Part shown: piece after piece, positions 1 through 64,000 of the stretch
How the letters are laid out: the number at the start of each line of letters is the position of its first letter
How positions within the stretch are numbered: position 1 is the first letter of the stretch
Origin: Nitrospira tepida
GTDB lineage: Bacteria > Nitrospirota > Nitrospiria > Nitrospirales > Nitrospiraceae
Direction: 5' to 3'
NCBI RefSeq assembly: GCF_947241125.1
Contig: NZ_OX365700.1
Location: 4,498,461-4,562,460, forward strand
DNA: 64,000 nt
Made by a program: the position numbers and the translations under genes
The notes under the pieces: generated by a model
What the model saw: the letters and a program-made list of their open reading frames with translations, nothing else
What the model was told of the DNA's origin: nothing
The model's database searches: none

Positions 1-1
1 G

Positions 2-1234
2 GTCGGGTTGCTGGGGATGGGCCTGTTACAGATCTTCCACGCCATGGCAGAGCCGGGCCATGCCTTCGTCTTTCTCCGCAACGTCGCGAGCCTGACCGGC
101 AGCATCGGATTCGTGCTGACCTGGTTGGGGGATGAACCGGACCGTCCGTCCCAAACCGCCCGATGGCTCTGGATGATCCCAGCGGGGGCGTTCGCGCTCG
201 GAGCCTGGGGACTCCTCTTTCCTGAGCAACTCCCAGAGATGATGCGGAACGGACAATGGACGGCGGCAGCCCTGGTTTCGCAAAGCCTGGCCTCACTGTT
301 CTTTTTCGCCGGGGCCGTCCGTTTGTTCCCGGATTACCGACGAAACGTCCAAGCCGAAGACCTGCTTTTCACGTTTCTCCCGCTGCTGTTCGGCCTGGCG
401 GAGGTCGTGTTCCTCTATTCGGTTCCCTGGGGAGCCAGTTGGTGGTTTTGGCATGGATTGGGCCTCATCGCCTGCTCGTTGCTGCTGATCTATCTGAGCC
501 GGGGCTACCTCCGCATGGTGGATGAGCTGACTTCTGCCTTGAACCAAGCCACGCGCGCCGAACAGACATTGCGCCGAAGCGAGCAGCAACTTCGGCGGGC
601 GATTGACGAGCGGGAGCGGATGGCGGAAGACCTCCATGACGGGGTGATTCAGTCCGTCTTCGCGATCGGTCTCAACCTCGAACGTTGCCAGCGACTCGTC
701 ACGACCGAACCGGAGGAGTCGATGACGCAGTTGGGCGCCTCCATCGCCGATCTCAAGCTGGTCATCCGCGATCTGCGCGGCTATCTGGGAGGACTGGAGC
801 CGCCGATCTCGAACGGGCAGGGGCTCGAAGCGGCCTTGACGTCCCTGGTTAACGGCATGAATGGTTCCGGCAGGCTCAGGTACACTCTTCAGTTCGATTC
901 CGAAGCTTCAGAGCTGGTCACCGGGGATCAGGCCACGCACCTGGTTTCCATTGCGCGGGAGGCCATGAGCAATAGTCTCCGCCATTCAGGCGCCAGCGCG
1001 GGAACCCTGTCATTCGGCTTGTCGGAAGAGGGCCTGCGGCTTGTGGTGGAGGACAATGGCGTCGGGTTCGAGGTTTCGCGTTCTCCACAGCAGGGGCACG
1101 GACTCAAGAACATGCAGGCCCGAGCAAAGAGATTCGGCGGACGTCTCGACGTGCGATCCGGGCATGGTCATGGCACAACCGTCGTCTGCACGATCCCGAT
1201 CCTTCCTATGGAGCGGACGCATGCCTCTTCCTGA
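2..1234 (+). CDS. Membrane sensor histidine kinase, NarX/DegS type (5' end outside window)
   Basis: The reading frame is open to the left edge, so the true start lies upstream; a TTG at 8 is the first possible start inside the window. The N-terminal ~165 residues hold several hydrophobic segments like a membrane-bound sensing module, followed by a coiled linker. The HisKA_3 phosphoacceptor motif AEDLHDG has its His about 210 codons in, and a C-terminal HATPase_c domain shows NSLRHSGAS (N box) and EDNGVGF (G1 box). The enzyme would autophosphorylate and pass the phosphate to the NarL-type regulator whose ATG overlaps its last 14 bases. The signal sensed cannot be told from the sequence. Confidence 0.93.
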   Translation, partial: VGLLGMGLLQIFHAMAEPGHAFVFLRNVASLTGSIGFVLTWLGDEPDRPSQTARWLWMIPAGAFALGAWGLLFPEQLPEMMRNGQWTAAALVSQSLASLFFFAGAVRLFPDYRRNVQAEDLLFTFLPLLFGLAEVVFLYSVPWGASWWFWHGLGLIACSLLLIYLSRGYLRMVDELTSALNQATRAEQTLRRSEQQLRRAIDERERMAEDLHDGVIQSVFAIGLNLERCQRLVTTEPEESMTQLGASIADLKLVIRDLRGYLGGLEPPISNGQGLEAALTSLVNGMNGSGRLRYTLQFDSEASELVTGDQATHLVSIAREAMSNSLRHSGASAGTLSFGLSEEGLRLVVEDNGVGFEVSRSPQQGHGLKNMQARAKRFGGRLDVRSGHGHGTTVVCTIPILPMERTHASS

Positions 1235-1892
1235 CGAGCAGCCGATTCGCTTGCTGTTGGTGGACGACCACGAAGTGGTCCGGCTCGGCCTCAAGACATT
1301 GTTCGAGGAGGCCGGCGGCTTCCAGGTCGTCGGCGAGGCCGGCACCCAATCCGCCGCGATCGCCGAAGCCGGCCGTTTGAGACCGGATGTCGTCTTGATG
1401 GACGTCAAGCTGCCGGACGGAAGCGGCGTGGAGGCTTGCCGATCCATCCGCGCGGCGCAGCCTTCGGCCAGAGTGTTGTTTCTCACTTCCTATGCCGATG
1501 ACGAGGCCGTGCTGGCGACGATTCTCGCGGGAGCCGATGGGTTCTTTCTGAAGGACGTGAGCGGCGACGACCTGGTCCGGGCGCTGAGAAAGGTCGCCGG
1601 CGGCCAATCTATCCTTGACGGCGCCGTGACGCAACGGGTCTTGGCGCGGGTCAAAACGCTCTCCAGCCTCACAGCCGCGGCGGCCGGAGAGGAGAAACAG
1701 CAGGCGCTCTCGCCTCAGGAACAGAAGGTCCTGGCGCTGGTCGCAGAGGGGAAGACCAACAAGGAGATCGCGAGCGCGCTCGCGCTCAGCGACAAAACCG
1801 TGGGCAACTACCTGAGCAATATCTTCCAGAAGCTCCAGGTGACCCGCCGCGCCCAGGCAGCCGTCTATTACACCAAACGGTTTCCGCAATGA
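1221..1892 (+). CDS. NarL/FixJ-family response regulator
   Basis: A 223-residue protein with a receiver domain (acidic pair VDDH near residue 15, phosphoacceptor Asp61 in LMDVKLPDGSG, Lys in FLKDV) and a C-terminal LuxR-type helix-turn-helix starting near LSPQEQKVLALV. The ATG at 1221 was chosen because the receiver domain begins directly after it and it overlaps the kinase gene by 14 bases, the usual arrangement for a translationally coupled pair. The frame is open further upstream but lies inside the kinase gene. Target promoters are unknown. Confidence 0.94.
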   Translation: MPLPDEQPIRLLLVDDHEVVRLGLKTLFEEAGGFQVVGEAGTQSAAIAEAGRLRPDVVLMDVKLPDGSGVEACRSIRAAQPSARVLFLTSYADDEAVLATILAGADGFFLKDVSGDDLVRALRKVAGGQSILDGAVTQRVLARVKTLSSLTAAAAGEEKQQALSPQEQKVLALVAEGKTNKEIASALALSDKTVGNYLSNIFQKLQVTRRAQAAVYYTKRFPQ

Positions 1893-1937
1893 AGGGTGTC
1901 GAAAAAGCCCGCCAGCTTTGTTGGCATCATCTTAAAA

Positions 1938-2018
1938 GGGTCAGGTCTTGCAATCATACACCCTCCTTCTCGGTCACCTTAAACGGGTCAGGTCTTGCAA
2001 TCATACACCCTCCTTCTC
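1938..2018. repeat. Tandem 47-base repeat at the transposase 3' end
   Basis: The 34-base segment 1938-1971 recurs exactly at 1985-2018, giving a period of 47 bases. The second copy contains the last codons and stop of the transposase gene, so the first copy is a duplication of the gene's 3' end together with the terminal repeat. Confidence 0.85.
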
Positions 2019-2837
2019 AGTTTGCTTGAGCCGGCGACTCACCGTCGCGTAGTGTACACCCAAATGGTCCGCGATCTCCGTTAGCCGATAGCCATAGCAC
2101 CGATAGGCCACAGCGATCTGCCGCGCCACCCCGCCTCGTCGCTGAAATAACGCCTGTAAGGAGGGCCGCTGGGCGTGGGTCTGCCGGCGCGGGATCTCGC
2201 GGATGGGCCGATTCGGTTGATGGGTGGCAATGAACTCGTCCGAGCCCAGATAGATCTGGCCCCTCAACTGCTCCCACGGCCTGGGGCCGCCCCGCCCTTC
2301 GGCGACAAAGGCGCGATACTTCTCTTGTGCCGGCCCGACTCGTTGACCAAACTGACCCAAAATCCAGTCTGTCGTCAGCCAGGGGGGAGCGTGTGTCTCG
2401 CCCACTGTGGCGCGATAACTACTCCACGGCCATAGCCGGGGATGGGGGACTAGGTTCGCTCGCACGGGATTGAGGACCACATAGCGACAGAGTTCGAGGA
2501 GATGCGCGTCTTTCTCCACGAGAATCGCGGTGAAGCGCCCTTGGAACAGATGCCCCACGCGATGATGTCGCCGGTTATAGGTCTGGGTATAGCGCCCATT
2601 CAGTTGGCGCATCCCCCGTGAGAGGTTAGGCTGCGGTGTTTCGATGAGGAGATGATAGTGATTGTCCATCAGGCAATAGGCATGGCAGCGCCACGCAAAG
2701 CGATCGACCACGTGAGCGAGCAGCGCGAGGAAGGTGGCCCGATCCCGGTCGTCCGCCACCACATCCTGCCGCGCGTTCCCGCGACTCGTGACATGATAGA
2801 CTGCCCCGGCGTATTCAATCCGCAACGGCCGTGCCAT
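2001..2837 (-). CDS. REP-associated tyrosine transposase (Y1/HUH family)
   Basis: A 278-residue protein with the Y1 transposase fold: N-terminal MARPLRIEYAGAVYHVTSRG, the metal-binding His-x-His in MDNHYHLLIE, and LCRYVVLNPVRA in the region of the helix that carries the catalytic Tyr in this family. The C-terminal ~60 residues look like a helix-turn-helix (EIADHLGVHYATVSRRL), as in the longer RAYT subgroup. These enzymes nick and rejoin single-stranded DNA at REP-like palindromes. The ends here are inverted repeats shared by both flanks. The gene looks intact. Confidence 0.93.
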   Translation of the reverse strand: MARPLRIEYAGAVYHVTSRGNARQDVVADDRDRATFLALLAHVVDRFAWRCHAYCLMDNHYHLLIETPQPNLSRGMRQLNGRYTQTYNRRHHRVGHLFQGRFTAILVEKDAHLLELCRYVVLNPVRANLVPHPRLWPWSSYRATVGETHAPPWLTTDWILGQFGQRVGPAQEKYRAFVAEGRGGPRPWEQLRGQIYLGSDEFIATHQPNRPIREIPRRQTHAQRPSLQALFQRRGGVARQIAVAYRCYGYRLTEIADHLGVHYATVSRRLKQTEKEGV

Positions 2838-2907
2838 AGACGCGGCAGTGTAACGGACGTCCTGCGTGATCGCAAGACCTGACCCTTTCGAGGGCTAGGG
2901 ATGTTCT

Positions 2908-2924
2908 CCCCTATCGGCTAGGGG
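2908..2924 (+). terminator. Short hairpin between transposase and dsrE-like gene
   Basis: CCCCTA-TCGGC-TAGGGG forms a 6-bp stem with a 5-base loop. There is no U tract, so a terminator role is only a possibility. Confidence 0.25.
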
Positions 2925-3041
2925 AAGGATTGTTCGCTCTTGACGGGATTCTCCTCTGCTTCTTTCAGCCGCGGGCGATTACAATGTGCGCATGAGCCGG
3001 AGCAGGTAGGGATCATCACCCTTCACAGAGAGGAGAGCATC

Positions 3042-3515
3042 ATGGCGACGATATCGAGATGGAACCAGGCGTATGTCGCGGGCTCGGCAATAGCCCTCGC
3101 GGCTTTGTTGTCCTTTGGCCACAACCAGGCCCTGGCGGCAGACGCGCCAACGGAAAAGGTCAAGGTGCTCTATCATGTGGACGGCAAGGACCCCGAGGTG
3201 GCCAAGTATGCGCTGGCGCTCATCAACAAACATATCGACGCGGAAGGCGGTCCGGACAAGATCGATGTCGAGTTGGTCGTGCACGGTCCGGCGCTGGAGC
3301 TGTTCGAGAAGGACAAGATGGACGCGGAGATGACGAAACGGTTCGAGCAGATCATCGAGAAGGGCGCCAAGGCGGAGATGTGCCAGGTGTCGATGAAGAT
3401 GTTCGGCAAGACGATCGAGAACCTGGCGAAGGGCTTCGTCGCCACCTTGCACCCGGTCGCGGTCAAGCGGATCGCGGACCTCCAAAGAGAGGGCTATCTC
3501 TACATCAAGCCGTGA
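3042..3515 (+). CDS. Exported DsrE/DsrF-like protein
   Basis: A 157-residue protein with an N-terminal signal peptide (hydrophobic stretch about residues 12-30, probable cleavage after ALA-A). The rest has the DsrE-like fold pattern: KVLYHVDGKD strand, KYALALINKHI helix, VELVVHGPAL strand, and a single Cys114 in AEMCQVSM at the position where DsrE relatives carry the sulfur-binding cysteine. The ATG at 3042 follows a strong AGAGAGGAGAG ribosome site. The gene is 13 bases upstream of a TlpA-like thiol reductase, so both probably act on thiols or sulfane sulfur in the periplasm. The substrate is not known. Confidence 0.82.
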   Translation: MATISRWNQAYVAGSAIALAALLSFGHNQALAADAPTEKVKVLYHVDGKDPEVAKYALALINKHIDAEGGPDKIDVELVVHGPALELFEKDKMDAEMTKRFEQIIEKGAKAEMCQVSMKMFGKTIENLAKGFVATLHPVAVKRIADLQREGYLYIKP

Positions 3516-3528
3516 GGAGGAGCTTTGC

Positions 3529-4029
3529 ATGCGTTGGGTCAGTCTGAGCCTCGTCGCGTGCCTCATCGCGCTTTTCGTCGTGACGGAATCGAACGCCGCG
3601 ACATTGAACGCGCCGGCGCCGTCGTTCGAACTGGTCACCTTCACCGGCGAGGCCTACAGCAACGAGTCGCTGAAGGGCCGGCCGGTCTTGCTGGTCTTCT
3701 GGACGCCCTGGTGCCGGGTCTGCCAGCGGGACTTGCCGCTCATCGGGGAGTTTGCCCAACGGGAGAAGCCGGCGTCGCTCCACATCCTGGCTATCGGGTT
3801 CGCGGACACGAGAACGAACGTCGAGCAATTCGTGAAGGCGCGGCCTGACACCTTCGTCTTCCCGACCGCCTATGATGAAGACCGATGGGTGGCGCAATCG
3901 TTCAAGATCAACGCGACCCCGACCTACGTGCTGCTGGATGCCCAGGGCCATGTCGTGCTGTTCCATCCAGGCGGAGGCATTCTGCAGAACCGGCAGTTCC
4001 GGGAATTCGTGTCCGTGCAGGGAGATTGA
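3529..4029 (+). CDS. Exported TlpA/ResA-like thioredoxin-fold protein
   Basis: A 166-residue protein: signal peptide or signal anchor in residues 1-24, then a thioredoxin fold with the redox motif WCRVC (Cys62 and Cys65) and a cis-Pro loop in INATPTYVL. Such proteins reduce periplasmic disulfides, for instance in cytochrome c or copper-site assembly. The gene follows the DsrE-like gene by 13 bases with a GAGGAG ribosome site, so the two form an operon. It converges with the sigma-54 regulator gene, only 5 bases separating the ends. Confidence 0.88.
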   Translation: MRWVSLSLVACLIALFVVTESNAATLNAPAPSFELVTFTGEAYSNESLKGRPVLLVFWTPWCRVCQRDLPLIGEFAQREKPASLHILAIGFADTRTNVEQFVKARPDTFVFPTAYDEDRWVAQSFKINATPTYVLLDAQGHVVLFHPGGGILQNRQFREFVSVQGD

Positions 4030-4034
4030 ATGGT

Positions 4035-5438
4035 CTAGGCGTCGGCCAAACCGTAGGCGCGGAGTTTGTTGTAGAGGCTCGCCCGGCTGATTTTGAGCAG
4101 CTTCGCCGCCTTGACGCGATTGCCCGCGGCCTGCGCCAGCGCTTCCACGATCTTGGTCCGCTCCGCTTGGGCGGCGACGTCCCGCACGAGCGTCCGCAGG
4201 TCTTGCGAGTCCGGCGACGCCGCCGCCGGGCCGAAGAAGTCTTCCAGGGTCAACCGGTCTCCCTTGGCCGTGACGACGACCCGCTCGACGAGATTCAGCA
4301 GCTCGCGCACGTTGCCCGGCCAGTCATGGGCCGCGAGCGCCTCCGCCGCCTCCTGCGTCACCGGCTTGCAGGGGCGATTATGCCGCCGGCTCGCCTGGGC
4401 CACAAATCGATCGATCAGCAGCGGGATATCTTCGGCCCGGTGGCGAAGCGGCGGCATGAAGATCGGCAGCACAGCCAACCGGTAGTAGAGGTCCTCCCGG
4501 AACTGCTTGGCCTTCACGAGATCAAACAGGTTCTTATTGGTGGCGGAGACGACCCGCACGTCCACCTTCACCGACCGGCTGCTCCCGACCGGCTTGATCT
4601 CTCCTTCCTGCAGCACGCGCAGCAGCTTGGCTTGAAAGGTCAGCGCGGTATCGGCGATCTCGTCGAGGAAAATCGTGCCGCCGTCGGCCTCTTCGAACAG
4701 GCCGCGCCTGGTCGTCACCGCTCCGGTGAAGGCGCCCTTGACGTGGCCGAACAGCTCGCTTTCGAGCAGGGTCTCGGGCAGGGAGCTGCATTCCACCACC
4801 ACCAGCGGTTTCTCCCGGCGGGGGCTGAGGCGGTGAATGGTCCGGGCGACCAGTTCCTTCCCGGTTCCGCTCTCTCCTTGAAGCAACACGGTCGCCTGGC
4901 TGTTCGCCACCAACGTAATCGTATCGAACAGCTTCCGCATGGCGGGCCCGCGGCCCACCAGCTCGCCGAGCCCAGCCCCCGGCGGCTCGTCCGAGACAGG
5001 CCATGGCCCATCCTGGACAGCCGGAGCGTCGGCATCCGGGTCCCGCGGGTCGCGAAAGAGAACCAGGACCGAATCGGTCCGGCCGTCGCTGGCTTTCAGC
5101 GGATAGGCCTGCGACATCCCGCAAGCATGGCCCGCTCCTCCGGTTGAGCAGGCTACGGATTTGACTTCGCCCGACGCGAACACTTCGGTCGCCGGACAGG
5201 CGCCGCAGGGATCCTGCCGATGGAGCATGGCTTCATAACATTTGGCCGGTTTTGAAGGGGTGACCGCCGATTCTCCAGCCGGCCAGGCTGCACGGTTGGC
5301 GTAAATCACCGTCAGGTCCGGCCCGATGACCATCACCCGTTCGCTTTGATGGTCGGCCAACGCACGGATCGCTTCGACTCGTGCGGCAAGGACGGGGTCG
5401 ATGGACGAATCGGACATCTCAGGGGAGCTTCCGGCCAT
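4035..5438 (-). CDS. Sigma-54 dependent activator with Cys-rich PAS domain
   Basis: A 467-residue enhancer-binding protein. Residues ~25-130 are PAS-like ([17 protein letters not shown]) with an unusual cysteine set (C67, C78, C81, C97, C106, including DPCGACP), which suggests redox or metal sensing. The AAA+ domain (~155-390) has Walker A GESGTGKE (188-195), the sigma-54 contact loop GAFTGA and Walker [10 protein letters not shown] Fis-type helix-turn-helix ([19 protein letters not shown]) ends the protein. The start at 5438 gives a protein beginning just before the PAS domain; a second ATG lies at 5417. A receiver-only gene lies 86 bases upstream. Target genes are not identified. Confidence 0.9.
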
Positions 5439-5524
5439 GGCGCCCCCATTATAAAACACCGATGACTGCCAAATGAATCGCTGAATCGGGCCTATCAGAG
5501 TCCGGGCCGCGATCCCACGTATCA

Positions 5525-5932
5525 CTAAAGGGGGACCGAGGACGGGCCCAGAATCTCCTGCACCTTGGCCCGAAGATCGCTGATTCGAAGCGGCTTGTCG
5601 AAGTAGGCGGTAATGCCCAACGCAAGGGCATCGGCTTTGGTTTGGGCGTCCCCGAACGAGGTCATCAGAATGATGGGCGCCTGCGGCGCAAACGTGCGCA
5701 GCCGCGCCACGTAGTCGAGCCCTCCCGCGGGCATCCGTAGATCGGTGATGATCAAGTCGGGACAGGAATCCAGCACGGCCCGCAGCGCTTCGTCGCCGTC
5801 CGCCGCTTCGCGGATCGACAAGCCGAGGTCCCACAGCCCGTCACAGAGCAGGCTGCGCATCTCCCTGTCGTCTTCGACGATCAGCAACAGGCCCTCCTTT
5901 CTCTCCTTGTCTCTGTCGGCATGGGTTTTCAT
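5525..5932 (-). CDS. Stand-alone response regulator receiver protein
   Basis: About 135 residues holding only a receiver domain: acidic VEDDRE, phosphoacceptor Asp in LIITDLRMP, Thr/Ser in LMTSFGD and Lys in FDKPLR. It has no output domain, so it probably relays phosphate or acts by protein contact. ATG 5932 begins just before the domain; an ATG at 5956 with AGGG seven bases upstream is an alternative. It lies just upstream of the sigma-54 activator and downstream of a hybrid-free PAS kinase, all on the same strand. Confidence 0.85.
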   Translation of the reverse strand: MKTHADRDKERKEGLLLIVEDDREMRSLLCDGLWDLGLSIREAADGDEALRAVLDSCPDLIITDLRMPAGGLDYVARLRTFAPQAPIILMTSFGDAQTKADALALGITAYFDKPLRISDLRAKVQEILGPSSVPL

Positions 5933-6190
5933 ACATTCCGAAGGATGTTGGATCATCGTGACCCTGGAAGGAACAGTCTCGCAAGGAAGGTGCCAGTGCC
6001 GCCGCAGACGACCCAAATCAACGCTCCGCGATCCCAAAAAATTGTGGTCTGTTTTCTTTGGCTTGCACGAATCGGAGGCGCCGAGGGATCGGCTGGACTG
6101 ATGAAAAGCGCGACAATGCCCCAGAGGCGCCTGTCGCAGATTGCGCCAGGACGCTCTGGGAAATGAGGAGGCCGGTCGAGCTGCCGGGTC

Positions 6191-8377
6191 TTAACCCGGC
6201 TTCCGATCCGGATCGAGAGGCAGAAGGATGGAAACGGTCGTGCCCTCGCCGACACGGCTGTCCACGGAGATCGTCCCGCCATGTTCTTCGACGATCCCCT
6301 TGACGACGGTCAACCCGAGACCTGTGCCCTTCCCGAATTCCTTGGTCGTAAAGAACGGATCGAACGCCTTGGCCAGCACGTCGGGGGGCATGCCCTGCCC
6401 CGTGTCGGCAATCTCCAGGAGCACCCGGTCACCCGTCCGGGCCGCGACGAGCCGCAGCGTGCCTCCCTGATCCATCGCGTGCAGGCTGTTGACGATCAAG
6501 TTGATCATCACCTGCATCAACTGGTCGCGATCGGCGACGATGGTCGGCAGAGCCTCCTCCACCGCCCGCTCGACCGCGATGTGGTGGCGGCTCAAGCGCT
6601 CGTGAAACATCTCCAGCCCGTCCTCGATCAGCACCTTCAGATCGACCGGACAGTGCTCCCGCGGTTTGCGGCGGGCAAACGCGAGCAACTGGTTCATCAC
6701 CCTCGTGATCCGTTCGACCTGCGTGATGATCGTGCTCAACCCCTTCTTCATGGATTCGTCCGAGGTTTTCTGCAGCAGATACTCGGCCCGGCCGAGTATC
6801 ACGTTCATGGGGGTGCCGATTTCATGGGCCATCCCGGAAGCCAGCGTGCCCAGTTCCGCGACCCGTTCCGTTCTTCGCAATTGCGCCTCCAGCCGCTTCT
6901 CCTCGGTCACGTTCACGGACACGCCGGCCAGAAACCTGGTCCCCTGCGGGTCCACCAGCGGGAATTTGAAGGAGAGCCAATGTTGCGTGGCCCCTCGGGA
7001 ATCGGTCGTCTGCTCCATCCTCGTCATGGGCTTGTTCGCCGACAGCACCTCCCAATCGTTCGCCCGGAACTGCCGCGCGGTCTCTGCCGGCCAGAAGGCC
7101 TCGTCGGTCTTTCCTTCCCAGTCCACGGACTCCCGGCCGGTCTGGTTGCATAGCAACCGTTCAAGCGGCTCGTTCATGTAGACATAGCGGCCCTGCTCAT
7201 CCTTCATATAGGCCATGGCGGGGCTATGGTCCATGAAGGCCTTGAACCGCTCTTCGCTCGCGCGCAGCGCCTCCTCGGCGCGCTTGCGGTCCGTGATGTC
7301 GCGCAGCACCACCTGGATCGCCATGCCCTCGTGGTCCACGAATCGCGCCGCGGTCACCTCGACATCCGCGATCGAGCCGTCCAGCCGGATGATCCGTTCC
7401 TCGACCAACGGGATCGTCCGCAGCCCCTCGACCAACCGGTGGATCCGTTCTCGAATCGAGGCATGGTCGTCCGGATGGAACAGATCGAGCGGCGATTTCC
7501 CGATGATCTGATCGGGCCGGTGGGCGCCGAACAGTTTCACCCCCTGATCGTTGATGAACACGACCCGATCGCCTCGGTTGATCAGGATCGCCACCGGCGA
7601 CACCTCGACCAGACGCCGGTATTGCTCCTCCCGCTGACGGAGCAAGAGTTCGGCCTGCTTGCGCTCCGTGATATCCACCACGAAGGCCAGCACCCGCAGG
7701 CCTTCGGACATTTGGATGGGATTCAATCCGATTTCAACCGGGAACACCGACCCGTCCTTTCGGCGGCCATGCAGGTCCCGTCCCTCCCCCATCCGGCGGG
7801 CGCTGGGGTCCCGCATGAACTGCTCGCGCTCGACCACATGCTCCGACCGAACCGGCTCGGGGACCAGCACCTCCACCGGTTGCCCGATCAGCTCGGCCCG
7901 CTCGTAGCCGAACAGCCGCTCGACCACCTGATTGACCAGGGTGATGCGCCCGCTCTGATCCACCAGCAACAGGCCGCTCGGCGCCGATTCCACCAACAAG
8001 CGAAACTGCTCGGCTGCCCGCTCCGTCTCGCGCTTGCGCCGTTCCGTTTCGGCCGTCGCCAACGCGACGGCGCGCCTCCGGCTCTGCATGACGATCGTCG
8101 CCCCCCATAAGACCGAGATCGCCATGATGCGGTTGAATTGCGCCGCCCGTGGATCAAGCGCCGGCGGAGACAGGACATAGCCGGCTGCCGAGAGCAGGGT
8201 CGTGAGGAGGCAGAGTTCGAACAGGAGGCGGGAACGGGGCAGGTCGTAGCTCAGAAACAGCGGCAGCAGGTAGAGGATGGGCACCGCCCAAGCCTGCGGC
8301 GTGATGAGGTCCAAGGCGAACACCGTCCCGGTCAGGACGATGACCGCGCCGGTTTGAAGCGCCAGTCTGGGCTTCAT
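6191..8377 (-). CDS. Multi-PAS membrane histidine kinase
   Basis: A 728-residue kinase. Residues 1-100 contain three or four membrane segments. Three PAS domains follow (about 120-240, 248-365 and 370-490), each closing with a DITERK/DITDRK/VTEEKR motif. The HisKA domain has GMAHEIGTP with phosphoacceptor His518, and the HATPase domain shows NLIVNSLHA (N box), DTGQGMPP (G1), FFTTKEFGKGTGLGL (F/G2). It is likely the kinase for the NtrC-type regulator encoded upstream at 8617-9999 or for the receiver protein downstream. Ligands of the PAS domains are unknown. Confidence 0.93.
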   Translation of the reverse strand: MKPRLALQTGAVIVLTGTVFALDLITPQAWAVPILYLLPLFLSYDLPRSRLLFELCLLTTLLSAAGYVLSPPALDPRAAQFNRIMAISVLWGATIVMQSRRRAVALATAETERRKRETERAAEQFRLLVESAPSGLLLVDQSGRITLVNQVVERLFGYERAELIGQPVEVLVPEPVRSEHVVEREQFMRDPSARRMGEGRDLHGRRKDGSVFPVEIGLNPIQMSEGLRVLAFVVDITERKQAELLLRQREEQYRRLVEVSPVAILINRGDRVVFINDQGVKLFGAHRPDQIIGKSPLDLFHPDDHASIRERIHRLVEGLRTIPLVEERIIRLDGSIADVEVTAARFVDHEGMAIQVVLRDITDRKRAEEALRASEERFKAFMDHSPAMAYMKDEQGRYVYMNEPLERLLCNQTGRESVDWEGKTDEAFWPAETARQFRANDWEVLSANKPMTRMEQTTDSRGATQHWLSFKFPLVDPQGTRFLAGVSVNVTEEKRLEAQLRRTERVAELGTLASGMAHEIGTPMNVILGRAEYLLQKTSDESMKKGLSTIITQVERITRVMNQLLAFARRKPREHCPVDLKVLIEDGLEMFHERLSRHHIAVERAVEEALPTIVADRDQLMQVMINLIVNSLHAMDQGGTLRLVAARTGDRVLLEIADTGQGMPPDVLAKAFDPFFTTKEFGKGTGLGLTVVKGIVEEHGGTISVDSRVGEGTTVSILLPLDPDRKPG

Positions 8378-8397
8378 GTTCTAGGTCTTCCTATTTC

Positions 8398-8581
8398 GGA
8401 GACTGTCCGACATTGACCTTTCTACTGCGGCGAACGACGTACCGGCACCTGCTTTGTTCTCGGCCTCGAAAAATCCTCAACGTAATCCAGCGAATACGCC
8501 TCCGGTTTTTCGAGGCCTGCGGCCTTGCATCTGCCAGCACCTCCTTCGCCTCGTCACGAACGGCAATGTTGGACAGTCTCC
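8398..8581. repeat. Nested palindromic intergenic element (MITE-like)
   Basis: An outer 18-base inverted repeat, GGAGACTGTCCGACATTG (8398-8415) against its complement at 8564-8581 with one mismatch, encloses an inner inverted repeat GGCCTCGAAAAATCC (8462-8476) / GGTTTTTCGAGGCC (8504-8517). The 184-base unit has no credible gene and fills the gap between two regulator genes. It resembles a non-autonomous palindromic element. No second copy was found in the window. Confidence 0.65.
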
Positions 8582-8616
8582 TCGGACAGGCGGGGGCACA
8601 GAAGTGCAGGGACGGG

Positions 8617-9999
8617 CTATCGCTGCGACTTGCTCTCTTCGATTTCGCCGAGCTTGCGGTAGAGCGTCTTGCGGTCGATCCCGAGAATGTTGGCGGCTTG
8701 ATACTTGTTGCCGCCGGTCTTTTCCAGAATGCGCAGAATATATTCCTTCTCGACCTCATGGAGCGGCAGCGTGCGTTCCGCCGCTTCGTCGATCACCCGG
8801 CGATCGCCGCGCGCCCCCTGGACCATCGGCGGGAGATCCTCCGCGCCGATCTTGTCCGCCCGGGAGAGCGTCACCGCCCGCTCGATCACGTTTTCGAGCT
8901 CGCGGACGTTGCCGGGCCAGGCGTAATCGATGAGGAGCGCCAGCGCGGATTCCGTGACGCCCCGCACGGGCCGATGAGAGGACTGCGCGCATTTCTGCAG
9001 AAACGCCTCCACCAGCAGCGGGATATCCTCCCGGCGCTCGCGCAGCGGCGGCAGGCGGATCTCGATCACGTTCAACCGGTAAAAGAGATCTTCCCGGAAT
9101 CGCTTCGCCTTGACCTCCTCGGCCAGGGTGACGTTGGTCGCCGCAATAATGCGGACATCCACCGACAGCGAGCGGGCGGAGCCTACGCGGCGCACTTCCT
9201 TTTCTTGGATGGCCCGCAGCAGCTTGGCCTGCAACAGCGTCGGGATCTCGCTGATCTCATCCAGGAACAGCGTGCCCTGGTTGGCCTCTTCGAACAGCCC
9301 GCGCTTGTCGGTTTTGGCGTCCGTGAAGGCGCCGCGGACGTGCCCGAACAGCTCGCTTTCGAGCAGCGTTTCCGGGATCGCCGCGCAATTGACCGGAATG
9401 AACGGCGCGTGCTTCCGGTTGCTGTTGAAGTGAATGGCCTTGGCGACCAGTTCCTTGCCGGTCCCGCTCTCGCCCGAGATCAGAATGTTGGTCGGGCTGT
9501 CCGAGACCCGTTGGATGAGGTCGAAGAGCTCGCGCATTGCCTTGCTCTTCCCCAGGATCTGGTGGAAGCTGTATTCCTTGCCGACCGCGCGGCGGAGATG
9601 CGCCACCTCGCGGCGAAGGTGCGCTTCCCGTATCGCCCGTTCCAATGTCGGCACCAATTCGTTGGATTTCACCGGTTTGGTCAGGTAGTCGTAGGCCCCG
9701 TGCTTCATCGCGTCCACGGCGGTCTCGACCGAGCCGAAGGCGGTCATCAAAATCACGTTGGTATGGGGATAGGACCGCTTCACTTCCGAGAGGAGTTCCA
9801 ACCCCTGCATCCCCTTCATCCGAAGATCGGTCAGCACGACCTCGTAGTCGGCCTGTCCCAGGTGCTTGAGCGCATCCTGTCCGTTGGTCACCACCGTGAC
9901 GGCATGACCCCGCTCCGACATGATGTCCTCCACCAGCGACCCCATGTCCGGGTCGTCATCGACGACAAGGACCGATCCTTTCGTATCCGCGGTCACCAT
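8617..9999 (-). CDS. NtrC-family sigma-54 response regulator
   Basis: A 460-residue regulator with receiver domain (VVDDDPDMG, phosphoacceptor Asp58 in LTDLRMKGM, Lys in LTKPVK), AAA+ domain about 140-370 (Walker [15 protein letters not shown] in place of the usual GAFTGA, Walker B GTLFLDE) and a Fis-type helix-turn-helix (KYQAANILGIDRKTLYRKL). The GAFTDA variant in the sigma-54 contact loop is tolerated in several NtrC relatives. Transcribed in the same direction as the PAS kinase at 6191-8377, separated from it by the palindromic element, so the two may form a kinase-regulator pair. Confidence 0.94.
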   Translation of the reverse strand: MVTADTKGSVLVVDDDPDMGSLVEDIMSERGHAVTVVTNGQDALKHLGQADYEVVLTDLRMKGMQGLELLSEVKRSYPHTNVILMTAFGSVETAVDAMKHGAYDYLTKPVKSNELVPTLERAIREAHLRREVAHLRRAVGKEYSFHQILGKSKAMRELFDLIQRVSDSPTNILISGESGTGKELVAKAIHFNSNRKHAPFIPVNCAAIPETLLESELFGHVRGAFTDAKTDKRGLFEEANQGTLFLDEISEIPTLLQAKLLRAIQEKEVRRVGSARSLSVDVRIIAATNVTLAEEVKAKRFREDLFYRLNVIEIRLPPLRERREDIPLLVEAFLQKCAQSSHRPVRGVTESALALLIDYAWPGNVRELENVIERAVTLSRADKIGAEDLPPMVQGARGDRRVIDEAAERTLPLHEVEKEYILRILEKTGGNKYQAANILGIDRKTLYRKLGEIEESKSQR

Positions 10000-10115
10000 A
10001 TTCGTCCCGTTTAAATCGACTACCGTCCCAGAACCGCGCCCAGCCTAGTCCTTTGCTTCGTTGCGGGTCAAGTCGGAGGACCGCAGCCGGTTCCGTCCCT
10101 CCGCCGACCTGCATT

Positions 10116-11717
10116 TTAATGACGGGGGCCAGCCCCCTCAATCTCATAGACGATCGTACGAGAGGGCCCATGCTCATAGATCACCCGGTAGGCCTGCGGC
10201 AACCGATCCGGCTCGCTCAAGACGCGCATCCCCGGCCAGTAGTCCTCTTCATGCTTGCTGTAGACGAGGAACCGGATGCCCTCGACCGCTACGGTTGCGA
10301 GATATTGGTCCAGCGAATCAGCGACCGCTCCGGACGTCACGTTCAATCCGGTCAAATGCGCCAGGTGCGGTTCGACGGCCATGATCCGATCGCCGGCCGC
10401 CGCACGGGATTTGATCGCCGCCGCCGCGTCCAGCAGATGCGTCGGCTCCGCCTCCAAGAACCATCTCGCGCTGACGTAGGAACTATAGGCGACGGCCAGC
10501 GCCACGAGACTGAACACCCACCACCCTATGGCCCATTCCCTCCGAACAACCTGTCCCGGGATCGGCATCCGCTCGAAATGAAACAGCGGCAGCACGACCA
10601 GCACGAACAGCAGGGGGAAGAGAAAGAAATAGAACCGGACAGCGAATCCGGCCAACCCGTGCAGCAGGTATCCGGCCGCGCACAGGATCAGAAAGGCGGC
10701 CCGCTTGGCGGTCATCTGTTGCAGATACAACAACAGCCCGGCTCCGGCGAAGAGCGCGGCGGGGAACCCAAGGACGTACCACGACAGGCGATAGGCCTTC
10801 CCATAGAGCACGTCCTTCAGAAAGGTCTTCGCGATCTGCCACGGGTCGTGGAGCAGGACCTCCCAGGGAGAGGCGAACCGCTGGCCCATGTCGGCAACCG
10901 CCCAGACGAATGCGTCGCCTTGCGGATGATAAAAGTGCGCCGCGACCTGCTGATGGAGATCACTCGCGAACGGGCTTCCGTTCCGATGCCAATTCACCAA
11001 CAGCCACGGCGCCATAACGAGCAGGGCCGCTCCCAAGAACACCGCCATCTTGACCAGTCTCGTTCTCCAGGAGTCGCCAGCCTCGCCGAGGAACAGCAGC
11101 GCCACGGGGATCCCCGCGAGCACGAAGAGCGCATTGTACCGAAGAAGGTAGGCGGCCCCCGCTGCGACACCGGCCTGCGCGCAGACCGCCACCGTGGCTT
11201 CGCGGCGCAACAGCAGCCACATCGGGACCACCAGAGCCAGGTTGGCGACCATGTCGGCGGACGCGACGAAGGCATGGGGCAACAGGGCCAGCAGCGTCAG
11301 GATTGTGGCGGCCAGCGCCTGGCGCCTGCCCCACAACACCGACAGCAGTCGATAGCTCACGAATCCGATCAATCCGGCCGACAGGCCGGAGAGGATCTTC
11401 CCTGCGGCAAACATGTCGGATGTGAAGCGGGACAGCAACGCGAGCAGATACGCATAGCCCGGCGGATAATGTTGGTTGGTATAGGGCTCTCCGGCAAGGA
11501 CCAGGCCGGCCTGCACGACATCCCGTCCGAAAAAATCGGTCTCCACCCCCCAATTTCCAACCTCCCGAGAGGCGCCCAGCCCGAGCGCTAAGGTTCCGAT
11601 ACAGAGACAAGCCGCCAAGGCGAGCAGATCGTACCGGCGGTCCTCCCCCGATCGTGAGGCGGCCTGTTCCATCGAAGTCTGACGCTCCCGGCTCCCTTCG
11701 GTCGATTCGACGCTCAT
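10116..11717 (-). CDS. GT-C type membrane glycosyltransferase (PMT/ArnT-like)
   Basis: A 533-residue polytopic membrane protein with about ten hydrophobic segments. Near residue 55 a periplasmic loop carries ETDFFGRDVVQAGLVLAG and then HYPPGYAY, the acidic catalytic loop typical of GT39/GT83 (dolichyl-phosphate or undecaprenyl-phosphate sugar) glycosyltransferases. The C-terminal ~110 residues are soluble. The ATG at 11717 overlaps the stop of the flippase gene (ATGA), so it is the last gene of the polysaccharide operon. The donor is probably a polyprenyl-phosphate sugar; the acceptor is unknown. Confidence 0.83.
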   Translation of the reverse strand: MSVESTEGSRERQTSMEQAASRSGEDRRYDLLALAACLCIGTLALGLGASREVGNWGVETDFFGRDVVQAGLVLAGEPYTNQHYPPGYAYLLALLSRFTSDMFAAGKILSGLSAGLIGFVSYRLLSVLWGRRQALAATILTLLALLPHAFVASADMVANLALVVPMWLLLRREATVAVCAQAGVAAGAAYLLRYNALFVLAGIPVALLFLGEAGDSWRTRLVKMAVFLGAALLVMAPWLLVNWHRNGSPFASDLHQQVAAHFYHPQGDAFVWAVADMGQRFASPWEVLLHDPWQIAKTFLKDVLYGKAYRLSWYVLGFPAALFAGAGLLLYLQQMTAKRAAFLILCAAGYLLHGLAGFAVRFYFFLFPLLFVLVVLPLFHFERMPIPGQVVRREWAIGWWVFSLVALAVAYSSYVSARWFLEAEPTHLLDAAAAIKSRAAAGDRIMAVEPHLAHLTGLNVTSGAVADSLDQYLATVAVEGIRFLVYSKHEEDYWPGMRVLSEPDRLPQAYRVIYEHGPSRTIVYEIEGAGPRH

Positions 11718-13276
11718 GGGAAGACCGTCTCCCCCCGCGCGGTTCTCCCCGATCCCACGGGCTCCTCCACGATCGGGGCCGTCCCAGAGGTTCCCCCCGC
11801 GTCGTTGACCGAGGGCACCGCGTGCCCTCTGCCCATGAGCAGCGAGCGGACGAGAGTTATTTCGTCCTGCGTGAATTCCCGGAGCGCCCAATAGCAGGCG
11901 ACGATCAAGCCGGTCAGGACGAACAGCTTGACGAAGACCAACGGCCCGGGAGTCGGCCACATCGCCGCTGCGGCGAAGGCGAACAGACTCACGATGAGGG
12001 TGCGGACGACCAGGCCAAGCGGCGGCACGACCCCCCACAGGCGGCCGAGGGTGACCAATCCCATGAGCATCCCCATGAACCCCGCCAAGGCGGTGACCGC
12101 CGAGGCGCCGAGCGGACCATATCGTGGAATGATCAGCATGTGTCCCAGCAGCGCGAGCGGAACGAGGGGCCCCGTCAGCGCGACCGTCATGCGCGGCTTT
12201 CCGTCGGCGATCACGACGGTAAGCGCCACCGTCAGCGGCAAGGTCGCGGCGGCCCCGAAAATGAGCGCCGGGAGAAACCGCCCGGTCTCCTGGAATGAGG
12301 CCCCGAACAGGCAGGCGGAAATCTCGCCGGCCGACCCCGCGATCACCGCCGCGAAGGGAAACATCGTCAAGGCTCCTCGCAAGGCCTGCTCCGTCATCAT
12401 CCGCGCGAGACCCGCGTCGCCGCGAGCCAGCGCCCGGCTCACGCTCGACAGCAGCAGCGGCGCCGCCGACATCCCTAACAACGTCGGAAGCAGCGCCAGA
12501 TTTTGCGCCGCGCCATAGAGACCCGCCTCTTCGACCGTGGCGCCCAGGACCTTGAGGGCGAACAGATCCATCCGTCCGAGCGCCGCCAGGCCGACGGCGG
12601 AGAGAAACAGGGGCCAGGAGTAATGCCACAGCGCCCAGGACTTCGAACCGGTCTTCGAGAACAGCGCCGGACGCAGGGTCCGTCGATACAGGCGCAATTC
12701 GAGCAGCGTGGAGCCGATGATGGCCAGGATGACGCCGAACACGGACAGGCCGCCGGAAACCAGGATGATCACGAACAGCAGCCGCGCGAGCCAGCGCCCG
12801 GCGCTTGCCGAGGCGCAGGCCTGATAGGCGCCCGTCCCTGCGAGAATGTGGCGATGGGCCTGCGCAAGCGCGAACAACGGAATATCCACCGCCATGAGCG
12901 CGAGGCAGGCCGCCAACGTGGGCTCATTGAGCAGCCGAGCGAAGGGCAGCGCCAGCATCCACATCGCCACCATGACCCAGATTCCCATGCGGAACTGAAG
13001 CTGGACGGCGACCGTGCCCAGCGGCCGCCAATCCGGGCTTTCTCCGACGTGCTTGATCGTCGCCCTGGAAAACAACGAATTGATGCTCCACTCCGCCAAC
13101 CCAACCAGCGTGACTGCGAGCGTCAGCAACCCATATCCGTCCGCCCCGAGGTTCCGGGTAAGAAAGGCGGCGGTCACCAGCCCGGTCACGGGGAAGAGGG
13201 CCTCCGCCAGGAGGACCCGGAGGGTGCCGTCAAGCAAATGGCGCCCCGGGTGAGCAAGGAACCGAGCGGTCGTCAT
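11714..13276 (-). CDS. Wzx-like polysaccharide flippase (MOP superfamily)
   Basis: A 520-residue protein with 12-14 predicted membrane segments and the layout of polysaccharide export flippases (early motif FLTRNLGADGYGLLTLA). It would move lipid-linked oligosaccharide units from the cytoplasmic to the periplasmic face of the inner membrane. It overlaps its neighbours by 4 bases on both sides, between a GT2 glycosyltransferase and a GT-C glycosyltransferase. No Wzy polymerase or Wza/Wzc export machinery is in the window. Confidence 0.86.
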   Translation of the reverse strand: MTTARFLAHPGRHLLDGTLRVLLAEALFPVTGLVTAAFLTRNLGADGYGLLTLAVTLVGLAEWSINSLFSRATIKHVGESPDWRPLGTVAVQLQFRMGIWVMVAMWMLALPFARLLNEPTLAACLALMAVDIPLFALAQAHRHILAGTGAYQACASASAGRWLARLLFVIILVSGGLSVFGVILAIIGSTLLELRLYRRTLRPALFSKTGSKSWALWHYSWPLFLSAVGLAALGRMDLFALKVLGATVEEAGLYGAAQNLALLPTLLGMSAAPLLLSSVSRALARGDAGLARMMTEQALRGALTMFPFAAVIAGSAGEISACLFGASFQETGRFLPALIFGAAATLPLTVALTVVIADGKPRMTVALTGPLVPLALLGHMLIIPRYGPLGASAVTALAGFMGMLMGLVTLGRLWGVVPPLGLVVRTLIVSLFAFAAAAMWPTPGPLVFVKLFVLTGLIVACYWALREFTQDEITLVRSLLMGRGHAVPSVNDAGGTSGTAPIVEEPVGSGRTARGETVFP

Positions 13277-14217
13277 CGCGGCGGCATCGCCTTCACCTTG
13301 GCCGTCTCACGCCGGCAGCCTTGCCAGAGAAACCCGGCGGCATTCGCCACCTGCCAGAGCAGGAACAACGCGGTAAGGGAGACCGTCCGCCTGTCGCGGG
13401 CGCGCACGAAGAGGTGCCCGAACACGTTGCGATAGAAAGAGAACTCGGGACGAAAGGGGCCGGCCCCGCGGCGGGCGCGCGCCCGATGAAAGCGACACGC
13501 GCCTCGCCCGTAGCCGAAATGCTGACGCCAGAATCCGGCCAAGGTCAGCTCGTGACGGTGATGGATCACCGCATCAGGAGCATAGACCAGCCGGCGCCCT
13601 TCGCGCACCCACCGATCGCAGAGATCCCGATCTTCCGACGTTCGAAAGGACGGATCGAACCCTCCGATAGTCCGGAACAGATCGGCGGGCAGAGCCAGGT
13701 TGTTGGACGCGAAGAACTGGAACTCGCTGTGCATCGCGAGAAAATAGGCCCTCGCCGCTTCCACAATCACTTGGCTCGCGGTCGCATAGATATTGTCGGG
13801 CAGCGCGTTGGCGGTGCAGCCCCCCACCAGCGCCCGCGGCGCGCGCTCGAACGCACGGGCGAATCCCTGGAGCCAGCCCGGATCCGGGGTGCAGTCGTCG
13901 TCGGTGAAGGCCAGGTATTCGCCTTGGGCCTTGGCGGCTCCCGCGTTCCGGGCGGCCGCCGGCCCCGCATTGGGTTGGCGCAGCCACGTCACGCGACCAT
14001 CGAGCCGATCGAAATCCGCCGCGTCAAGCGGCGGTTCGCTTCCGTCGTCGACCATGATCACCTCGAAGCGCGCCGCAGGGTACTCCAGCCCGGCCAACGC
14101 TTCGAGACAGGCTCGAAGCTGTCGCGGCCGATTCCACGTGGGAACGATGATCGAAAAGGACGGCGCGGGCGGGGTTGCGCGCGGAGCCCTCGAAGACGGG
14201 ACAGGATCGTCGTTCAC
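13273..14217 (-). CDS. GT2 family glycosyltransferase
   Basis: A 314-residue GT-A fold enzyme: nucleotide-binding start SIIVPTWNRPRQLRACLE, EVIMVDDGS, the DxD-like metal site in LAFTDDDCTPDP, and the acceptor-side motif TSEDRDLCDRW. The C-terminal ~60 residues contain an amphipathic or membrane-associated segment. It overlaps the flippase gene by 4 bases and probably builds the same repeat unit. The sugar cannot be assigned. Confidence 0.9.
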   Translation of the reverse strand: MNDDPVPSSRAPRATPPAPSFSIIVPTWNRPRQLRACLEALAGLEYPAARFEVIMVDDGSEPPLDAADFDRLDGRVTWLRQPNAGPAAARNAGAAKAQGEYLAFTDDDCTPDPGWLQGFARAFERAPRALVGGCTANALPDNIYATASQVIVEAARAYFLAMHSEFQFFASNNLALPADLFRTIGGFDPSFRTSEDRDLCDRWVREGRRLVYAPDAVIHHRHELTLAGFWRQHFGYGRGACRFHRARARRGAGPFRPEFSFYRNVFGHLFVRARDRRTVSLTALFLLWQVANAAGFLWQGCRRETAKVKAMPPR

Positions 14218-14224
14218 GCGCCCC

Positions 14225-15286
14225 TCATGCCCGATCGACCGTCACGCTTCTGCCCGTCGAGGCCGACTCCATGGCCGCCAGCGCCACCGCCAATGCGCGC
14301 CGGCCATCCTCCAGGGTACAGCCGGGCGGGCGGCCGTTTTGGAGACAGGCCAGGAAATGCCGCCACTCCTCCCGATAGGACAGGGCCCATTCTCCCCCAT
14401 GGCGTAGGCCCGAGATCGCCTGCGGCAGTTCCCGGACGAGACGTGTCGTCGCGTCCACCCGGCTCCGGACATCCCCGGGGATACTCGTCGTAGAGGCGTA
14501 TTCCAGGCCGTCAAATCGGTAGAACGACAGCGCCAGGGAACCCGCTCGCCCGAAGATCTCCAGACCGTTGTTCTGGCTCGTGCGCTCGGCGCAGGCGGCG
14601 GTCGCCAGCACGCCGTTGCTCATCCGGGCGATCACCGTGGCCGATTCATCCTCCCACTGCCCTGACCGTACATAGGCGCTGACTTCCTCCACTTCCGCCT
14701 GTGCCAGATAGCGCCAGAGGTCGAAGTGATGGACGGCCATCTCCAGCAGCGCCCCTCCGCCCGTCGCGCGGGCCCTTCGCCATGCCGGGACGCGGTCATG
14801 GAAACTCGTCAGGACGCTGCGGATCAGATCCAGCGGTCCCAATCGGCCCCGTTGGATCACCGCTCGCGCCTGACCGGTCAACCGATGCCAGCGTGCATTG
14901 AATCCCATCATCACAGTGCGGGTCGTGCCGGACGCCCGCGCGATCAGTCGATCGCAATCCTCCAGCGTGAGCGCGAGGGGCTTTTCGATGAAGAGATGCT
15001 TCCCCGCCTCCAATGCAGCCAGCGCGATCTCCACATGCCGCTGGGCCGGCATGCAGACGGCGACGGCATCGACAGAATCGAGCTTGAGCAGGTCCTGATA
15101 GTCGGCGACCAGATGCTCGGCTCGGACGTGCCGCGACGCCCGGCGCAGCGCGTCGGGGTCCGGATCGGCCAGTCCCACGACCTCCAGCCCCTGGAGCGAC
15201 TTCAGGGCCGGCAGGTGCAGTTGGTCCGTAGCGCGCCCGCACCCGATGAATCCGATTCGAACCGCCCGCTGCAAGCCGGCTTCCAT
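14225..15286 (-). CDS. Gfo/Idh/MocA family NAD(P)-dependent oxidoreductase
   Basis: A 353-residue protein with an N-terminal Rossmann fold (IGFIGCGRATDQLHLPAL), the family signature GKHLFIEKPLALT around residue 90 with the conserved EKP lysine, and the C-terminal alpha/beta domain (AVHHFDLWRYLA with the catalytic His). Relatives oxidise or epimerise nucleotide sugars or sugar carboxylates. The start at 15286 begins the Rossmann strand within ten residues and avoids the upstream glycosyltransferase gene. It is likely a sugar-modifying step of the polysaccharide locus. Confidence 0.9.
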   Translation of the reverse strand: MEAGLQRAVRIGFIGCGRATDQLHLPALKSLQGLEVVGLADPDPDALRRASRHVRAEHLVADYQDLLKLDSVDAVAVCMPAQRHVEIALAALEAGKHLFIEKPLALTLEDCDRLIARASGTTRTVMMGFNARWHRLTGQARAVIQRGRLGPLDLIRSVLTSFHDRVPAWRRARATGGGALLEMAVHHFDLWRYLAQAEVEEVSAYVRSGQWEDESATVIARMSNGVLATAACAERTSQNNGLEIFGRAGSLALSFYRFDGLEYASTTSIPGDVRSRVDATTRLVRELPQAISGLRHGGEWALSYREEWRHFLACLQNGRPPGCTLEDGRRALAVALAAMESASTGRSVTVDRA

Positions 15287-15303
15287 GACACCCTGTCTGT
15301 GGT

Positions 15304-16290
15304 TCACGCCAGGGACAGATCCCGACGGTCTTCGTCCCGGATATGCCGGAACCGATGAAATTCGAACCGGGCCACCTGATCGACGGCCCGACCGATTCCC
15401 GCGGCATAGCCGACCAATTGTCCGGCTCCGTCCAGAATCAGCCCGATCGCCAGCGCGTGGACGCATGAACGGAACCGGCGCCGCTGCTCGCCGGGCTCAA
15501 GCCCCCTCCAGATCCGCCAGAGCCGCAACGCTGGAATCACCGGGGAGCCGGCCACGAACAGCGCGCGCCGCCAGAGCGCCGTCTCCCGCACCCGTGCACC
15601 GGCGAAGAGACGACCATTGTAGAATTGCACGGGCAGCCACGACCGCCACAGCGAAAAATTCGTATGCGCGACCTGCGCGGACGGATCGAGATAGAGGCGG
15701 TGCCCCTTCTGGCGCAGATCCCAATGCAGCAGCGTCTCCGCCTCCATCATCGGCTCCAACTGCGGCCCGTACCCCAGCAACAGATCCCGTTTGTAGCTGG
15801 TGTTGTGACCGGGGAGAAAATCCGCCTCCCGCGCAGTCGTCGGCCAGAGCCAGGGGCCGTAGCCGATAAAAAGATCCGCCCAACTCACGGCGCTGTTGGG
15901 ATTCGCGTTGCGGACCGCCGGGCCGACCGCCGCCCAAGGGCCGCGATGCGCCCTGATCAGGCTCTCCGCCCATTGCGGGTCGGGGAAGCAATGGTCCTCC
16001 GCCAGCGCGACCAGCGGAGCCATGGCGCGGCGAATGCCCGCGGCGTTGGCTCGGCCGATGGAGCGGATCGCCCCCACTTCCACGATCTGCACCTGTGCAA
16101 ACTCTGCAAGGAGCGCGGACAGCCTGGTCTGGTCCAGATTCAGTTGGGCGCGGGACGGAGCCACGATCACCATTTCGAGCGAAGCCCGGACCGTCTGGCG
16201 GAGAAGGTACGAGATCGTGTGACGAATGACGTCGAAATCGTCCGGCGTCGCGATCACGATCGACATCAACGGGCTGTTCGGCTCGCTCAC
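15304..16290 (-). CDS. GT2-like glycosyltransferase
   Basis: A 328-residue GT-A-like protein (MSIVIATPDDFDVIRHTISY start, GRANAAGIRRAMAPLVALAE, then EDHCFPDP as the DxD equivalent). The middle contains FLPGHNTSYKRDLLL and EAETLLHWDL, typical of glycosyltransferases acting on large glycans. A C-terminal region is hydrophobic and basic. It lies 17 bases upstream of the Gfo/Idh gene. Similarity is clear at family level only. Confidence 0.83.
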   Translation of the reverse strand: MSEPNSPLMSIVIATPDDFDVIRHTISYLLRQTVRASLEMVIVAPSRAQLNLDQTRLSALLAEFAQVQIVEVGAIRSIGRANAAGIRRAMAPLVALAEDHCFPDPQWAESLIRAHRGPWAAVGPAVRNANPNSAVSWADLFIGYGPWLWPTTAREADFLPGHNTSYKRDLLLGYGPQLEPMMEAETLLHWDLRQKGHRLYLDPSAQVAHTNFSLWRSWLPVQFYNGRLFAGARVRETALWRRALFVAGSPVIPALRLWRIWRGLEPGEQRRRFRSCVHALAIGLILDGAGQLVGYAAGIGRAVDQVARFEFHRFRHIRDEDRRDLSLA

Positions 16291-16374
16291 CTGTCGGAGA
16301 CTCCTTTCAGTCCGGCACCTCGGGCGATACCGGTTTGGCTGCGACGATGCGTCGGGCGGGGATCTGCCACCGGA

Positions 16375-17136
16375 TCATCCGGGCCGCCAGCGGCTCAGGC
16401 GCTGCTTTACCCCATAGAGGTCCAGGCCCGCGATCCCATACAACGTATCAGTCCGTGGCCGCACCCCGCCGCCGCCCCATAGACAGAGGCCGAACCGGCC
16501 GGCCCCGATCGCGTGGGTGAGCCCCGCACGGCGGCCCAGGACGTTCCAATCGTTCCACAGGTCCGTCGACCAGTGGATGTCGTCGAATATGATCACGGAG
16601 CCCGGATTCAACCGCGCGGAGAGACGATCAAAGAGCCGGAGGTTCTCCCCCTTCTTCTTGCTTCCGTCGATGAAGGCGAGGTCGATGCCGTCGCGAAGGC
16701 CCGGCAAGATCCGGTCCAGCGCCGCGTCGAAGGAGGCCGTGATCAATTCGAAGCAGCCGACGACCTGACGAAGGTGCGCCTGCGCCAGCCTCGCTCGTTC
16801 CGGACTGCCCTCCACGGTAATAAATCGTCGGCAGCTCGGCGCCGACGCCAAATAACAGCCCGAGATGCCGGCGGCGGTTCCCAATTCCAGGATCGTTTTC
16901 GATCCGGCCTCCTTGGCGCAGAGATACAAGAAGGTCTCCCAGAGAGGCGAGACGCTGGTCACATGCGCCACTTCGGTCAAGGATCGCCTGCCTTGAGCAG
17001 GGCCGGAGGACTGTCCCGCTGACCCAGCCCCAACCGAAGGCCCATCCCCGCCCTCCCGAAACACTCCCACCGAATCCCCACTCCGCTCGGCCATCTTGGC
17101 CCGGAGGGCTTCGATCCCGCTCGACGACTCCGGCAT
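16375..17136 (-). CDS. Class I SAM methyltransferase, apparently 5'-frameshifted
   Basis: The frame from ATG 17136 encodes 253 residues with an O-methyltransferase core: motif I ILELGTAAGISGCYLA, FITVEGSPERA, DLAFIDGSKKKG and IIFDDIHW. The first ~45 residues match no domain start, while the adjacent -1 frame upstream (17305 to ~17117) encodes a protein-like N-terminus that joins this one if a C is removed from the CCC at 17116-17118. The real gene was probably 16375-17305. Role: methylation of a glycan or a small polysaccharide precursor, judged only from context. Confidence 0.75.
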   Translation of the reverse strand: MPESSSGIEALRAKMAERSGDSVGVFREGGDGPSVGAGSAGQSSGPAQGRRSLTEVAHVTSVSPLWETFLYLCAKEAGSKTILELGTAAGISGCYLASAPSCRRFITVEGSPERARLAQAHLRQVVGCFELITASFDAALDRILPGLRDGIDLAFIDGSKKKGENLRLFDRLSARLNPGSVIIFDDIHWSTDLWNDWNVLGRRAGLTHAIGAGRFGLCLWGGGGVRPRTDTLYGIAGLDLYGVKQRLSRWRPG

Positions 17137-17305
17137 CTTCCTCGCTGATCGTCCTGTCCAACAGAAATTGAAGCGGCCGGCAAAGCGCCTCCGGGAGCCC
17201 GTTCCGTTTCATGTTCCGCAGCCGTCGCCGGCCGATTGTTGAGGTCAGCGGAAGCGTCCACCGTCCTTCCAGGACGAACCGCCCGGCCATCGACTGGCCA
17301 CCCAT
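17117..17305 (-). pseudogene. Out-of-frame N-terminal part of the methyltransferase gene
   Basis: From ATG 17305 (GAAGGGG ribosome site just upstream) the frame reads MGGQSMAGRFVLEGRW and then TSTIGRRRLRNMKRNGLPEA, a non-random basic segment, before it meets the methyltransferase frame near 17117. Joining VVER to IEALRAKMAE across the CCC gives a single continuous protein of about 309 residues. This may be a genuine frameshift or a homopolymer sequencing error. Confidence 0.55.
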
Positions 17306-17335
17306 CGACACCCCTTCGACCCTCAAAGACAGTCC

Positions 17336-17644
17336 TCACTTCGATCGCAGGTCGGCGACCCGGTTATAGATGGTCGCGATCGACCAGCCGATCAGCCCTC
17401 CCGTGACGGCGCCGTAGAGAAAACCGATGAGGCTGCCGGTCCAGGTGACCGAGTAGCCGACGAAGTAATTGGACAGCAACTGGAGATGGCTTCCGACATG
17501 CTCGCCGCCTCTGATCAGCAGCCAAACGGTCATGAGAAACAACCCGGCGCCACCCACTATCCCGAAACCGGCCGCGAGCAGCCAGGCCTGAATCCTGGCC
17601 ACAGCCCGACTGAGTTCCCGCTCATCTTGATTCGGTCTGTCCAT
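17336..17644 (-). CDS. Small two-helix membrane protein
   Basis: A 102-residue protein of unknown function with two hydrophobic helices (about residues 20-45 and 63-90). It shares a pattern with the C-terminal ~110 residues of the neighbouring flavoprotein: G-GLFL..LL.KGG..VG..L.LL, then G.SVTW.G..IG, then an NR pair. It is therefore a stand-alone version of a domain that is fused in the next gene. It sits between the flavoprotein and methyltransferase genes, on the same strand. Confidence 0.72.
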   Translation of the reverse strand: MDRPNQDERELSRAVARIQAWLLAAGFGIVGGAGLFLMTVWLLIRGGEHVGSHLQLLSNYFVGYSVTWTGSLIGFLYGAVTGGLIGWSIATIYNRVADLRSK

Positions 17645-17668
17645 CTGTCACCTACCGGTCTCGAACCG

Positions 17669-19516
17669 TTACACCTTGTCCAGCAGATCGCGGCGCTCCT
17701 CCGCCTCTGCGCGGGAACGCGCCAGCGACGCGTACAGCATGACGCCGCGATTGCACAGCCAGGCCCCCGCGTATCCGGTCAGGAATCCCCACAGTCCCGC
17801 CTCGACCAGGCCGATCGTGGCGCCGGCCCATGTCACGCTGAAGCCGGGGAGAAACTCTCCGAGGAGAGACAGATTCGGCCCCACAACCCTGCCGCCCTTG
17901 ACCAACAGGATCGCCGTGGCCAGGAAGAGTCCCAGTCCGCCGACCGCTCCCGTCGCCACCCCCATCGCGACAGGATCCAGCCGCGCAAAGGCCCGGTCGA
18001 GCACAAGATCCAGCGCGGCCGGCACCTCGGACACCTCGTTGACCGGAACGGCCACCCGCCTGGGCACCATCCGGTCTCCGCCCCTCAACTCGGCCACGCG
18101 GCCCTCCTCGTGATATTCCATCTCGGTGTTCACGGCCCAGACGTCCCAACGCTCCCCCGTGATGTTGCGAGCCGCGTAGATCCCAGTCAGCATCGAATGG
18201 TCCTGGTTGTTGTAGCGGTGAAGCCCGTTCCGCCCGATGGTCTGCAAATTGGCAAAGGTCGCCAGATAGTCGCGGATGACCGTCACATTGGCTTGGTAGG
18301 TTTGGTCGTACACGGGATAGGCCTTTTCCATTCGGACGACCGTGCCGTCGACCACGTCCTTCGGATCGACCAAGCCCAATTGACAACACTCTCGGATGCC
18401 CAATTGGATGAGCTGCTCATCCGGCCAGGACCATTCCTCATCTTTGTCCCACAGGAAATATTCCAACCCCAACGACGTGGTGGCCGGATCCGGGACCATG
18501 TAGGGACTCCAGTTCTTGTAGTTCTGGATCCTCCCGACCTTGACGTCCGGAGAATGGATATAGATCCAGTTGTCTGGGAAGACCTCTTCGCGGTTGACGA
18601 CTAGGACCACGGTCAAATAATCCCGGTAACGGAGACGCGCCGCGGCATCCAGCACCTTGGCGGGCGGCGCAGGGCTCAGCGCGAACATGAGTTCCCGGAG
18701 CGGCATGGTCGAGACAAAGTCGGATCCGTCGAATTCCGCCCGCTCCCCGGTCAACATCGTCCCGGAGACGGACTCGACCCGTCCCCCTCGATGACGGACC
18801 CTCTGGACGTGGGTGCCGCGGACCGTCCGGACGCCCCGTTCGCCGATCACCGACTCACAGCGTTCCCACATCATGCCGGGCCCGAATCTCGGGTAGTGGA
18901 ACCGCTCGATCAAGGAGGTGATCGTCTGGCCGTCCATGCCGCGAGACGCGCGCAGCAGCGCGTTGCGGAGGGCCTGCTTGAGGGAAAGGTTCTTGATCCG
19001 CTGCGCCGCCCAATCCGCCGAGATTTCCGTGCAGGGAATCCCCCACACCTTCTCCGTATAGGTCTTGAAGAAGATGTGGTACAGCCGGGACCCGAATCGA
19101 TTCGACACCCAGTCTTCGAAGGTTTTTTCGTCATGGATATGCGCGAACCTCGCCTTGAGATAGCTGAGCGCCACCAGAAGTGACTCGACCGGCCCCAGGC
19201 CGATCAAGGCGTTGACCGGCTTCAAGGGATAGTCGAAGAAATGCTGCTTGTAATAGATCCGGGACTTGCGGGCACGCAGCAGGAACTCCTCTCCCAGGAT
19301 CTCCTGCCACAACTCATTGATCAACGGCACCTTCGAGAAAAACCGATGCCCGCCGATATCGAACCGATAGCCGCCGTAATTCACGGTTTTGGAAATCCCG
19401 CCGACCTGGGTGCCGCTTTCCAGCACGGTCGAAAGCACTCCGCGCTTGGAGAGTTCATAGGCGGACGTCAATCCGGCGGGACCGGCCCCGATGATCACGA
19501 CGGGACGCCGGGTCAC
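17669..19516 (-). CDS. FAD-dependent oxidoreductase (UDP-galactopyranose mutase-like) with C-terminal membrane domain
   Basis: A 615-residue protein. The N-terminus has the dinucleotide-binding [17 protein letters not shown] and [20 protein letters not shown], as in UDP-galactopyranose mutase and amine-oxidase-like flavoproteins of polysaccharide loci. Residues ~505-615 form a two-helix membrane domain related to the small protein encoded next. GTG 19516 overlaps the upstream stop (GTGA) and starts right at the FAD fold; the longer frame upstream lies within the glycosyltransferase gene. The function may be sugar ring contraction or another flavin-dependent sugar step at the membrane. Confidence 0.85.
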
Positions 19517-20592
19517 TTGGCCTTCTCCGACGGCACGGACTTCACGGAAAGCCTGCCCTTCAGATCCGAATCCCGGAACGCCGGCCTGGTCCAGGACTTC
19601 GTCAGGAATCGAAGCAGGCCGATCCCAAAGGCCAAGCCGCTGTAGAGAAAGTAGGCCCAGTGCAACGGGATGGCCCGGAAGGCGAAGAGCCATCCGCGCT
19701 TCCTGACGAACAACCGATAGAGTCGCTGATTCAGCGCAAGCAGCCCCGCCGTGGCCAGGCCCACCACAACGATCGCCCAACGCCACCACCAGGCGACGGC
19801 CAACCCCGCGACCAGGGTCCCGGCCAACAGCGTGCTGATGCGTCCGGCCATCTGCAAGTTCAAGTCATTCAGGACCGCCCGACGCGAGAGGATCAGGTGC
19901 GTCCAGGGCAGCGCCCGGCGGAACACATCGGTCAGCACGATCGAAGAAACAGTCCAGCGCTTCCAATGGGTGACCTGCAAGCTCTTCACCAGCCTGATCC
20001 GATGGCCCGCGTCTTTAAGGCGATACCCGATTTCAATATCTTCGATGGAAGGCGTCCGATAGGTTTCATCGAACCCGCCGACGGCCTCGAACACGGTCCG
20101 CCGGATGGCTCCGCAGGCGCCCCAGAAGGTCGAGGCCTCCTCGCAGCCCTCCTGATGAACCCAATGGTGCAGGAGATTTCTGTATTGCGAGAGAAAGCCG
20201 GGATCGCCCGGCTCATCATCATAGGACCCCATCACTGCCGCGACATCCGGTTCTTGCCGAAATAATTCGGCGATTCGGCCGATCGTCTCGACCCTGACCG
20301 TGACATCGGCATCGACGAAGAACAGAATCTCCCCCTGGGCCTTGGCAGCCCCCAGATTCCGCGCCCTCGCTGGTCCTCCGGCAGTCGGAATCCGCAGGAC
20401 CCGTAGCCCGAGTCGCTCGGCATAGTCCCCCGACCCGTCCGTGTCCCCATCCGCCACCACGATGATCTCAAGAGGAGGCGGCGACGAGGCCTGCAAGCTC
20501 TCCAGGCACCGGCGAAAGTGCGGCCCCCCGTTATGGACCGGGACCACGACCGAAACGGTGACGGCTTGAGCGGATTCAAACCGGTCCATCAT
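19513..20592 (-). CDS. Membrane-anchored GT2 glycosyltransferase
   Basis: About 359 residues: [21 protein letters not shown], the [12 protein letters not shown] and FFVDADVTV motifs of the GT-A fold, [11 protein letters not shown] on the acceptor side, and two or three C-terminal membrane segments. ATG codons at 20592 and 20589 are both possible; neither has a clear ribosome site. Its stop overlaps the GTG of the flavoprotein gene. Likely sugar addition on a lipid carrier. Confidence 0.88.
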
Positions 20593-20680
20593 CGGCTGGT
20601 TGGATGGCGGCAATGTGCCATAGCCTTCTACTTTACTTATGAGGCGCGTCCTCGGATCCCCCGCCTTGGGCAGACAAGGT

Positions 20681-20893
20681 CTAAGAGTATAGGGAGGCGG
20701 CCTCAGGCTCAAGCTCCCGAACATCTCTTGCCTTGCGAGCGAGCCCCCGGGAGCGACCGCCGATCGTCTGACTCACGGCAACGAGCGCGGGAACCATCTG
20801 GGCACGACTGACGAGCGCGGCCGCCTCGTGCAGGAACATTCGGGCCGTGGTTGAGCCCCTCAACATGGACGGGCAGGATCTTCCGCGCGCCAT
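20681..20893 (-). CDS. Possible small protein
   Basis: A 70-residue frame starting inside the end of the PaaK-like gene with GGAGGGG directly before the ATG. The middle reads like an amphipathic helix (ARMFLHEAAALVSRAQMVPA). It matches no family I recognise and lies in the only sizable gap of the operon; it may be non-coding. Confidence 0.25.
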   Translation of the reverse strand: MARGRSCPSMLRGSTTARMFLHEAAALVSRAQMVPALVAVSQTIGGRSRGLARKARDVRELEPEAASLYS

Positions 20894-22218
20894 CCCCTCC
20901 GGTCATCCCCGGGCATGCCCTGTTCGGAGGGACGCAGCAGGGAGCGGAAGGGTCTGAATTTTCCGCTCGGGTCAACCGGGATCGTCTCCGCCAGTTCGAT
21001 CTCGACCGCCACGCCCGACCCCACCTTGGCCGAGACCGATCGTTTCAGCGCCGCGATCTCCTGTGTCGGCGCGTCTGCCCCGGGCACAATGCGCAGGACG
21101 ATCCGATCCAGCCGCTCTTGGGTCACCTGAAACGCCCGAATCCAGGAATAGTGGATCATACCGAGTTCATAGGGATGCATCGTACGGCCATCCGGAAGAC
21201 GAAAGTAATCGACCGTTCGACCTTGGACGGATCGGATGGTCGAGAAGGGTTGTCCGCAGGAACACGAGAGGCTTCCCCTGATCACGACATCCCCCAGCCG
21301 ATACCGAATCATGGGCATGGCGTAGGCATGCAGATCCGTTCCCACGACTTCACCCTCCTCCCCTTCCATGACGGCCCGAGCGCCGTCCAGAATCTCGATG
21401 ACCACCCCGTCGTCGCAGGCGTGCAGATCTCCCGTCTGGCGGCATTGCCACGCAAGGATGTTGAACTCGATGCTGGCATAGGTATCATAGACCGGGGCGC
21501 CGAACCCCTGTTCAATCGATTCGCGCATCGGAGGCGTCAACACCTCTCCTCCCGTTCCGACGAAGCGCAGGCGGAGGGATTGCAGTTCGACCGGATCCAC
21601 CTGTTGGGCCAGTCGGGCCAGCGCGCTGGCATAGCCCGAGAGCACATCGGGCCGAATGGTCTTCAGTTCCTTCGCAATGTCCTCGGACGATTGAAAGCAA
21701 CTGACCATCACATATCGGCCAAGCCCGACCGCCTCGGCGGCGCGGTGAAGCAACCGGTTGTCTTCCGCGGACTGAGTCCGGGCCAGCATCACATAGGCAT
21801 GCAGGTCGGTGGGGCGCAGCCCATACGACCGCAGGGCACGCCATCGATAAGCGTTATGCAGCCGCTCTTCGAGCCAACTGCGCCGCACGGTCAACGGGCG
21901 ACCTGATGACCCGCTGGATCGGCTGGGAATCAGCGACGAGGGATCCACGCCCCTCGTCACGATATCCGCAATCGGGAGATCCTGAAGCTCCGCCCGCGAG
22001 GTAATGGGCACCAGCGCCAGATCTTCGATCGTCCGAATCCGGTCCGGCTTCACGCCATGCCGGTCGAAAAGCCGCCGATAGTAGGGCACCGATTCGTAGG
22101 CATGGTGGATCAGCCGGCGCAACCGTTGATTTTGGAACGACACGACCTGGTCCCGCGAGGCGCGAGGGTGACGGAGCAACGAGCCGAGCGCGGTCGCAGC
22201 CTGAACGGCGGAGAGCAT
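20860..22218 (-). CDS. PaaK-like adenylate-forming enzyme
   Basis: About 452 residues from ATG 22218 (a start at 22257 would add 13 residues and overlap the asparagine synthase gene by 35 bases). The order of motifs fits phenylacetate-CoA ligase relatives: HHAYESVPYYRRLFDRHGV near the start, the P-loop-like PSRSSGSSGRP, YASIEFNILAWQC, and the adenylation hinge MPMIRYRLGDVV; cysteines CSCGQPF follow. Such homologues are common in polysaccharide loci, where their substrate is unknown. The gene begins 4 bases after the asparagine synthase stop. Confidence 0.85.
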   Translation of the reverse strand: MLSAVQAATALGSLLRHPRASRDQVVSFQNQRLRRLIHHAYESVPYYRRLFDRHGVKPDRIRTIEDLALVPITSRAELQDLPIADIVTRGVDPSSLIPSRSSGSSGRPLTVRRSWLEERLHNAYRWRALRSYGLRPTDLHAYVMLARTQSAEDNRLLHRAAEAVGLGRYVMVSCFQSSEDIAKELKTIRPDVLSGYASALARLAQQVDPVELQSLRLRFVGTGGEVLTPPMRESIEQGFGAPVYDTYASIEFNILAWQCRQTGDLHACDDGVVIEILDGARAVMEGEEGEVVGTDLHAYAMPMIRYRLGDVVIRGSLSCSCGQPFSTIRSVQGRTVDYFRLPDGRTMHPYELGMIHYSWIRAFQVTQERLDRIVLRIVPGADAPTQEIAALKRSVSAKVGSGVAVEIELAETIPVDPSGKFRPFRSLLRPSEQGMPGDDRRGWRAEDPARPC

Positions 22219-22222
22219 GGAT

Positions 22223-24112
22223 TCAATCCGCCTTCGCGCCGCGGAGAAACCACTCATCCCAGAGTTGGACTCCCAGCACTCCGATCAATTCCCGGCCATG
22301 ATCTCCCGCACCGGCCTGTTGCCGGGCCAACAGCTCCCTCACCGCCCGCGGTTCAAAATGCCCGCGCGTCCGAAGCTCCCGCTCGGACAGCGCATCCTGC
22401 ACGAACGACGGCATCGACCGGTCCCAGGGCCAATCGGGAGCGGCCAGCCCGCGTTTCTTTCGATACGCAATCTCCTTGGGCAACAGGCCGTTCAGGGCCC
22501 GGCGCAGGATGTATTTTTCCGTGAGCTGCCGCAATTTCAGATGCGGCGGGATCTGGCTGCACAACTCGACGAATTCGTGGTCCAGAAACGGCACGCGGAC
22601 TTCCAGCCCGTGGGCCATGGAGGCGGCATCAAGGCTTCGCGTAATGTAGTCCGACAGGCGCAGATTGAGGTCAAAATACTGCAATCGAGAAAACCTCGCC
22701 CATCGCTCGAACTGAGAGGGCAGGTCAGGCGACCAGGACGACTCTCCCTCCTGATGCCATTGTGCTCTCAGCGCCTCCGAAAAGAGGCGCGGATCCACTG
22801 CATCGGTCGCATTGTCGATGACCTGCAGATAGCGCGAGCGGCTCATCGCCGCCGGGGCGCCCAAAGCTCGGCAGGATCGAGACCATAGCCTTCGAAGCGC
22901 GGGAATCCGGGAAACGAGCCGCCGCAGCCCGCTTGGCAGATGAAGAAACGGCTGCAGCAGCTTCTCCACGCGATACCAGGCATATCCCCCGAACACCTCG
23001 TCCGCCCCCTCGCCGGCCAGCACGACTTTGACCTCTTGGGAGGCCCGCTGCGCCAGGAGCAGATGCGGGATGATGCCGCCGGAGAGGCTGGGATCCTCGC
23101 GGTGCCAGATTGCCTTGGGCCAGAGATCAAAATCCTTGATCCCGCAGGCCGTGACGCTCTTGCGAAAGCGATCGGGGTGGAGATCAGACAGGATGCGGGT
23201 CGAGCCGATTTCATCGAAGCGCGGATCGTCGAACGAGACGGAAAACGTCTGGATCGGACGGCCGACCTGCCGGCTCATCACGGCCGCCACGCCGCTTGAG
23301 TCGAGCCCGCTGCTGAGGTAGGCCCCGACGGGCACGTCGCTGCGTAGATGAAATCGAACGGATTCGTCGAGTTTTGCCTGGACCGCTTCGGCCCATTCCT
23401 CTTCCCGGCGCTGGGGCACAGCCTGCCCTTGAGCCGGAAAATCGAGGTCCCAGTAGCGTTGCACCGTGAACGTCCCGGCCTGATAGAGGAGAAAGTGGGC
23501 CGGGGGGAGCCGCAGGACCCCGCGCAACAGTGTATGGGGCGCCGAGATGAACCCGACCGCGAACAGCTCCTGCATGGCATGGGCGTGGACCGTTCGCTCC
23601 ATCGCTCCGCCCGCGAGGATGGATTTGATTTCCGATCCGAAGAACAGCGCGTCGCCGGTCACGGCATAGCTCAGCGGCTTGATGCCGAAACGGTCTCGCG
23701 CCAGCAAGAGCCGGCGATGCCGGCTGTCCCACAAGGCAAAGGCAAACATGCCTCTCAGGAACTCGACGCAACGATACCCATAGTCCTCGTACAGATGCAC
23801 GATTGCCTCGGCGTCCGAATCCGTGCGGAACCGATGGCCGGCGGCAAGCAGGCGTTCCCTCAATTCGAGATAATTGTAGATTTCCCCGTTGCACACCAGG
23901 GTCACGGTTTCATCCTCATTGGAGATCGGTTGGTCGCCTCGCTTGAGATCGATGATGCTCAGACGGCGAAAACCCAGGCCGACTCCCGGACTGAGATGAA
24001 AACCTTCGCCATCGGGCCCTCGGTGCCGAACCAGATCCGTCATGCGACGGAGCCGGTGCTCGTCAACCGGTTGACGAGAATCTCGGTAGGCGATGCCCGC
24101 GATTCCGCACAT
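22223..24112 (-). CDS. asnB: Asparagine synthase-like glutamine amidotransferase
   Basis: A 629-residue protein. Residue 2 is the nucleophilic Cys of a class II glutaminase (MCGIAGIAYR), followed by VRHRGPDGEG, CNGEIYNYLELR and FGIKPL. The C-terminal synthetase domain has the ATP-binding YLSSGLDSSGVAAVM and LAGEGADEVFGGY. AsnB-like enzymes in exopolysaccharide loci are thought to amidate an acidic sugar or peptide rather than make free asparagine. The start at 24112 is fixed by the Cys2 requirement. It begins 1 base after the GNAT-like gene. Confidence 0.93.
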   Translation of the reverse strand: MCGIAGIAYRDSRQPVDEHRLRRMTDLVRHRGPDGEGFHLSPGVGLGFRRLSIIDLKRGDQPISNEDETVTLVCNGEIYNYLELRERLLAAGHRFRTDSDAEAIVHLYEDYGYRCVEFLRGMFAFALWDSRHRRLLLARDRFGIKPLSYAVTGDALFFGSEIKSILAGGAMERTVHAHAMQELFAVGFISAPHTLLRGVLRLPPAHFLLYQAGTFTVQRYWDLDFPAQGQAVPQRREEEWAEAVQAKLDESVRFHLRSDVPVGAYLSSGLDSSGVAAVMSRQVGRPIQTFSVSFDDPRFDEIGSTRILSDLHPDRFRKSVTACGIKDFDLWPKAIWHREDPSLSGGIIPHLLLAQRASQEVKVVLAGEGADEVFGGYAWYRVEKLLQPFLHLPSGLRRLVSRIPALRRLWSRSCRALGAPAAMSRSRYLQVIDNATDAVDPRLFSEALRAQWHQEGESSWSPDLPSQFERWARFSRLQYFDLNLRLSDYITRSLDAASMAHGLEVRVPFLDHEFVELCSQIPPHLKLRQLTEKYILRRALNGLLPKEIAYRKKRGLAAPDWPWDRSMPSFVQDALSERELRTRGHFEPRAVRELLARQQAGAGDHGRELIGVLGVQLWDEWFLRGAKAD

Positions 24113-24113
24113 G

Positions 24114-25223
24114 TCAGGCTCCCGGCAGAGCGGTGGCTGCGCACTCGGCAAGGCGATAGCATCGCCGGAGCCCGTCCACCCACAACTCGTCTTCCCGCTG
24201 ATGCTCGTTTCCCAGGAGGGCGGAAAACCCTCCCCCGTCGCGAAAAATCAACGGCGTATGAGACAGGAACTCCGTGACCACGGAATTCCCCTGGCGCCAC
24301 CGCAGCAGAAGGTCGTGATAGCTGTCGGGCTTGTCGTAGAGGGTGACCCCCCATTTGCTCTTGTATCGCAAGAGTCCGTCGGTCAGAGACGGACGGCTGC
24401 CCCTGAAATCCACCGTGCGGCAGCCCATCTCGCGCGCCCACTTCACGATGAAGTAATAGAGGGCCGCGACGGCCCCTTCCCGCTCCAGACTCAGGTCCCC
24501 ATCGGCCGTCCCAAGCGCCAACAGGTCGAGCGTTTCGGCCTTTCGCTCGAAGAGAACCGCGGCGACGCGTCGTCCGTCCCGCTGCACCCAGAGAATGCCT
24601 CCCCGGGCGACCCGGCGCCGGAGATCCTGCCTGCTCCGCAAAAACGCCGATTCTCCATGACGCTTCCGAGCAAACGGCAGGTACATGGATCCGTAAAAGG
24701 CATCGCAGTCCTGGGCCCCCTGCGTGACGACCGGGCGGTACTGATGGCGCCGGACAAGGACCATGTCCCGCTTGATGCTGCCGCCGCTTCGCACCAATTG
24801 TTCGAGATCCTCGGGAACGCGCAGTCTGGTTCCGACCCACTCGGGCACCGGCAGGTAACCGAGACCGGTCCATCTCCCGGCCGACCGCCGATCCACGCGC
24901 GCCACCGTCAGGTCGGCCTCTCCGCAAAGCCGGTCGAGAACGTGAGGCAGGGCCGAGAGGGTGAACTCCCCGACAGCTTCGCGCGCCGGCTCGCCTTGGA
25001 AAAATCGTTGCGCGACATACCCGACCCATGGCTCGTGCCCTGCGACCAGGAGGACGCCGGGCCGTCCGCTTCCTCGCGTCGGGCCTCGCAACCGGGCGAC
25101 CGGCGTCTTCCTGAGTCCCGACCATCCCAGCAGGGCCAGACCGACGCGCGTGATTCCCTCGCGCAGCCGATCAGGCAGGCGAGCGCCGGCCCATTCGGCC
25201 ATGTCGCGCATGACGGTACTCAT
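24114..25223 (-). CDS. GNAT/FemAB-like acyltransferase
   Basis: A 369-residue protein with the double-GNAT layout of FemAB-like proteins found in polysaccharide loci: AFYGSMYLPFARKRHG in the middle and, in the second half, ALYYFIVKWAREMGCRTVDF and the substrate-binding LLRYKSKWGVTLY. It may transfer an amino-acyl or acyl group onto a glycan or lipid-linked sugar. ATG 25223 overlaps the upstream methyltransferase stop by 4 bases and was chosen over longer upstream frames. Confidence 0.8.
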   Translation of the reverse strand: MSTVMRDMAEWAGARLPDRLREGITRVGLALLGWSGLRKTPVARLRGPTRGSGRPGVLLVAGHEPWVGYVAQRFFQGEPAREAVGEFTLSALPHVLDRLCGEADLTVARVDRRSAGRWTGLGYLPVPEWVGTRLRVPEDLEQLVRSGGSIKRDMVLVRRHQYRPVVTQGAQDCDAFYGSMYLPFARKRHGESAFLRSRQDLRRRVARGGILWVQRDGRRVAAVLFERKAETLDLLALGTADGDLSLEREGAVAALYYFIVKWAREMGCRTVDFRGSRPSLTDGLLRYKSKWGVTLYDKPDSYHDLLLRWRQGNSVVTEFLSHTPLIFRDGGGFSALLGNEHQREDELWVDGLRRCYRLAECAATALPGA

Positions 25224-26062
25224 GCCGCTTCCCGGCTGGGCTTCCGGCAACGCATGGCGACAAAATTCCCCGTGAGGTAGCGTGTCGGGAAGCGGGCCAG
25301 GCATTCCCACGTCATCAACCATCGGCCGAATCGCGCCTGCAGGGTCGTCGTCGCGTGGGCCTGGAGCCATCGGGCCACTCGCACCCCCATGACGCGGGGA
25401 CAATGCAGAATCGCCGTGGACTCAAGAATCTCCAACCCCGCCTCCTCGATCATCCGCCCGAACGGCCCAGGCCCGCAGGTGGCGCCTACATAGTACGGCA
25501 CCACGCCGAGCCGATTGAGCCAGCGGAACGGCAGACTGTTCCTCAAGGCGATGATCGGATTCGCCAAATTATCGATGGTGATGACCAACTGCCCGCCTGG
25601 TCGGACGGTCCGCGAAAGCTCCCTGAGGCTGGCCGCCATCTCGGTCAGCGAGTGAAAGTGATCGAGCGTAGAATTGGACACGACCGCATCGAACGAGTCG
25701 TCCGCAAACGGGAGCCGGCGCACATCCGCGCAGGCCATCGCCGCGTGGGGCCGCGCGGAGGCGGCCCCGCGGAGCGCCGTGATCGAGACATCCATCCCGA
25801 CCACGACCTCCGCACGGCTCATCAAAAACGTCCACAATCCTTCGCCCACCGCTTCGTCGAAGAGATCCGTTTTCAGCAATCGTCGGATCGGCGCCCTCGT
25901 CAACCATCGCGCGCAGAGCCCGAGATTGACGGCGTCGCTGTGGGCGCGCCAGAGCCGATCCGGCCCGCCCTTGGTCCACGCGCGGGCCACGTCATCCCAA
26001 TACCGCTGTTCAGCGGAGGTCGAGCCGGCCGCCGGTCGGTTCCTCTGCTCGGCTCCTTTCAT
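25220..26062 (-). CDS. Class I SAM methyltransferase
   Basis: A 280-residue methyltransferase of the UbiE/Methyltransf_11 type: EAVGEGLWTFLMSRAEVVVG in place of motif I, ACADVRRLPFADDSFDAVVS (acidic motif and FD motif), and TVRPGGQLVITIDN. Note that motif I lacks the usual glycine-rich loop after the acidic residue, with GEGLWTF instead. The downstream gene overlaps it by 4 bases. Substrate unknown; a glycan or lipid intermediate is likely from context. Confidence 0.85.
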   Translation of the reverse strand: MKGAEQRNRPAAGSTSAEQRYWDDVARAWTKGGPDRLWRAHSDAVNLGLCARWLTRAPIRRLLKTDLFDEAVGEGLWTFLMSRAEVVVGMDVSITALRGAASARPHAAMACADVRRLPFADDSFDAVVSNSTLDHFHSLTEMAASLRELSRTVRPGGQLVITIDNLANPIIALRNSLPFRWLNRLGVVPYYVGATCGPGPFGRMIEEAGLEILESTAILHCPRVMGVRVARWLQAHATTTLQARFGRWLMTWECLARFPTRYLTGNFVAMRCRKPSREAA

Positions 26063-26072
26063 GAGGTTCCCG

Positions 26073-26828
26073 TCAAAAAGGTTTGGTCCCCACCGCATAC
26101 GCCAACGACCATGGAAGCCGAACGAGAGAATCGGCGCAATCGATCGTGAACCGCGCTCGCAGCTCCTGCTCAACCTGAGGCAGCTCCGCTTTGACCATCC
26201 CGAAGAGATGCCGGCAGTACCAGACCAGGGAGGGAAGATCGGGAAAATCCCAGGTGAAGCGCTCATGCCGCTCCGAGACCTCCCGAAATCCCGCGTGAGC
26301 CATGAGGGCCGTGAGCTCGCCGGGACGAAAGAACAGCCCCTTGTGGCCGGTCAGGCTGAACCGATCCACCGCATCATTCAGGAACCATCCGACGGGCGTG
26401 CCTTCCTGGACATCCGCCACGGCAAGTTTTCCGCCGGGAATCAGCACGCGAAACGCTTCCCGGAACACATCGAGCTTGGATTCGATATGGTGCAAGCCGG
26501 CAAGGCTCCCGATCCGATCCATCGTTTCCGATGCGAGCGGCATGACGGTGAGCGAACCGAGCACGCGATCAAACCGCGGGGCGACCCCGTGAAGAAACCC
26601 TTCGGCCGGCTCAAGACAAATGATTCCCCGATGGTGTCCGCGCCGCTGCTCCAGACCCTCGGCCAGATATCCGCCCCCGGCCGGCGCATCGCAACACTGA
26701 TGACCGGGGGCCGCATCCAAGAGGTTGATCAACAGCGACCGCTCTGTTTCCCGCACGGATGGAAGGGCGCGGCACGCTTCATTGTAGGAACCGCCGCGGG
26801 TGTTGAAAATATATTCGTAGTCCGACAT
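26073..26828 (-). CDS. Class I SAM methyltransferase
   Basis: A 251-residue methyltransferase: CCDAPAGGGYLAEGL as the SAM-binding motif I, MPLASETMDRIGSLAGLHHI as motif II, and VLIPGGKLAVADVQEGTP. The N-terminus (MSDYEYIFNTRGGSYNEAC) and the tail (SLAYAVGTKPF) are characteristic of a small family of methyltransferases in polysaccharide or sugar-amide loci. It lies 10 bases upstream of the next methyltransferase gene. Confidence 0.85.
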   Translation of the reverse strand: MSDYEYIFNTRGGSYNEACRALPSVRETERSLLINLLDAAPGHQCCDAPAGGGYLAEGLEQRRGHHRGIICLEPAEGFLHGVAPRFDRVLGSLTVMPLASETMDRIGSLAGLHHIESKLDVFREAFRVLIPGGKLAVADVQEGTPVGWFLNDAVDRFSLTGHKGLFFRPGELTALMAHAGFREVSERHERFTWDFPDLPSLVWYCRHLFGMVKAELPQVEQELRARFTIDCADSLVRLPWSLAYAVGTKPF

Positions 26829-26868
26829 GGGGGCCTCACCTCCGCGCGTCGATCAATCGCGGTCGCGT

Positions 26869-28116
26869 TCAAACACCTACATTATGGGATTGCAGCATCG
26901 CGCAGATTCGTTCGGAGATCAGATCGCCCGCCAGCCGATGGGCCGTGGCGTTCCAGTGCCCATCGCCCAGCTTGGCGTTCGGAAACCCGTGCAGAAAGAC
27001 ACCCTGTTGCGCGGCGTAGGCGGCCAGAGGCTCGGCCAGACTCAACGATGCGATGCCCTCCCGCCTCGCCAAGGCCTGAATGCGTCGATCCGGGTAGTAG
27101 AGATCCGGCACCCCGAGTCGTCGGGCGACCGCCTCTCGATGTTGAAGGTCGGGGTGAACCTGGTCGGGATTCGAAAGGCTCACCAGAAGGAATCGGCTCC
27201 CTCCGGCTTCCGCCGCCCGCTTCGCCAGCACCACCAAGGCTTCGGTGATCGTCCAGGCCTCCGTCCAGAGCGGATCGGTCGGTTCAAGATAGACCGTGGC
27301 ATCAAGATCGATCTCCGGGCCGGCTTCGGCTTTCATCCGCCGTTGATGGACGGCTTCGTTCAGGGCGCCCTTCAATCTGTACTTGGCTTCGCGGATGAGT
27401 TGGAGCACGCGGGAGAACTCAAAGGCTTCGGAACTGAACGGGAGCTGCTGGAGTCGAAACGCGACCGACCGGCGAAACGCATCATCCAGGACCAATCGCC
27501 CGTCCTTGAAGGCGTAGTAGGGCCGGACCGAGTCTCCGTCCAATTCTCGCGAATTCCCGCGAATGTCGTTGCCCGTGAACAGCGCCAGCAGGACGAGATC
27601 CGGATGATACGGGCGGACCTTATGACGCAGCACGAGCAGCTCTTGGGCCGTACTGTACCCGGACACGCCGAAATTCACGGCTTCGACCGACCGTCCGGCG
27701 AGCGCGGGGCAGCCTCGCAACTCCTGTTCGAGTCTGGCCCAATAGGTCTGGTCCATGGGAAGCTGGAGCGCCTCCGTGTAGGAGTCGCCCAGGACCGCGA
27801 TCCGAAAGGTCCCCGGCGGTTTCTCCAGGCTGTGTTCACGGTCGCGCAGGCCTGCGCGGTTGATCGTGACATAGGCCTCGCCCTCCTTGTGCCAGAACCC
27901 CCGTGCCCCAGGCTTGTGAGCATATCCGGTCAGATCATCAGGGAGGTAGAAATAGGGGTAGGACACGCCGAGCACACGAAGACCGATTTCCGCGAGGACG
28001 AATGCCACGCAACAGCCGCTCAAGACCAATGCGATGTGGCTCGCCCATTGTTTCACCACGCTCGGCCTCCGATGGCGTTCCCACATCATAGGAGCGCGGT
28101 CAGTCCGGCTCAACAT
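26869..28116 (-). CDS. Membrane-anchored SGNH/GDSL hydrolase-like protein
   Basis: About 415 residues from ATG 28116 (GAGAGAG directly before it; 28089 is an alternative). An N-terminal membrane anchor (HIALVLSGCCVAFVLAEIGL) is followed by an SGNH hydrolase domain: VLGDSYTEALQ (block I Ser), NFGVSGYST (Gly), LLALFTGNDI (Asn) and GDGHWNATAH (catalytic Asp-x-x-His) near the end. These enzymes add or remove O-acetyl groups on extracellular polysaccharides, like the AlgX/AlgJ family. It is the first gene of the leftward locus. Confidence 0.85.
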   Translation of the reverse strand: MLSRTDRAPMMWERHRRPSVVKQWASHIALVLSGCCVAFVLAEIGLRVLGVSYPYFYLPDDLTGYAHKPGARGFWHKEGEAYVTINRAGLRDREHSLEKPPGTFRIAVLGDSYTEALQLPMDQTYWARLEQELRGCPALAGRSVEAVNFGVSGYSTAQELLVLRHKVRPYHPDLVLLALFTGNDIRGNSRELDGDSVRPYYAFKDGRLVLDDAFRRSVAFRLQQLPFSSEAFEFSRVLQLIREAKYRLKGALNEAVHQRRMKAEAGPEIDLDATVYLEPTDPLWTEAWTITEALVVLAKRAAEAGGSRFLLVSLSNPDQVHPDLQHREAVARRLGVPDLYYPDRRIQALARREGIASLSLAEPLAAYAAQQGVFLHGFPNAKLGDGHWNATAHRLAGDLISERICAMLQSHNVGV

Positions 28117-28270
28117 CTCTCTCGACGCACGATGCCGCTTCAAAGCACCAGGAATAGACCCATAGAGTGAGTGCCGGCATCGCAGGTGCGCAGGCGCGAC
28201 CCGGCCTAAGGCTCCTCGCACTCGTGTCACCCCGACCTCCGCTTGCAATCTTGAGTTTCCGGCACCAAAC

Positions 28271-28954
28271 ATGCAGTCTGTTCCCCAACAGGTTGAACGC
28301 ATGAAATTGCGTCCCGATGAACAGCCTGTGGAAATCGTGGTCGGTACGCACCGGCTCCAGGGTATTCTCTGTGTCCCTGACCACCCAAGAGGAATCGTTC
28401 TCTTTGCACATGGGAGCGGGAGCGGACGGTTGAGCCCTCGCAACCAATTCGTGGCCCGGCACCTTCAGCAGGGACAGATGGCGACGTTATTGATGGATCT
28501 GTTGGAGGAGTGGGAAGCCGAGGATCGTCGAAACGTCTTCGATATTCCCCTGCTCGCCGGGAGAGTGCGCGGGGCAACCGAGTGGCTTGGCGGGCAATCC
28601 ACAACTGAACGACTCCGCGTCGGCTATTTCGGGGCCAGCACCGGAGCGGGAGCGGCCTTACAGGCCGCAGCCCAGGCGCCGGACCAGGTGGCGGCGGTGG
28701 TATCGCGCGGCGGGCGACCGGATCTGGCCGCGACCTACCTGCCGGAGGTGACGGCGCCGACATTGCTTATTGTCGGAGGAGACGATCGGCCGGTCATCGA
28801 GCTGAATCGCGAGGCCCTTTCCCTGCTCACCTGTCCCAAACAACTCATCATCGTCCCAGGCGCCTCCCACCTCTTCGAAGAACCAGGGACATTGGAGCAG
28901 GTGGCCACGCTCGCGCTCGACTGGTTTCAACGATACCTGTCTCCTTCTTCCTAA
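28271..28954 (+). CDS. Alpha/beta hydrolase of the dienelactone hydrolase family
   Basis: A 227-residue cytosolic protein with the alpha/beta hydrolase pattern: VLFAHGSGSGRLSPRN (oxyanion loop), nucleophile elbow GYFGASTGAGAA with Ser at the centre, VGGDDRPV (acid) and GASHLFEEPG (catalytic His). An ATG at 28301 is an alternative start. Homologues often sit beside or are fused to phosphoribosyltransferases such as the one at 36262. Substrate unknown. It is transcribed away from the polysaccharide locus. Confidence 0.87.
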   Translation: MQSVPQQVERMKLRPDEQPVEIVVGTHRLQGILCVPDHPRGIVLFAHGSGSGRLSPRNQFVARHLQQGQMATLLMDLLEEWEAEDRRNVFDIPLLAGRVRGATEWLGGQSTTERLRVGYFGASTGAGAALQAAAQAPDQVAAVVSRGGRPDLAATYLPEVTAPTLLIVGGDDRPVIELNREALSLLTCPKQLIIVPGASHLFEEPGTLEQVATLALDWFQRYLSPSS

Positions 28955-29027
28955 TTCCTCATTCCTCATTCCTCACTTTTCGACTTTCCCCACATTGCCC
29001 CTTCGCGCCGCAATGTGAACTTCAATC

Positions 29028-29046
29028 CTGGGGAGAATCTCCCCAG
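29028..29046. promoter_or_regulatory. Perfect 9-bp inverted repeat upstream of the efflux genes
   Basis: CTGGGGAGA-A-TCTCCCCAG is a perfect dyad with one central base, 126 bases upstream of the adaptor ATG. It could be an operator for that operon or a hairpin at the end of the hydrolase transcript; no U tract follows. Confidence 0.4.
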
Positions 29047-29171
29047 TGAGAAATCCCTCTCATTCGAAAATATCGGCACCTGGCACCGATTGCGGTCTTC
29101 CCGACTCTCCCTGGGCGGCACTCCTCTTGCTCCACTCAAGAAGTGATCAAGTTCGATATGGCTGATAAACA

Positions 29172-30500
29172 ATGGACGACGCTGCCACAGAACAGGACCG
29201 GCAAAGCACACTGGATCGAGTCCAGCCTCTTTCAGGCAGTGGCAAGACCACCCCCATCCCCTTCACGTCCAGGCTCATTCCGGTGGAGGCTGCTCCAGTT
29301 GAGATGATCCCCCAGGGCGCGCGGACCCGCCGGAGATGGCTGTTGCCGCTCCTCCTGATCCTTGCCATAGGGGCGGTCGTCTATTGGCAATGGGGATCAC
29401 GGGGAGGGTCTGCGCGAACCTACAAGACCGCCCTCGTCGATCGAGGTCCGATTGTCGCAACCGTCACCGCGACCGGGTCGGTCAATCCGGTGACCTCGGT
29501 GCTGGTCGGCAGCCAAGTCAGCGGCAGGATCAAGACGCTCTATGCGGATTACAACTCGGAGGTGAAGCAGGGCCAGAAGATCGCCCAGATCGAACCGGCG
29601 CTATTTGCGGCGCGCGCCGCCCAGGCCTCCGCCGCGGTCAAGACCGCGTTCGGCGCCCTCGCCAAAGCCCGTGCCGCATTGGCCCAGCGCAAGCTCGAGT
29701 TGGATCGCGCCACCAATCTGAGGCGACAGCAGTTCATTCCGCAGGCCGATCTGGATCTGGCGAGGACCAATTTCCGCGACGCGCTTGCGCAGGTGCAAGT
29801 GGCCCAGGCCCAGGTGGAACAGGCGCAAGCGGCTTATGCGGTCGCGGACCTGGATTTGTCTCTCACCACGATCTATTCACCCGTGGACGGGACCGTCATC
29901 TCCCGCAACGTCGATGTCGGACAGACCGTCGCGGCCACCTTGCAGACCCCCACTCTGTTTGTGATCGCCCAGGACTTGACCAAGATGCAGGTCAACGCGA
30001 GCGTCAGCGAAGCCGATATCGGAGGCCTTGCCGAAGGCCACGAGGCGGAGTTCATGGTGGATGCCTATCCGGCCGAGACCTTCACCGGGGCCGTGGTGCA
30101 AGTGAGGAACGCGCCGATCAATGTCCAGAACGTGATCACCTATGACGTCATCATCGAAGTCGACAACCATGCGCTCAAGTTGAAACCGGGCATGACGGCA
30201 AACGTGTCGATCGTTCGGGCCTATAAAGACAATGTGCTACGGGTGCCGAATGCCGCGCTCCGCTTCAAGATGCCGGATGCGTCGGTCGAGTCGAAACGCC
30301 CGATCGTCTGGTCGCTCGACACTCAGGATCGCCCGCAAACCCGTTCTCTGATACCCGGTATCACCGATGGCAACATCACGGAAGTGGCAGGCGGGGACCT
30401 CCGCGTGGGAGACCGCGTGATCGTGGGCATGGGGTCTGACGAGGAAACAGATCGCAAGACCTTGCCGCCTGGATTCGGCGTCGGACCGAGGATGCGATAA
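29172..30500 (+). CDS. MacA/HlyD-like periplasmic adaptor subunit
   Basis: A 442-residue membrane fusion protein: short cytoplasmic tail, one membrane segment (LLPLLLILAIGAVVYW), a lipoyl/barrel-sandwich domain split by a coiled-coil hairpin (residues ~130-225, e.g. AQVQVAQAQVEQAQ) and a beta-barrel with the family signature TVISRNVDVGQTVAA. It would link an inner-membrane transporter to an outer-membrane channel. A MacB-like permease gene follows after 33 bases; no TolC-like gene is present in the window. Confidence 0.92.
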   Translation: MDDAATEQDRQSTLDRVQPLSGSGKTTPIPFTSRLIPVEAAPVEMIPQGARTRRRWLLPLLLILAIGAVVYWQWGSRGGSARTYKTALVDRGPIVATVTATGSVNPVTSVLVGSQVSGRIKTLYADYNSEVKQGQKIAQIEPALFAARAAQASAAVKTAFGALAKARAALAQRKLELDRATNLRRQQFIPQADLDLARTNFRDALAQVQVAQAQVEQAQAAYAVADLDLSLTTIYSPVDGTVISRNVDVGQTVAATLQTPTLFVIAQDLTKMQVNASVSEADIGGLAEGHEAEFMVDAYPAETFTGAVVQVRNAPINVQNVITYDVIIEVDNHALKLKPGMTANVSIVRAYKDNVLRVPNAALRFKMPDASVESKRPIVWSLDTQDRPQTRSLIPGITDGNITEVAGGDLRVGDRVIVGMGSDEETDRKTLPPGFGVGPRMR

Positions 30501-30533
30501 GAGCGAGGCGCCCGGGGAAAGGCCCCGCCCTGT

Positions 30534-31778
30534 ATGCCACGTTCACTCCTTTCATTGCGGATGACCGGTCAGTTGGCGATTCGCGTGCTGGCGCGTAATC
30601 CGCTTCGCACCGGGCTCACGATGCTCGGGATCGTCATCGGCATCGGCGCCGTCGTGACCATGGTCAGCGTCGGCGAGGGCGCCAGTGCCCTCATCCAATC
30701 CGAAATCTCAAGTCTGGGCCTGAACGCGGTGATTATCGTGCCAGGCGCCACGACGGTGGGGGGCGTCCGATCCGGCTTGGGGGGGGTGTCCACGCTCACC
30801 GTGGACGATGCCAGGGAGATCCAGAAGCGCGTGCGCGGCGTATCGCTCATGACCTATGCGACGAGAGGTGTGCTTCAAGTCGTCCGCGAAAACAAGAACT
30901 GGAATACGGTCGTGACCGGCGTGACCGCCTCGCTGCCGGACATTCGGGACTGGCCGGTGGAAGCGGGCACGTTCTTTTCCCAATCGGACGAGGACGTGGC
31001 TGCCAAGGTCGCGGTGTTGGGGCGGACAGTGGCCCAGAACCTGTTTGAGCGGGGAGAAGAGATCGTCGGGGCGCAGATCCGCATCAAGAACGTGCCGCTG
31101 CGCGTGCTGGGGGTCTTGAAGCCGAAGGGCCAGTCCTTCACTGGCCAGGATCAGGACGACATTGTCTTCCTGCCCTTTTCAACGGCCGAGCGGAAGGTCC
31201 TGGGAACAAAACTGTTGGGCACGGTGGGGGCCATCTTCGTGAAGGCCGGTCCGGAGGCTCGCATGTCGGAGATGGTCCAGGATGTCCGCGAGTTGTTGAG
31301 AGCGCGCCATCGACTGCACCAAACGGAAGAAGACGACTTTACGGTCCGTACGATGGAAGACGTGGCCAAGATGTCGGCCGGGACAAGCCGAACGATGATG
31401 CTGCTGTTGCTGGGGATCGCCTCGATCGCGTTGTTGGTCGGTGGGATCGGGATCATGAACATCCTGCTGGTTTCAGTGACCGAACGGACACGCGAGATCG
31501 GGATTCGGATGGCCCTCGGGGCCAAGCGGCAGGATATCCTGCTCCAGTTTCTCATGGAGGCGGTGGTGCTTAGTTCGGTCGGCGGATTGCTCGGCGTCTT
31601 GGTCGGCATCGGCGGAGCACGGGTCTTGTCCGGGCTCGCCGGCTGGCCGGTCACCATCTCCCTGGACGCGATCGTTGTCGCCGTGCTGTTTTCGGTGGCG
31701 GTCGGCATCTTTTTCGGTCTCTACCCGGCGAACCGAGCCTCTCGCCTCAATCCGATCGAAGCGCTGCACTATGAATGA
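30534..31778 (+). CDS. MacB-type ABC transporter permease without ATPase domain
   Basis: A 414-residue protein with the MacB_PCD/FtsX organisation: a first membrane helix after RNPLRTGLTMLGIVIGIG, a large periplasmic domain of about 220 residues, and three C-terminal helices (LLGIASIALLVGGIGIMNI; RTREIGIRMALGAKRQDI coupling helix). Full-length MacB carries an N-terminal ATPase that is absent here, and no ABC ATPase gene is adjacent. The ATP-binding partner must be encoded elsewhere, or the complex works differently. Confidence 0.9.
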   Translation: MPRSLLSLRMTGQLAIRVLARNPLRTGLTMLGIVIGIGAVVTMVSVGEGASALIQSEISSLGLNAVIIVPGATTVGGVRSGLGGVSTLTVDDAREIQKRVRGVSLMTYATRGVLQVVRENKNWNTVVTGVTASLPDIRDWPVEAGTFFSQSDEDVAAKVAVLGRTVAQNLFERGEEIVGAQIRIKNVPLRVLGVLKPKGQSFTGQDQDDIVFLPFSTAERKVLGTKLLGTVGAIFVKAGPEARMSEMVQDVRELLRARHRLHQTEEDDFTVRTMEDVAKMSAGTSRTMMLLLLGIASIALLVGGIGIMNILLVSVTERTREIGIRMALGAKRQDILLQFLMEAVVLSSVGGLLGVLVGIGGARVLSGLAGWPVTISLDAIVVAVLFSVAVGIFFGLYPANRASRLNPIEALHYE

Positions 31779-32223
31779 CGAAGGCCCCGTCAAGCGTCAT
31801 GCGTCAACCGACAAGCGTCAGAACGTAAGGAAACGGAATGAGAAGGAGCCGCGCTTTTCCCAACGGATGACGAATGACGATTGGCGGTCTAGCGTAGACG
31901 AGATCGACGGATGATCTGTTAGGACTGGATCACATCGCGGTTGGCTGGAGCACACAAAAAAACCGGCGGAGGTTGGTTCGGAGAGCTCGGCTTTCACTTG
32001 TGGGATCTTGGAGAGGCTTTAGGCTTCCCGACCTTGCCGGGCCTGCACACCACCTCTACACCTGACCCCTCTTCATCTCGCTGTACCTCTCACCACCCCT
32101 CCGCCTACTCATAGGTAAGTCCTTCTGCCGGCGATTCAAGCCCTGAAGTCCCTTCTAACGGAATCCCATTTATTGTCGGACTCACCGATTGATTCTCGTG
32201 AAAAAGTGGCTAATCAGTCTCCA
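31779..32223. other. Intergenic region with no gene
   Basis: No credible gene in either direction. The first ~130 bases are rich in CGTCA/TGACG pentamers like other spacers in this window. A possible promoter precedes the candidate RNA: TTGATT (32189-32194), 16 bases, TAATCA (32211-32216). Confidence 0.6.
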
Positions 32224-32510
32224 GAGAGAAAGGGGGCGAGGAACGCCTAAGAAGTCAAAGGTCGGCATCCTGGGTTGGTGACCCGCTCTTACGCAGTGCG
32301 AGGGGAGAGGATGTCGCTCCTGTGGGTGTTGCGGGGTTGAGATTCGAGGGTACGCGCCATGAGTTCGGTGCCAGTAGGCACGACCGTCTGATGCGAGTCC
32401 GATGAGGGTGGCGCGGGACGATCTGGGACGGTTGGGTTGCTGGAGGGTCGTCCGAACCAATCCCGGCTAGTGGGCAGGCCCGGTATCCAGTAAGAGCGGG
32501 CCGTTTTTTT
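32224..32510 (+). ncRNA. Candidate structured non-coding RNA (unclassified)
   Basis: No protein-like frame spans this stretch, but it holds nested complementary segments. CCCGCTCTTAC (32282-32292) is an exact complement of GTAAGAGCGGG (32490-32500), closing a ~220-base domain. Inside are CGCGCCAT (32353-32360) against GTGGCGCG (32408-32415, one wobble), hairpin GTGCC/GGCAC (32368-32381) and GGACGA/TCGTCC (32416-32453). The 3' end coincides with an intrinsic terminator that shares bases with the closing stem. I find no signature of RNase P, tmRNA, SRP or 6S RNA. The 5' end is a guess from a weak promoter. Confidence 0.45.
32477..32510 (+). terminator. Rho-independent terminator
   Basis: GGCCCG (32477-32482) pairs with CGGGCC (32497-32502), followed by G and seven T residues. 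It ends the candidate RNA. Its right arm overlaps the long-range stem, so the two structures exclude each other. Confidence 0.75.
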
Positions 32511-32566
32511 GTGAGGTCAACGCATTCATCCTTCCGTCTTTCTGCCTTGTCTCCCTATCATTCGTC

Positions 32567-33295
32567 TCAGAACAGGCCGGCGATGCCGGTGCTGATCTTC
32601 TCCTGAACGATCGGGGTCGCTTCAGGAACATCCAGATCCTTCTGCAACACGTGGCCGACCATCCTCATCTGCTGGACCTTGGGAGCGGCACCGCCCGTTG
32701 CCGGCATTCCGGCCGGTCGGCCGAGCGGCTTGCCCAGCCTGCGGTCGGTGATCGGGACATCGGCCGCGCAGAGATAGGTTACCCCTTCTTCCGGAGGCGG
32801 CTCCATCCCAAACCCGCCTCGGCCGCTCATGGCCATGCGCATGATCGCGTTCATATCCATGCCGCCCATCATGGCGGACAGGTCTTCTCCCTTCGTCACG
32901 GAGGTCACGGCGCTCCCGCCGGTGCTGATTCCGGAACCGAATCCGCTTTGTGCCACGGTTTCCGGCTTCACCCCTTGGCCGGACTTGTGGCAATAGGCCA
33001 CCTTGGCTTGGATCCAGTAGTTGGCCTGCTCGGGATCGGCGGCAAGCTGATAGCCTTTGGCGGCAAGCTTCTGGCCGACGACCCCCAGATTGACCTGCTG
33101 GTTTTCAGAGACGTTGCGCGGCTGGAGATAGACAGTGCGGCTCGTGCTCGGCTCAAGGAAGATCGTGTTGCTGTTCACGAGTCCCGAGCGGATGACGTTC
33201 GAGCAGCCGACGGTCAGAACGGACAAGATGATGAGAAAGAATGGGCTTATGAAACGAAACACGTGAAACGCAAGACGATCAGACGAGTCGGCCAT
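32567..33295 (-). CDS. TraT-like outer-membrane lipoprotein (copy 1)
   Basis: A 242-residue protein with a lipobox (ILSVLTVGC, lipidated Cys about residue 31) and the TraT/YoaF-like N-terminal pattern FLEPSTSRTVYLQPRNVSENQ and KLAAKGYQLAADPEQANYWIQAKV. The Met/Gly-rich middle and the C-terminal part with TYLCAADVPITDRRLG match its neighbour, 233 residues, in layout. TraT of F plasmids blocks complement and conjugation; chromosomal relatives have unknown roles. The ATG overlaps the upstream stop (TGATG). Confidence 0.82.
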   Translation of the reverse strand: MADSSDRLAFHVFRFISPFFLIILSVLTVGCSNVIRSGLVNSNTIFLEPSTSRTVYLQPRNVSENQQVNLGVVGQKLAAKGYQLAADPEQANYWIQAKVAYCHKSGQGVKPETVAQSGFGSGISTGGSAVTSVTKGEDLSAMMGGMDMNAIMRMAMSGRGGFGMEPPPEEGVTYLCAADVPITDRRLGKPLGRPAGMPATGGAAPKVQQMRMVGHVLQKDLDVPEATPIVQEKISTGIAGLF

Positions 33296-33996
33296 CAGAA
33301 GTTTCCCGCCACCGCCGCGCTGAGTTTCTGTTGGAGCAGCGATGTGGCCTCCTCTTCTTTCATTTTCTTCTGATGCACGCTGGCCGCAAGTCGCGTTTGA
33401 TAGACCCCTGACGGCTCACCGGAAGCGGCCACATGGCCGGAGACCGCGGAGCGATCGGCAATCTGCAGATCGGTCACGCAGGCATAGATGACTTCGTCGG
33501 TGCCCGCTCGACCGGACGGCCCTCCGAACAGGCTGCCCACCGCGCTGCCGATGCCCTCGATCGCCCCGAGTCCCATGGAGGCCGCCGCGCCCGCCATGGC
33601 GCCCTGCGGCCCCGCCATGCTCGCCAAGCCGGCTAGGCTGTTGAGGCCGCCCATCATCGAGGATCCAAAGCCGGTTCCGTAGCCGCTGGCGACCATCGCC
33701 TCCACCGACAACTCCGGTTTCGTGACGTTGCAGTAGACGATGTTGGCGAGCACGAGATAGTTGGCCGCATCCGGATCTTGGACGACTTGATAACCCTTCG
33801 CCGCCAATCGAGCGCCAAGGTCGGTGAGCGTCGCCGCCTGATTGTCCGACGAATTGCGCGCCTGGACGAAGACGGTGTGCTGGATGCTCGGTTGGAGGAA
33901 GAAGGTGCTGCTGGAAATCAGATCGGTATCTTTGATGTTGCCGGCACAGGCAGGCAGAAAGCTAGCCAGCAAAAGCCACCACGCACGGTATCGCAT
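33295..33996 (-). CDS. TraT-like outer-membrane lipoprotein (copy 2)
   Basis: A 233-residue lipoprotein precursor from ATG 33996 (GAGG ribosome site): lipobox LLASFLPAC, then FFLQPSIQHTVFVQARNSSDNQ and RLAAKGYQVVQDPDAANYLVLANI, the same TraT-family architecture as the next gene. A long glycine/alanine/methionine-rich segment (about 120-170) resembles a membrane-inserting hairpin. The pair looks like an old tandem duplication expressed from one transcript. Confidence 0.82.
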   Translation of the reverse strand: MRYRAWWLLLASFLPACAGNIKDTDLISSSTFFLQPSIQHTVFVQARNSSDNQAATLTDLGARLAAKGYQVVQDPDAANYLVLANIVYCNVTKPELSVEAMVASGYGTGFGSSMMGGLNSLAGLASMAGPQGAMAGAAASMGLGAIEGIGSAVGSLFGGPSGRAGTDEVIYACVTDLQIADRSAVSGHVAASGEPSGVYQTRLAASVHQKKMKEEEATSLLQQKLSAAVAGNF

Positions 33997-34092
33997 GACG
34001 CCTCGATGTAGGCGGCGAAGAAGTCGGCCCTGCATTCTAGGTCATGAGTTACCACGCTGACAACAGGCCGGAAGAACCCCGTCTCCCTGTTC

Positions 34093-35088
34093 TTACACCA
34101 GGATCGTGCCTTGTCCTTGCCGCCAGCGCACGGGGGTGCCGAAGGCCGCGCACTTCCGCTCCATCGTCCGCTCGAGAAACGTCCGTTCTGTTCCCTTCGC
34201 AAGCCGCACCCGGAACTCGTCGATCGCGACCGGGACGAGCCGGATCTGCGCCACCCGCCCCTGCTCCAACTCCGCCACGAACAGAAACGAGAGATCGTTC
34301 CGCTCGGCGGGGTCCACGGCATAGTCGTCTACAAAGTCGCCGGCGGCATAGAGGATGGCGCGATGCCGGTAGAGTTCAATCCCCTGGGGCGTATGGTTGG
34401 AATGGCCCCAGTAGAGATCGGCTCCCAGGTCGATGAGATCGTGGGCCAGCGCCTGCATAGCCCGGCTGGGCGATCCCCAGTTCGGCCCCACATGGGCGCT
34501 CAGGATGACAAGCTGCGCGCGCTGCCTTGCCGATCGAATCAGCCGTGACAGCCGCTCCCGATAGGGCTCGATCAGCCCACCGGTTCCGTACCGAATGAAG
34601 TGCACGCCGGCCGTCCGATCCGTCGCCTCCCATTCCGGCTCGTTGTCCGTCAGACCGATCACAGTCACGGTGCCGGAGGACGTCGCCAGATACATCGGCT
34701 CGAGCGCCTGAGCCAGCGTGGTTCCGGCGCCCGTATGTTGGATTCCCGCGGCATCGAGCCTCTCCAGACAATCTCGCAGGGCCTCCGGTCCGTAATCGAG
34801 CACGTGATTATTGGCCAGGGTCACCCCGTCGATCTCTGCGGCGCGCAGGACCTCGATGGCCCTGGGATCGGCGCGAAAGTGAAAGGCCTTGCTGTCCGGT
34901 CTCCATTCGCGGCCTCGGTCGCTGATGACGCACTCGAGGTTGATGAGGAGCAGATCGGCTCCCAACAGCAGCGGACACACGTCGCCCCAGACGGTTTCAG
35001 GAGGCAGGGCGTGGTTGCGGATGACCGATTCGTCCACCAACCGCCCCAACATGACATCCCCGGTCAGCGCCAGCGTCATGGGCTGCAT
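34093..35088 (-). CDS. CapA-family metallophosphatase-like protein
   Basis: A 331-residue protein with the poly-gamma-glutamate synthesis CapA motifs in order: LTGDVMLGRLVDE, INLECVISDRG, LANNHVLDYG, LSAHVGPNWG and WGHSNHTPQGIE, which form the binuclear metal site of a calcineurin-like fold. No signal peptide is visible, so it is probably cytosolic, unlike the membrane-anchored CapA of Bacillus. No other capsule peptide genes are nearby, so its substrate is unknown. Confidence 0.87.
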   Translation of the reverse strand: MQPMTLALTGDVMLGRLVDESVIRNHALPPETVWGDVCPLLLGADLLLINLECVISDRGREWRPDSKAFHFRADPRAIEVLRAAEIDGVTLANNHVLDYGPEALRDCLERLDAAGIQHTGAGTTLAQALEPMYLATSSGTVTVIGLTDNEPEWEATDRTAGVHFIRYGTGGLIEPYRERLSRLIRSARQRAQLVILSAHVGPNWGSPSRAMQALAHDLIDLGADLYWGHSNHTPQGIELYRHRAILYAAGDFVDDYAVDPAERNDLSFLFVAELEQGRVAQIRLVPVAIDEFRVRLAKGTERTFLERTMERKCAAFGTPVRWRQGQGTILV

Positions 35089-35311
35089 CTGGTTCTCATC
35101 GGCTCGACAACATCAGCGGTATCGAAAGGATGGGAAGGCTGATCGTGATGCGCCGATCGTCAACCGTGAAGGCGCTCGAAGTCCGATACGGCCTCTTCGT
35201 CCCCGAACGATTGACGGATGACGTTCGACGCATGACGACCAGACCAAGAGGCGATCACCCATTGCATTCAAGAGCCACAGGCCCCCGGCCAGCGGACTTT
35301 TTCGCATCCTG

Positions 35312-36202
35312 CTACAGCGGGCGCTTGACCACCAACACGGGACAGGTCGCCCGCTGCGCGACGGTCAAGGACACGCTGCCCAACACCTCGGCCATCCGGC
35401 CGGTCAAGCCACGGGAACCGAGGACGAGCAACCCGCTGTTCTGCCGCTTGGCTTCGCGGGGCAGCGCGTCTCCCGGACGCCCGACCAGGACTTTCGTCTT
35501 CACCTCAGCCTTCACCCCGTCCAAAACGGTCCTCGTCGCATCCATGGCCCGTTTCGCCAGATCATAGCGCGCCAATTGAATCTGGCGCTTGATCAGGCCG
35601 GGGGGTTGCTTCGTCTCTCGCTGATAGAGCCTGACCTCTTGCTGGTCTACCGGCGGAACGACGGACACCAGGCCGATGCGCCCGATCTTGGGCAGGTTCG
35701 CCACGATCCCGGCGGCGGTCTTGGCCCCTCGCGAGCCATCGCTCGCCAGGAGCACCGTCAGCGGAACCTTGAGCTTGGTCTGAGCCGGAATGAGCAACAC
35801 GGAACAGGGTGCGTAACTCAGCAGCCGTTGCGACACGCTGCCGAGGACCAACCCCCTCGCGGCCTGGAGTCCTCGCGTGCCGGTCACGATGAGGTCCGGC
35901 TGGGTCTCCCGAATCAGCTTGAGCAGTTCGTAGATGGCCGGCCCCTGACGGAGAGCGCATTTGATGTCGCGATAGCGTGTGCGCAGGACCAGGGTGGCCC
36001 GCTCCAGGACGGCTTGGGCTTCATCCGCCCGCCTTCGCTCGACGCCGGACCGCGGCTCTCCCGGCAACGTGTCGAGCACGTCGAACGGTTCGATCACATG
36101 CGCGATCGTGATGCGCGTTCCGGGTGGATGGGGAAAGTCTCTCATCCAGGCGAGCACGGTATTTGCGTAAGAGGATTGATCCACGGCCAGCAATATTTGC
36201 AT
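35312..36202 (-). CDS. Tandem universal stress protein (two UspA domains)
   Basis: A 296-residue protein with two UspA folds. The first (1-145) begins QILLAVDQSSYAN and ends with the nucleotide-binding GTRGLQAARGLVLGSVSQRLL; the second (~148-296) starts TVLLASDGSRGAK and ends with GSRGLTGRMAEVLGSVS. G-2x-G-9x-G(S/T) motifs in both suggest ATP binding. The next gene on the strand is a phosphoribosyltransferase; such pairs occur in stress or energy-limitation gene groups. Confidence 0.93.
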   Translation of the reverse strand: MQILLAVDQSSYANTVLAWMRDFPHPPGTRITIAHVIEPFDVLDTLPGEPRSGVERRRADEAQAVLERATLVLRTRYRDIKCALRQGPAIYELLKLIRETQPDLIVTGTRGLQAARGLVLGSVSQRLLSYAPCSVLLIPAQTKLKVPLTVLLASDGSRGAKTAAGIVANLPKIGRIGLVSVVPPVDQQEVRLYQRETKQPPGLIKRQIQLARYDLAKRAMDATRTVLDGVKAEVKTKVLVGRPGDALPREAKRQNSGLLVLGSRGLTGRMAEVLGSVSLTVAQRATCPVLVVKRPL

Positions 36203-36261
36203 CGTGCCAGTCTCCCTGTCCGAGTTGGTGAGCGTTCAGCGACTCGTCGCGCCGGCCTCGG

Positions 36262-36963
36262 TCAGCCACTGCGACCGGGCTCCTGTGGAGGCGGCGTCCG
36301 TTTCAATGCGGCGCGCATGCCTTCCAGGCACGCCAGCACTTCCTCGTCGTCGATCTGATGAAAGTCCGCATAGAATTGTCCGATGCCATAAAACGACGAG
36401 GGTGTGTGCAGGATGACGACCTCGTCGACCAGTTCGCGCAAATCTTCCCGAGCCCGGTCCGGCCCTACCGGCACCGCCGCCACAAGCCGCCCGACTTTCA
36501 TCTCACGCAAGGCCGCCAAGGAGGCATAGAACGTCGCGCCCGTGGCGATCCCGTCATCCACGAGAATGACCGTGTCGCCCGCCAACGCCGGCAGCGCGCG
36601 TCCCTGCCGATACCGCTCGATCCGCCGCGCAATCTCCCGCTGCTGGCGGCCGATCTCTTCCTCCAACTCGCGGGCCGGCACGTCGTAAGAGTCCAGCACG
36701 TCGCGGTTCAGGTATCGATAGCCGGTTTCGGCCAAGGCTCCCATCGCCAGTTCGGGATTGCCCGGCGTTCCGAGCTTCCGGGTCACCAGGACATCAAGCG
36801 GAAGATGGAGCGCCAGGCTGATCTCATAGGCCACGACGACCCCGCCCCGCGGCAGCCCCAGCACGATTGTCTGCGGGGCATCTCGATATCGCACAAGCGC
36901 CTGGGCCAGTTGCCGGCCCGCATCGCGCCGATCCTTGAACAGATAATCTTGTCCCCACGGCAT
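36262..36963 (-). CDS. Phosphoribosyltransferase family protein
   Basis: A 233-residue type I phosphoribosyltransferase-like protein: VLGLPRGGVVVAYEISLAL at the start, LVTRKLGTPGNPELAMGA, and the PRPP loop VILVDDGIATGAT. It is the cytosolic 'PRTase with alpha/beta hydrolase partner' type; the matching hydrolase may be the gene at 28271. The ATG at 36963 follows AAAGGG. Nucleobase substrate unknown. Confidence 0.88.
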   Translation of the reverse strand: MPWGQDYLFKDRRDAGRQLAQALVRYRDAPQTIVLGLPRGGVVVAYEISLALHLPLDVLVTRKLGTPGNPELAMGALAETGYRYLNRDVLDSYDVPARELEEEIGRQQREIARRIERYRQGRALPALAGDTVILVDDGIATGATFYASLAALREMKVGRLVAAVPVGPDRAREDLRELVDEVVILHTPSSFYGIGQFYADFHQIDDEEVLACLEGMRAALKRTPPPQEPGRSG

Positions 36964-37014
36964 AGGTTGCCCTTTCCGATCTCTTCGATCCCGCCGATCC
37001 AATCGATCGGCCGA

Positions 37015-37677
37015 TCAGAATACAACTCGTTCGGACACGGTCGCCGCCGTGATTCCGCCGGTCTCCACGGCCCATGTGAACTCCTTGACTCTTTGTCTCA
37101 GCCGCTCCAGGAGTCCCTGATATGACGAGTCGCGGATGATCTTCTCAAACTGCCCGCGGTAGTTGCGCACGAGACTGACGCCGTCGATCACGATATCGTA
37201 CACCAACCACTCGCCCGATCGATTGAGGAGTCGATAGTCCATTGGAAAATCCGCCTTGTTCGATACGACCTTGGTTCTGACCTCCGCATAGGGCCCGTCC
37301 AGCCGCTCGCCGACATAACGGATGTCTTCGCCGGCATAGCCTTCGATCCTGTCCGCATAGGTATCCGTCAAGAAGGATCGAAAGAGATCGACGAACTCCG
37401 TTCGCTCGGACTCGCTGAGTTGTTTCCATTGTCCTGCCAACGTGCGCTTGGACATTTCCTCGTAGCTGAACCGAGCCCCGACCGCTTCTTTCAGCATGCG
37501 CCGGCGCTGTGCCAACCGTTCGGGGCGCTTCAGGGTCTCATCCCCCAATATGCGCAGCACCTCGGTGACCGTGCCCCGTACGGCCTCCGTCGGAGGCACC
37601 GCCGCCTGGGCGACGCCGACTGCGAACAGGGCGGCGGCGCCGAGGCGACCACACCAGGATTGCGCAACTCCTTTCAT
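37015..37677 (-). CDS. MlaC/Ttg2D-like phospholipid-binding protein
   Basis: A 220-residue exported protein: signal peptide (GAAALFAVGVAQA), then the Tol_Tol_Ttg2 fold with RFSYEEMSKRTLAGQW, the FRSFLTDTYADRIEGY helix and NGEWLVYDIVIDGVSLVRNY-type ending. In other bacteria MlaC shuttles phospholipids between outer-membrane MlaA and the MlaFEDB transporter; no other mla gene is in the window. ATG 37677 is preferred over 37686 on context; both give the same mature protein. Confidence 0.87.
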   Translation of the reverse strand: MKGVAQSWCGRLGAAALFAVGVAQAAVPPTEAVRGTVTEVLRILGDETLKRPERLAQRRRMLKEAVGARFSYEEMSKRTLAGQWKQLSESERTEFVDLFRSFLTDTYADRIEGYAGEDIRYVGERLDGPYAEVRTKVVSNKADFPMDYRLLNRSGEWLVYDIVIDGVSLVRNYRGQFEKIIRDSSYQGLLERLRQRVKEFTWAVETGGITAATVSERVVF

Positions 37678-37690
37678 CAGCGGCATCCGG

Positions 37691-38308
37691 TCAGAACAAC
37701 GGATGATGGGGAGCCGAGGTAAACGGGGCGTTCTTGGGCGCATCGCCGGCATTGCCGACGAAGCGCCAGACGCCGGCGTCTTTGACGAGATAATGCACTT
37801 CGCGAAACCAGCTGTCGATCGTGATTCGCTTGCCGCTCTCACGCTCGGTTCCGTAGAGCCCGCCGGTGCAGGTGAATTCGGCGTTCCATCTGGCGCCGGT
37901 CCGGAAGAGTTTCACCTGGGAGAAGAGATGGGTCGAGGACAGCGCATCGTAGTGCGTAAACACCTCTCCCCATACGCGGCGGACATCCGGCAGCTTCAAC
38001 CCATGATAGTTATAGTCTGCCGAATAAAAACCCATGAGTTCATCCAGACGTTGTGCCTCCACCGCCTGCTCCATCCGCTCAAAGTCGCCCAGCGCTTCAG
38101 CCACCATGGGGTGGAGCGTCGCCTTCGGGTCATAGGGTATCGTCTGCGTCTCGACCTCCACGGAGGCGTTGGGGACCAGATACATCGCAGCCCACGATTG
38201 ACTGCCGAACCACGACCAAAGGATCACAACCCCCATGACCCATCCAATCAGGCTCACCGGATTTTTCACCTTCGCCTTGCCGACCGAGGTTGTGACTGTG
38301 CGCAGCAT
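37691..38308 (-). CDS. Exported protein of unknown function, NTF2-like
   Basis: A 205-residue protein with an N-terminal membrane/signal segment (VSLIGWVMGVVILWSWFG). The rest resembles the SnoaL/NTF2-like cone fold: VEAQRLDELMGFYSADYNYHG early and WRFVGNAGDAP late. It precedes the MlaC-like gene by a few bases and is probably co-transcribed. No catalytic motif can be named. Confidence 0.7.
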   Translation of the reverse strand: MLRTVTTSVGKAKVKNPVSLIGWVMGVVILWSWFGSQSWAAMYLVPNASVEVETQTIPYDPKATLHPMVAEALGDFERMEQAVEAQRLDELMGFYSADYNYHGLKLPDVRRVWGEVFTHYDALSSTHLFSQVKLFRTGARWNAEFTCTGGLYGTERESGKRITIDSWFREVHYLVKDAGVWRFVGNAGDAPKNAPFTSAPHHPLF

Positions 38309-38756
38309 GCCATTGCTTGACCGGCGTGAAAAATATACGGTCCCCTCATCAATAGACAGTGATACCGGTGAGCAAGAGGGAGGCCACTACGCCGACGGCG
38401 CTATTCCCTCAGGATCACGCGCAACCTGTTGATTTTGGATGGCCGGCGAGCCGAGACCCCGCTCCAGCGAAGCAAACTGCTACATCGCGAGCGCCCTCCG
38501 CTGTAGCGAATAGTCCCATTCATGGATCCGGTTCGACCGTTGGAGTCCTCAACTCTATGGGTCACCCTTCGATCGGCGCGGCCATGGGAGGAAAAAACCC
38601 TGGAGTTTTTTCACCGCTCCGGCTATAGGAAGGTGGTCCGTAGAGGGCTGTGGCGGCGAAGTCTTGGCGCCGACGAATCGAGCGGTGATGATTTCGGCGC
38701 CGCCGTGCGGATTCTGCCTCAGCATGGAAGATAGACATCGATGAAGGAGGTTTCGA
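38309..38756. other. Intergenic region between divergent genes
   Basis: No convincing gene. It holds an inverted repeat GAAAAAAC / GTTTTTTC (38591-38612) and the ribosome site GAAGGAGG (38743-38750) of the barrel protein. Promoters for both divergent genes must lie here but none stands out. Confidence 0.5.
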
Positions 38757-39413
38757 ATGCGGCTGTCTCGTGTTGCGCTGATTCTGCTGGTCCTGCTGGG
38801 TTGGTCTCTGCCGGCCCTGCTCGTTCCCTCCGCCGTCCAGGCGGAAGAAAAATGGAAACAGACCTATGAAGGCGTGAAGCCAGGCACCTGGTATTTGGGC
38901 GTACGGGCCGGTTTCACCCCCTTGACGCAAGAGTTGAGACGGAACACGGATACGGACGTGGGCCACCTGCTGAACTTCCAAGCGATGTATGCCGTCAATA
39001 AATGGCTGTTCCTCGGCATGATGATCGAGTGGGAGCGGCACTCGGTGGACCAGGAACGGCCGAGCCTGAATCTCGGCCATTTGGATACCGTGTCGGTGCT
39101 GCCCACGCTGGAACTCCGGCCCTTTCGGGTCGGGCCGATCAGTCCTTATGCCAACATGAGCTTCGGCGTCAACGTGAACGGGTTTGGAGAGGACCGCGGC
39201 AACATCGGCAACACCACGATCAGCCCCAGCAACAATTTCGCCTGGCGGCTTGGCTGGGGCGCGGACTACGCGCTCACGGAACAACTGGCCCTGAACGTGG
39301 AAATGGCCTACAAGCGCAACGACGGCCATGTCACGATCGGCAACGTGCGGTCGGATGATTGGAACGCCTCCTCGTTTGGGTTTCTCGTCGGCGTGCGCCT
39401 CTTCTTCTTTTGA
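38757..39413 (+). CDS. Outer-membrane beta-barrel protein
   Basis: A 218-residue protein with a signal peptide cleaved about residue 28 (PSAVQA-E) and alternating hydrophobic strands typical of small OmpW/OmpA-like barrels (FQAMYAVNKWLFLGMMIEWE; WGADYALTEQLALNVEMAYK), ending in the C-terminal aromatic GVRLFFF required for barrel insertion. A strong GAAGGAGG site precedes it. Function unknown. Confidence 0.87.
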   Translation: MRLSRVALILLVLLGWSLPALLVPSAVQAEEKWKQTYEGVKPGTWYLGVRAGFTPLTQELRRNTDTDVGHLLNFQAMYAVNKWLFLGMMIEWERHSVDQERPSLNLGHLDTVSVLPTLELRPFRVGPISPYANMSFGVNVNGFGEDRGNIGNTTISPSNNFAWRLGWGADYALTEQLALNVEMAYKRNDGHVTIGNVRSDDWNASSFGFLVGVRLFFF

Positions 39414-39420
39414 GCGAGCG

Positions 39421-39445
39421 CGGGAGCGGGCCTTGCCCGCTCCCG
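39421..39445. terminator. Bidirectional hairpin between convergent genes
   Basis: CGGGAGCGGG (39421-39430), loop CCTTG, CCCGCTCCCG (39436-39445): a perfect 10-bp stem directly between the stop codons of the barrel gene and the glycosidase gene. No U tract on either side, but position suggests shared termination or transcript protection. Confidence 0.55.
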
Positions 39446-40864
39446 TCATTCCCCCTTCCCGTCTGCCGATCGAGCAATCTGCACGTCCAACACAAGCACC
39501 CAGTCATTTCCGCTCCGGACCTCTCCCGGCGCGTCGAATTCGCGGGTTCCCCTGTTCACAAACCCGCCCACGGGTATCGTTTGCCCGGTTCGCGGATCGA
39601 ACCAGGATGCCGTCCCTGGAGCCGCTAACCGTTCCAGGTTCGCGACCACCGAGCCGCCGGTGGGAAGATAGATCCAGGCATAGGTGCCGTCCGACGCGCG
39701 GGTCGCTTGAGCGTGGTGGATGCCACGTCCAGGATCGGACGCGATGAGGGATTGATCCGGAATACGCGTGAGCATGGGGCGTGACTCCACCAGCGTTCGT
39801 AGATGCCGAAGCTGTCCGGCGGCCGGCGCATCCAGAGCCTTTTGCCAATGTCCGCGTTGCCCGTTGCTGGTGGGCTCGCCCGGCACATAGAAAATCTCGA
39901 TATCGTTGTGACCATAGACATGGCCGAACGCGCCGGCAAAGACCGCCCAATAGGCTTTCCTTCGCATCACGTCCTCGCCCACACGCGGACCAGGGCCGGG
40001 CGCCCCCATATAAAACCCGTCTGGTTTGGTGTCATAGATCGGCTCGGCATCGATCACAGGCTTGACAGGCCGGCGGTCGTACTCCATCGCGACCAGCTCA
40101 TAGGCCTCCCCGCAGCGTCCTCCCGACCAATGGCATTGCCAGGCTTGCGCATCATCCATATGGCCGGACTGGAGCATGTTGAAATCGAGCCAGGGCTCTT
40201 GATGAAATTCTGGTGCGGAGCTGGCCGGGGCGCCGGGATGAATCGACATGAGCTGCCGCCCGCCATGCCCCAATCGCAACCCTTCGGCCATGGCCACAAA
40301 CAGGGCACGTTGTTCGTCGGAGAGGGTCGGAACATAGTCGTTGATTGAGTCATACTCGCCGCTGACGACCCAGATGACGTTGGATCGATCCCGATAGCGG
40401 GTACCGAGCCACAGTCCCAACCGCCTTGCCTTCTCCGCATCCCCGTCAAATGCCTGCTTGTAGGCCTGGCCCCACATCACCACGAGATCGACGTAGAGTC
40501 CCTGCCGCGCCGCTTCGTCCACGATGAAATCGACGTGCCGCCAGTAGGATTCGCGAGGGCGATCGGTGTCGCCGTCGAGGAACGGAGACTCCCGAAATCC
40601 CATCCAGTCCTCGTTAAACCCGCCGGTCACCTGAATCCCTGTGAATCCTTTGGCCGCGCGATCCGTCAGGTAGAGGCGAATGTCGTCGTTGCTGAGTTTC
40701 GTCAGGGACCAGGCGGTGTCGCCCAACCAGAAAAAAGGGGTCCCGTCCTGCGTGACCAGGAAATGCCCGTTGTCGCTGACCCGCAGCGGGGACAGCGGCG
40801 CGGCGCCCAGACAGAGCAGCGCCGACAAGACTCCATAGGCGAGCAGGCCGATCCTTCGCGTCAT
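39446..40864 (-). CDS. Exported DUF4038 glycoside hydrolase (apiosidase-like)
   Basis: A 472-residue protein from ATG 40864 with a signal peptide (GVLSALLCLGAAPLS). The DUF4038 TIM-barrel start is clear (HFLVTQDGTPFFWLGDTAWS), followed by barrel elements VDLVVMWGQAY, VIWVVSGEYDSIND and KPVIDAEPIYD with candidate catalytic acids. The last ~90 residues match the C-terminal 'putative collagen-binding' domain common in this family (YAWIYLPTGGSV...WFDPRTG). Likely cleaves an extracellular polysaccharide; the substrate is unknown. Confidence 0.88.
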   Translation of the reverse strand: MTRRIGLLAYGVLSALLCLGAAPLSPLRVSDNGHFLVTQDGTPFFWLGDTAWSLTKLSNDDIRLYLTDRAAKGFTGIQVTGGFNEDWMGFRESPFLDGDTDRPRESYWRHVDFIVDEAARQGLYVDLVVMWGQAYKQAFDGDAEKARRLGLWLGTRYRDRSNVIWVVSGEYDSINDYVPTLSDEQRALFVAMAEGLRLGHGGRQLMSIHPGAPASSAPEFHQEPWLDFNMLQSGHMDDAQAWQCHWSGGRCGEAYELVAMEYDRRPVKPVIDAEPIYDTKPDGFYMGAPGPGPRVGEDVMRRKAYWAVFAGAFGHVYGHNDIEIFYVPGEPTSNGQRGHWQKALDAPAAGQLRHLRTLVESRPMLTRIPDQSLIASDPGRGIHHAQATRASDGTYAWIYLPTGGSVVANLERLAAPGTASWFDPRTGQTIPVGGFVNRGTREFDAPGEVRSGNDWVLVLDVQIARSADGKGE

Positions 40865-41091
40865 GATGAGTTCGCCGATCCCGGGATGATGAACCAGGCA
40901 GACGATCCCATGATACAAACGGGCCGGACCCTGCACAACTCCAGGGACATCCCCGGTCCAATGTCGGGGGCTTGGGCAGGCGAATGGCGCCGCAAGCGTG
41001 AAGCGGTCAAACAGTCGGCAGTGAAAGAGAACCCTGCACGCAGTGAGCTGATTGCCGGGGAGAGGCGGCTCTGCGAACGAAAGATCGCCGG

Positions 41092-41415
41092 CTACGCCGG
41101 TTTCGCGTAGAGAAACAGATGGAGCCGTTCCTGTTCTTCCGGGCGGAGCGACTGAAACTGGACGCCGAACTCGCCGCGCGAAGCCCAACGCACCAGCGCC
41201 CGATCGATCTTGATGGCGCTCCGATCGTCAGGAAGGTGGATGAACAGGGCCAACCCTTCGCCCACCGTGACGGGCGTCGGGCTTTCCACCGCACAGCCGC
41301 CGATGGAGAGGTTATAGAGGCTCCCCTGCTTGAGTCCGACGCCCTGGCTGTCGGGCGTGACAAACAGGACGGGAAGATCGACCATGTGGCGCGGATGGGC
41401 TCGGAGTTCCTGCAT
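41092..41415 (-). CDS. PilZ domain protein
   Basis: A 107-residue protein that is a single PilZ domain: RAHPRHMVDLPV (the RxxxR c-di-GMP motif) and NLSIGGCAV (the D/NxSxxG motif). It should bind cyclic di-GMP. ATG 41415 has GGAG at the right distance; the longer upstream frame is rejected. It lies 104 bases after the cbiZ end and may share that transcript. Confidence 0.9.
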   Translation of the reverse strand: MQELRAHPRHMVDLPVLFVTPDSQGVGLKQGSLYNLSIGGCAVESPTPVTVGEGLALFIHLPDDRSAIKIDRALVRWASRGEFGVQFQSLRPEEQERLHLFLYAKPA

Positions 41416-41518
41416 CGACTCCGCCTTTCTCGATGGAAACGGCCGGCCGATGACCGTTGCGCTTGGAGCGACTCTACAGCGAATCCGGCCGATCGGCCAA
41501 CGAAAACGGACCGGGCGA

Positions 41519-42259
41519 TCATGTCCGATCATTGCGCAATCCCTTGGCCACCGCACGGCCGACGAGCCGCCCGATCAATTCACCGATCGTCGTATGGGTT
41601 CCGCTGTAGCGAATCGACGGTCCGTCGCCTCCGGCGATGACGACCGCGTCCGTCCCGGTCCCCGTAGCCCCCGGCCGGCCGGTCCAACTGGGAACTCCCG
41701 CCTCCAACAGAACCGCGGTCTTGCTTTCCGTCGCTACCTGCACCGCCGTGACCATCGCCGACATCGTGAGGGCGGCATTGGTGATCAGGATGATATTGAT
41801 GGTCCCGGCGCCCTGCGTCACCCAGCGCCGCCCGGCCAGATCGGTCGGCTCGCCGGCCCTGACGGCATTCGTCACGCCCACCGTCACGAACCCTTCGACC
41901 CAGAGATTGTTTTCCTCCTCGCGACAAACCACCAATCGGTCCAACAGCACCGCCGTCATGAGCCCAACGGTCGGTGGAGGAGCCTGGAGCGCCGCTGCCA
42001 CGCGCCCAAGGTATCGGGACGGATCACCCCATCGCCGCAAGACAGAGACATCGGCGATTTGAGGAGAGGGCGACGCGCCTTGAATCGGGTTGTCCGGGAC
42101 CTGATGGTTGATGATGGAGCGGGCCTGGACCAGGCCTCCGCCCCGCGGCGCAGAAGACAAGACGCGCCGAGCCCGGCCCAGATCGATGAGCAAGGTACGG
42201 TCTTTCACCATCCACTTGGCCGGCACCCTCTCGGATGGCCTGTCTGCTCCTCTACCCAT
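41519..42259 (-). CDS. cbiZ: Adenosylcobinamide amidohydrolase CbiZ
   Basis: A 246-residue protein of the CbiZ family: RVLSSAPRGGGLVQARSIINHQVP near the start, VGVTNAVRAGEP, GTINIILITNAAL and the C-terminal GRAVAKGL. CbiZ hydrolyses the amide linking aminopropanol to the corrin ring of (pseudo)cobinamides, giving adenosylcobyrate for rebuilding. It is the last gene of the cobamide operon. ATG 42259 overlaps the cobD stop by 8 bases; ATG 42211 is an alternative closer to the domain. Confidence 0.9.
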   Translation of the reverse strand: MGRGADRPSERVPAKWMVKDRTLLIDLGRARRVLSSAPRGGGLVQARSIINHQVPDNPIQGASPSPQIADVSVLRRWGDPSRYLGRVAAALQAPPPTVGLMTAVLLDRLVVCREEENNLWVEGFVTVGVTNAVRAGEPTDLAGRRWVTQGAGTINIILITNAALTMSAMVTAVQVATESKTAVLLEAGVPSWTGRPGATGTGTDAVVIAGGDGPSIRYSGTHTTIGELIGRLVGRAVAKGLRNDRT

Positions 42260-43337
42260 GCAGAGCGGCCTCGATCGCGCGCAGCAGCAGGTCGTTCTCC
42301 CTCGGCGTCCTGATTGCGACCCGAACCATGCGTTCGGTGAGCCCGGCGATCGTCGAACAGTCCCGAACCAGCAGGCCGCGATCGCGGAGCCGCTCGGCCA
42401 CATCAGAGGCGCGGAGGGAAGCCGGCAGCTCGATCAGAAGAAAGTTGGCCTCGGAGGGAAAGACCTGGAGGTCTGGTATTTCGCGCAAGGCCCGGCCGAG
42501 CCTCGTTCGTTCGTCCGAGATCAATGCCAGAGTCTTTTTTCGATAGGCCGTATCCTTCAGACCGGCCAGGGCTGCGGCTTGAGCCAAGACATTGACCGAC
42601 CAGGGAGGCTGTCGCCGCCGCACCTGTTCGACGACGTCCGGTTGCCCGGCCAGGTAGCCGATCCGAAGCCCGGGGATGGCGTAAAACTTGGTGAAGCTTC
42701 GGAGGACCAGGAGCCGCGGATGCTTTGAGACCTCCTGAAGCATCGAATGCTCCGGCGCAAACTCAATGAAGGATTCATCGACGATCGTCCAGATGTGCCC
42801 ATCACCCAGCGCCGCAACGAGCTTGAGCAGATCACCCTTCCCAATCACTCGGCCCGTTGGGTTGTTGGGATTGCAGAGAAAGACCGTGTCGAATCGCCCC
42901 TTCCCCGTCCGCATCAGATCCAGTGCTTCTTCAATCGGAGGTCGATAGTCATCGGCGCGCGATGCCGAGACATGCGTACAATGGCCTCCCGCTCGGTGCA
43001 CGGCCCGTTCATATTCCGAAAACGTGGGCCCGATGATCAGAGCCTTGGTGATCGAGAGGGCGATGGGCAGCAGGTACAACAGTTCCATCGATCCGTTGCC
43101 GATCAGATAATGGGCCGGAGTGAGACCGGATCGTCTGCTCAGAGCCTGGACTAGGTCGTGGGCTTCCGGGTCCGGATAATGGCGCAGCATCCACTGGCTT
43201 TTTCGCAACGCCCGCAGGACCGAGAGAGACGGCCCCAGCGGGTTGATGCTGGCGCTGAAATCCACCAGATCGGACGGACGGCAGCCTCGTTCGCGGGCCG
43301 CGCGATAGAGGTTCCCCCCGTGGATGTCCTCCTTCAC
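42252..43337 (-). CDS. cobD: L-threonine-O-3-phosphate decarboxylase (CobD/CobC, PLP-dependent)
   Basis: A 361-residue fold-type I aminotransferase-like enzyme. It shows VDFSASINPLGPS, CNPNNPTGRVIG and the PLP lysine in LRSFTKFYAIPGLRIGYL. It makes (R)-1-aminopropan-2-ol phosphate for the nucleotide loop. The GTG start at 43337 overlaps the cbiB stop (GTGA), a pattern seen elsewhere in the window. Histidinol-phosphate aminotransferase is the close alternative, excluded by the operon. Confidence 0.92.
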   Translation of the reverse strand: MKEDIHGGNLYRAARERGCRPSDLVDFSASINPLGPSLSVLRALRKSQWMLRHYPDPEAHDLVQALSRRSGLTPAHYLIGNGSMELLYLLPIALSITKALIIGPTFSEYERAVHRAGGHCTHVSASRADDYRPPIEEALDLMRTGKGRFDTVFLCNPNNPTGRVIGKGDLLKLVAALGDGHIWTIVDESFIEFAPEHSMLQEVSKHPRLLVLRSFTKFYAIPGLRIGYLAGQPDVVEQVRRRQPPWSVNVLAQAAALAGLKDTAYRKKTLALISDERTRLGRALREIPDLQVFPSEANFLLIELPASLRASDVAERLRDRGLLVRDCSTIAGLTERMVRVAIRTPRENDLLLRAIEAALHG

Positions 43338-44284
43338 CACAGCACCAAACAGGCCAGGCCCGCCGCAAGGGCTGAGGCAATCCACATCAGCGACAGGGCT
43401 TCGGGAATCAATTCCGGTGTCAGAGGCCGGACGGCCGTGCCGATCATCGGCCTCGCCTTGACGATCCCGTCATAGACGTTCGCACCGCCCAGTTGAACCA
43501 GCAAGGCGCCGGCCATGGCCGCTTCCGGCCTGCCGCTGTTGGGACTTGGATGGTGTCCTCCGTCTCGACTCAGCACGACCCAGGCTTGATGCAATCGAGC
43601 GAGGCTCCGATAGCGCAGGCCCGCCGCGACAGCGATCAACAGACCGGTCACTCGCGCCGGCAGCCAGTTCATCACATCATCCAACCGGGCCGAGGCCCAG
43701 CCGATGTGGCGAAAGGGAGGTTCGGGATGGCCGATCATCGAATCGAGCGTGTTGACGGCCTTGTAGGTCCAGGCCAGCGGTGCTCCCCCGACGGCCAAAA
43801 AGAACAACGGCGCGACAATGCCGTCGCTGGTACTTTCCGCCACCGTTTCGACCGTGGCCCTCACGATCTCGCTTTCGGAAAGCGAAGCCGTATCCCGCCC
43901 AACGATCCGGCCGACCGCCCGTCTGGCTTCGTCCAACGACCCGCCGACAAGCGCATGCCACACAGCCTTGGCATGGTCCTGGAGATCGCGGGCCGCGAGC
44001 GCCAAGAACGAAAAGACCATCTCCACCATCAGCCCAAGCTGCGGATGGAGCTGATGGGCCCCCTGCACCAAGCCCCAGACGAAGCCAAACACAAGACCTG
44101 GAACCACCAGCGTGACCGCGACTCCGGCGGAGGTTGCGACAATCCGGTGCCCAACCGTAGACAGCAGGGGTCGTTCGAGCCTGTCGATGAGGCAGCCGAT
44201 CCACCGGACCGGATGCGGCAGCCATCGAGGATCGCCGATCGCGAGATCCAAGGCGCAGGCCCCGAGGAGGACGGTCATGGTCAT
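43334..44284 (-). CDS. cbiB: Adenosylcobinamide-phosphate synthase CbiB
   Basis: A 316-residue polytopic membrane protein with the CbiB signature LDLAIGDPRWLPHPVRWIGCLID at the N-terminus, followed by ETVAESTSDGIVAPLFF and YKAVNTLDSMIGH. It attaches aminopropanol (phosphate) to adenosylcobyric acid. A second ATG six bases downstream is possible. It overlaps cobS and cobD by 4 bases each. Confidence 0.95.
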   Translation of the reverse strand: MTMTVLLGACALDLAIGDPRWLPHPVRWIGCLIDRLERPLLSTVGHRIVATSAGVAVTLVVPGLVFGFVWGLVQGAHQLHPQLGLMVEMVFSFLALAARDLQDHAKAVWHALVGGSLDEARRAVGRIVGRDTASLSESEIVRATVETVAESTSDGIVAPLFFLAVGGAPLAWTYKAVNTLDSMIGHPEPPFRHIGWASARLDDVMNWLPARVTGLLIAVAAGLRYRSLARLHQAWVVLSRDGGHHPSPNSGRPEAAMAGALLVQLGGANVYDGIVKARPMIGTAVRPLTPELIPEALSLMWIASALAAGLACLVLW

Positions 44285-45024
44285 CGGCGATCCAAGAAAG
44301 CTGGCACAAGGATGAGAAACGCCACCTCCGTCACCTCATTGATGAGGCCGAACACATCGCCGGTCATCCCCCGACAGAGCCGCCAGGACAGCCACGCGAT
44401 TCCTCTCGCGAGGAGCCCGGCCAGTGCCAGGATGATCAGCCCGCCTGTCAATCCATAGCCCCAGATCAGCCAGGCGGCGGCTGAGATCGTGGCAACGACG
44501 ACATGCTCGGTTCTCAGAGCAGCGAGAAAGGGTTGCCCCAAGCCCCCATCGGCTCGGGCATAGGGCATCCGCAATCCACCGACCGTCATGGCCCATCGGC
44601 CCACCAGCGGCATGCTGGCTACGGCGAGCCACCGGCCTGCATCAGGCAAGGCCGAGAGGCCGAGGTAGCGGAGCCCGAGCGACATGATCAGAGCCACGGC
44701 ACCCATGGCGCCGACGCTGGAATCGCGCATGATCGCCAACCGCTGCTCCGGCGTCCGTCCACCAGCCCATCCGTCCACCGTGTCGGCCAACCCGTCCAAA
44801 TGGAGGCAGCGCGTCAATAGAATAAGCAGGAGTATCACCAGCCCATCGCTCACGGATCGGGGGATGGCCATTTCACAGAGGACCATGGCGCCGGCGAGGA
44901 TGCCTCCCAAGATCAGGCCGACGGTAGGGAACCACATCATTGACCTGGCCAATTGGCCCGAGATGATTGGTTGGTGCCCCCGGCTCACCGGAATCGCGGT
45001 CAGGAATTCCCAGGCGACGATCAT
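44281..45024 (-). CDS. cobS: Adenosylcobinamide-GDP ribazoletransferase CobS
   Basis: A 247-residue membrane protein with CobS motifs: FLTAIPVSRG, the acidic active site HLDGLADTVDGWAGGRTPEQRLAIMRDS and GAMGAVAL. It performs the last ring-to-base condensation at the membrane. ATG 45024 begins the family-like sequence; the frame could be extended to a GTG at 45135 through a spacer with CTCAG-type repeats, which is unlikely to be coding. It follows cobT after a 104-base gap. Confidence 0.94.
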   Translation of the reverse strand: MIVAWEFLTAIPVSRGHQPIISGQLARSMMWFPTVGLILGGILAGAMVLCEMAIPRSVSDGLVILLLILLTRCLHLDGLADTVDGWAGGRTPEQRLAIMRDSSVGAMGAVALIMSLGLRYLGLSALPDAGRWLAVASMPLVGRWAMTVGGLRMPYARADGGLGQPFLAALRTEHVVVATISAAAWLIWGYGLTGGLIILALAGLLARGIAWLSWRLCRGMTGDVFGLINEVTEVAFLILVPAFLDRR

Positions 45025-45128
45025 AGGATGAAGAAACCGAAGCCCAGGACCGGGGACTGAGGACTCAGGACTGAGCACCGATTTCTTGGCCTCCTGAAAA
45101 GCATTCCATTTGAATTTCACCTCAGCAC

Positions 45129-46193
45129 TCAGCACTGAGTCCCTCGTTCGGACACGCCCGCTTCGTCGAAGGTGGCCATCTGCGAGTAAATCTTGAGCGC
45201 CGCCTGCACCAACCCGATGCCGAGACAGGCGCCTGTCCCTTCACCGAGCCGAAGGTAGAGGTCCAGCAGAGGCGCGAGGCCCAGCCGTTTCAACACAGCC
45301 CCATGTCCACATTCGACCGATCGGTGGGACGCGATGAGATAGTCACGGCAAGCAGGAGCCACGCCCACCGCGATCAGCGCGGCCGCTCCGGAGATGAAGC
45401 CATCCAAGACCACCGGGATGCGGGCCGCCGCGCCGCCGACTATGAGGCCCGCGATGCCCGCAATCTCGAAGCCACCCACTTTGGCCAGCACGTCGAGCGC
45501 GTCGTCCGGGTTGGGCCGATGGAACGCCAGCGCGGCCTCGATCACGCGGATCTTGTCTGACAGCCTGCGATCATCGATCCCGGTCCCTCGTCCCGTCACA
45601 GCCTCCACCGGCTCGCTGGTCATCAGGGCGGCGATCGCGGCGCTCGCGGTCGTATTGCCGATCCCCATGTCGCCGGTCCCGAGCAGGCCGATGCCTTCCC
45701 TGGCCGCCTCCTGCGCCAACGTGGCGCCGGCTTCCAAGGCCCGGATGGCCTGTTCGCGGGTCATGGCCGGCTCGTGCAGAAAATTTTTCGTGCCGGGCGC
45801 GATCTTTCGTCGGATCAAATGGGGAAGGGCGGGAAACTCCACTGCCACCCCGATATCGACGACCCGGACCTCCGCATCGGCATGTCGCGCCAAGACGTTC
45901 ACCCCAGCGCCGCCGCGCAGGAAATTCAGCACCATCTGCGCCGTCACCTCGATGGGATAGGCGCTCACCCCCTCCTGCACGATCCCATGATCGGCCGCAA
46001 ACGTATAGACGGCCGCTCTTGGGATGTTCGGCATGAGTTTCCCGGTGAGCATGACATAGCAGGCGGCCAATTCCTCCAAACGCCCAAGACTGCCGGGTGG
46101 TTTGGTCAGACGGTCAAGACGGCGCTGCGCCTGCTCCAACAGGCCATGATCGGGCGGCTGAATGAGCGACAACAGATCATCGATGGTCATCAC
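45129..46193 (-). CDS. cobT: Nicotinate-nucleotide-dimethylbenzimidazole phosphoribosyltransferase CobT
   Basis: A 354-residue enzyme with [15 protein letters not shown] at the N-terminus, [19 protein letters not shown]-type [15 protein letters not shown] and [16 protein letters not shown], and the catalytic Glu in LRLGEGTGA. It activates dimethylbenzimidazole (supplied by BluB) to alpha-ribazole phosphate. A strong AGGAGGAG ribosome site precedes ATG 46193. All expected family motifs are present. Confidence 0.96.
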
Positions 46194-46200
46194 TCCTCCT

Positions 46201-46737
46201 CTACTTCAGTCTCAACGTCTGGCCGCTCACGATGAAGTGGACCTCATCCGCTTCGGCGGCTATTCGTTGATTGACCCTCCCGGCCACATCACGAAACCGC
46301 CGGGCTGATCGACCCAGCGGCACCAACCCGAGGCCGAGTTCATTGCTGACGAGCAGGACCAGGGCTTGGGTCCTACGAATGGCCCGCAGCAGATCGGTGA
46401 CATGATCGTTCACCGCGTCATCGCGCACCCCCGTCGCGCCCAGGTTGCTCAGCCACAGGGTCAGGCAATCCACGACGATCGCGCGGTACTCCTGTCCCTG
46501 TTTTCGAAACCACCCGGCAAGATCGACGGGGACCTCCATCGTCTCCCAATCTGGCGACCTCATACGTTGATGGCGTCTGATCCGCTCGGCCATTTCCCGA
46601 TCCAGCGCCTGTCCCGTGGCCACGAAGGCCTTGGGCGCCGCGTTTCCCGCCAATTCGAGCGCCGCCTGACTTTTCCCCGATGAGGCTCCTCCCAACACGA
46701 GAACCAGTTTGGCTCGCCTTCTGCTTGTCTTCTTCAT
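46201..46737 (-). CDS. cobU: Adenosylcobinamide kinase/guanylyltransferase CobU
   Basis: A 178-residue P-loop enzyme: [17 protein letters not shown] (Walker A), [12 protein letters not shown] with the guanylylated His region, [11 protein letters not shown] (Walker B) and [11 protein letters not shown]. It phosphorylates adenosylcobinamide and transfers GMP to it. ATG 46737 has a GAGGGG site. The bluB reading frame runs over its first 320 bases in another frame; see the bluB entry. Confidence 0.94.
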
Positions 46738-47503
46738 ACCCCTCTTCACGATTTTCGTGGAACGCGTTGGAACGGGCATTCCGACTCTTCCTCTGCAGCT
46801 CGACGTGGTTTCCCCACGATTCATAGTGCACGAGCCGATCCAGCGGCAGCCTGACCCGCCACCCAACCGTTTCAAGGTCAGGCCTTCGCGCAAACTCGGA
46901 CACATAACCGAGACAGAGGTAGGCGAGCACCGTGACCGATTTGGGAATGCCGAGCAGGCGCTTCAAGGCGGTATGATCCATGATGCTGACCCACCCGACT
47001 CCGATTCCTTCGGCCCTCGCCGCCAGCCACAGATTTTGAATCGCGCAACAGGTGCTGTAGAGGTCGGTGTCCCTCACGGTGGACCGTCCGAGGACCGCTC
47101 GGCCTCCGCGCCGGCGGTTGCAGGTCACGCAGAGATTCACCGGCGCTTCTTCGATGCCTTCGAGCTTGAGACTCCGATAGAGATCGGCGCGCATCCCGTC
47201 ATACTGCCTCGCCGCCTCATTATTGATCCGGCGAAAGATTCTCTTTACGGCGCGCTTCGTCGTTCGGTGACGCACCACCACGAAGTCCCAGGGCTGCATG
47301 AAGCCGACCGACCCGGCATGGTGCGCGGCAGTCAGCAGCCTTCCCAGCACGTCATCAGGGATCGGCGCCGGCAGGAATCCCCGGCGCACATCGCGCCGCT
47401 CGAAGATGGCCCGGTACACGGCGCTTCGCTCCATGGGAGAAAACCCGGCATCGGCAGCGAGGGCTTCTTCACCGAGCCGAATAATGGATGGTGGATCAAA
47501 CAC
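46418..47503 (-). CDS. bluB: 5,6-dimethylbenzimidazole synthase BluB, open frame extended over cobU
   Basis: The first ~235 of 361 codons encode BluB, an oxygen-dependent nitroreductase-fold enzyme that fragments FMNH2 to dimethylbenzimidazole: RRDVRRGFLPAPIPDDVL, PWDFVVVRHR, RIFRRINNEAARQ and VGWVSIMDHTALKRLLGIP. The domain ends about 46750, just where cobU starts, but no in-frame stop occurs until 46418; the extra ~110 residues overlap cobU in another frame and look like shadow sequence. Either the stop was lost or there is a frameshift near 46760. The start is GTG. Confidence 0.85.
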   Translation of the reverse strand: MFDPPSIIRLGEEALAADAGFSPMERSAVYRAIFERRDVRRGFLPAPIPDDVLGRLLTAAHHAGSVGFMQPWDFVVVRHRTTKRAVKRIFRRINNEAARQYDGMRADLYRSLKLEGIEEAPVNLCVTCNRRRGGRAVLGRSTVRDTDLYSTCCAIQNLWLAARAEGIGVGWVSIMDHTALKRLLGIPKSVTVLAYLCLGYVSEFARRPDLETVGWRVRLPLDRLVHYESWGNHVELQRKSRNARSNAFHENREEGYEEDKQKASQTGSRVGRSLIGEKSGGARIGGKRGAQGLRGHGTGAGSGNGRADQTPSTYEVARLGDDGGPRRSCRVVSKTGTGVPRDRRGLPDPVAEQPGRDGGAR

Positions 47504-47518
47504 CGGACCTCCCTGTTC

Positions 47519-47746
47519 TTAGTTCCCGCTCGTCGCAGGGGGATCATCGACCGGCTTCTGAACAAGACTCACATCCCCCGCACTGACTTTCTTGAGGCAA
47601 TCGGGGCAGAGACAATCCTGGAAGCGGGCCGCGATCCAATCCATCTGGCGTTCCGTCACCCCGACCTGCCCGCACCAACAGCCCCATTGCCCGCACTCGA
47701 AGGTCCGGCCGCAGGCTTCGCAGGTCTTTGTGACCGGCCCTTTCAT
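47519..47746 (-). CDS. Small Cys-rich CWC-family protein
   Basis: A 75-residue protein with nine cysteines in CxxC-like pairs: TCEACGRTFEC, GCWCGQVG and FQDCLCPDCLKK. This fits the cysteine-rich CWC family, a probable zinc-binding ribbon of unknown function. It lies inside the cobamide operon, 35 bases after cobO and 15 before bluB, so it is co-transcribed with them. A metal or corrinoid handling role is a guess from position. Confidence 0.78.
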   Translation of the reverse strand: MKGPVTKTCEACGRTFECGQWGCWCGQVGVTERQMDWIAARFQDCLCPDCLKKVSAGDVSLVQKPVDDPPATSGN

Positions 47747-47781
47747 CCGCGCTCCTCGCCAAGCCGACTCCGGCTCGCCAG

Positions 47782-48381
47782 TCAGAACTCCACTCCCGCT
47801 TGCGCCCTGACGCCCTTTCGGAAGGGATGCTTCACCTGCTTCATCTCCGTCACCAGGTCCGCAGCCTCGATCAACTCGGCCTTGGCGCTCCGGCCCGTGA
47901 CGACCACGTGCTGCATCGGCGGCCGTTCGGACAGGACGGGAAGCACCTCGGACAGGTGGACGTATTCGTGCTGCAGGACGATATTGAACTCGTCGAGGAT
48001 CACCATCGCGTAGGAGGGATCGCGGAGGAACTCGCAGGCCTTCTCCCAAGCTCGCTGCGCGAAGGCCGTGTCCCGTTCCCGGTCCTGCGTTTCCCAGGTA
48101 TAGCCTTCTCCCATGCGAAGGAACGTCACGAGCGGACCAAAACTCTTGAGCACCCGCTCCTCCGCCGTGTCGATTGCGCCCTTGATGAACTGCACGACCG
48201 CCACCTTCTTCCCATGGCCGACACAGCGGAGCACCATCCCCAGCGCGGCGGTCGTCTTGCCCTTGCCCGCTCCCGTGTAGACGATGAGCAGGCCCTTTTC
48301 CTCCTGCGCCCGTTCGATGCGGCGATCCACCGAGGCCTTCAACCGGGCCATCCTGGCCTTGTGCTCTTCATCGTCCGTCAT
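47782..48381 (-). CDS. cobO: Cob(I)yrinic acid a,c-diamide adenosyltransferase CobO
   Basis: A 199-residue P-loop enzyme with the CobO/BtuR signature IVYTGAGKGKTTAALGMVLR, VAVVQFIKGA, the substrate helix VILDEFNIVLQHEYV and VVTGRSAKAELIEAADLVTEM. It transfers the adenosyl group from ATP to cobalt(I). The ATG overlaps the cbiA stop (ATGA). Confidence 0.96.
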   Translation of the reverse strand: MTDDEEHKARMARLKASVDRRIERAQEEKGLLIVYTGAGKGKTTAALGMVLRCVGHGKKVAVVQFIKGAIDTAEERVLKSFGPLVTFLRMGEGYTWETQDRERDTAFAQRAWEKACEFLRDPSYAMVILDEFNIVLQHEYVHLSEVLPVLSERPPMQHVVVTGRSAKAELIEAADLVTEMKQVKHPFRKGVRAQAGVEF

Positions 48382-49781
48382 CCGGCCTGCCTCCCCCCCG
48401 AGGCGTTTAACCTGCTCTGCCTGGCCGCTTCGACCAGCGCCTCCGCCACCTGCGGCCGGCTGGCAAAATGCAGGTGCGTGTACAGGGCCAGGGTCTTCTT
48501 CGTGACCAGCCCGTCCGGTCCCTTGGTTTCACCTCGCGCATCGGTCAATCGGCAGGCATAGTCGAGCGGTCCCGTCGCGCTCAAGGCGGAGTAATGGAAT
48601 TCATGCCCGCGCACGACCGTGCCCAGCTCACCCAGGATGCAGGGCCGCGAGAATTCGACCGTCCGGTATCCGAGCGTGAGCCCCGATCGTCTCATGCCCG
48701 CTTCCGCGGCGAACAGGCCGACCATCTCGTGCGACCGGCCCTTGAAATCGCGGATCGCCTTGGTCAGATACATCAGCCCACCGCATTCGGCGTAGATAAC
48801 GCCGCCTCGCTCCGCGAAGGATCGGATGGCCCGCTTCATCGCCACGTTCGCAGCCAGTGCTTCCCCGTGGAGTTCCGGATAGCCCCCGCCCAGATACAAC
48901 AGATCGACGTCGGGCAACGTGTGGTCGCTCATCGGCGAGAAGCGGATCAACCGCGCTCCTTCCGCCTCGAGCAAATCGAGGTTGTCCTGATAGTAAAAGC
49001 AGAAGGCTTGATCGTAGGCGATGCCGATCCGGATGTCGCGGCCGGTGTGCTGCTTCACCGGAACGATCGGCGCGGCAGGCAATTCAACGCTTGAGCCGGC
49101 CAGATGCTCGATCAGATCCAGATCGACCGTCTCCGCCGCGGCTCGGCCCAGCCGCTCGTAGAGATCGGCCGATCCCCGTTCGATCGCCGTCATCAACCCG
49201 AGATGGCGATCGGGAATCGACGCCGATGGATCGGTCCGCAGGTACCCCACGACGGCAACGTTCGTTCGCTGGTCGACCGCTGCTTTCAGGAGACGGTAAT
49301 GGCCGTCGCTGTTGACCCGATTGAAGAGCACGCCGGCAATGTTGAGCAGCGGATCGAACCGGACAAAGCCTTCGACCATCGCCGCGGCGGAGCGAGCCAT
49401 GGCGCTGCCGTCGATCACGAGCAGCACCGGCGCGTCGAGCTGTTTCGCCAATTCCGCCGTGCTGCCAAGCTCGTTCACCGGCGAGCTGCTGTCGAACAGC
49501 CCCATCATGCCTTCCACGATCGAGAGGTCCGCGCCGGCCGCCGCGCGGGTGAAGATCGCTCGATTGACTTCTCTCCCCAGCATCCACCCGTCCAGATTGC
49601 GCGACGGACGGCCGGTCGCCGCCTGGTGGTGGCCTGGGTCGATGAAGTCCGGCCCGGCCTTGAACGATTGAACCATCCGACCTCTGGCTGTGAAGGCAGC
49701 CAGCAAGGCCAAGGTCACCGTCGTTTTCCCGACGTTGCTGCCGGTGCCGGCGATAATGATCCGCGGCGCCTTCACGATCAC
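48378..49781 (-). CDS. cbiA: Cobyrinic acid a,c-diamide synthase CbiA/CobB
   Basis: A 467-residue two-domain enzyme. N-terminal BioD-like ATPase: IAGTGSNVGKTTVTLALLAA, FKAGPDFIDPGHH, VEGMMGLFDS. C-terminal glutaminase-like domain: LYLGGGYPELH and YAECGGLMYLTKAI with the Cys nucleophile. It amidates the a and c side chains of cobyrinic or hydrogenobyrinic acid. Its presence without earlier ring-building genes here suggests either salvage of cobyrinic acid or that ring genes lie elsewhere. Start is GTG; 3 bases from btuB. Confidence 0.95.
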   Translation of the reverse strand: MIVKAPRIIIAGTGSNVGKTTVTLALLAAFTARGRMVQSFKAGPDFIDPGHHQAATGRPSRNLDGWMLGREVNRAIFTRAAAGADLSIVEGMMGLFDSSSPVNELGSTAELAKQLDAPVLLVIDGSAMARSAAAMVEGFVRFDPLLNIAGVLFNRVNSDGHYRLLKAAVDQRTNVAVVGYLRTDPSASIPDRHLGLMTAIERGSADLYERLGRAAAETVDLDLIEHLAGSSVELPAAPIVPVKQHTGRDIRIGIAYDQAFCFYYQDNLDLLEAEGARLIRFSPMSDHTLPDVDLLYLGGGYPELHGEALAANVAMKRAIRSFAERGGVIYAECGGLMYLTKAIRDFKGRSHEMVGLFAAEAGMRRSGLTLGYRTVEFSRPCILGELGTVVRGHEFHYSALSATGPLDYACRLTDARGETKGPDGLVTKKTLALYTHLHFASRPQVAEALVEAARQSRLNASGGRQAG

Positions 49782-49784
49782 TCC

Positions 49785-51713
49785 TCAGAAAGTCAGTTTA
49801 ACCCCGCCAAAGACCGACCGAATGGGCGTGCCGAAGCCGATGATTTCTTCATATTGCTGATCGCCCAGATTCTCGACCCGACCGAAGAGTTGCACGGTCC
49901 TGTTGATGTCGTAGGTGGCCGACGCATTCACCACCCCGAACGACCCCAACCTGCCCGCCGGGGCATTGTTCGCATCGTTGTTGCGCGCGCCCACGAACCG
50001 ATAGTCCACGTGTAATTGCAGCGCTGGAATCGGCTTGTAGCTCACGCCCAAGCTGGCCTGATCGATCGGCACACGGGCCAGCCTGCGTCCGTTCGTGAGA
50101 TCCCGATTCGACGTATAGGTGTACTGCCCGCGAAAACTGAGCTGCTGTGTCACATCGACCTTGAACGAGGCCTCCCATCCCTGCGTCCTGGCTTCCCCTA
50201 TGTTCTCCGGCCTCAACAGGGCCCCGGCCACGACGTTCTGGATCAGGTTCTCGAAGTCGTTGTGAAAGTAGGTGACGGAGAGGAACAGTTTGTCCTGCCA
50301 GAGAGACTGATCGACTCCCACGTCCCAGCCGTGGCTCTCTTCCGGCTTAAGGTCCGGATTGCCGAAACCGGGAAAAAACAATTGGTTGATCGTGGGCGCG
50401 CGAAATCCTGTGGCGTACGAGCCGCGGAACTTGGTCCCCGTTTCCGGAATCCGGTAGCCGCCGGTGATGCGGTAGGTCGTGGCGTCGCCGAAGGTATTGA
50501 AACTGTCTTGCCTGACTCCGGCTGTAAACAGCACTCGGTCCTGAAGATTCACCTGCGCCTGGGCAAATCCCGCATGGGATGAAAGAATTTTCGTCGGGGA
50601 CGTGGCCGGTTGGAAGCTGGGGTTGTCACCCTGCTCGTCGCGATATTGATAGCCTGCTGACAACAGGAGTGGTTTCCCAATCTGGAAGTTATGCTGCCAT
50701 TCGATTCGACGATTGAGGATCTCGATGTCGGACAGGGTCCGCGGCGAGAGCTGGTTGACGACACCCGTCTCAATGTTCCGCCGCACCGACCCGCCGTCGA
50801 ACGACAGCCGCTCATGGTTTTGCCCAACGGTCAGCTTCTGCGACCACCAGGAAGTCAGCGGCTGTTCATAGGCGGCACTCAAGATGAGCGTGTTAGTCGT
50901 GAACTTCGATCCGAGCACATCGAATTTCGAGGTCGTGGTGACATTGTCGAGAAACACATCCGAGTTCCACCAGCGCGCCGTCACGTCGAGCCGACCGTCT
51001 TTCGGCAACGTCACCCCGACCCGTCCCGAACCCTGCCAGTTATGAAACGCATCCCGTTCCGTCGCGCCACGCCGATAGTTGGCCACGGAGAAGTTGCTCG
51101 TATCCCAACGGGACAGCGAGAGCGCATAGTCCACCGGGCCTTTGGTCCCCGAGACCTGCCCGCCTTCCCGCAACGTGGCGAACGAGCCGTACTCCATAAA
51201 TGCGCTGCCGGTGAGCGGCCCCGTTCCCCGCTTGGTGATGATGTTGATCACGCCCCCGATGGCGTCTGACCCGTACAACATGCTTTGCGCGCCGCGCAAA
51301 ATTTCAATCCGCTCGATGTTCTCGGCCGTGAGATTGGCAAAATTGAAGTCGCCGCTGGTCGGGCTGTTGACGATGGCCCCGTCGATCAGGACGAGGGTGT
51401 GGGCCGAGTTGGCTCCGCGGATGCGCACCGTGGCGTTGGTGCCGGGCCCTCCGTTCGAGAAGACGGTGGTGCCTTGAGAGAGGCGCAAGGCGTCCACGAC
51501 CGTCTTGATCCTCTTCTGCTCCAATTCCTCGCCCTTGATGACCTCGACCGCGCTCGTCACCTGCGTGATCGGAAGCGGCGTTTTCGTCGCACTCACGACG
51601 ACCTCGCTCACTTCGAGCGGCTCGTCCGCCGGCTCCGCCCACGCCGCCGTTCCCATGCTGCCTCCGGCCCAAACCAGACTTGGAATCACGACACACCATC
51701 CCCATGACTTCAT
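49785..51713 (-). CDS. btuB: TonB-dependent cobalamin receptor BtuB-like
   Basis: A 642-residue outer-membrane receptor: signal peptide, TonB box (EVSEVVVSATKT), plug domain (VRIRGANSAHTLVLIDGAIV, RIEILRGAQSMLYGSDAIGGVINIITK) and a 22-strand barrel with C-terminal SVFGGVKLTF. It is small as in BtuB (about 600 residues). A cobalamin riboswitch lies directly upstream and the GGGGGAGGAG ribosome site fixes the start at 51713. It brings corrinoids into the periplasm for BtuF. Confidence 0.95.
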   Translation of the reverse strand: MKSWGWCVVIPSLVWAGGSMGTAAWAEPADEPLEVSEVVVSATKTPLPITQVTSAVEVIKGEELEQKRIKTVVDALRLSQGTTVFSNGGPGTNATVRIRGANSAHTLVLIDGAIVNSPTSGDFNFANLTAENIERIEILRGAQSMLYGSDAIGGVINIITKRGTGPLTGSAFMEYGSFATLREGGQVSGTKGPVDYALSLSRWDTSNFSVANYRRGATERDAFHNWQGSGRVGVTLPKDGRLDVTARWWNSDVFLDNVTTTSKFDVLGSKFTTNTLILSAAYEQPLTSWWSQKLTVGQNHERLSFDGGSVRRNIETGVVNQLSPRTLSDIEILNRRIEWQHNFQIGKPLLLSAGYQYRDEQGDNPSFQPATSPTKILSSHAGFAQAQVNLQDRVLFTAGVRQDSFNTFGDATTYRITGGYRIPETGTKFRGSYATGFRAPTINQLFFPGFGNPDLKPEESHGWDVGVDQSLWQDKLFLSVTYFHNDFENLIQNVVAGALLRPENIGEARTQGWEASFKVDVTQQLSFRGQYTYTSNRDLTNGRRLARVPIDQASLGVSYKPIPALQLHVDYRFVGARNNDANNAPAGRLGSFGVVNASATYDINRTVQLFGRVENLGDQQYEEIIGFGTPIRSVFGGVKLTF

Positions 51714-51754
51714 ACACTCCTCCCCCATGCTCGAAGGGCTGAGCAGATCTGTCC

Positions 51755-51980
51755 GTCGGCTGGGTCTCCTGACTCGCGGATCGTCGCGATCCCGCGCCTT
51801 CCCGGCTTGGACGTCATTCGTCATTGGTCATTCGTCATTCGCGGGAAGTGAGAGATCTTCCCCATTCGATTGACGAGTGACGGCTGACGGTTGACGCCTA
51901 AACCAGTGGCTCTTGTGCGGGACCACTCCTCGCTTACAGTGGCGGCACCGTGAGGGCTTTGCACCCTCTTCCCCGTCCCC
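51755..51980 (-). promoter_or_regulatory. Cobalamin riboswitch upstream of btuB
   Basis: Read on the minus strand it has the conserved elements in order: GGGGAAGAGGGTGC (5' side), GGTGCCGCCACTGTAA (B12 box core), CCGGGAAGGCGCGG and GAGTCAGGAGACCCAGCC (3' side). The variable arm between the second and third elements is expanded by TGACGA-type repeats (51810-51900). It ends about 40 bases before the btuB ATG. No terminator with U tract is seen, so control of translation initiation is more likely. It probably controls the whole btuB-cbiZ operon. Confidence 0.9.
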
Positions 51981-52044
51981 GACGACTTCTTCCTGACCCC
52001 CTCCTTGAAGATTGACCCAGTGACCGTACCCCTATCTTTGACGT

Positions 52045-52068
52045 TGAGGCGCGGGTACATGCGCCTCA
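52045..52068. other. Hairpin between btuD and the btuB riboswitch
   Basis: TGAGGCGC / GCGCCTCA, an 8-bp stem with an 8-base loop. It could end the btuFCD transcript or be part of the btuB leader; there is no U tract. Confidence 0.4.
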
Positions 52069-52173
52069 GCAACGCGTCATTCGTGAACCGTCATTCGTCA
52101 TTTGTTGAGAACACCCCTGTGCGTCGCATTTCCCTCCCCGTCTCGCACGGTTGACGAATGCCGGTTGACGTTC

Positions 52174-53010
52174 TTACGTCGGTCGTCGCATCCACGCCGG
52201 CAACGTCACCCGCGGCCGTCCGGACTCAGGATGGCGGTCGACCAGCACGTCGCATCCATAGACGGCCTTGAGCACGTCCGGCCGGATCACCTCCTCCGGC
52301 GTGCCGGCGGCGACTAGCGCTCCCTCCTTCATCATCAACATTCGATCGGCATACTGACCGGCCATGTTTAGATCGTGAGAGATCATCAGCAGGGTCAGCC
52401 CCTGTCGATCTGCCAGTCGGCGCAGGAGCGCGCTGATGTCGATCTGGTGCGGCAGGTCCAGAAACGCGGTCGGCTCATCCAGCAGCAGGACCTGCGGCGC
52501 CTGCGCCAGCGCGCGGGCGATCCAGCAGCGCTGCCGTTCCCCTCCCGAGAGGTCCGTCACGGCGCGATCCTGCAGGTGGGCGACATCCGTGGCCTCCATC
52601 GCCTCCCTTGCGATGTCGAGGTCCTCCTCATCTTCCCACCTGAACCCGGCGCGCCACGTCGATCCATGATGCGGATGCCGGCCCATGAGAACCGTTTCGA
52701 GAACGGTGAAGGGAAAGACCTGATGACTCTCCTGTGGCACCATTGCCACCGTGCGGGCGACCTCGTCCTGCGGGATCGTCGCCAGATCGCGTCCGCGCAA
52801 GCGGATGGTACCGGCCTTCGGGCGGAGGACTTTGCCCAGCAGTTTCAGCAGCGAGGTCTTGCCAGACCCGTTCGGGCCGACGATCCCGACAAATTCACCG
52901 GCTCGGATGTCGAAGGTCAGCTCTCGCACAGCCCACAGCAGCCTGTCTGGATTGTCCGCCGGATAACAAAGGCTCAAGGACCGAACTTCATACATCGGTG
53001 TCGAGGTCAT
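52174..53010 (-). CDS. btuD: Cobalamin ABC transporter ATPase BtuD
   Basis: A 278-residue ABC ATPase of the iron/B12 importer family: Walker A GIVGPNGSGKTSLLKLL, TDLSGGERQRCWIARAL signature, Walker B QVLLLDEPTAFLD and the H loop LTLLMISHDLN. ATG 53010 gives five residues before the conserved YEVRSLSL; ATG 52995 is an alternative. It lies 74 bases after btuC and ends before the btuB leader. Confidence 0.93.
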   Translation of the reverse strand: MTSTPMYEVRSLSLCYPADNPDRLLWAVRELTFDIRAGEFVGIVGPNGSGKTSLLKLLGKVLRPKAGTIRLRGRDLATIPQDEVARTVAMVPQESHQVFPFTVLETVLMGRHPHHGSTWRAGFRWEDEEDLDIAREAMEATDVAHLQDRAVTDLSGGERQRCWIARALAQAPQVLLLDEPTAFLDLPHQIDISALLRRLADRQGLTLLMISHDLNMAGQYADRMLMMKEGALVAAGTPEEVIRPDVLKAVYGCDVLVDRHPESGRPRVTLPAWMRRPT

Positions 53011-53084
53011 GGTCTGAACGCCCGCGGTCGCAAACAATGAGTGCCGTTCATCGGCAACCGCATCCCCGTTGTGTTGCCCATCGT

Positions 53085-54272
53085 TCACGCCAGCCGATCC
53101 CTTCGCCAGAGCAGGAGATAGAGAAAGAGGGGTCCACCGGCGAGCGCCGTGACAATCCCCACCGGAATCTCGGTGGGTGCGAGCAGCGTCCTTGCCGCTG
53201 TGTCCGCAACCAGCAGGGCCATGCCCCCGACCAGCGCAGAGGCCGGAAACAGGAGCCGGTGGTCCGCGCCGAACAACAACCGCACGGCATGCGGGACCAC
53301 CATGCCGACGAAGCCGATCATCCCGCTCACGGACACGACGGCGCCGGTCACAAGGGCCGAGGTCACGAAGAGCCGCTTCTTCACCCGCTCCGTATCGACG
53401 CCGCAGGAGCGCGCCGCCTCTTCTCCAAGGGTCATGAGGTTGAGTGAGCGCAGTTGGGTCAAGAGCAGCGCAAGCCCGACCAGGATGTAGCCCAGCAGCA
53501 CGGTGAGCCCGGGAGAGACCTGCAACGTCAGGGTGCCCATCAACCAGGCCATCAAGCCGAACGATCGGTTCGGGTCCATGAGGAGGGTGGAGAACATGAT
53601 CAGCGCCGAGAAGATCGCGTTCAGAATCACGCCGGCCAACAGGAGGCTGTGGATCGAGAGGCGGCCTTGGGTCGCGCCCAATCGATACACGAGCAGCAGC
53701 GACAGCAACCCTCCGGCGAAAGCGCAGAGCGGAAGCGCCGTGAGGGCCAGGAACGAGGTCCCAATGCCGAAGAGGATCGCCAGCGCCGCCCCGAACGCGG
53801 CGCCGCTCGATACCCCGACGACATAGGGATCGGCCAGGGGGTTGCGGAGCAAGGCTTGAAGCACGACGCCGACGCAGGCCAGCGACGCCCCGACGATCAC
53901 GCTCAACAGGACGCGCGGCAGCCGCACGTGAAACAGGATCATGCCGCTCGTCCCGATCGACTCGCGGCCCCAGTCGCCCCGCCTGAGTGCGTGTAGGATG
54001 AGATCCGCCATCCGCTGGAGCCCGATATATTCGGTCCCGAATTGGAGACAAAGGATCATCAGCAGGATCAGTCCGGTCGTGAGCAGGCCGAGAACCCTGA
54101 ACGCTCTCCTGCTCCGGCTGCCCGCGATCCGGTGGCTGCCGTCCATGGTCCGCGGCGCAGGCCGATTCGCTGGTCCGGACTGTGGTCGGGAATGCTGCTC
54201 CAGCTCCGCCATCTCCTGCGCCACGTCTCGATGGACGGACGGGCGCGGCATCATGCCGTCTGTCTGCCTCAC
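53085..54272 (-). CDS. btuC: Cobalamin ABC transporter permease BtuC
   Basis: About 395 residues with the FecCD/BtuC fold of ten membrane helices: FHVRLPRVLLSVIVGASLACVG, LLRNPLADPYVVGVSSGAA and AGAVVSVSGMIGFVGMVVPH are hallmark segments. GTG 54272 overlaps the btuF stop (GTGA) and has GGGGAG eight bases upstream; ATG 54254 is an alternative. The first ~60 residues are a non-conserved hydrophilic extension before the first helix. Confidence 0.93.
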   Translation of the reverse strand: MRQTDGMMPRPSVHRDVAQEMAELEQHSRPQSGPANRPAPRTMDGSHRIAGSRSRRAFRVLGLLTTGLILLMILCLQFGTEYIGLQRMADLILHALRRGDWGRESIGTSGMILFHVRLPRVLLSVIVGASLACVGVVLQALLRNPLADPYVVGVSSGAAFGAALAILFGIGTSFLALTALPLCAFAGGLLSLLLVYRLGATQGRLSIHSLLLAGVILNAIFSALIMFSTLLMDPNRSFGLMAWLMGTLTLQVSPGLTVLLGYILVGLALLLTQLRSLNLMTLGEEAARSCGVDTERVKKRLFVTSALVTGAVVSVSGMIGFVGMVVPHAVRLLFGADHRLLFPASALVGGMALLVADTAARTLLAPTEIPVGIVTALAGGPLFLYLLLWRRDRLA

Positions 54273-55204
54273 GGTTGTGGCTCCCCGGCAAAGGCCTCCG
54301 GATGGATCGCCCGAGCCAGGGCTTCCAATCCGTCGCCGATTCTGGGGCCGGGACGGTTCAACAGATCGGACGGAACGGAACGGAGCCGGCCCTGCTGCAC
54401 GGCAGAAAGATCGGGCCATCGCTTCCAGACCTGTTGCTCGCCGGGCGAGATCCCTTCCGCCTTCCCGACCGGAAAAAGCAACACCTCCGGGTCTTCCTTC
54501 AACACCACCTCCATGCTGAGGCGAGGGTATGGCATCGCCGCGTCGGCTGCGGCATTGAGCCCGCCGGCCAGACCGATCAATTCATGGATGAAACTGCCCG
54601 GCCCGACCGTGATGAGCGGATGGCTGTTCAGGACATAGAGGACACGCCGCGGCGGAAGGGCACGGACTTTGGACTTGATCGCAGCGATCTGCTGCCTGAT
54701 GGCGGTCGCGACGATGTCAGCCTGAGACTCACGATGAAAGATCCGCCCGAGGGTCTGGAGATGCGCGATGATATCCGCGACGGAACCGGCCGAGAACACG
54801 AGCACCGGGATGCGCAACTGCTCGAGTGTGCCGAGCAGGTCCGCCCTCATGAACTCCCGCGGCGCCAGGATCAGATCGGGATCATGGCCGAGAAGCGCCT
54901 CAAGGCTGGGATTCGTATACCCGACTTTGGGTTTCGTGGCCGCTTGCGGAGGATAGTCGCAAAACGGCGTGACCGCGACGATCTCCCGGTCCAGGCCGAT
55001 CGAGAAGAGCAGCTCGGTCAAACTGGGAGCGAGGGAGACGATGCGCGCAGCCTGGTCCGGGACAGAAACGGAACGACGGAGATCATCGACGAAGATCCGT
55101 TCAGCCGCATCAGCCGATCGAACCGCAAGGAGGAGGGTGCTCGTGAGGAGCAGCCATGCGAGGAGCGAGCGAACTGACCGTTGGTGAAGCCGGACACAGG
55201 ACAC
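54269..55204 (-). CDS. btuF: Periplasmic cobalamin-binding protein BtuF
   Basis: A 311-residue class III binding protein: signal peptide (LLAWLLLTSTLLLAVRSADA), then RIVSLAPSLTELLFSIGLD, VGYTNPSLEALLGHDPDLIL and PGPRIGDGLEALAR. It hands corrinoids to BtuCD. GTG 55204 follows GAGGGC and a T tract; a GTG at 55252 would add 16 residues. A cobalamin riboswitch lies upstream, so the btuFCD unit is repressed by B12. Confidence 0.9.
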   Translation of the reverse strand: MSCVRLHQRSVRSLLAWLLLTSTLLLAVRSADAAERIFVDDLRRSVSVPDQAARIVSLAPSLTELLFSIGLDREIVAVTPFCDYPPQAATKPKVGYTNPSLEALLGHDPDLILAPREFMRADLLGTLEQLRIPVLVFSAGSVADIIAHLQTLGRIFHRESQADIVATAIRQQIAAIKSKVRALPPRRVLYVLNSHPLITVGPGSFIHELIGLAGGLNAAADAAMPYPRLSMEVVLKEDPEVLLFPVGKAEGISPGEQQVWKRWPDLSAVQQGRLRSVPSDLLNRPGPRIGDGLEALARAIHPEAFAGEPQP

Positions 55205-55225
55205 AAAAAAGCCCTCGGGGCCTGC
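55205..55225 (-). terminator. Possible riboswitch expression-platform terminator
   Basis: On the minus strand AGGCCC-CGA-GGGCTT folds to a short stem (four GC pairs plus a wobble and an AT pair) and is followed by six T residues right before the GTG of btuF. It could be the switch's terminator, though the stem is short. Confidence 0.4.
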
Positions 55226-55307
55226 CAAAGCAATAGACCCGGAGGACTGCACCCTGCTTCTTCATCCTCACCGCATTCCCCACCCCACGGGGGAACCCTG
55301 GTCTGGT

Positions 55308-55452
55308 ATACCGGTTAGGTCTTCTGACTTCTGGATCACCCGACTGCCCGCGTCTTCCCATTCGCCTGTGGCGAACAGTGACATCGTGCGGGAGTCGTCC
55401 CCAGTTACAGCGGCGGGACCGTGAGGGAGTCGCACCCTCTTCCCTTGAACCG
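55308..55452 (-). promoter_or_regulatory. Cobalamin riboswitch upstream of btuF
   Basis: Minus-strand order: AAGGGAAGAGGGTGCGACTC (5' side), GGTCCCGCCGCTGTAACTGG (B12 box core, GCTGT instead of ACTGT), AATGGGAAGACGCGGGC, and AGTCAGAAGACCTAACC (3' side). All parts of the class I fold are present. Its 5' half and upstream flank are repeated in two decayed copies further right (56457 and 58317). Confidence 0.9.
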
Positions 55453-55718
55453 GACGCTATGTCGGCCGGGACTCTAGACGGGCAGGAAGGGGGTTGTCAA
55501 GGTCGGGAGATCCGAGCCAGACGAACGGGTGTTGGAGTTCCTTCAGCGGGAGGAAGCGACCGCTAGAGAAAGAGGGCAACCCATCTTGGGGTCCTCTGGA
55601 TGTCCGCCAGCAGCGCGAGAAGCATACAGTTTTTATGGTGAACCTTGATTAGACGCCCATGGAAGGCGCATACTATTGACACCCAGGCTACTTCTGTTAC
55701 AGAGAAGGATGGCAGACC

Positions 55719-55952
55719 ATGGCGAAATTGAATGTATCCATCGATGATCAGCTCAGAGAAGAACTTTTCAAGCTCGTTCCTCCGCGTCGGCGCAGTCAAG
55801 TCGTGAGTGAAGCGTTACGCAACGAACTGCTCAAACGAAAACGACAACACGCCACGGAAGTCATCAAGCATCTCAGAAAGCGAAGTGCGACCTTCAGTGG
55901 AAAAGATATCGTGGCGGCAGTGCGGAAGGAGCGAACTCGATCGGATCAATGA
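55719..55952 (+). CDS. Ribbon-helix-helix antitoxin of a VapBC-like pair
   Basis: A 77-residue protein: MAKLNVSIDDQLREELFKL gives the ribbon and first helix, RRRSQVVSEALRNEL the second, and a basic C-terminus (residues 40-77) would wrap the toxin. It binds its own promoter in related systems. The stop overlaps the toxin start (ATGA). A TTGACA box at 55676-55681 may belong to its promoter. Confidence 0.85.
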   Translation: MAKLNVSIDDQLREELFKLVPPRRRSQVVSEALRNELLKRKRQHATEVIKHLRKRSATFSGKDIVAAVRKERTRSDQ

Positions 55953-56374
55953 TTATCGTCCCTGACGCGTCTGTCATTTTGAAGTGGGTGTTGGAGAAAG
56001 AGGACGAATCCGATTATCCTCAGGCCTTGCAGCTTCAACAAGCGCTCCTCGCTCAGGAGGTCGAGATTCGATTGCCGACTCTGTGGCGATACGAAGTCGG
56101 AAATGTATTGGGCCTGAAGCAGTCGGCCTTGGCTACGGAATTAATGAGCGCCCTTCTTGCCTATGAATTCGAAGAGGTTCCGCTCAGGACCGAGTACAGC
56201 CTGGCGGTGCTCGAACATATGCATGAGGTCAAGGGCGTCACTTTCTATGATTCCGCTTATCATGTCCTCGCGTTGCGCACCAAAGGACTGTATCTCACGG
56301 CCGATACGGCCTACGAAAAGCGGGCAAGACGAAAGGGCCATGTGGCGCTGCTACGGGAATGGCGAGAACCGTAA
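55949..56374 (+). CDS. vapC: PIN-domain ribonuclease toxin (VapC-like)
   Basis: A 141-residue PIN domain with the acidic active-site set: Asp in IVPDASVILKWVL, Glu in WRYEVGN, Asp in VTFYDSAYHVLAL and Asp in LYLTADTAYEK. VapC toxins cut structured RNA such as tRNA anticodon stems. It forms a translationally coupled pair with the antitoxin upstream. Its end is close to a decayed riboswitch copy. Confidence 0.9.
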   Translation: MIIVPDASVILKWVLEKEDESDYPQALQLQQALLAQEVEIRLPTLWRYEVGNVLGLKQSALATELMSALLAYEFEEVPLRTEYSLAVLEHMHEVKGVTFYDSAYHVLALRTKGLYLTADTAYEKRARRKGHVALLREWREP

Positions 56375-56456
56375 TCTGCGTACGGCCCTCAACCGGGAAG
56401 AGTACGCTCCCCGCAAGGTCTCGTGTTCTGTATACCGACCCTTCGAAGGCTGACAA

Positions 56457-56622
56457 TGAACCTCTGACTCACGGGGCACCGCCCGCCCGCGATGAACAGT
56501 GACAATGTGCGGGAGTCGTCCCCAGTTACAGCGGCGGGACCGTGAGGGAGTCGCACCCTCTTTCTTTGAACGGGACGCTATGTCGGCCGGAACTCCTAGT
56601 CGGGCGGGAAGGGGGCTGTCAA
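56457..56622 (-). repeat. Decayed copy of the btuF cobalamin riboswitch (copy 2)
   Basis: From 56495 to 56622 it is nearly the same as 55371-55502, including the B12 box core (GGTCCCGCCGCTGTAACTGG). The 3' part has lost the GGGAAGACGCGGG element, leaving GTGAGTCAGAGGTTC. Downstream of it on the minus strand lies the convergent vapC gene, so it has no gene to regulate. Similarity with copy 3 reaches further left, to about 56388. Confidence 0.8.
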
Positions 56623-56757
56623 GGTCAGGGGCGACGGGAACGCCATCGGGGCAGCACGGTCGAGCCTCGCAGCGGAGAGCAGGAGGACGCACAGACCGTC
56701 CTTTCGCGACTCGATGCTCGAATACACCGACTTGGTTTTGATCGCCGAATGCTCTAG

Positions 56758-56967
56758 CCCGCATTATTCATGACGGTTCGTGACGAAACCGACAAGACGC
56801 CAGGCGAGACGGGCACGCGGAGCCCCAAGAGGCCGAGGCATACTTGAAACAGTATGTCGAGGCCTTGAGGGGCGAGCCTGCCCGCCAGCATACGCTGCAT
56901 GCCGCATGCTGGCTCGTCGCAGCAGCGTATCGGCGGTTGCAGTAGAAGCGTTCATGAATAATGCGGA
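56758..56967. mobile_element. CTAG-flanked palindromic element at the fic stop codon
   Basis: CCGCATTATTCATGA (56759-56773) is the exact inverse of TCATGAATAATGCGG (56952-56966). CTAG flanks the unit on both sides (56754-56757 and 56968-56971), fitting a 4-base target duplication. The right CTAG supplies the stop codon of fic. It is 210 bases long and carries no transposase, so it is MITE-like. Confidence 0.7.
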
Positions 56968-58125
56968 CTAGCTTGCGTGCGGCGCTTCGATGACGTGAAT
57001 GATTTGCGGCGCGACAAAAATTCGGTTCCGTTGCTTCCCGGTGGCTTCCTTCAGAATGCCCTTGTGGATCAACTTCTCAATGTTCAACTGCGCCGAGCGA
57101 TGCGTCACCTGTAAGAGCTTTGCCGCCTGACTCGCCGTAATCGCGGGATAGGCAAACAACTGGTCGATCAAGCGAAGCTGGAGCGCCGACGAGCGAGCCG
57201 ACTGGAATTCCTGACGGTAGCCCTGCCACAACTCACGCAATCGAGCAGAACGGATCAGTGCATCCCGCGACTGCTCCGTGACACCGCGAAGAAAGAACAA
57301 GATCCACTCCGCCCATTGGCCTCTCTGACTCACGGCCAGAAGGAGCCGATAGTACTCGTCGCGGTGACGCTCAAAGTACGCGCTCAAATAAAGGAGCGGC
57401 TCCGATAACGCTCCCTCTTTGCAGAGCAGGAGCGTGATGAGAAGTCGTCCGATCCTGCCATTCCCATCCAAGAACGGATGAATCGCCTCAAACTGGTAGT
57501 GGATGGCTGCGAGTCGAACAAGGAGCGGCAGCGTGGAGGACGCATGAAGATAGGTTTCGAACCGGGCGAGGGCCTGTTCCATCTCTTCGACCGGAGGCGG
57601 GACATACAGGGCCTCCATCAGAGTACAGCCGGCAGGGCCAATCCAATTCTGGGAGCGACGAAACCCACCGGGAGTCAGGTGTTCCCCGCGTGTGCCCTCC
57701 ATGAGACGTTCGTGCAGTTCCCTGATAAAGCGGAGGCTCAGCGGAAACTTGTTCAGACGCGCGAGTCCATATTCCATCGCCTTCACATAATTCCCCACCT
57801 CGCGGGCATCGGGCACTTTGGGATCGACCGCCCCCGATGCTTCGAAAAACAGGAGATCGGACAGCGAAGCCTGGGTTCCCTCGATGCGACTGGAGAGCAC
57901 CGCCTCGCGTCTGATAAAGGGTCCGATGAGCAAGTGGGGGTTCGGTAAGGTGCGAGCTGTTCCTGCGAGTTCGCTGAGGGCTCTATCAGCGTCAGAAAGC
58001 TGGTTCACCAGATCCCAGCTCAACGTCAGCTTGGGCGGAAGGGGGTTCGGGACAAAGGCCCAATAGTCGCGCTCTGTCTTGACGAGCCGTCCGTTCTTTT
58101 CATCTGTAAAATCAGTAGGATTCAT
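56968..58125 (-). CDS. Fic family protein with C-terminal winged helix
   Basis: A 385-residue protein. The N-terminus has Fic/DOC-associated helices with the inhibitory motif SSRIEGTQASL; the Fic core is complete: EAIHPFLDGNGRIGRLL with the catalytic His. The last ~90 residues form a winged helix (ITASQAAKLLQVTHRSAQLNIEKLIHKGIL). Fic proteins AMPylate proteins using ATP; the S-x-x-x-E-G motif blocks the enzyme until released. The helix-turn-helix and repeated boxes before the gene suggest self-regulation. Confidence 0.92.
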   Translation of the reverse strand: MNPTDFTDEKNGRLVKTERDYWAFVPNPLPPKLTLSWDLVNQLSDADRALSELAGTARTLPNPHLLIGPFIRREAVLSSRIEGTQASLSDLLFFEASGAVDPKVPDAREVGNYVKAMEYGLARLNKFPLSLRFIRELHERLMEGTRGEHLTPGGFRRSQNWIGPAGCTLMEALYVPPPVEEMEQALARFETYLHASSTLPLLVRLAAIHYQFEAIHPFLDGNGRIGRLLITLLLCKEGALSEPLLYLSAYFERHRDEYYRLLLAVSQRGQWAEWILFFLRGVTEQSRDALIRSARLRELWQGYRQEFQSARSSALQLRLIDQLFAYPAITASQAAKLLQVTHRSAQLNIEKLIHKGILKEATGKQRNRIFVAPQIIHVIEAPHAS

Positions 58126-58141
58126 CGATCATTCTGGCAGT

Positions 58142-58199
58142 ATGATACTTTCATTCCCTTCCTTGCCATCAATGATACTTTGAGGCTTGAAAGTATCAT
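58142..58199. promoter_or_regulatory. Candidate operator of the fic gene
   Basis: ATGATACTTT occurs at 58142-58151 and 58172-58181, and its complement AAAGTATCAT at 58190-58199, all within 75 bases upstream of fic. The last two form an inverted repeat with an 8-base spacer. A likely binding site for the fic winged helix. Confidence 0.6.
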
Positions 58200-58316
58200 T
58201 GACCATCCACTGTGTCAATTTGCGGAGGAGGTTGTCAGGCCGGATCGATGATGAAGGCCTGGAAGAGATCAAGAGGTCATGCTTCGCGACTCCATGCGAC
58301 ATGCCCTCGCACGATC

Positions 58317-58497
58317 CTCCAACGGGAAGAGTAGTATGCCCGCAAGGTCTCGTGTTCTCTATACCGATCCTTCGAAGGCTAACAATAAATCTCTGACTCA
58401 CGGCTCATTGCCCCCTGCGGCGAACAGTAACAAGCTGGGGGACCGTGAGGGAGTCGCACCCTCTTCCCTTCAACCGGACGCTATGTCGAGCGGGGCT
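58317..58497 (-). repeat. Decayed copy of the btuF cobalamin riboswitch (copy 3)
   Basis: It runs parallel to copy 2 through both flanks (GCAAGGTCTCGTGTTCT, TTCGAAGGCT) and keeps GAGGGTGCGACTCCCTCACGG, but about 28 bases including the B12 box core (CCGCTGTAACTGGGGAC) are missing. The sequence continues beyond an inserted palindromic element to ~58661 (ACGGGCCTAGAGGGG...). It is upstream of fic on the same strand but cannot fold as a switch. Confidence 0.75.
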
Positions 58498-58636
58498 CTA
58501 GCAGGCTGCGGAAAAACTCGATTTGTGTGCTTCGACAGGCTCAGCACGATCGGGAAACCCCAGCATATTCAACGACCGCTTCGTTCGTCCTGAGGCTCTC
58601 GAAGGATGAACGGAGAGGTTTTCCGCAGCCTGCTAG
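58498..58636. mobile_element. CTAG-flanked palindromic element inside riboswitch copy 3
   Basis: CTAGCAGGCTGCGGAAAAAC at the left end is repeated inverted at 58616-58636. Inside are TTCGACAGGCTCAGCAC and an inverted partner. Copies 1 and 2 of the riboswitch unit lack this segment, and removing it with one CTAG restores CTCTAGACGGG, as in copy 1 (55472-55482). This is direct evidence of insertion with CTAG duplication. Confidence 0.85.
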
Positions 58637-58785
58637 ACGGGCCTAGAGGGGATGTCAAGGTCTGGGGCAAGCTCATCGGAGCAAAGCCTCGCTTACTTCA
58701 ACAGTCGTGGCAAGGAACGGACGGCAATTCCCTACACGAGCAATACGGGAGTTTCTCCAGTGGTCACGAGGAGGGAACATCCGCG

Positions 58786-59137
58786 CTAGACCGGCTCATC
58801 CCGCAGTTGCTGCAGTACTCTCTCTGCCGATTGCCCCAGGCCGGGCACCTTGGCCTGGACCACATCCCAGACGACATAGAGGTCCAACCCAAAGTACCCA
58901 TGCGCGATCACATCCCGGAACCCGGCTGCCTTCGACCAGTCCGCCTCGGGCATCAGGGTCCTGGCCTCTGGGGGGAGATGCTTCGCAGCCTCGCCGATGA
59001 TCTCCAGGTTCCGGATCACCGCATCGATCATCATGTCGTTCGCCCGAAACGCCTCGAAGGTAACGCCCTGGGTGTAGCGGCGGATTTTCCCGCAGCTCTC
59101 CAGATGTCTTCGAGGTAAAAGAGCCAGTTACGCGACA
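58786..59137 (-). pseudogene. hepT: HepT-like toxin gene, frameshifted
   Basis: From ATG 59137 the frame gives MSRNWLFYLEDI, then goes out of register near 59100; the -1 frame continues as GKIRRYTQGVTFEAFRAND, MMIDAVIRNLEIIGEAAKHL and FRDVIAHGYFGLD (the RxxxHxY RNase motif is here R-DVIAHGY). Adding one base to the GG at ~59101 would restore a full ~117-residue HepT. It overlaps the mntA end by 10 bases as in intact pairs. A sequencing error is possible. Confidence 0.75.
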
Positions 59138-59421
59138 TGCACCCGGTCCTTCTCGACGATCGGCCGCATGCGCGGCTTCAGAGCCTCTTCGGTCACGAGA
59201 TCGACGTTGGCCCCCAGAAGAGTTTCCAGATGGGCCTTCAAATCCATGTAGCCGTCGAACGTGGGGTGCCCCTCGAATTCGACGAGTACATCCACGTCGC
59301 TGCCGTTTCGCATTTCATCGCGGGCGGCAGACCCGAACAGGGTCAGCCGCTTCACGCCGAAGCGAGACTGAATCTCCGGAAGATGTGCATGCAAGGTGGA
59401 TAGCACCTGGTTGCGCGTCAT
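59128..59421 (-). CDS. mntA: MntA-type minimal nucleotidyltransferase antitoxin
   Basis: A 97-residue protein with the polymerase-beta-like motif LFGSAARDEMRNGSDVDVLV (GSx10DxD) and a second acidic residue in ANVDLVTEE. MntA AMPylates and silences its HepT RNase partner in known systems. ATG 59421 lies just before the domain. Its toxin partner downstream is frameshifted. Confidence 0.88.
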   Translation of the reverse strand: MTRNQVLSTLHAHLPEIQSRFGVKRLTLFGSAARDEMRNGSDVDVLVEFEGHPTFDGYMDLKAHLETLLGANVDLVTEEALKPRMRPIVEKDRVHVA

Positions 59422-59538
59422 GGGAGTTTTCCTCCTGGGAGCAGTGGCCGTCAAATCCACGTGCCTCGGCTCAATGAAGGATCATCGGCGGCACTTTGTC
59501 AAGCGCCGCGAAGGCCGGCATCCAATGGATACCGCTCC

Positions 59539-59706
59539 TTACTCGTTGTCTCTACCGGTCAGCGTGTACTCGAAGCGGGCACCCTCCACAGCCACCGCGC
59601 GCACGTAGAGTTGGAACTCCTCTTGAGTCAGACCGGCCTTCGGAACCCATGCCCCGGCGACGACCCGTCCACGACGAACAGTGGCATGGTGCGGAGGTGG
59701 TCCCAA
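59539..59706 (-). pseudogene. Possible remnant of a small gene
   Basis: A 55-codon frame from TTG 59706 ends in LTQEEFQLYVRAVAVEGARF and a short acidic tail, which reads like real protein, while its first half does not. It may be the tail of a larger lost gene. No family recognised. Confidence 0.3.
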
Positions 59707-59721
59707 TTGTCACGGAGATTC

Positions 59722-60846
59722 TTACGTCAGGATTGCTTCTTCGTCAGCTACTGGAAGGTTGGGGTCGGCTGTGACAGACAGCCAACGTAATGTGGCGAGA
59801 TTACGAATGGTTGAGGCGACCGTCTTTTGATCAAGAGGCGGACGACGCTTCTGCTTCCAATGCAGAACCGTATCTAACACCTCGGTCTCGGAAGGCAGCT
59901 CGCGCTTTTCTCCCGCCAGTTCACTTGCCGCGAACAAGACGGTTGCGATGAGTTCAGCTTGATCGGTGTTGACTCTCGTGAACAGATCGACTGTTTTGTC
60001 GAGAATTGTATTCCACTGCTCGAAGAAGGATGCATACTTCTGTCGAATGCGAGTGAAGTTCGGTCCCACAGTAACCATGAACATCTTTCCGCGACGTTCT
60101 TCTTGTAATAGACCGTTATTGATGAGCTTGGCTTCGAGTCCTTTCAACTCGCCTGAGAACGGCCCGAAACTGCCTCGTTGATACTGCAAACCGGTCGGCA
60201 AACCCTCATTAGTAGCAACATAGGCAATTTTCTGAAACAGAGTTCGTCCTACAGGCCAATGGTAAGGCTGCTGTTCGATGCGGGCCAAAATCTCAACGAG
60301 CGCCACCCAACCTGGATTGAGAACCGAGTGGTCATTCTTGGTCGTCGCCTCGACATGCTGATCAGCACCTTGCCCCAGGAATTCCACGGTCAGTTCTTTC
60401 GGATGCGTGCCATACGGAGCGTACAGCTCAACAGGAATCGGCATGTCCTTTATAAAACGATAAATTAAGGGGCCGATCACTCGCCATTCCAACTGCCCGT
60501 TACCACAACCGAGCGGGGGAATCGCCAAGGAGGTGACACCCCACGCTTGATACTGATTGAGCAGATGTTGCAATCCACGCTCAATGTCACTGACCTTGGA
60601 AATTGACTTCCAATGATCTTTGGTTGGGAAGTTGATGATCTGGGGCGGGAACAGCGTTTTGAAAAGGTAAGGAACGCCGGGCTTCACTTCCCCCCGCTGA
60701 CATCGTTGCACGTAGTCATCATACATATCCGGGAATCGATTCTTGAATTCCAGCGCAATCCCTTTCCCCATGACGCCGACGCAATTGACCGTGTTGATCA
60801 GCGTCTGGGCTTTCGACTTGAGAATGTCGCCGACAAGGATTCGCAT
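59722..60846 (-). CDS. darG: DarG-like macrodomain antitoxin
   Basis: A 374-residue protein: N-terminal macrodomain (NTVNCVGVMGKGIALEFKNR, PPLGCGNGQLEW) that removes ADP-ribose, followed by a C-terminal domain of ~200 residues with YHWPVGRTLFQKIAYVATN as seen in DarG proteins, which holds the toxin. It reverses ADP-ribosylation of thymidines in DNA by DarT. It lies 9 bases downstream of darT, the usual DarTG order. Confidence 0.9.
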   Translation of the reverse strand: MRILVGDILKSKAQTLINTVNCVGVMGKGIALEFKNRFPDMYDDYVQRCQRGEVKPGVPYLFKTLFPPQIINFPTKDHWKSISKVSDIERGLQHLLNQYQAWGVTSLAIPPLGCGNGQLEWRVIGPLIYRFIKDMPIPVELYAPYGTHPKELTVEFLGQGADQHVEATTKNDHSVLNPGWVALVEILARIEQQPYHWPVGRTLFQKIAYVATNEGLPTGLQYQRGSFGPFSGELKGLEAKLINNGLLQEERRGKMFMVTVGPNFTRIRQKYASFFEQWNTILDKTVDLFTRVNTDQAELIATVLFAASELAGEKRELPSETEVLDTVLHWKQKRRPPLDQKTVASTIRNLATLRWLSVTADPNLPVADEEAILT

Positions 60847-60855
60847 GGCTATCTG

Positions 60856-61446
60856 TTAGAAGAACATAGCACTGTTGATCACGACCGGCAATCGGGTCCC
60901 CAGTGCTTCAAAGACCTCCAACGCCCGCTGGTTCGCCACATAAGCACCGATTATTAAGTCTGAGCTGACGGAGTTAGGCACCAGAACCTCTGCACACTTG
61001 ATCGATTTGCGCCTCATCGCCTCATACGGATCGTCAGCATTGGTCCAGAATCTGGCAAACACCAGGTCTCTGTCTAAAGCGTCTATTCCTGCCGACGCCG
61101 TATAGAAACGCACATAATCGCTGGCCGCATTGCGGTCGGCGACAATCACTCCCGGCTCATCGAGCACGGCATGGTCGATTCTTAAAACGCAGATCGTATC
61201 GTTTCGGTCGCGTCGCCTGCTGAGCATAGGATTATGTGCGTCGAAATATAGATTGGCATACTCGTGCAAGAGACCGGCGCCAGGGATCCTTTTCTCTCGA
61301 CGCCTGTCCTGCACCTCCTCCATAGCTACGGACGTGTGGGCTAACTGAGTCGCCCGTCGATTCGACAGAATGCCGTGATCTAAGATTGATGGCACGTTGT
61401 CGATTGCTGTGATGAAGTGGAGCTCGGTAACGTCTTCCCGGTTCAC
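60856..61446 (-). CDS. darT: DarT-like DNA ADP-ribosyltransferase toxin
   Basis: A 196-residue DUF4433 protein: LHFITAIDNVPSILDHGILS, GLLHEYANLYFDAHNPML, and the catalytic Glu in IKCAEVLVPNSV. DarT adds ADP-ribose to thymidine in single-stranded DNA and blocks replication or acts in phage defence. The start is GTG 61446 with GAGGACGAGAG upstream. Paired with darG. Confidence 0.92.
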   Translation of the reverse strand: MNREDVTELHFITAIDNVPSILDHGILSNRRATQLAHTSVAMEEVQDRRREKRIPGAGLLHEYANLYFDAHNPMLSRRRDRNDTICVLRIDHAVLDEPGVIVADRNAASDYVRFYTASAGIDALDRDLVFARFWTNADDPYEAMRRKSIKCAEVLVPNSVSSDLIIGAYVANQRALEVFEALGTRLPVVINSAMFF

Positions 61447-61540
61447 CTCTCGTCCTCATTCGCAACCTGACTTATACGGCACTTGATATAGAAGCCAATG
61501 ATGAAGTCCAAGATCTTTCCTTTTTCTCGGTCGAGCTAGA

Positions 61541-61904
61541 TCATTTTGCCGGCGTTGATGACACTGTCTTGCAGATAGCATCGAATTTGGCGTCGTCCTT
61601 CAGCTCCTCGATAAGAAAATCAACCCATTCTTGAGTGTAACCGTAGTCATTGTGCAGCTTGTCATATACACAGTACTTCGGGTCAGTCTCCCATGGGGTT
61701 TGGCTGCCCTTGGGAGGACGGACTTTGTATCGCCTCCAGCAACGGATGTGGGTATCCATGGTAAACTTTTCACCCTGTTTCCCGGCCCGCAACACTGTAG
61801 GATTGCCCAGTCCTTGCTGGACCTTTTTCACGACCTCCCCTGCTTTCATCGTGTCAGGGTTTAGTACTGGCACCGCCTTCGTCTTGACCATGGCTACTAA
61901 ATGG
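61541..61904 (-). pseudogene. C-terminal part of a DUF3644 gene, cut off by an insertion
   Basis: From the edge of the inserted element the frame reads through MVKTKAVPVLNPDTMKAGEV to YTQEWVDFLIEELKDDAKFD, the normal end of a DUF3644 protein. Without the 134-base insertion (and one CTAG) it is continuous in frame with the part at 62017-62748, giving one protein of 357 residues. Alone it could start at ATG 61891 (116 residues). Confidence 0.8.
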
Positions 61905-62042
61905 CTAGAAGTTGTTTCAAAACCCTCTGTTCCCCCTTCGACGGGCTCAGGGCGAACGGAAATTCTCTCGCAAACATCGATAGTTGTCCGTTCGTGCTGA
62001 GCTTGTCGAAGCACGGTCATAAGGTTTTGAAATAACTTCTAG
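61905..62042. mobile_element. CTAG-flanked palindromic element inside the DUF3644 gene
   Basis: CTAGAAGTTGTTTCAAAACC (61905-61924) is matched, with one mismatch, by the inverted GGTTTTGAAATAACTTCTAG (62023-62042). Internal TTCGACGGGCTCAGGGCGAA and TTCGTGCTGAGCTTGTCGAA are also inverted to each other, as in the element at 58498. The unit is 138 bases with both CTAG copies. It interrupts a coding frame exactly. Confidence 0.88.
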
Positions 62043-62748
62043 CCTGTTTCTTCTGTTCTTCTGTTAGTTTGTCGTAGTGCAAAAACTGAATAGAGGGTGC
62101 GCTGGAGCCGGGGTGGTTGGTCACTTGTATCAGAAACGCCTTGAATGAGTACTTGCCGCTGGCCAGAGTCTCGGGGGAGACGGTCGAGCGATAACGCTGG
62201 ATAAAATCGGCGATCGGTTTCGCTGCGGGATTGCGAGTGACCGCATCTATCAGCCCTTCGGCCGAAGGGAACATCTGCAGGGAGAATGAGAGGCTTTCGC
62301 GCAGGCAATGTTTGCTGCCGAATTCCTTTTCCAGCATCTCGTCGAAATTTAGGAGCATCGCCTGACATTCGCCAAAGATGTTGGCGTCCAGTTCTGGCAT
62401 CGAACGATGCTCGATCTTGTTCCGCAAGGGAATGAAAAACTCTAGATTCTTGCGCACCGCATTCATTGTGTCGCTGCCGTAGTACTGCCGCAGACACTCG
62501 TCCAACTCCCAATATCGGTAATCTCCGCCTGTCTTGACGTACCGTCCGCTTGGTTTCTTGTAAAAGGGCTTCCGTTTCTTCTTGAAGAAGATGGCATGAA
62601 ACAACGCCGTCCAGGCGATCACCATCAATGCGATGTAACCACCTGATTTGAACTTCACAGCTGGCTTGTTATAAACCTCAACGGCCAGCAACGCGGAGTC
62701 GTGCGCTTTATCCAAGGCTGATCTAACTGCCCTCGGCAACCCCCTCAT
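62017..62748 (-). pseudogene. N-terminal part of a DUF3644 gene, truncated by an insertion
   Basis: A 243-residue frame, of which the last seven residues come from the inserted element. The DUF3644 features are present: MRGLPRAVRSALDKAHDSAL at the start, YIALMVIAWTALFHAIFFKK, FFIPLRNKIEHRSMPELD. The domain is of unknown function and often lies beside restriction-modification genes. The ATG is 3 bases after the stop of the restriction-modification remnant, so both belonged to one operon. Confidence 0.8.
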
Positions 62749-62750
62749 TT

Positions 62751-62889
62751 CTATTTCTCGTCTTCGCTGTCCGTATACTGGCCCATACGGTGCTTGATAT
62801 CGTAGTTGATGATGAAGTCGAGTTCCTCATCCGTGAAGCCGTAGTGCATCGCCAGCACGTATGGTGCCCACTGTACACTCCAGTGAAGG
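62751..62889 (-). pseudogene. C-terminal remnant of a probable restriction-modification methylase
   Basis: An open frame ends in VLAMHYGFTDEELDFIINYD followed by IKHRMGQYTDSEDEK and a TAG at 62751. This ending resembles that of large Eco57I-type methylase/endonuclease proteins. Upstream of ~62889 the frame turns into non-coding sequence, so only ~45 codons of the gene survive. Assignment rests on remembered similarity and is not certain. Confidence 0.5.
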
Positions 62890-63019
62890 AGCCTTCGAGA
62901 TCATTATCGGGAGTCGTTTCTTAGCCGGTGATGATCCCAATTCATAGACTGTGCACGTGTGGTGGAGTGTGCAACGTTTGAAAAAGACTGTTGCTCTTTG
63001 TTTTCTCGACAACATTCGC

Positions 63020-64000
63020 TTACAAAAGTCTTTGAAGCCTGTGCAATGCCGCGCGAACGTCGTTCATGGAGCGCTGGCGTGCTAAGTGCTGTTCCTCAAC
63101 ATCGAGACAAGTTATCGTGAATTGTGCGAGCTTTGTGATGAGGTCGGCATTGGATACTACACGAATGTCGTGGGCACGAGCCGAGGCCATCAGGTGTCGG
63201 TCGAGGGAGGTGTTAGTGACCAGGAAACACTCACGTGGAAGGTTTAGAAGCCTTGCTGGGAGAATGTTATGAACGTAATATTCAATCCCGTTGACGAAGT
63301 GATCTACAACCTCGCTACCGAGAGAGGATCCGACGGCTGAATGCTTACACTCAATAAGGGTTACTGCCCGATGTGACACGGCAATAACGTCTACTCCTCG
63401 ATCTCCACTAACTGGTGTAAGGACGACCTTTAATCCCTCTTGTTCGAAAAGTCTTGCGACCAGTGCTTCGAACATCTCTGGTGTCATGAGCTGGAGTTCT
63501 TCCTTATCCCGGATAGGCCGCACCTGCCCAGTGGATTGCGGACGCTCCTGCCGAAGGTGTTCGAATAATTCCGCTTCCAAGTTTTCCTCAGATGGTAATG
63601 GGATCAGGAAATCGCGAGCATCCTGCTCCTTGGTTAGCAACAGTTGATGGAGGCATTGGTCAAACGTGTGAAACTCACCCCGCGGATCGCGCTCAATGGG
63701 TAAGTAAACATGAACATCTCGTTCTTGTCCGATGCGGTAAACTCGGTCAGTTGCCTGCGCTTCTCTTGCAGGATTCCACCATCGGCCATAGTGGATCACG
63801 TGGTTAGCTGCAGTGATCGTTAGGCCTACACCAGCAACATCGGGCGAGAGGATCAAGACATTGAAGCCGGGGAGTGCTTCAAAGTCTTTGATCCGATTCG
63901 TCCGATCTTTGACGATGTAGCGGCGGCTCGTGATTGGTGACCCATTGACCACACCGACGGCAAGCTTAAACTCGTGTTCGAAGACAAGTTTGAGGATGTC
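63020..64000 (-). CDS. SNF2-type helicase fused to a Mrr-like nuclease (5' end outside window)
   Basis: The frame is open to the right edge. The first ~120 visible residues are the C-terminal helicase lobe of a SNF2 ATPase: LILSPDVAGVGLTITAANHV (motif V) and REAQATDRVYRIGQ (motif VI). After a linker comes a Mrr-type endonuclease: MTPEMFEALVARLFEQEGL, then DRGVDVIAVSHRAVTLIECK with the D..ExK catalytic set. It is likely a DNA-translocating restriction or defence enzyme. Confidence 0.88.
   Translation of the reverse strand, partial: DILKLVFEHEFKLAVGVVNGSPITSRRYIVKDRTNRIKDFEALPGFNVLILSPDVAGVGLTITAANHVIHYGRWWNPAREAQATDRVYRIGQERDVHVYLPIERDPRGEFHTFDQCLHQLLLTKEQDARDFLIPLPSEENLEAELFEHLRQERPQSTGQVRPIRDKEELQLMTPEMFEALVARLFEQEGLKVVLTPVSGDRGVDVIAVSHRAVTLIECKHSAVGSSLGSEVVDHFVNGIEYYVHNILPARLLNLPRECFLVTNTSLDRHLMASARAHDIRVVSNADLITKLAQFTITCLDVEEQHLARQRSMNDVRAALHRLQRLL

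Follow-up and report, generated by a model that had tools for sequence, protein, structure and literature searches.

A probable new family of structured RNAs closed by a permanent stem in Nitrospira and related genomes

The findings in this study suggested that positions 32224-32510 (+ strand) of the analysed window, a 64,000-nt stretch of DNA from Nitrospira tepida, very probably encode a new, stand-alone family of structured RNA with a permanent closing stem. As judged from the sequence comparisons, the family appeared to be a lineage-specific structured non-coding RNA confined, within the genomes searched, to the GTDB family of Nitrospira. As a stand-alone gene, it would give an RNA of about 230 nt (core) to about 290 nt (with the 5' leader), folded into a closing stem of 11-12 bp (P1), short helices arranged as a rod, and a terminal junction with P6, P7, and P9 (Table 1). 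Transcription would begin near 32220, driven by a conserved promoter-like element, and would end at the U-tract behind the closing stem; instead of being one of two switch states, this stem would act as the stem of the terminator. With less certainty, the RNA would act in trans during stress or slow growth, and its Shine-Dalgarno-like 5' end would let it contact 30S ribosomal subunits.

A candidate new structured RNA had been proposed at this place by a sequence-only reading, and the proposal was strongly backed by homologues with extensive compensatory change and by the lack of an Rfam match. No Rfam 15 family exceeded its cut-off in 32224-32510, and none was plausible on the + strand; a permissive search returned just weak minus-strand matches near the stretch. 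The accompanying statement that no known RNA lies here held at gathering and permissive thresholds alike. The stated lack of a credible gene was borne out as well: the lengths of the homologues spanned all three frames, 24 of the 47 had no fully open frame on either strand, and the structured core contained no conserved reading frame. In the open literature, no paper on Nitrospira small RNAs was found.

Table 1. Features of the RNA and its surroundings, in window coordinates
Feature	Position	Strand	Remarks
Promoter-like element	32189..32212	+	TTGATT 32189-32194, GTGGCTA 32206-32212; predicted from sequence
5' leader	32220..32279	+	Between promoter-like element and closing stem; varies between subtypes; start presumably near 32220
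Shine-Dalgarno-like segment	32229..32238	+	AAAGGGGGCG; consensus AGGAGGUG, complementary to common 16S 3' end; degenerate here
P1 closing stem, 5' arm	32282..32292	+	CCCGCTCTTAC; conserved, with compensatory changes in homologues
P1 closing stem, 3' arm	32490..32500	+	GTAAGAGCGGG; exact 11-bp complement of 5' arm
Rod helices P2-P5, 5' sides	32313-32315, 32321-32323, 32334-32336, 32343-32346	+	Both-side changes in all pairs
Rod helices P5-P2, 3' sides	32453-32456, 32461-32463, 32474-32476, 32482-32484	+	Both-side changes in all pairs
P6 arm, terminal junction	32353-32358 / 32410-32415	+	CGCGCC / GGCGCG; 99.3% paired, compensatory changes
P7 hairpin	32368..32381	+	GUGCC-AGUA-GGCAC; near-invariant family hallmark; invariant columns in 47 sequences
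P9 arm	32417-32423 / 32446-32452	+	GACGATC / GGTCGTC; both-side changes in 7/7 pairs
U-tract behind P1	32504..32510	+	Putative terminator and 3' end; U-rich tail in most copies
Second 6S-like RNA	31956..32105 (core match 32000-32069)	-	Rfam RF00013, 34.7 bits, E 2.8e-5
TraT-family outer-membrane proteins, two adjacent	32567-34035	-	PF05818; 3' of the RNA, opposite strand

The exact 11-base complement that had drawn attention to the stretch was confirmed in the window copy. By itself, the match is weak evidence, because, when 298 stretches of 287 bases were drawn at random from the window, 16 (5%) held an exact inverted repeat of at least 11 bases, and because the fold energy of the + strand was unremarkable against shuffles (z-score -0.83); single-sequence folding of the minus strand was even slightly better. 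It is the homologues that decide. In an alignment of 47 sequences with a mean pairwise identity of 62%, P1 was 99.1% paired over 12 pairs, 9 of which had changed on both sides. The separately counted closing stem, a fairer test than that of the whole structure because the stem had been named from one sequence, comprised 14 pairs with 94% of cells paired and double changes in 11 pairs. None of 500 shuffles reached it on four of five measures and two did so on the fifth, while its covariation score lay above all 500.

The sequence-only reading also held that the stem encloses several further helices, and an alignment of homologues, the check proposed with it, revealed compensatory changes in the inner helices as well as in the closing stem. 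The consensus comprised 45 pairs, of which 34, distributed across eight of the nine helices, had changed on both sides. Pairing extended to 95.6% of cells, and 218 cells had changed on both sides, a count that fell to 67 for shuffled alignments and to 50 or fewer when the pairing partners were slid; these controls somewhat favour the structure, as it was predicted from the same alignment, and related sequences inflate the counts. The effect size and the spread of the double changes over the helices would therefore seem to be the persuasive part of this comparative evidence. The folded strand is indicated to be the + strand, as G-U cells outnumbered A-C cells (203 vs. 30), in pairs that were picked by the + strand prediction. 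A chance complement in GC-rich intergenic DNA, which the frequency of such repeats in the window and the ordinary fold energy might have suggested, has a negligible probability and appears already refuted by this covariation, which extends over many genera. We rejected a reading of GGTTCGAGG as tRNA-like or Y-RNA-like, since its bases belong to P5 and their pairs show compensatory changes there.

The distribution of the family was followed in several ways. Of the 175 genomes in the GTDB family, 47 were matched by BLAST with the stretch, and the core pattern GGTGCCANTAGGCACG, which represents the P7 hallmark of the family, was present in 45 (reversed control, 0). A longer form of the hallmark, scanned against 84,980 species, yielded 34 stretches, all in records titled Nitrospira, Nitrospirae, Nitrospiraceae, or Nitrospirota, Candidatus Nitrospira defluvii, a species with two copies of the RNA, among them. 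A covariance model placed the RNA in 97 of the 175 genomes and in 18 of 22 genera, usually in one or two copies per genome and in five at most. The RNA is not universal in the family, because about 45% of the genomes had no match, some of them being incomplete or strongly diverged and the filters being strict. Every convincing match in a sample of 396 genomes from the phylum fell inside the family of the window; one weak partial match outside it was judged to be due to chance. These searches thus show a genuine RNA that is specific to the lineage and occurs as paralogues. A repeated or mobile element was likewise rejected on the copy number, there being few copies per genome rather than many near-identical ones.

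Among 44 copies with longer flanks, the genes on either side varied and frequently converged on the RNA, which argues that it is not a leader. Hsp20, Pribosyltran, Usp, NMD3-domain, RlaP, and malic enzyme were the neighbour families found across the loci. Three subtypes (A, B, and C) were distinguished by leader and neighbourhood, not by tree. Subtype C is divergent from a cluster of Hsp20, phosphoribosyltransferase, NMD3-domain protein, Usp, and cytochrome genes, and several of its copies converge with an RlaP-family nucleotidyltransferase gene. In L169, L182, L183, L184, and their relatives, this conserved stress cluster, whose cytochrome is a cytochrome c, had on its flanks the genes of a 2-oxoacid dehydrogenase and of RlaP, an RNA repair nucleotidyltransferase. 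Copies of subtype B have a class-III aminotransferase gene (presumably hemL-like) on one side and a Staphylococcal-nuclease-family gene on the other. Subtype A is the mixed remainder: malic enzyme, Usp, or MlaC genes are close to many of its copies, and about ten copies are accompanied by a second 6S-like RNA, mostly within a few hundred bases.

The window copy was grouped with subtype A because of such a 6S-like neighbour, which the sequence-only reading had missed. This neighbour is divergent from the new RNA at a distance of about 0.1-0.2 kb and had a fold z-score of -3.05 against shuffles. Its score was below the RF00013 gathering threshold of 46.4, with the main 6S RNAs of these genomes scoring mostly about 30-48; the other 6S-like match of the genome was far off (G000:C1:2437146-2437220). 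In two loci (L203 and L199), the 6S-like RNA was situated upstream of the new RNA on the same strand, and as it lies just upstream in L203, a joint transcript is possible there. The repeated location beside Hsp20, phosphoribosyltransferase, and Usp genes and beside a second 6S-like RNA is what points to a possible role in trans during stress or slow growth, although location is no proof of function.

Nearly all copies of subtypes A and C carried TTGATT followed by a TGnTTA-like box at the same place, and subtype B had TTGACA at that position, so that nearly all copies showed one of these hexamers with a second box behind it; a consensus promoter scan of the window copy found no promoter. A variant without the TTGATT element and without the U-tract behind the closing stem was observed in L203, L028, L029, L032, L038, and L062. 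Ahead of the closing stem, by 24-51 nt, nearly all copies had a segment resembling the consensus in Table 1. When it was paired with a generic 16S 3' end, its best duplex averaged -16.2 kcal/mol over 44 copies, compared with -9.9 for shuffled sequences and -8.8 for other stretches. The degenerate segment of the window copy (AGGGGGCG) gave a duplex of -13.0, which alone was not significant. The predicted mean unpaired values of the segment were 0.35 (A), 0.32 (B), and 0.57 (C), indicating that it is partly paired and moderately accessible. That the RNA works partly through some form of contact with the ribosome is put forward tentatively, as a rather doubtful proposition.

In subtype B, the segment was followed by an ATG and by the conserved ATGACGCC(A/G)CCGGA(C/T)AAG, a single copy differing by one more change; the spacer ahead of the ATG was not conserved. 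The resulting mini-ORF (L175, L192, L181, L172, L193, and L179) has 12 codons, reads MTPPDK...PLL in most copies, and ends inside the closing stem, with a stop codon where the P1 arm ends. In this subtype, the Shine-Dalgarno-like segment would probably start translation of the 12-codon peptide. A search of nine genomes with an 18-mer from the subtype B leader (at most two mismatches, both strands) returned the RNA itself and one two-mismatch match in genome G018; no further copies or complementary sites were found in the nine genomes at this threshold. The RNA's own copies were told apart by position and not by strand, as draft contigs are arbitrarily oriented.

These features raise the question of whether the RNA could be a dual-function or peptide-coding small RNA, in which ribosomes truly bind the 5' segment and the main task of the RNA is to encode a short peptide. 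Subtype B offers evidence of this kind in its codons ATG-ACG-CCR-CCG-GAY-AAG, whose conservation sets in sharply at the ATG, in its silent changes (CCA/CCG, GAC/GAT), and in the position of its stop codon, where the P1 arm ends. However, the ATG of subtype B stands far from the segment (11-13 nt beyond the 8-mer), one change (GGC) is not silent, and subtypes A and C, the window copy included, have no consistent start codon behind the segment, so that translation cannot be the general role; we consider this reading unlikely. A regulatory small RNA that pairs with mRNAs, or that binds a protein such as CsrA via GGA motifs (AAGGAGGUG) and the P7 hairpin, is a rival for the mode of action and not for the identity of the RNA. 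The near-invariance of P7, its stem included, suggests recognition by a protein, and subtype-specific leaders would suit different targets, but the GGA motifs are few, as CsrB-type RNAs have more of them; such a role is possible, although we would not assume it.

The sequence-only reading had further proposed that the right arm of the closing stem also belongs to a terminator hairpin, so that the RNA could switch between terminated and read-through forms. Such a hairpin (GGCCCG 32477-32482 / CGGGCC 32497-32502), with its right arm shared, could indeed be drawn in the window copy, but across the homologues its pairs formed in 70.8% of cells, and none of the measures, covariation included, stood clearly out from the shuffles. 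When two mutually exclusive conserved helices were sought, as expected of a terminator riboswitch or attenuator, just the closing stem was conserved and covarying. The switch found no support for the window copy, because the competing hairpin is unconserved, the closing stem itself meets the U-tract in most copies, and the downstream gene is on the opposite strand. A conserved same-direction downstream gene was absent for subtypes A and C, whose neighbours vary and often converge. A conditional terminator, in which the 3' arm would pair either with the distant 5' arm or in the local hairpin and so control read-through, is therefore highly improbable overall and largely refuted for subtypes A and C. 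It is conceivable in subtype B only, where ribosomes translating the mini-ORF would enter the 5' arm and might open the stem, and where a same-direction gene, of the SNase family, came next in five of the six copies examined. The reading that we prefer, a permanent closing stem that together with the U-tract is likely to form the terminator, accords with the conserved stem and with the U-rich tail that most copies have behind it.

The RNA is like 6S RNA (RF00013) in standing alone, in its rod-like shape, in having a U-tract and a closing stem at its terminus, in sharing a neighbourhood with it, and in that both are presumably RNAs of stress or stationary phase. It differs in its helices, its conserved P7, and its 16S-complementary 5' end, and RF00013 gave no match on 32224-32510, the 6S match being that of the neighbour on the minus strand. 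A more specific and quite speculative reading, to which we assign a low probability, is that the RNA would be to translation what 6S RNA, encoded in the same stress neighbourhood, is to transcription: mostly non-coding, it would dock on free 30S subunits via its 5' complement to the 16S 3' end and would hold or tune them in stress. SgrS and RNAIII are dual-function small RNAs, and the new RNA is similar to them in being structured and in having a segment predicted to bind ribosomes, to which subtype B may add a short peptide; in contrast, most of its copies, the window copy too, have no consistent ORF, and a long-range stem closes the RNA. Translational or peptide attenuators are resembled by subtype B, where an upstream mini-ORF overlaps one arm of a terminator-like stem, whereas most copies, that of the window among them, do not lead into a gene of the same direction and the competing hairpin is unconserved. 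With its ORF-less 16S-complementary head, its mini-ORF subtype, and its 6S neighbourhood, the family would be unusual among structured bacterial non-coding RNAs.

Nitrospira are responsible for much of the world's nitrite oxidation and include complete ammonia oxidisers. A conserved RNA family of several subtypes, located by stress genes and a 6S-like RNA, provides an entry point to regulation in these slow-growing bacteria, and contact with the ribosome, if true, would be unusual as a means by which an RNA influences translation. Elsewhere in the window, three cobalamin riboswitch matches were observed within about 5 kb on the minus strand (51741-52016, 55296-55485, and 56463-56560).
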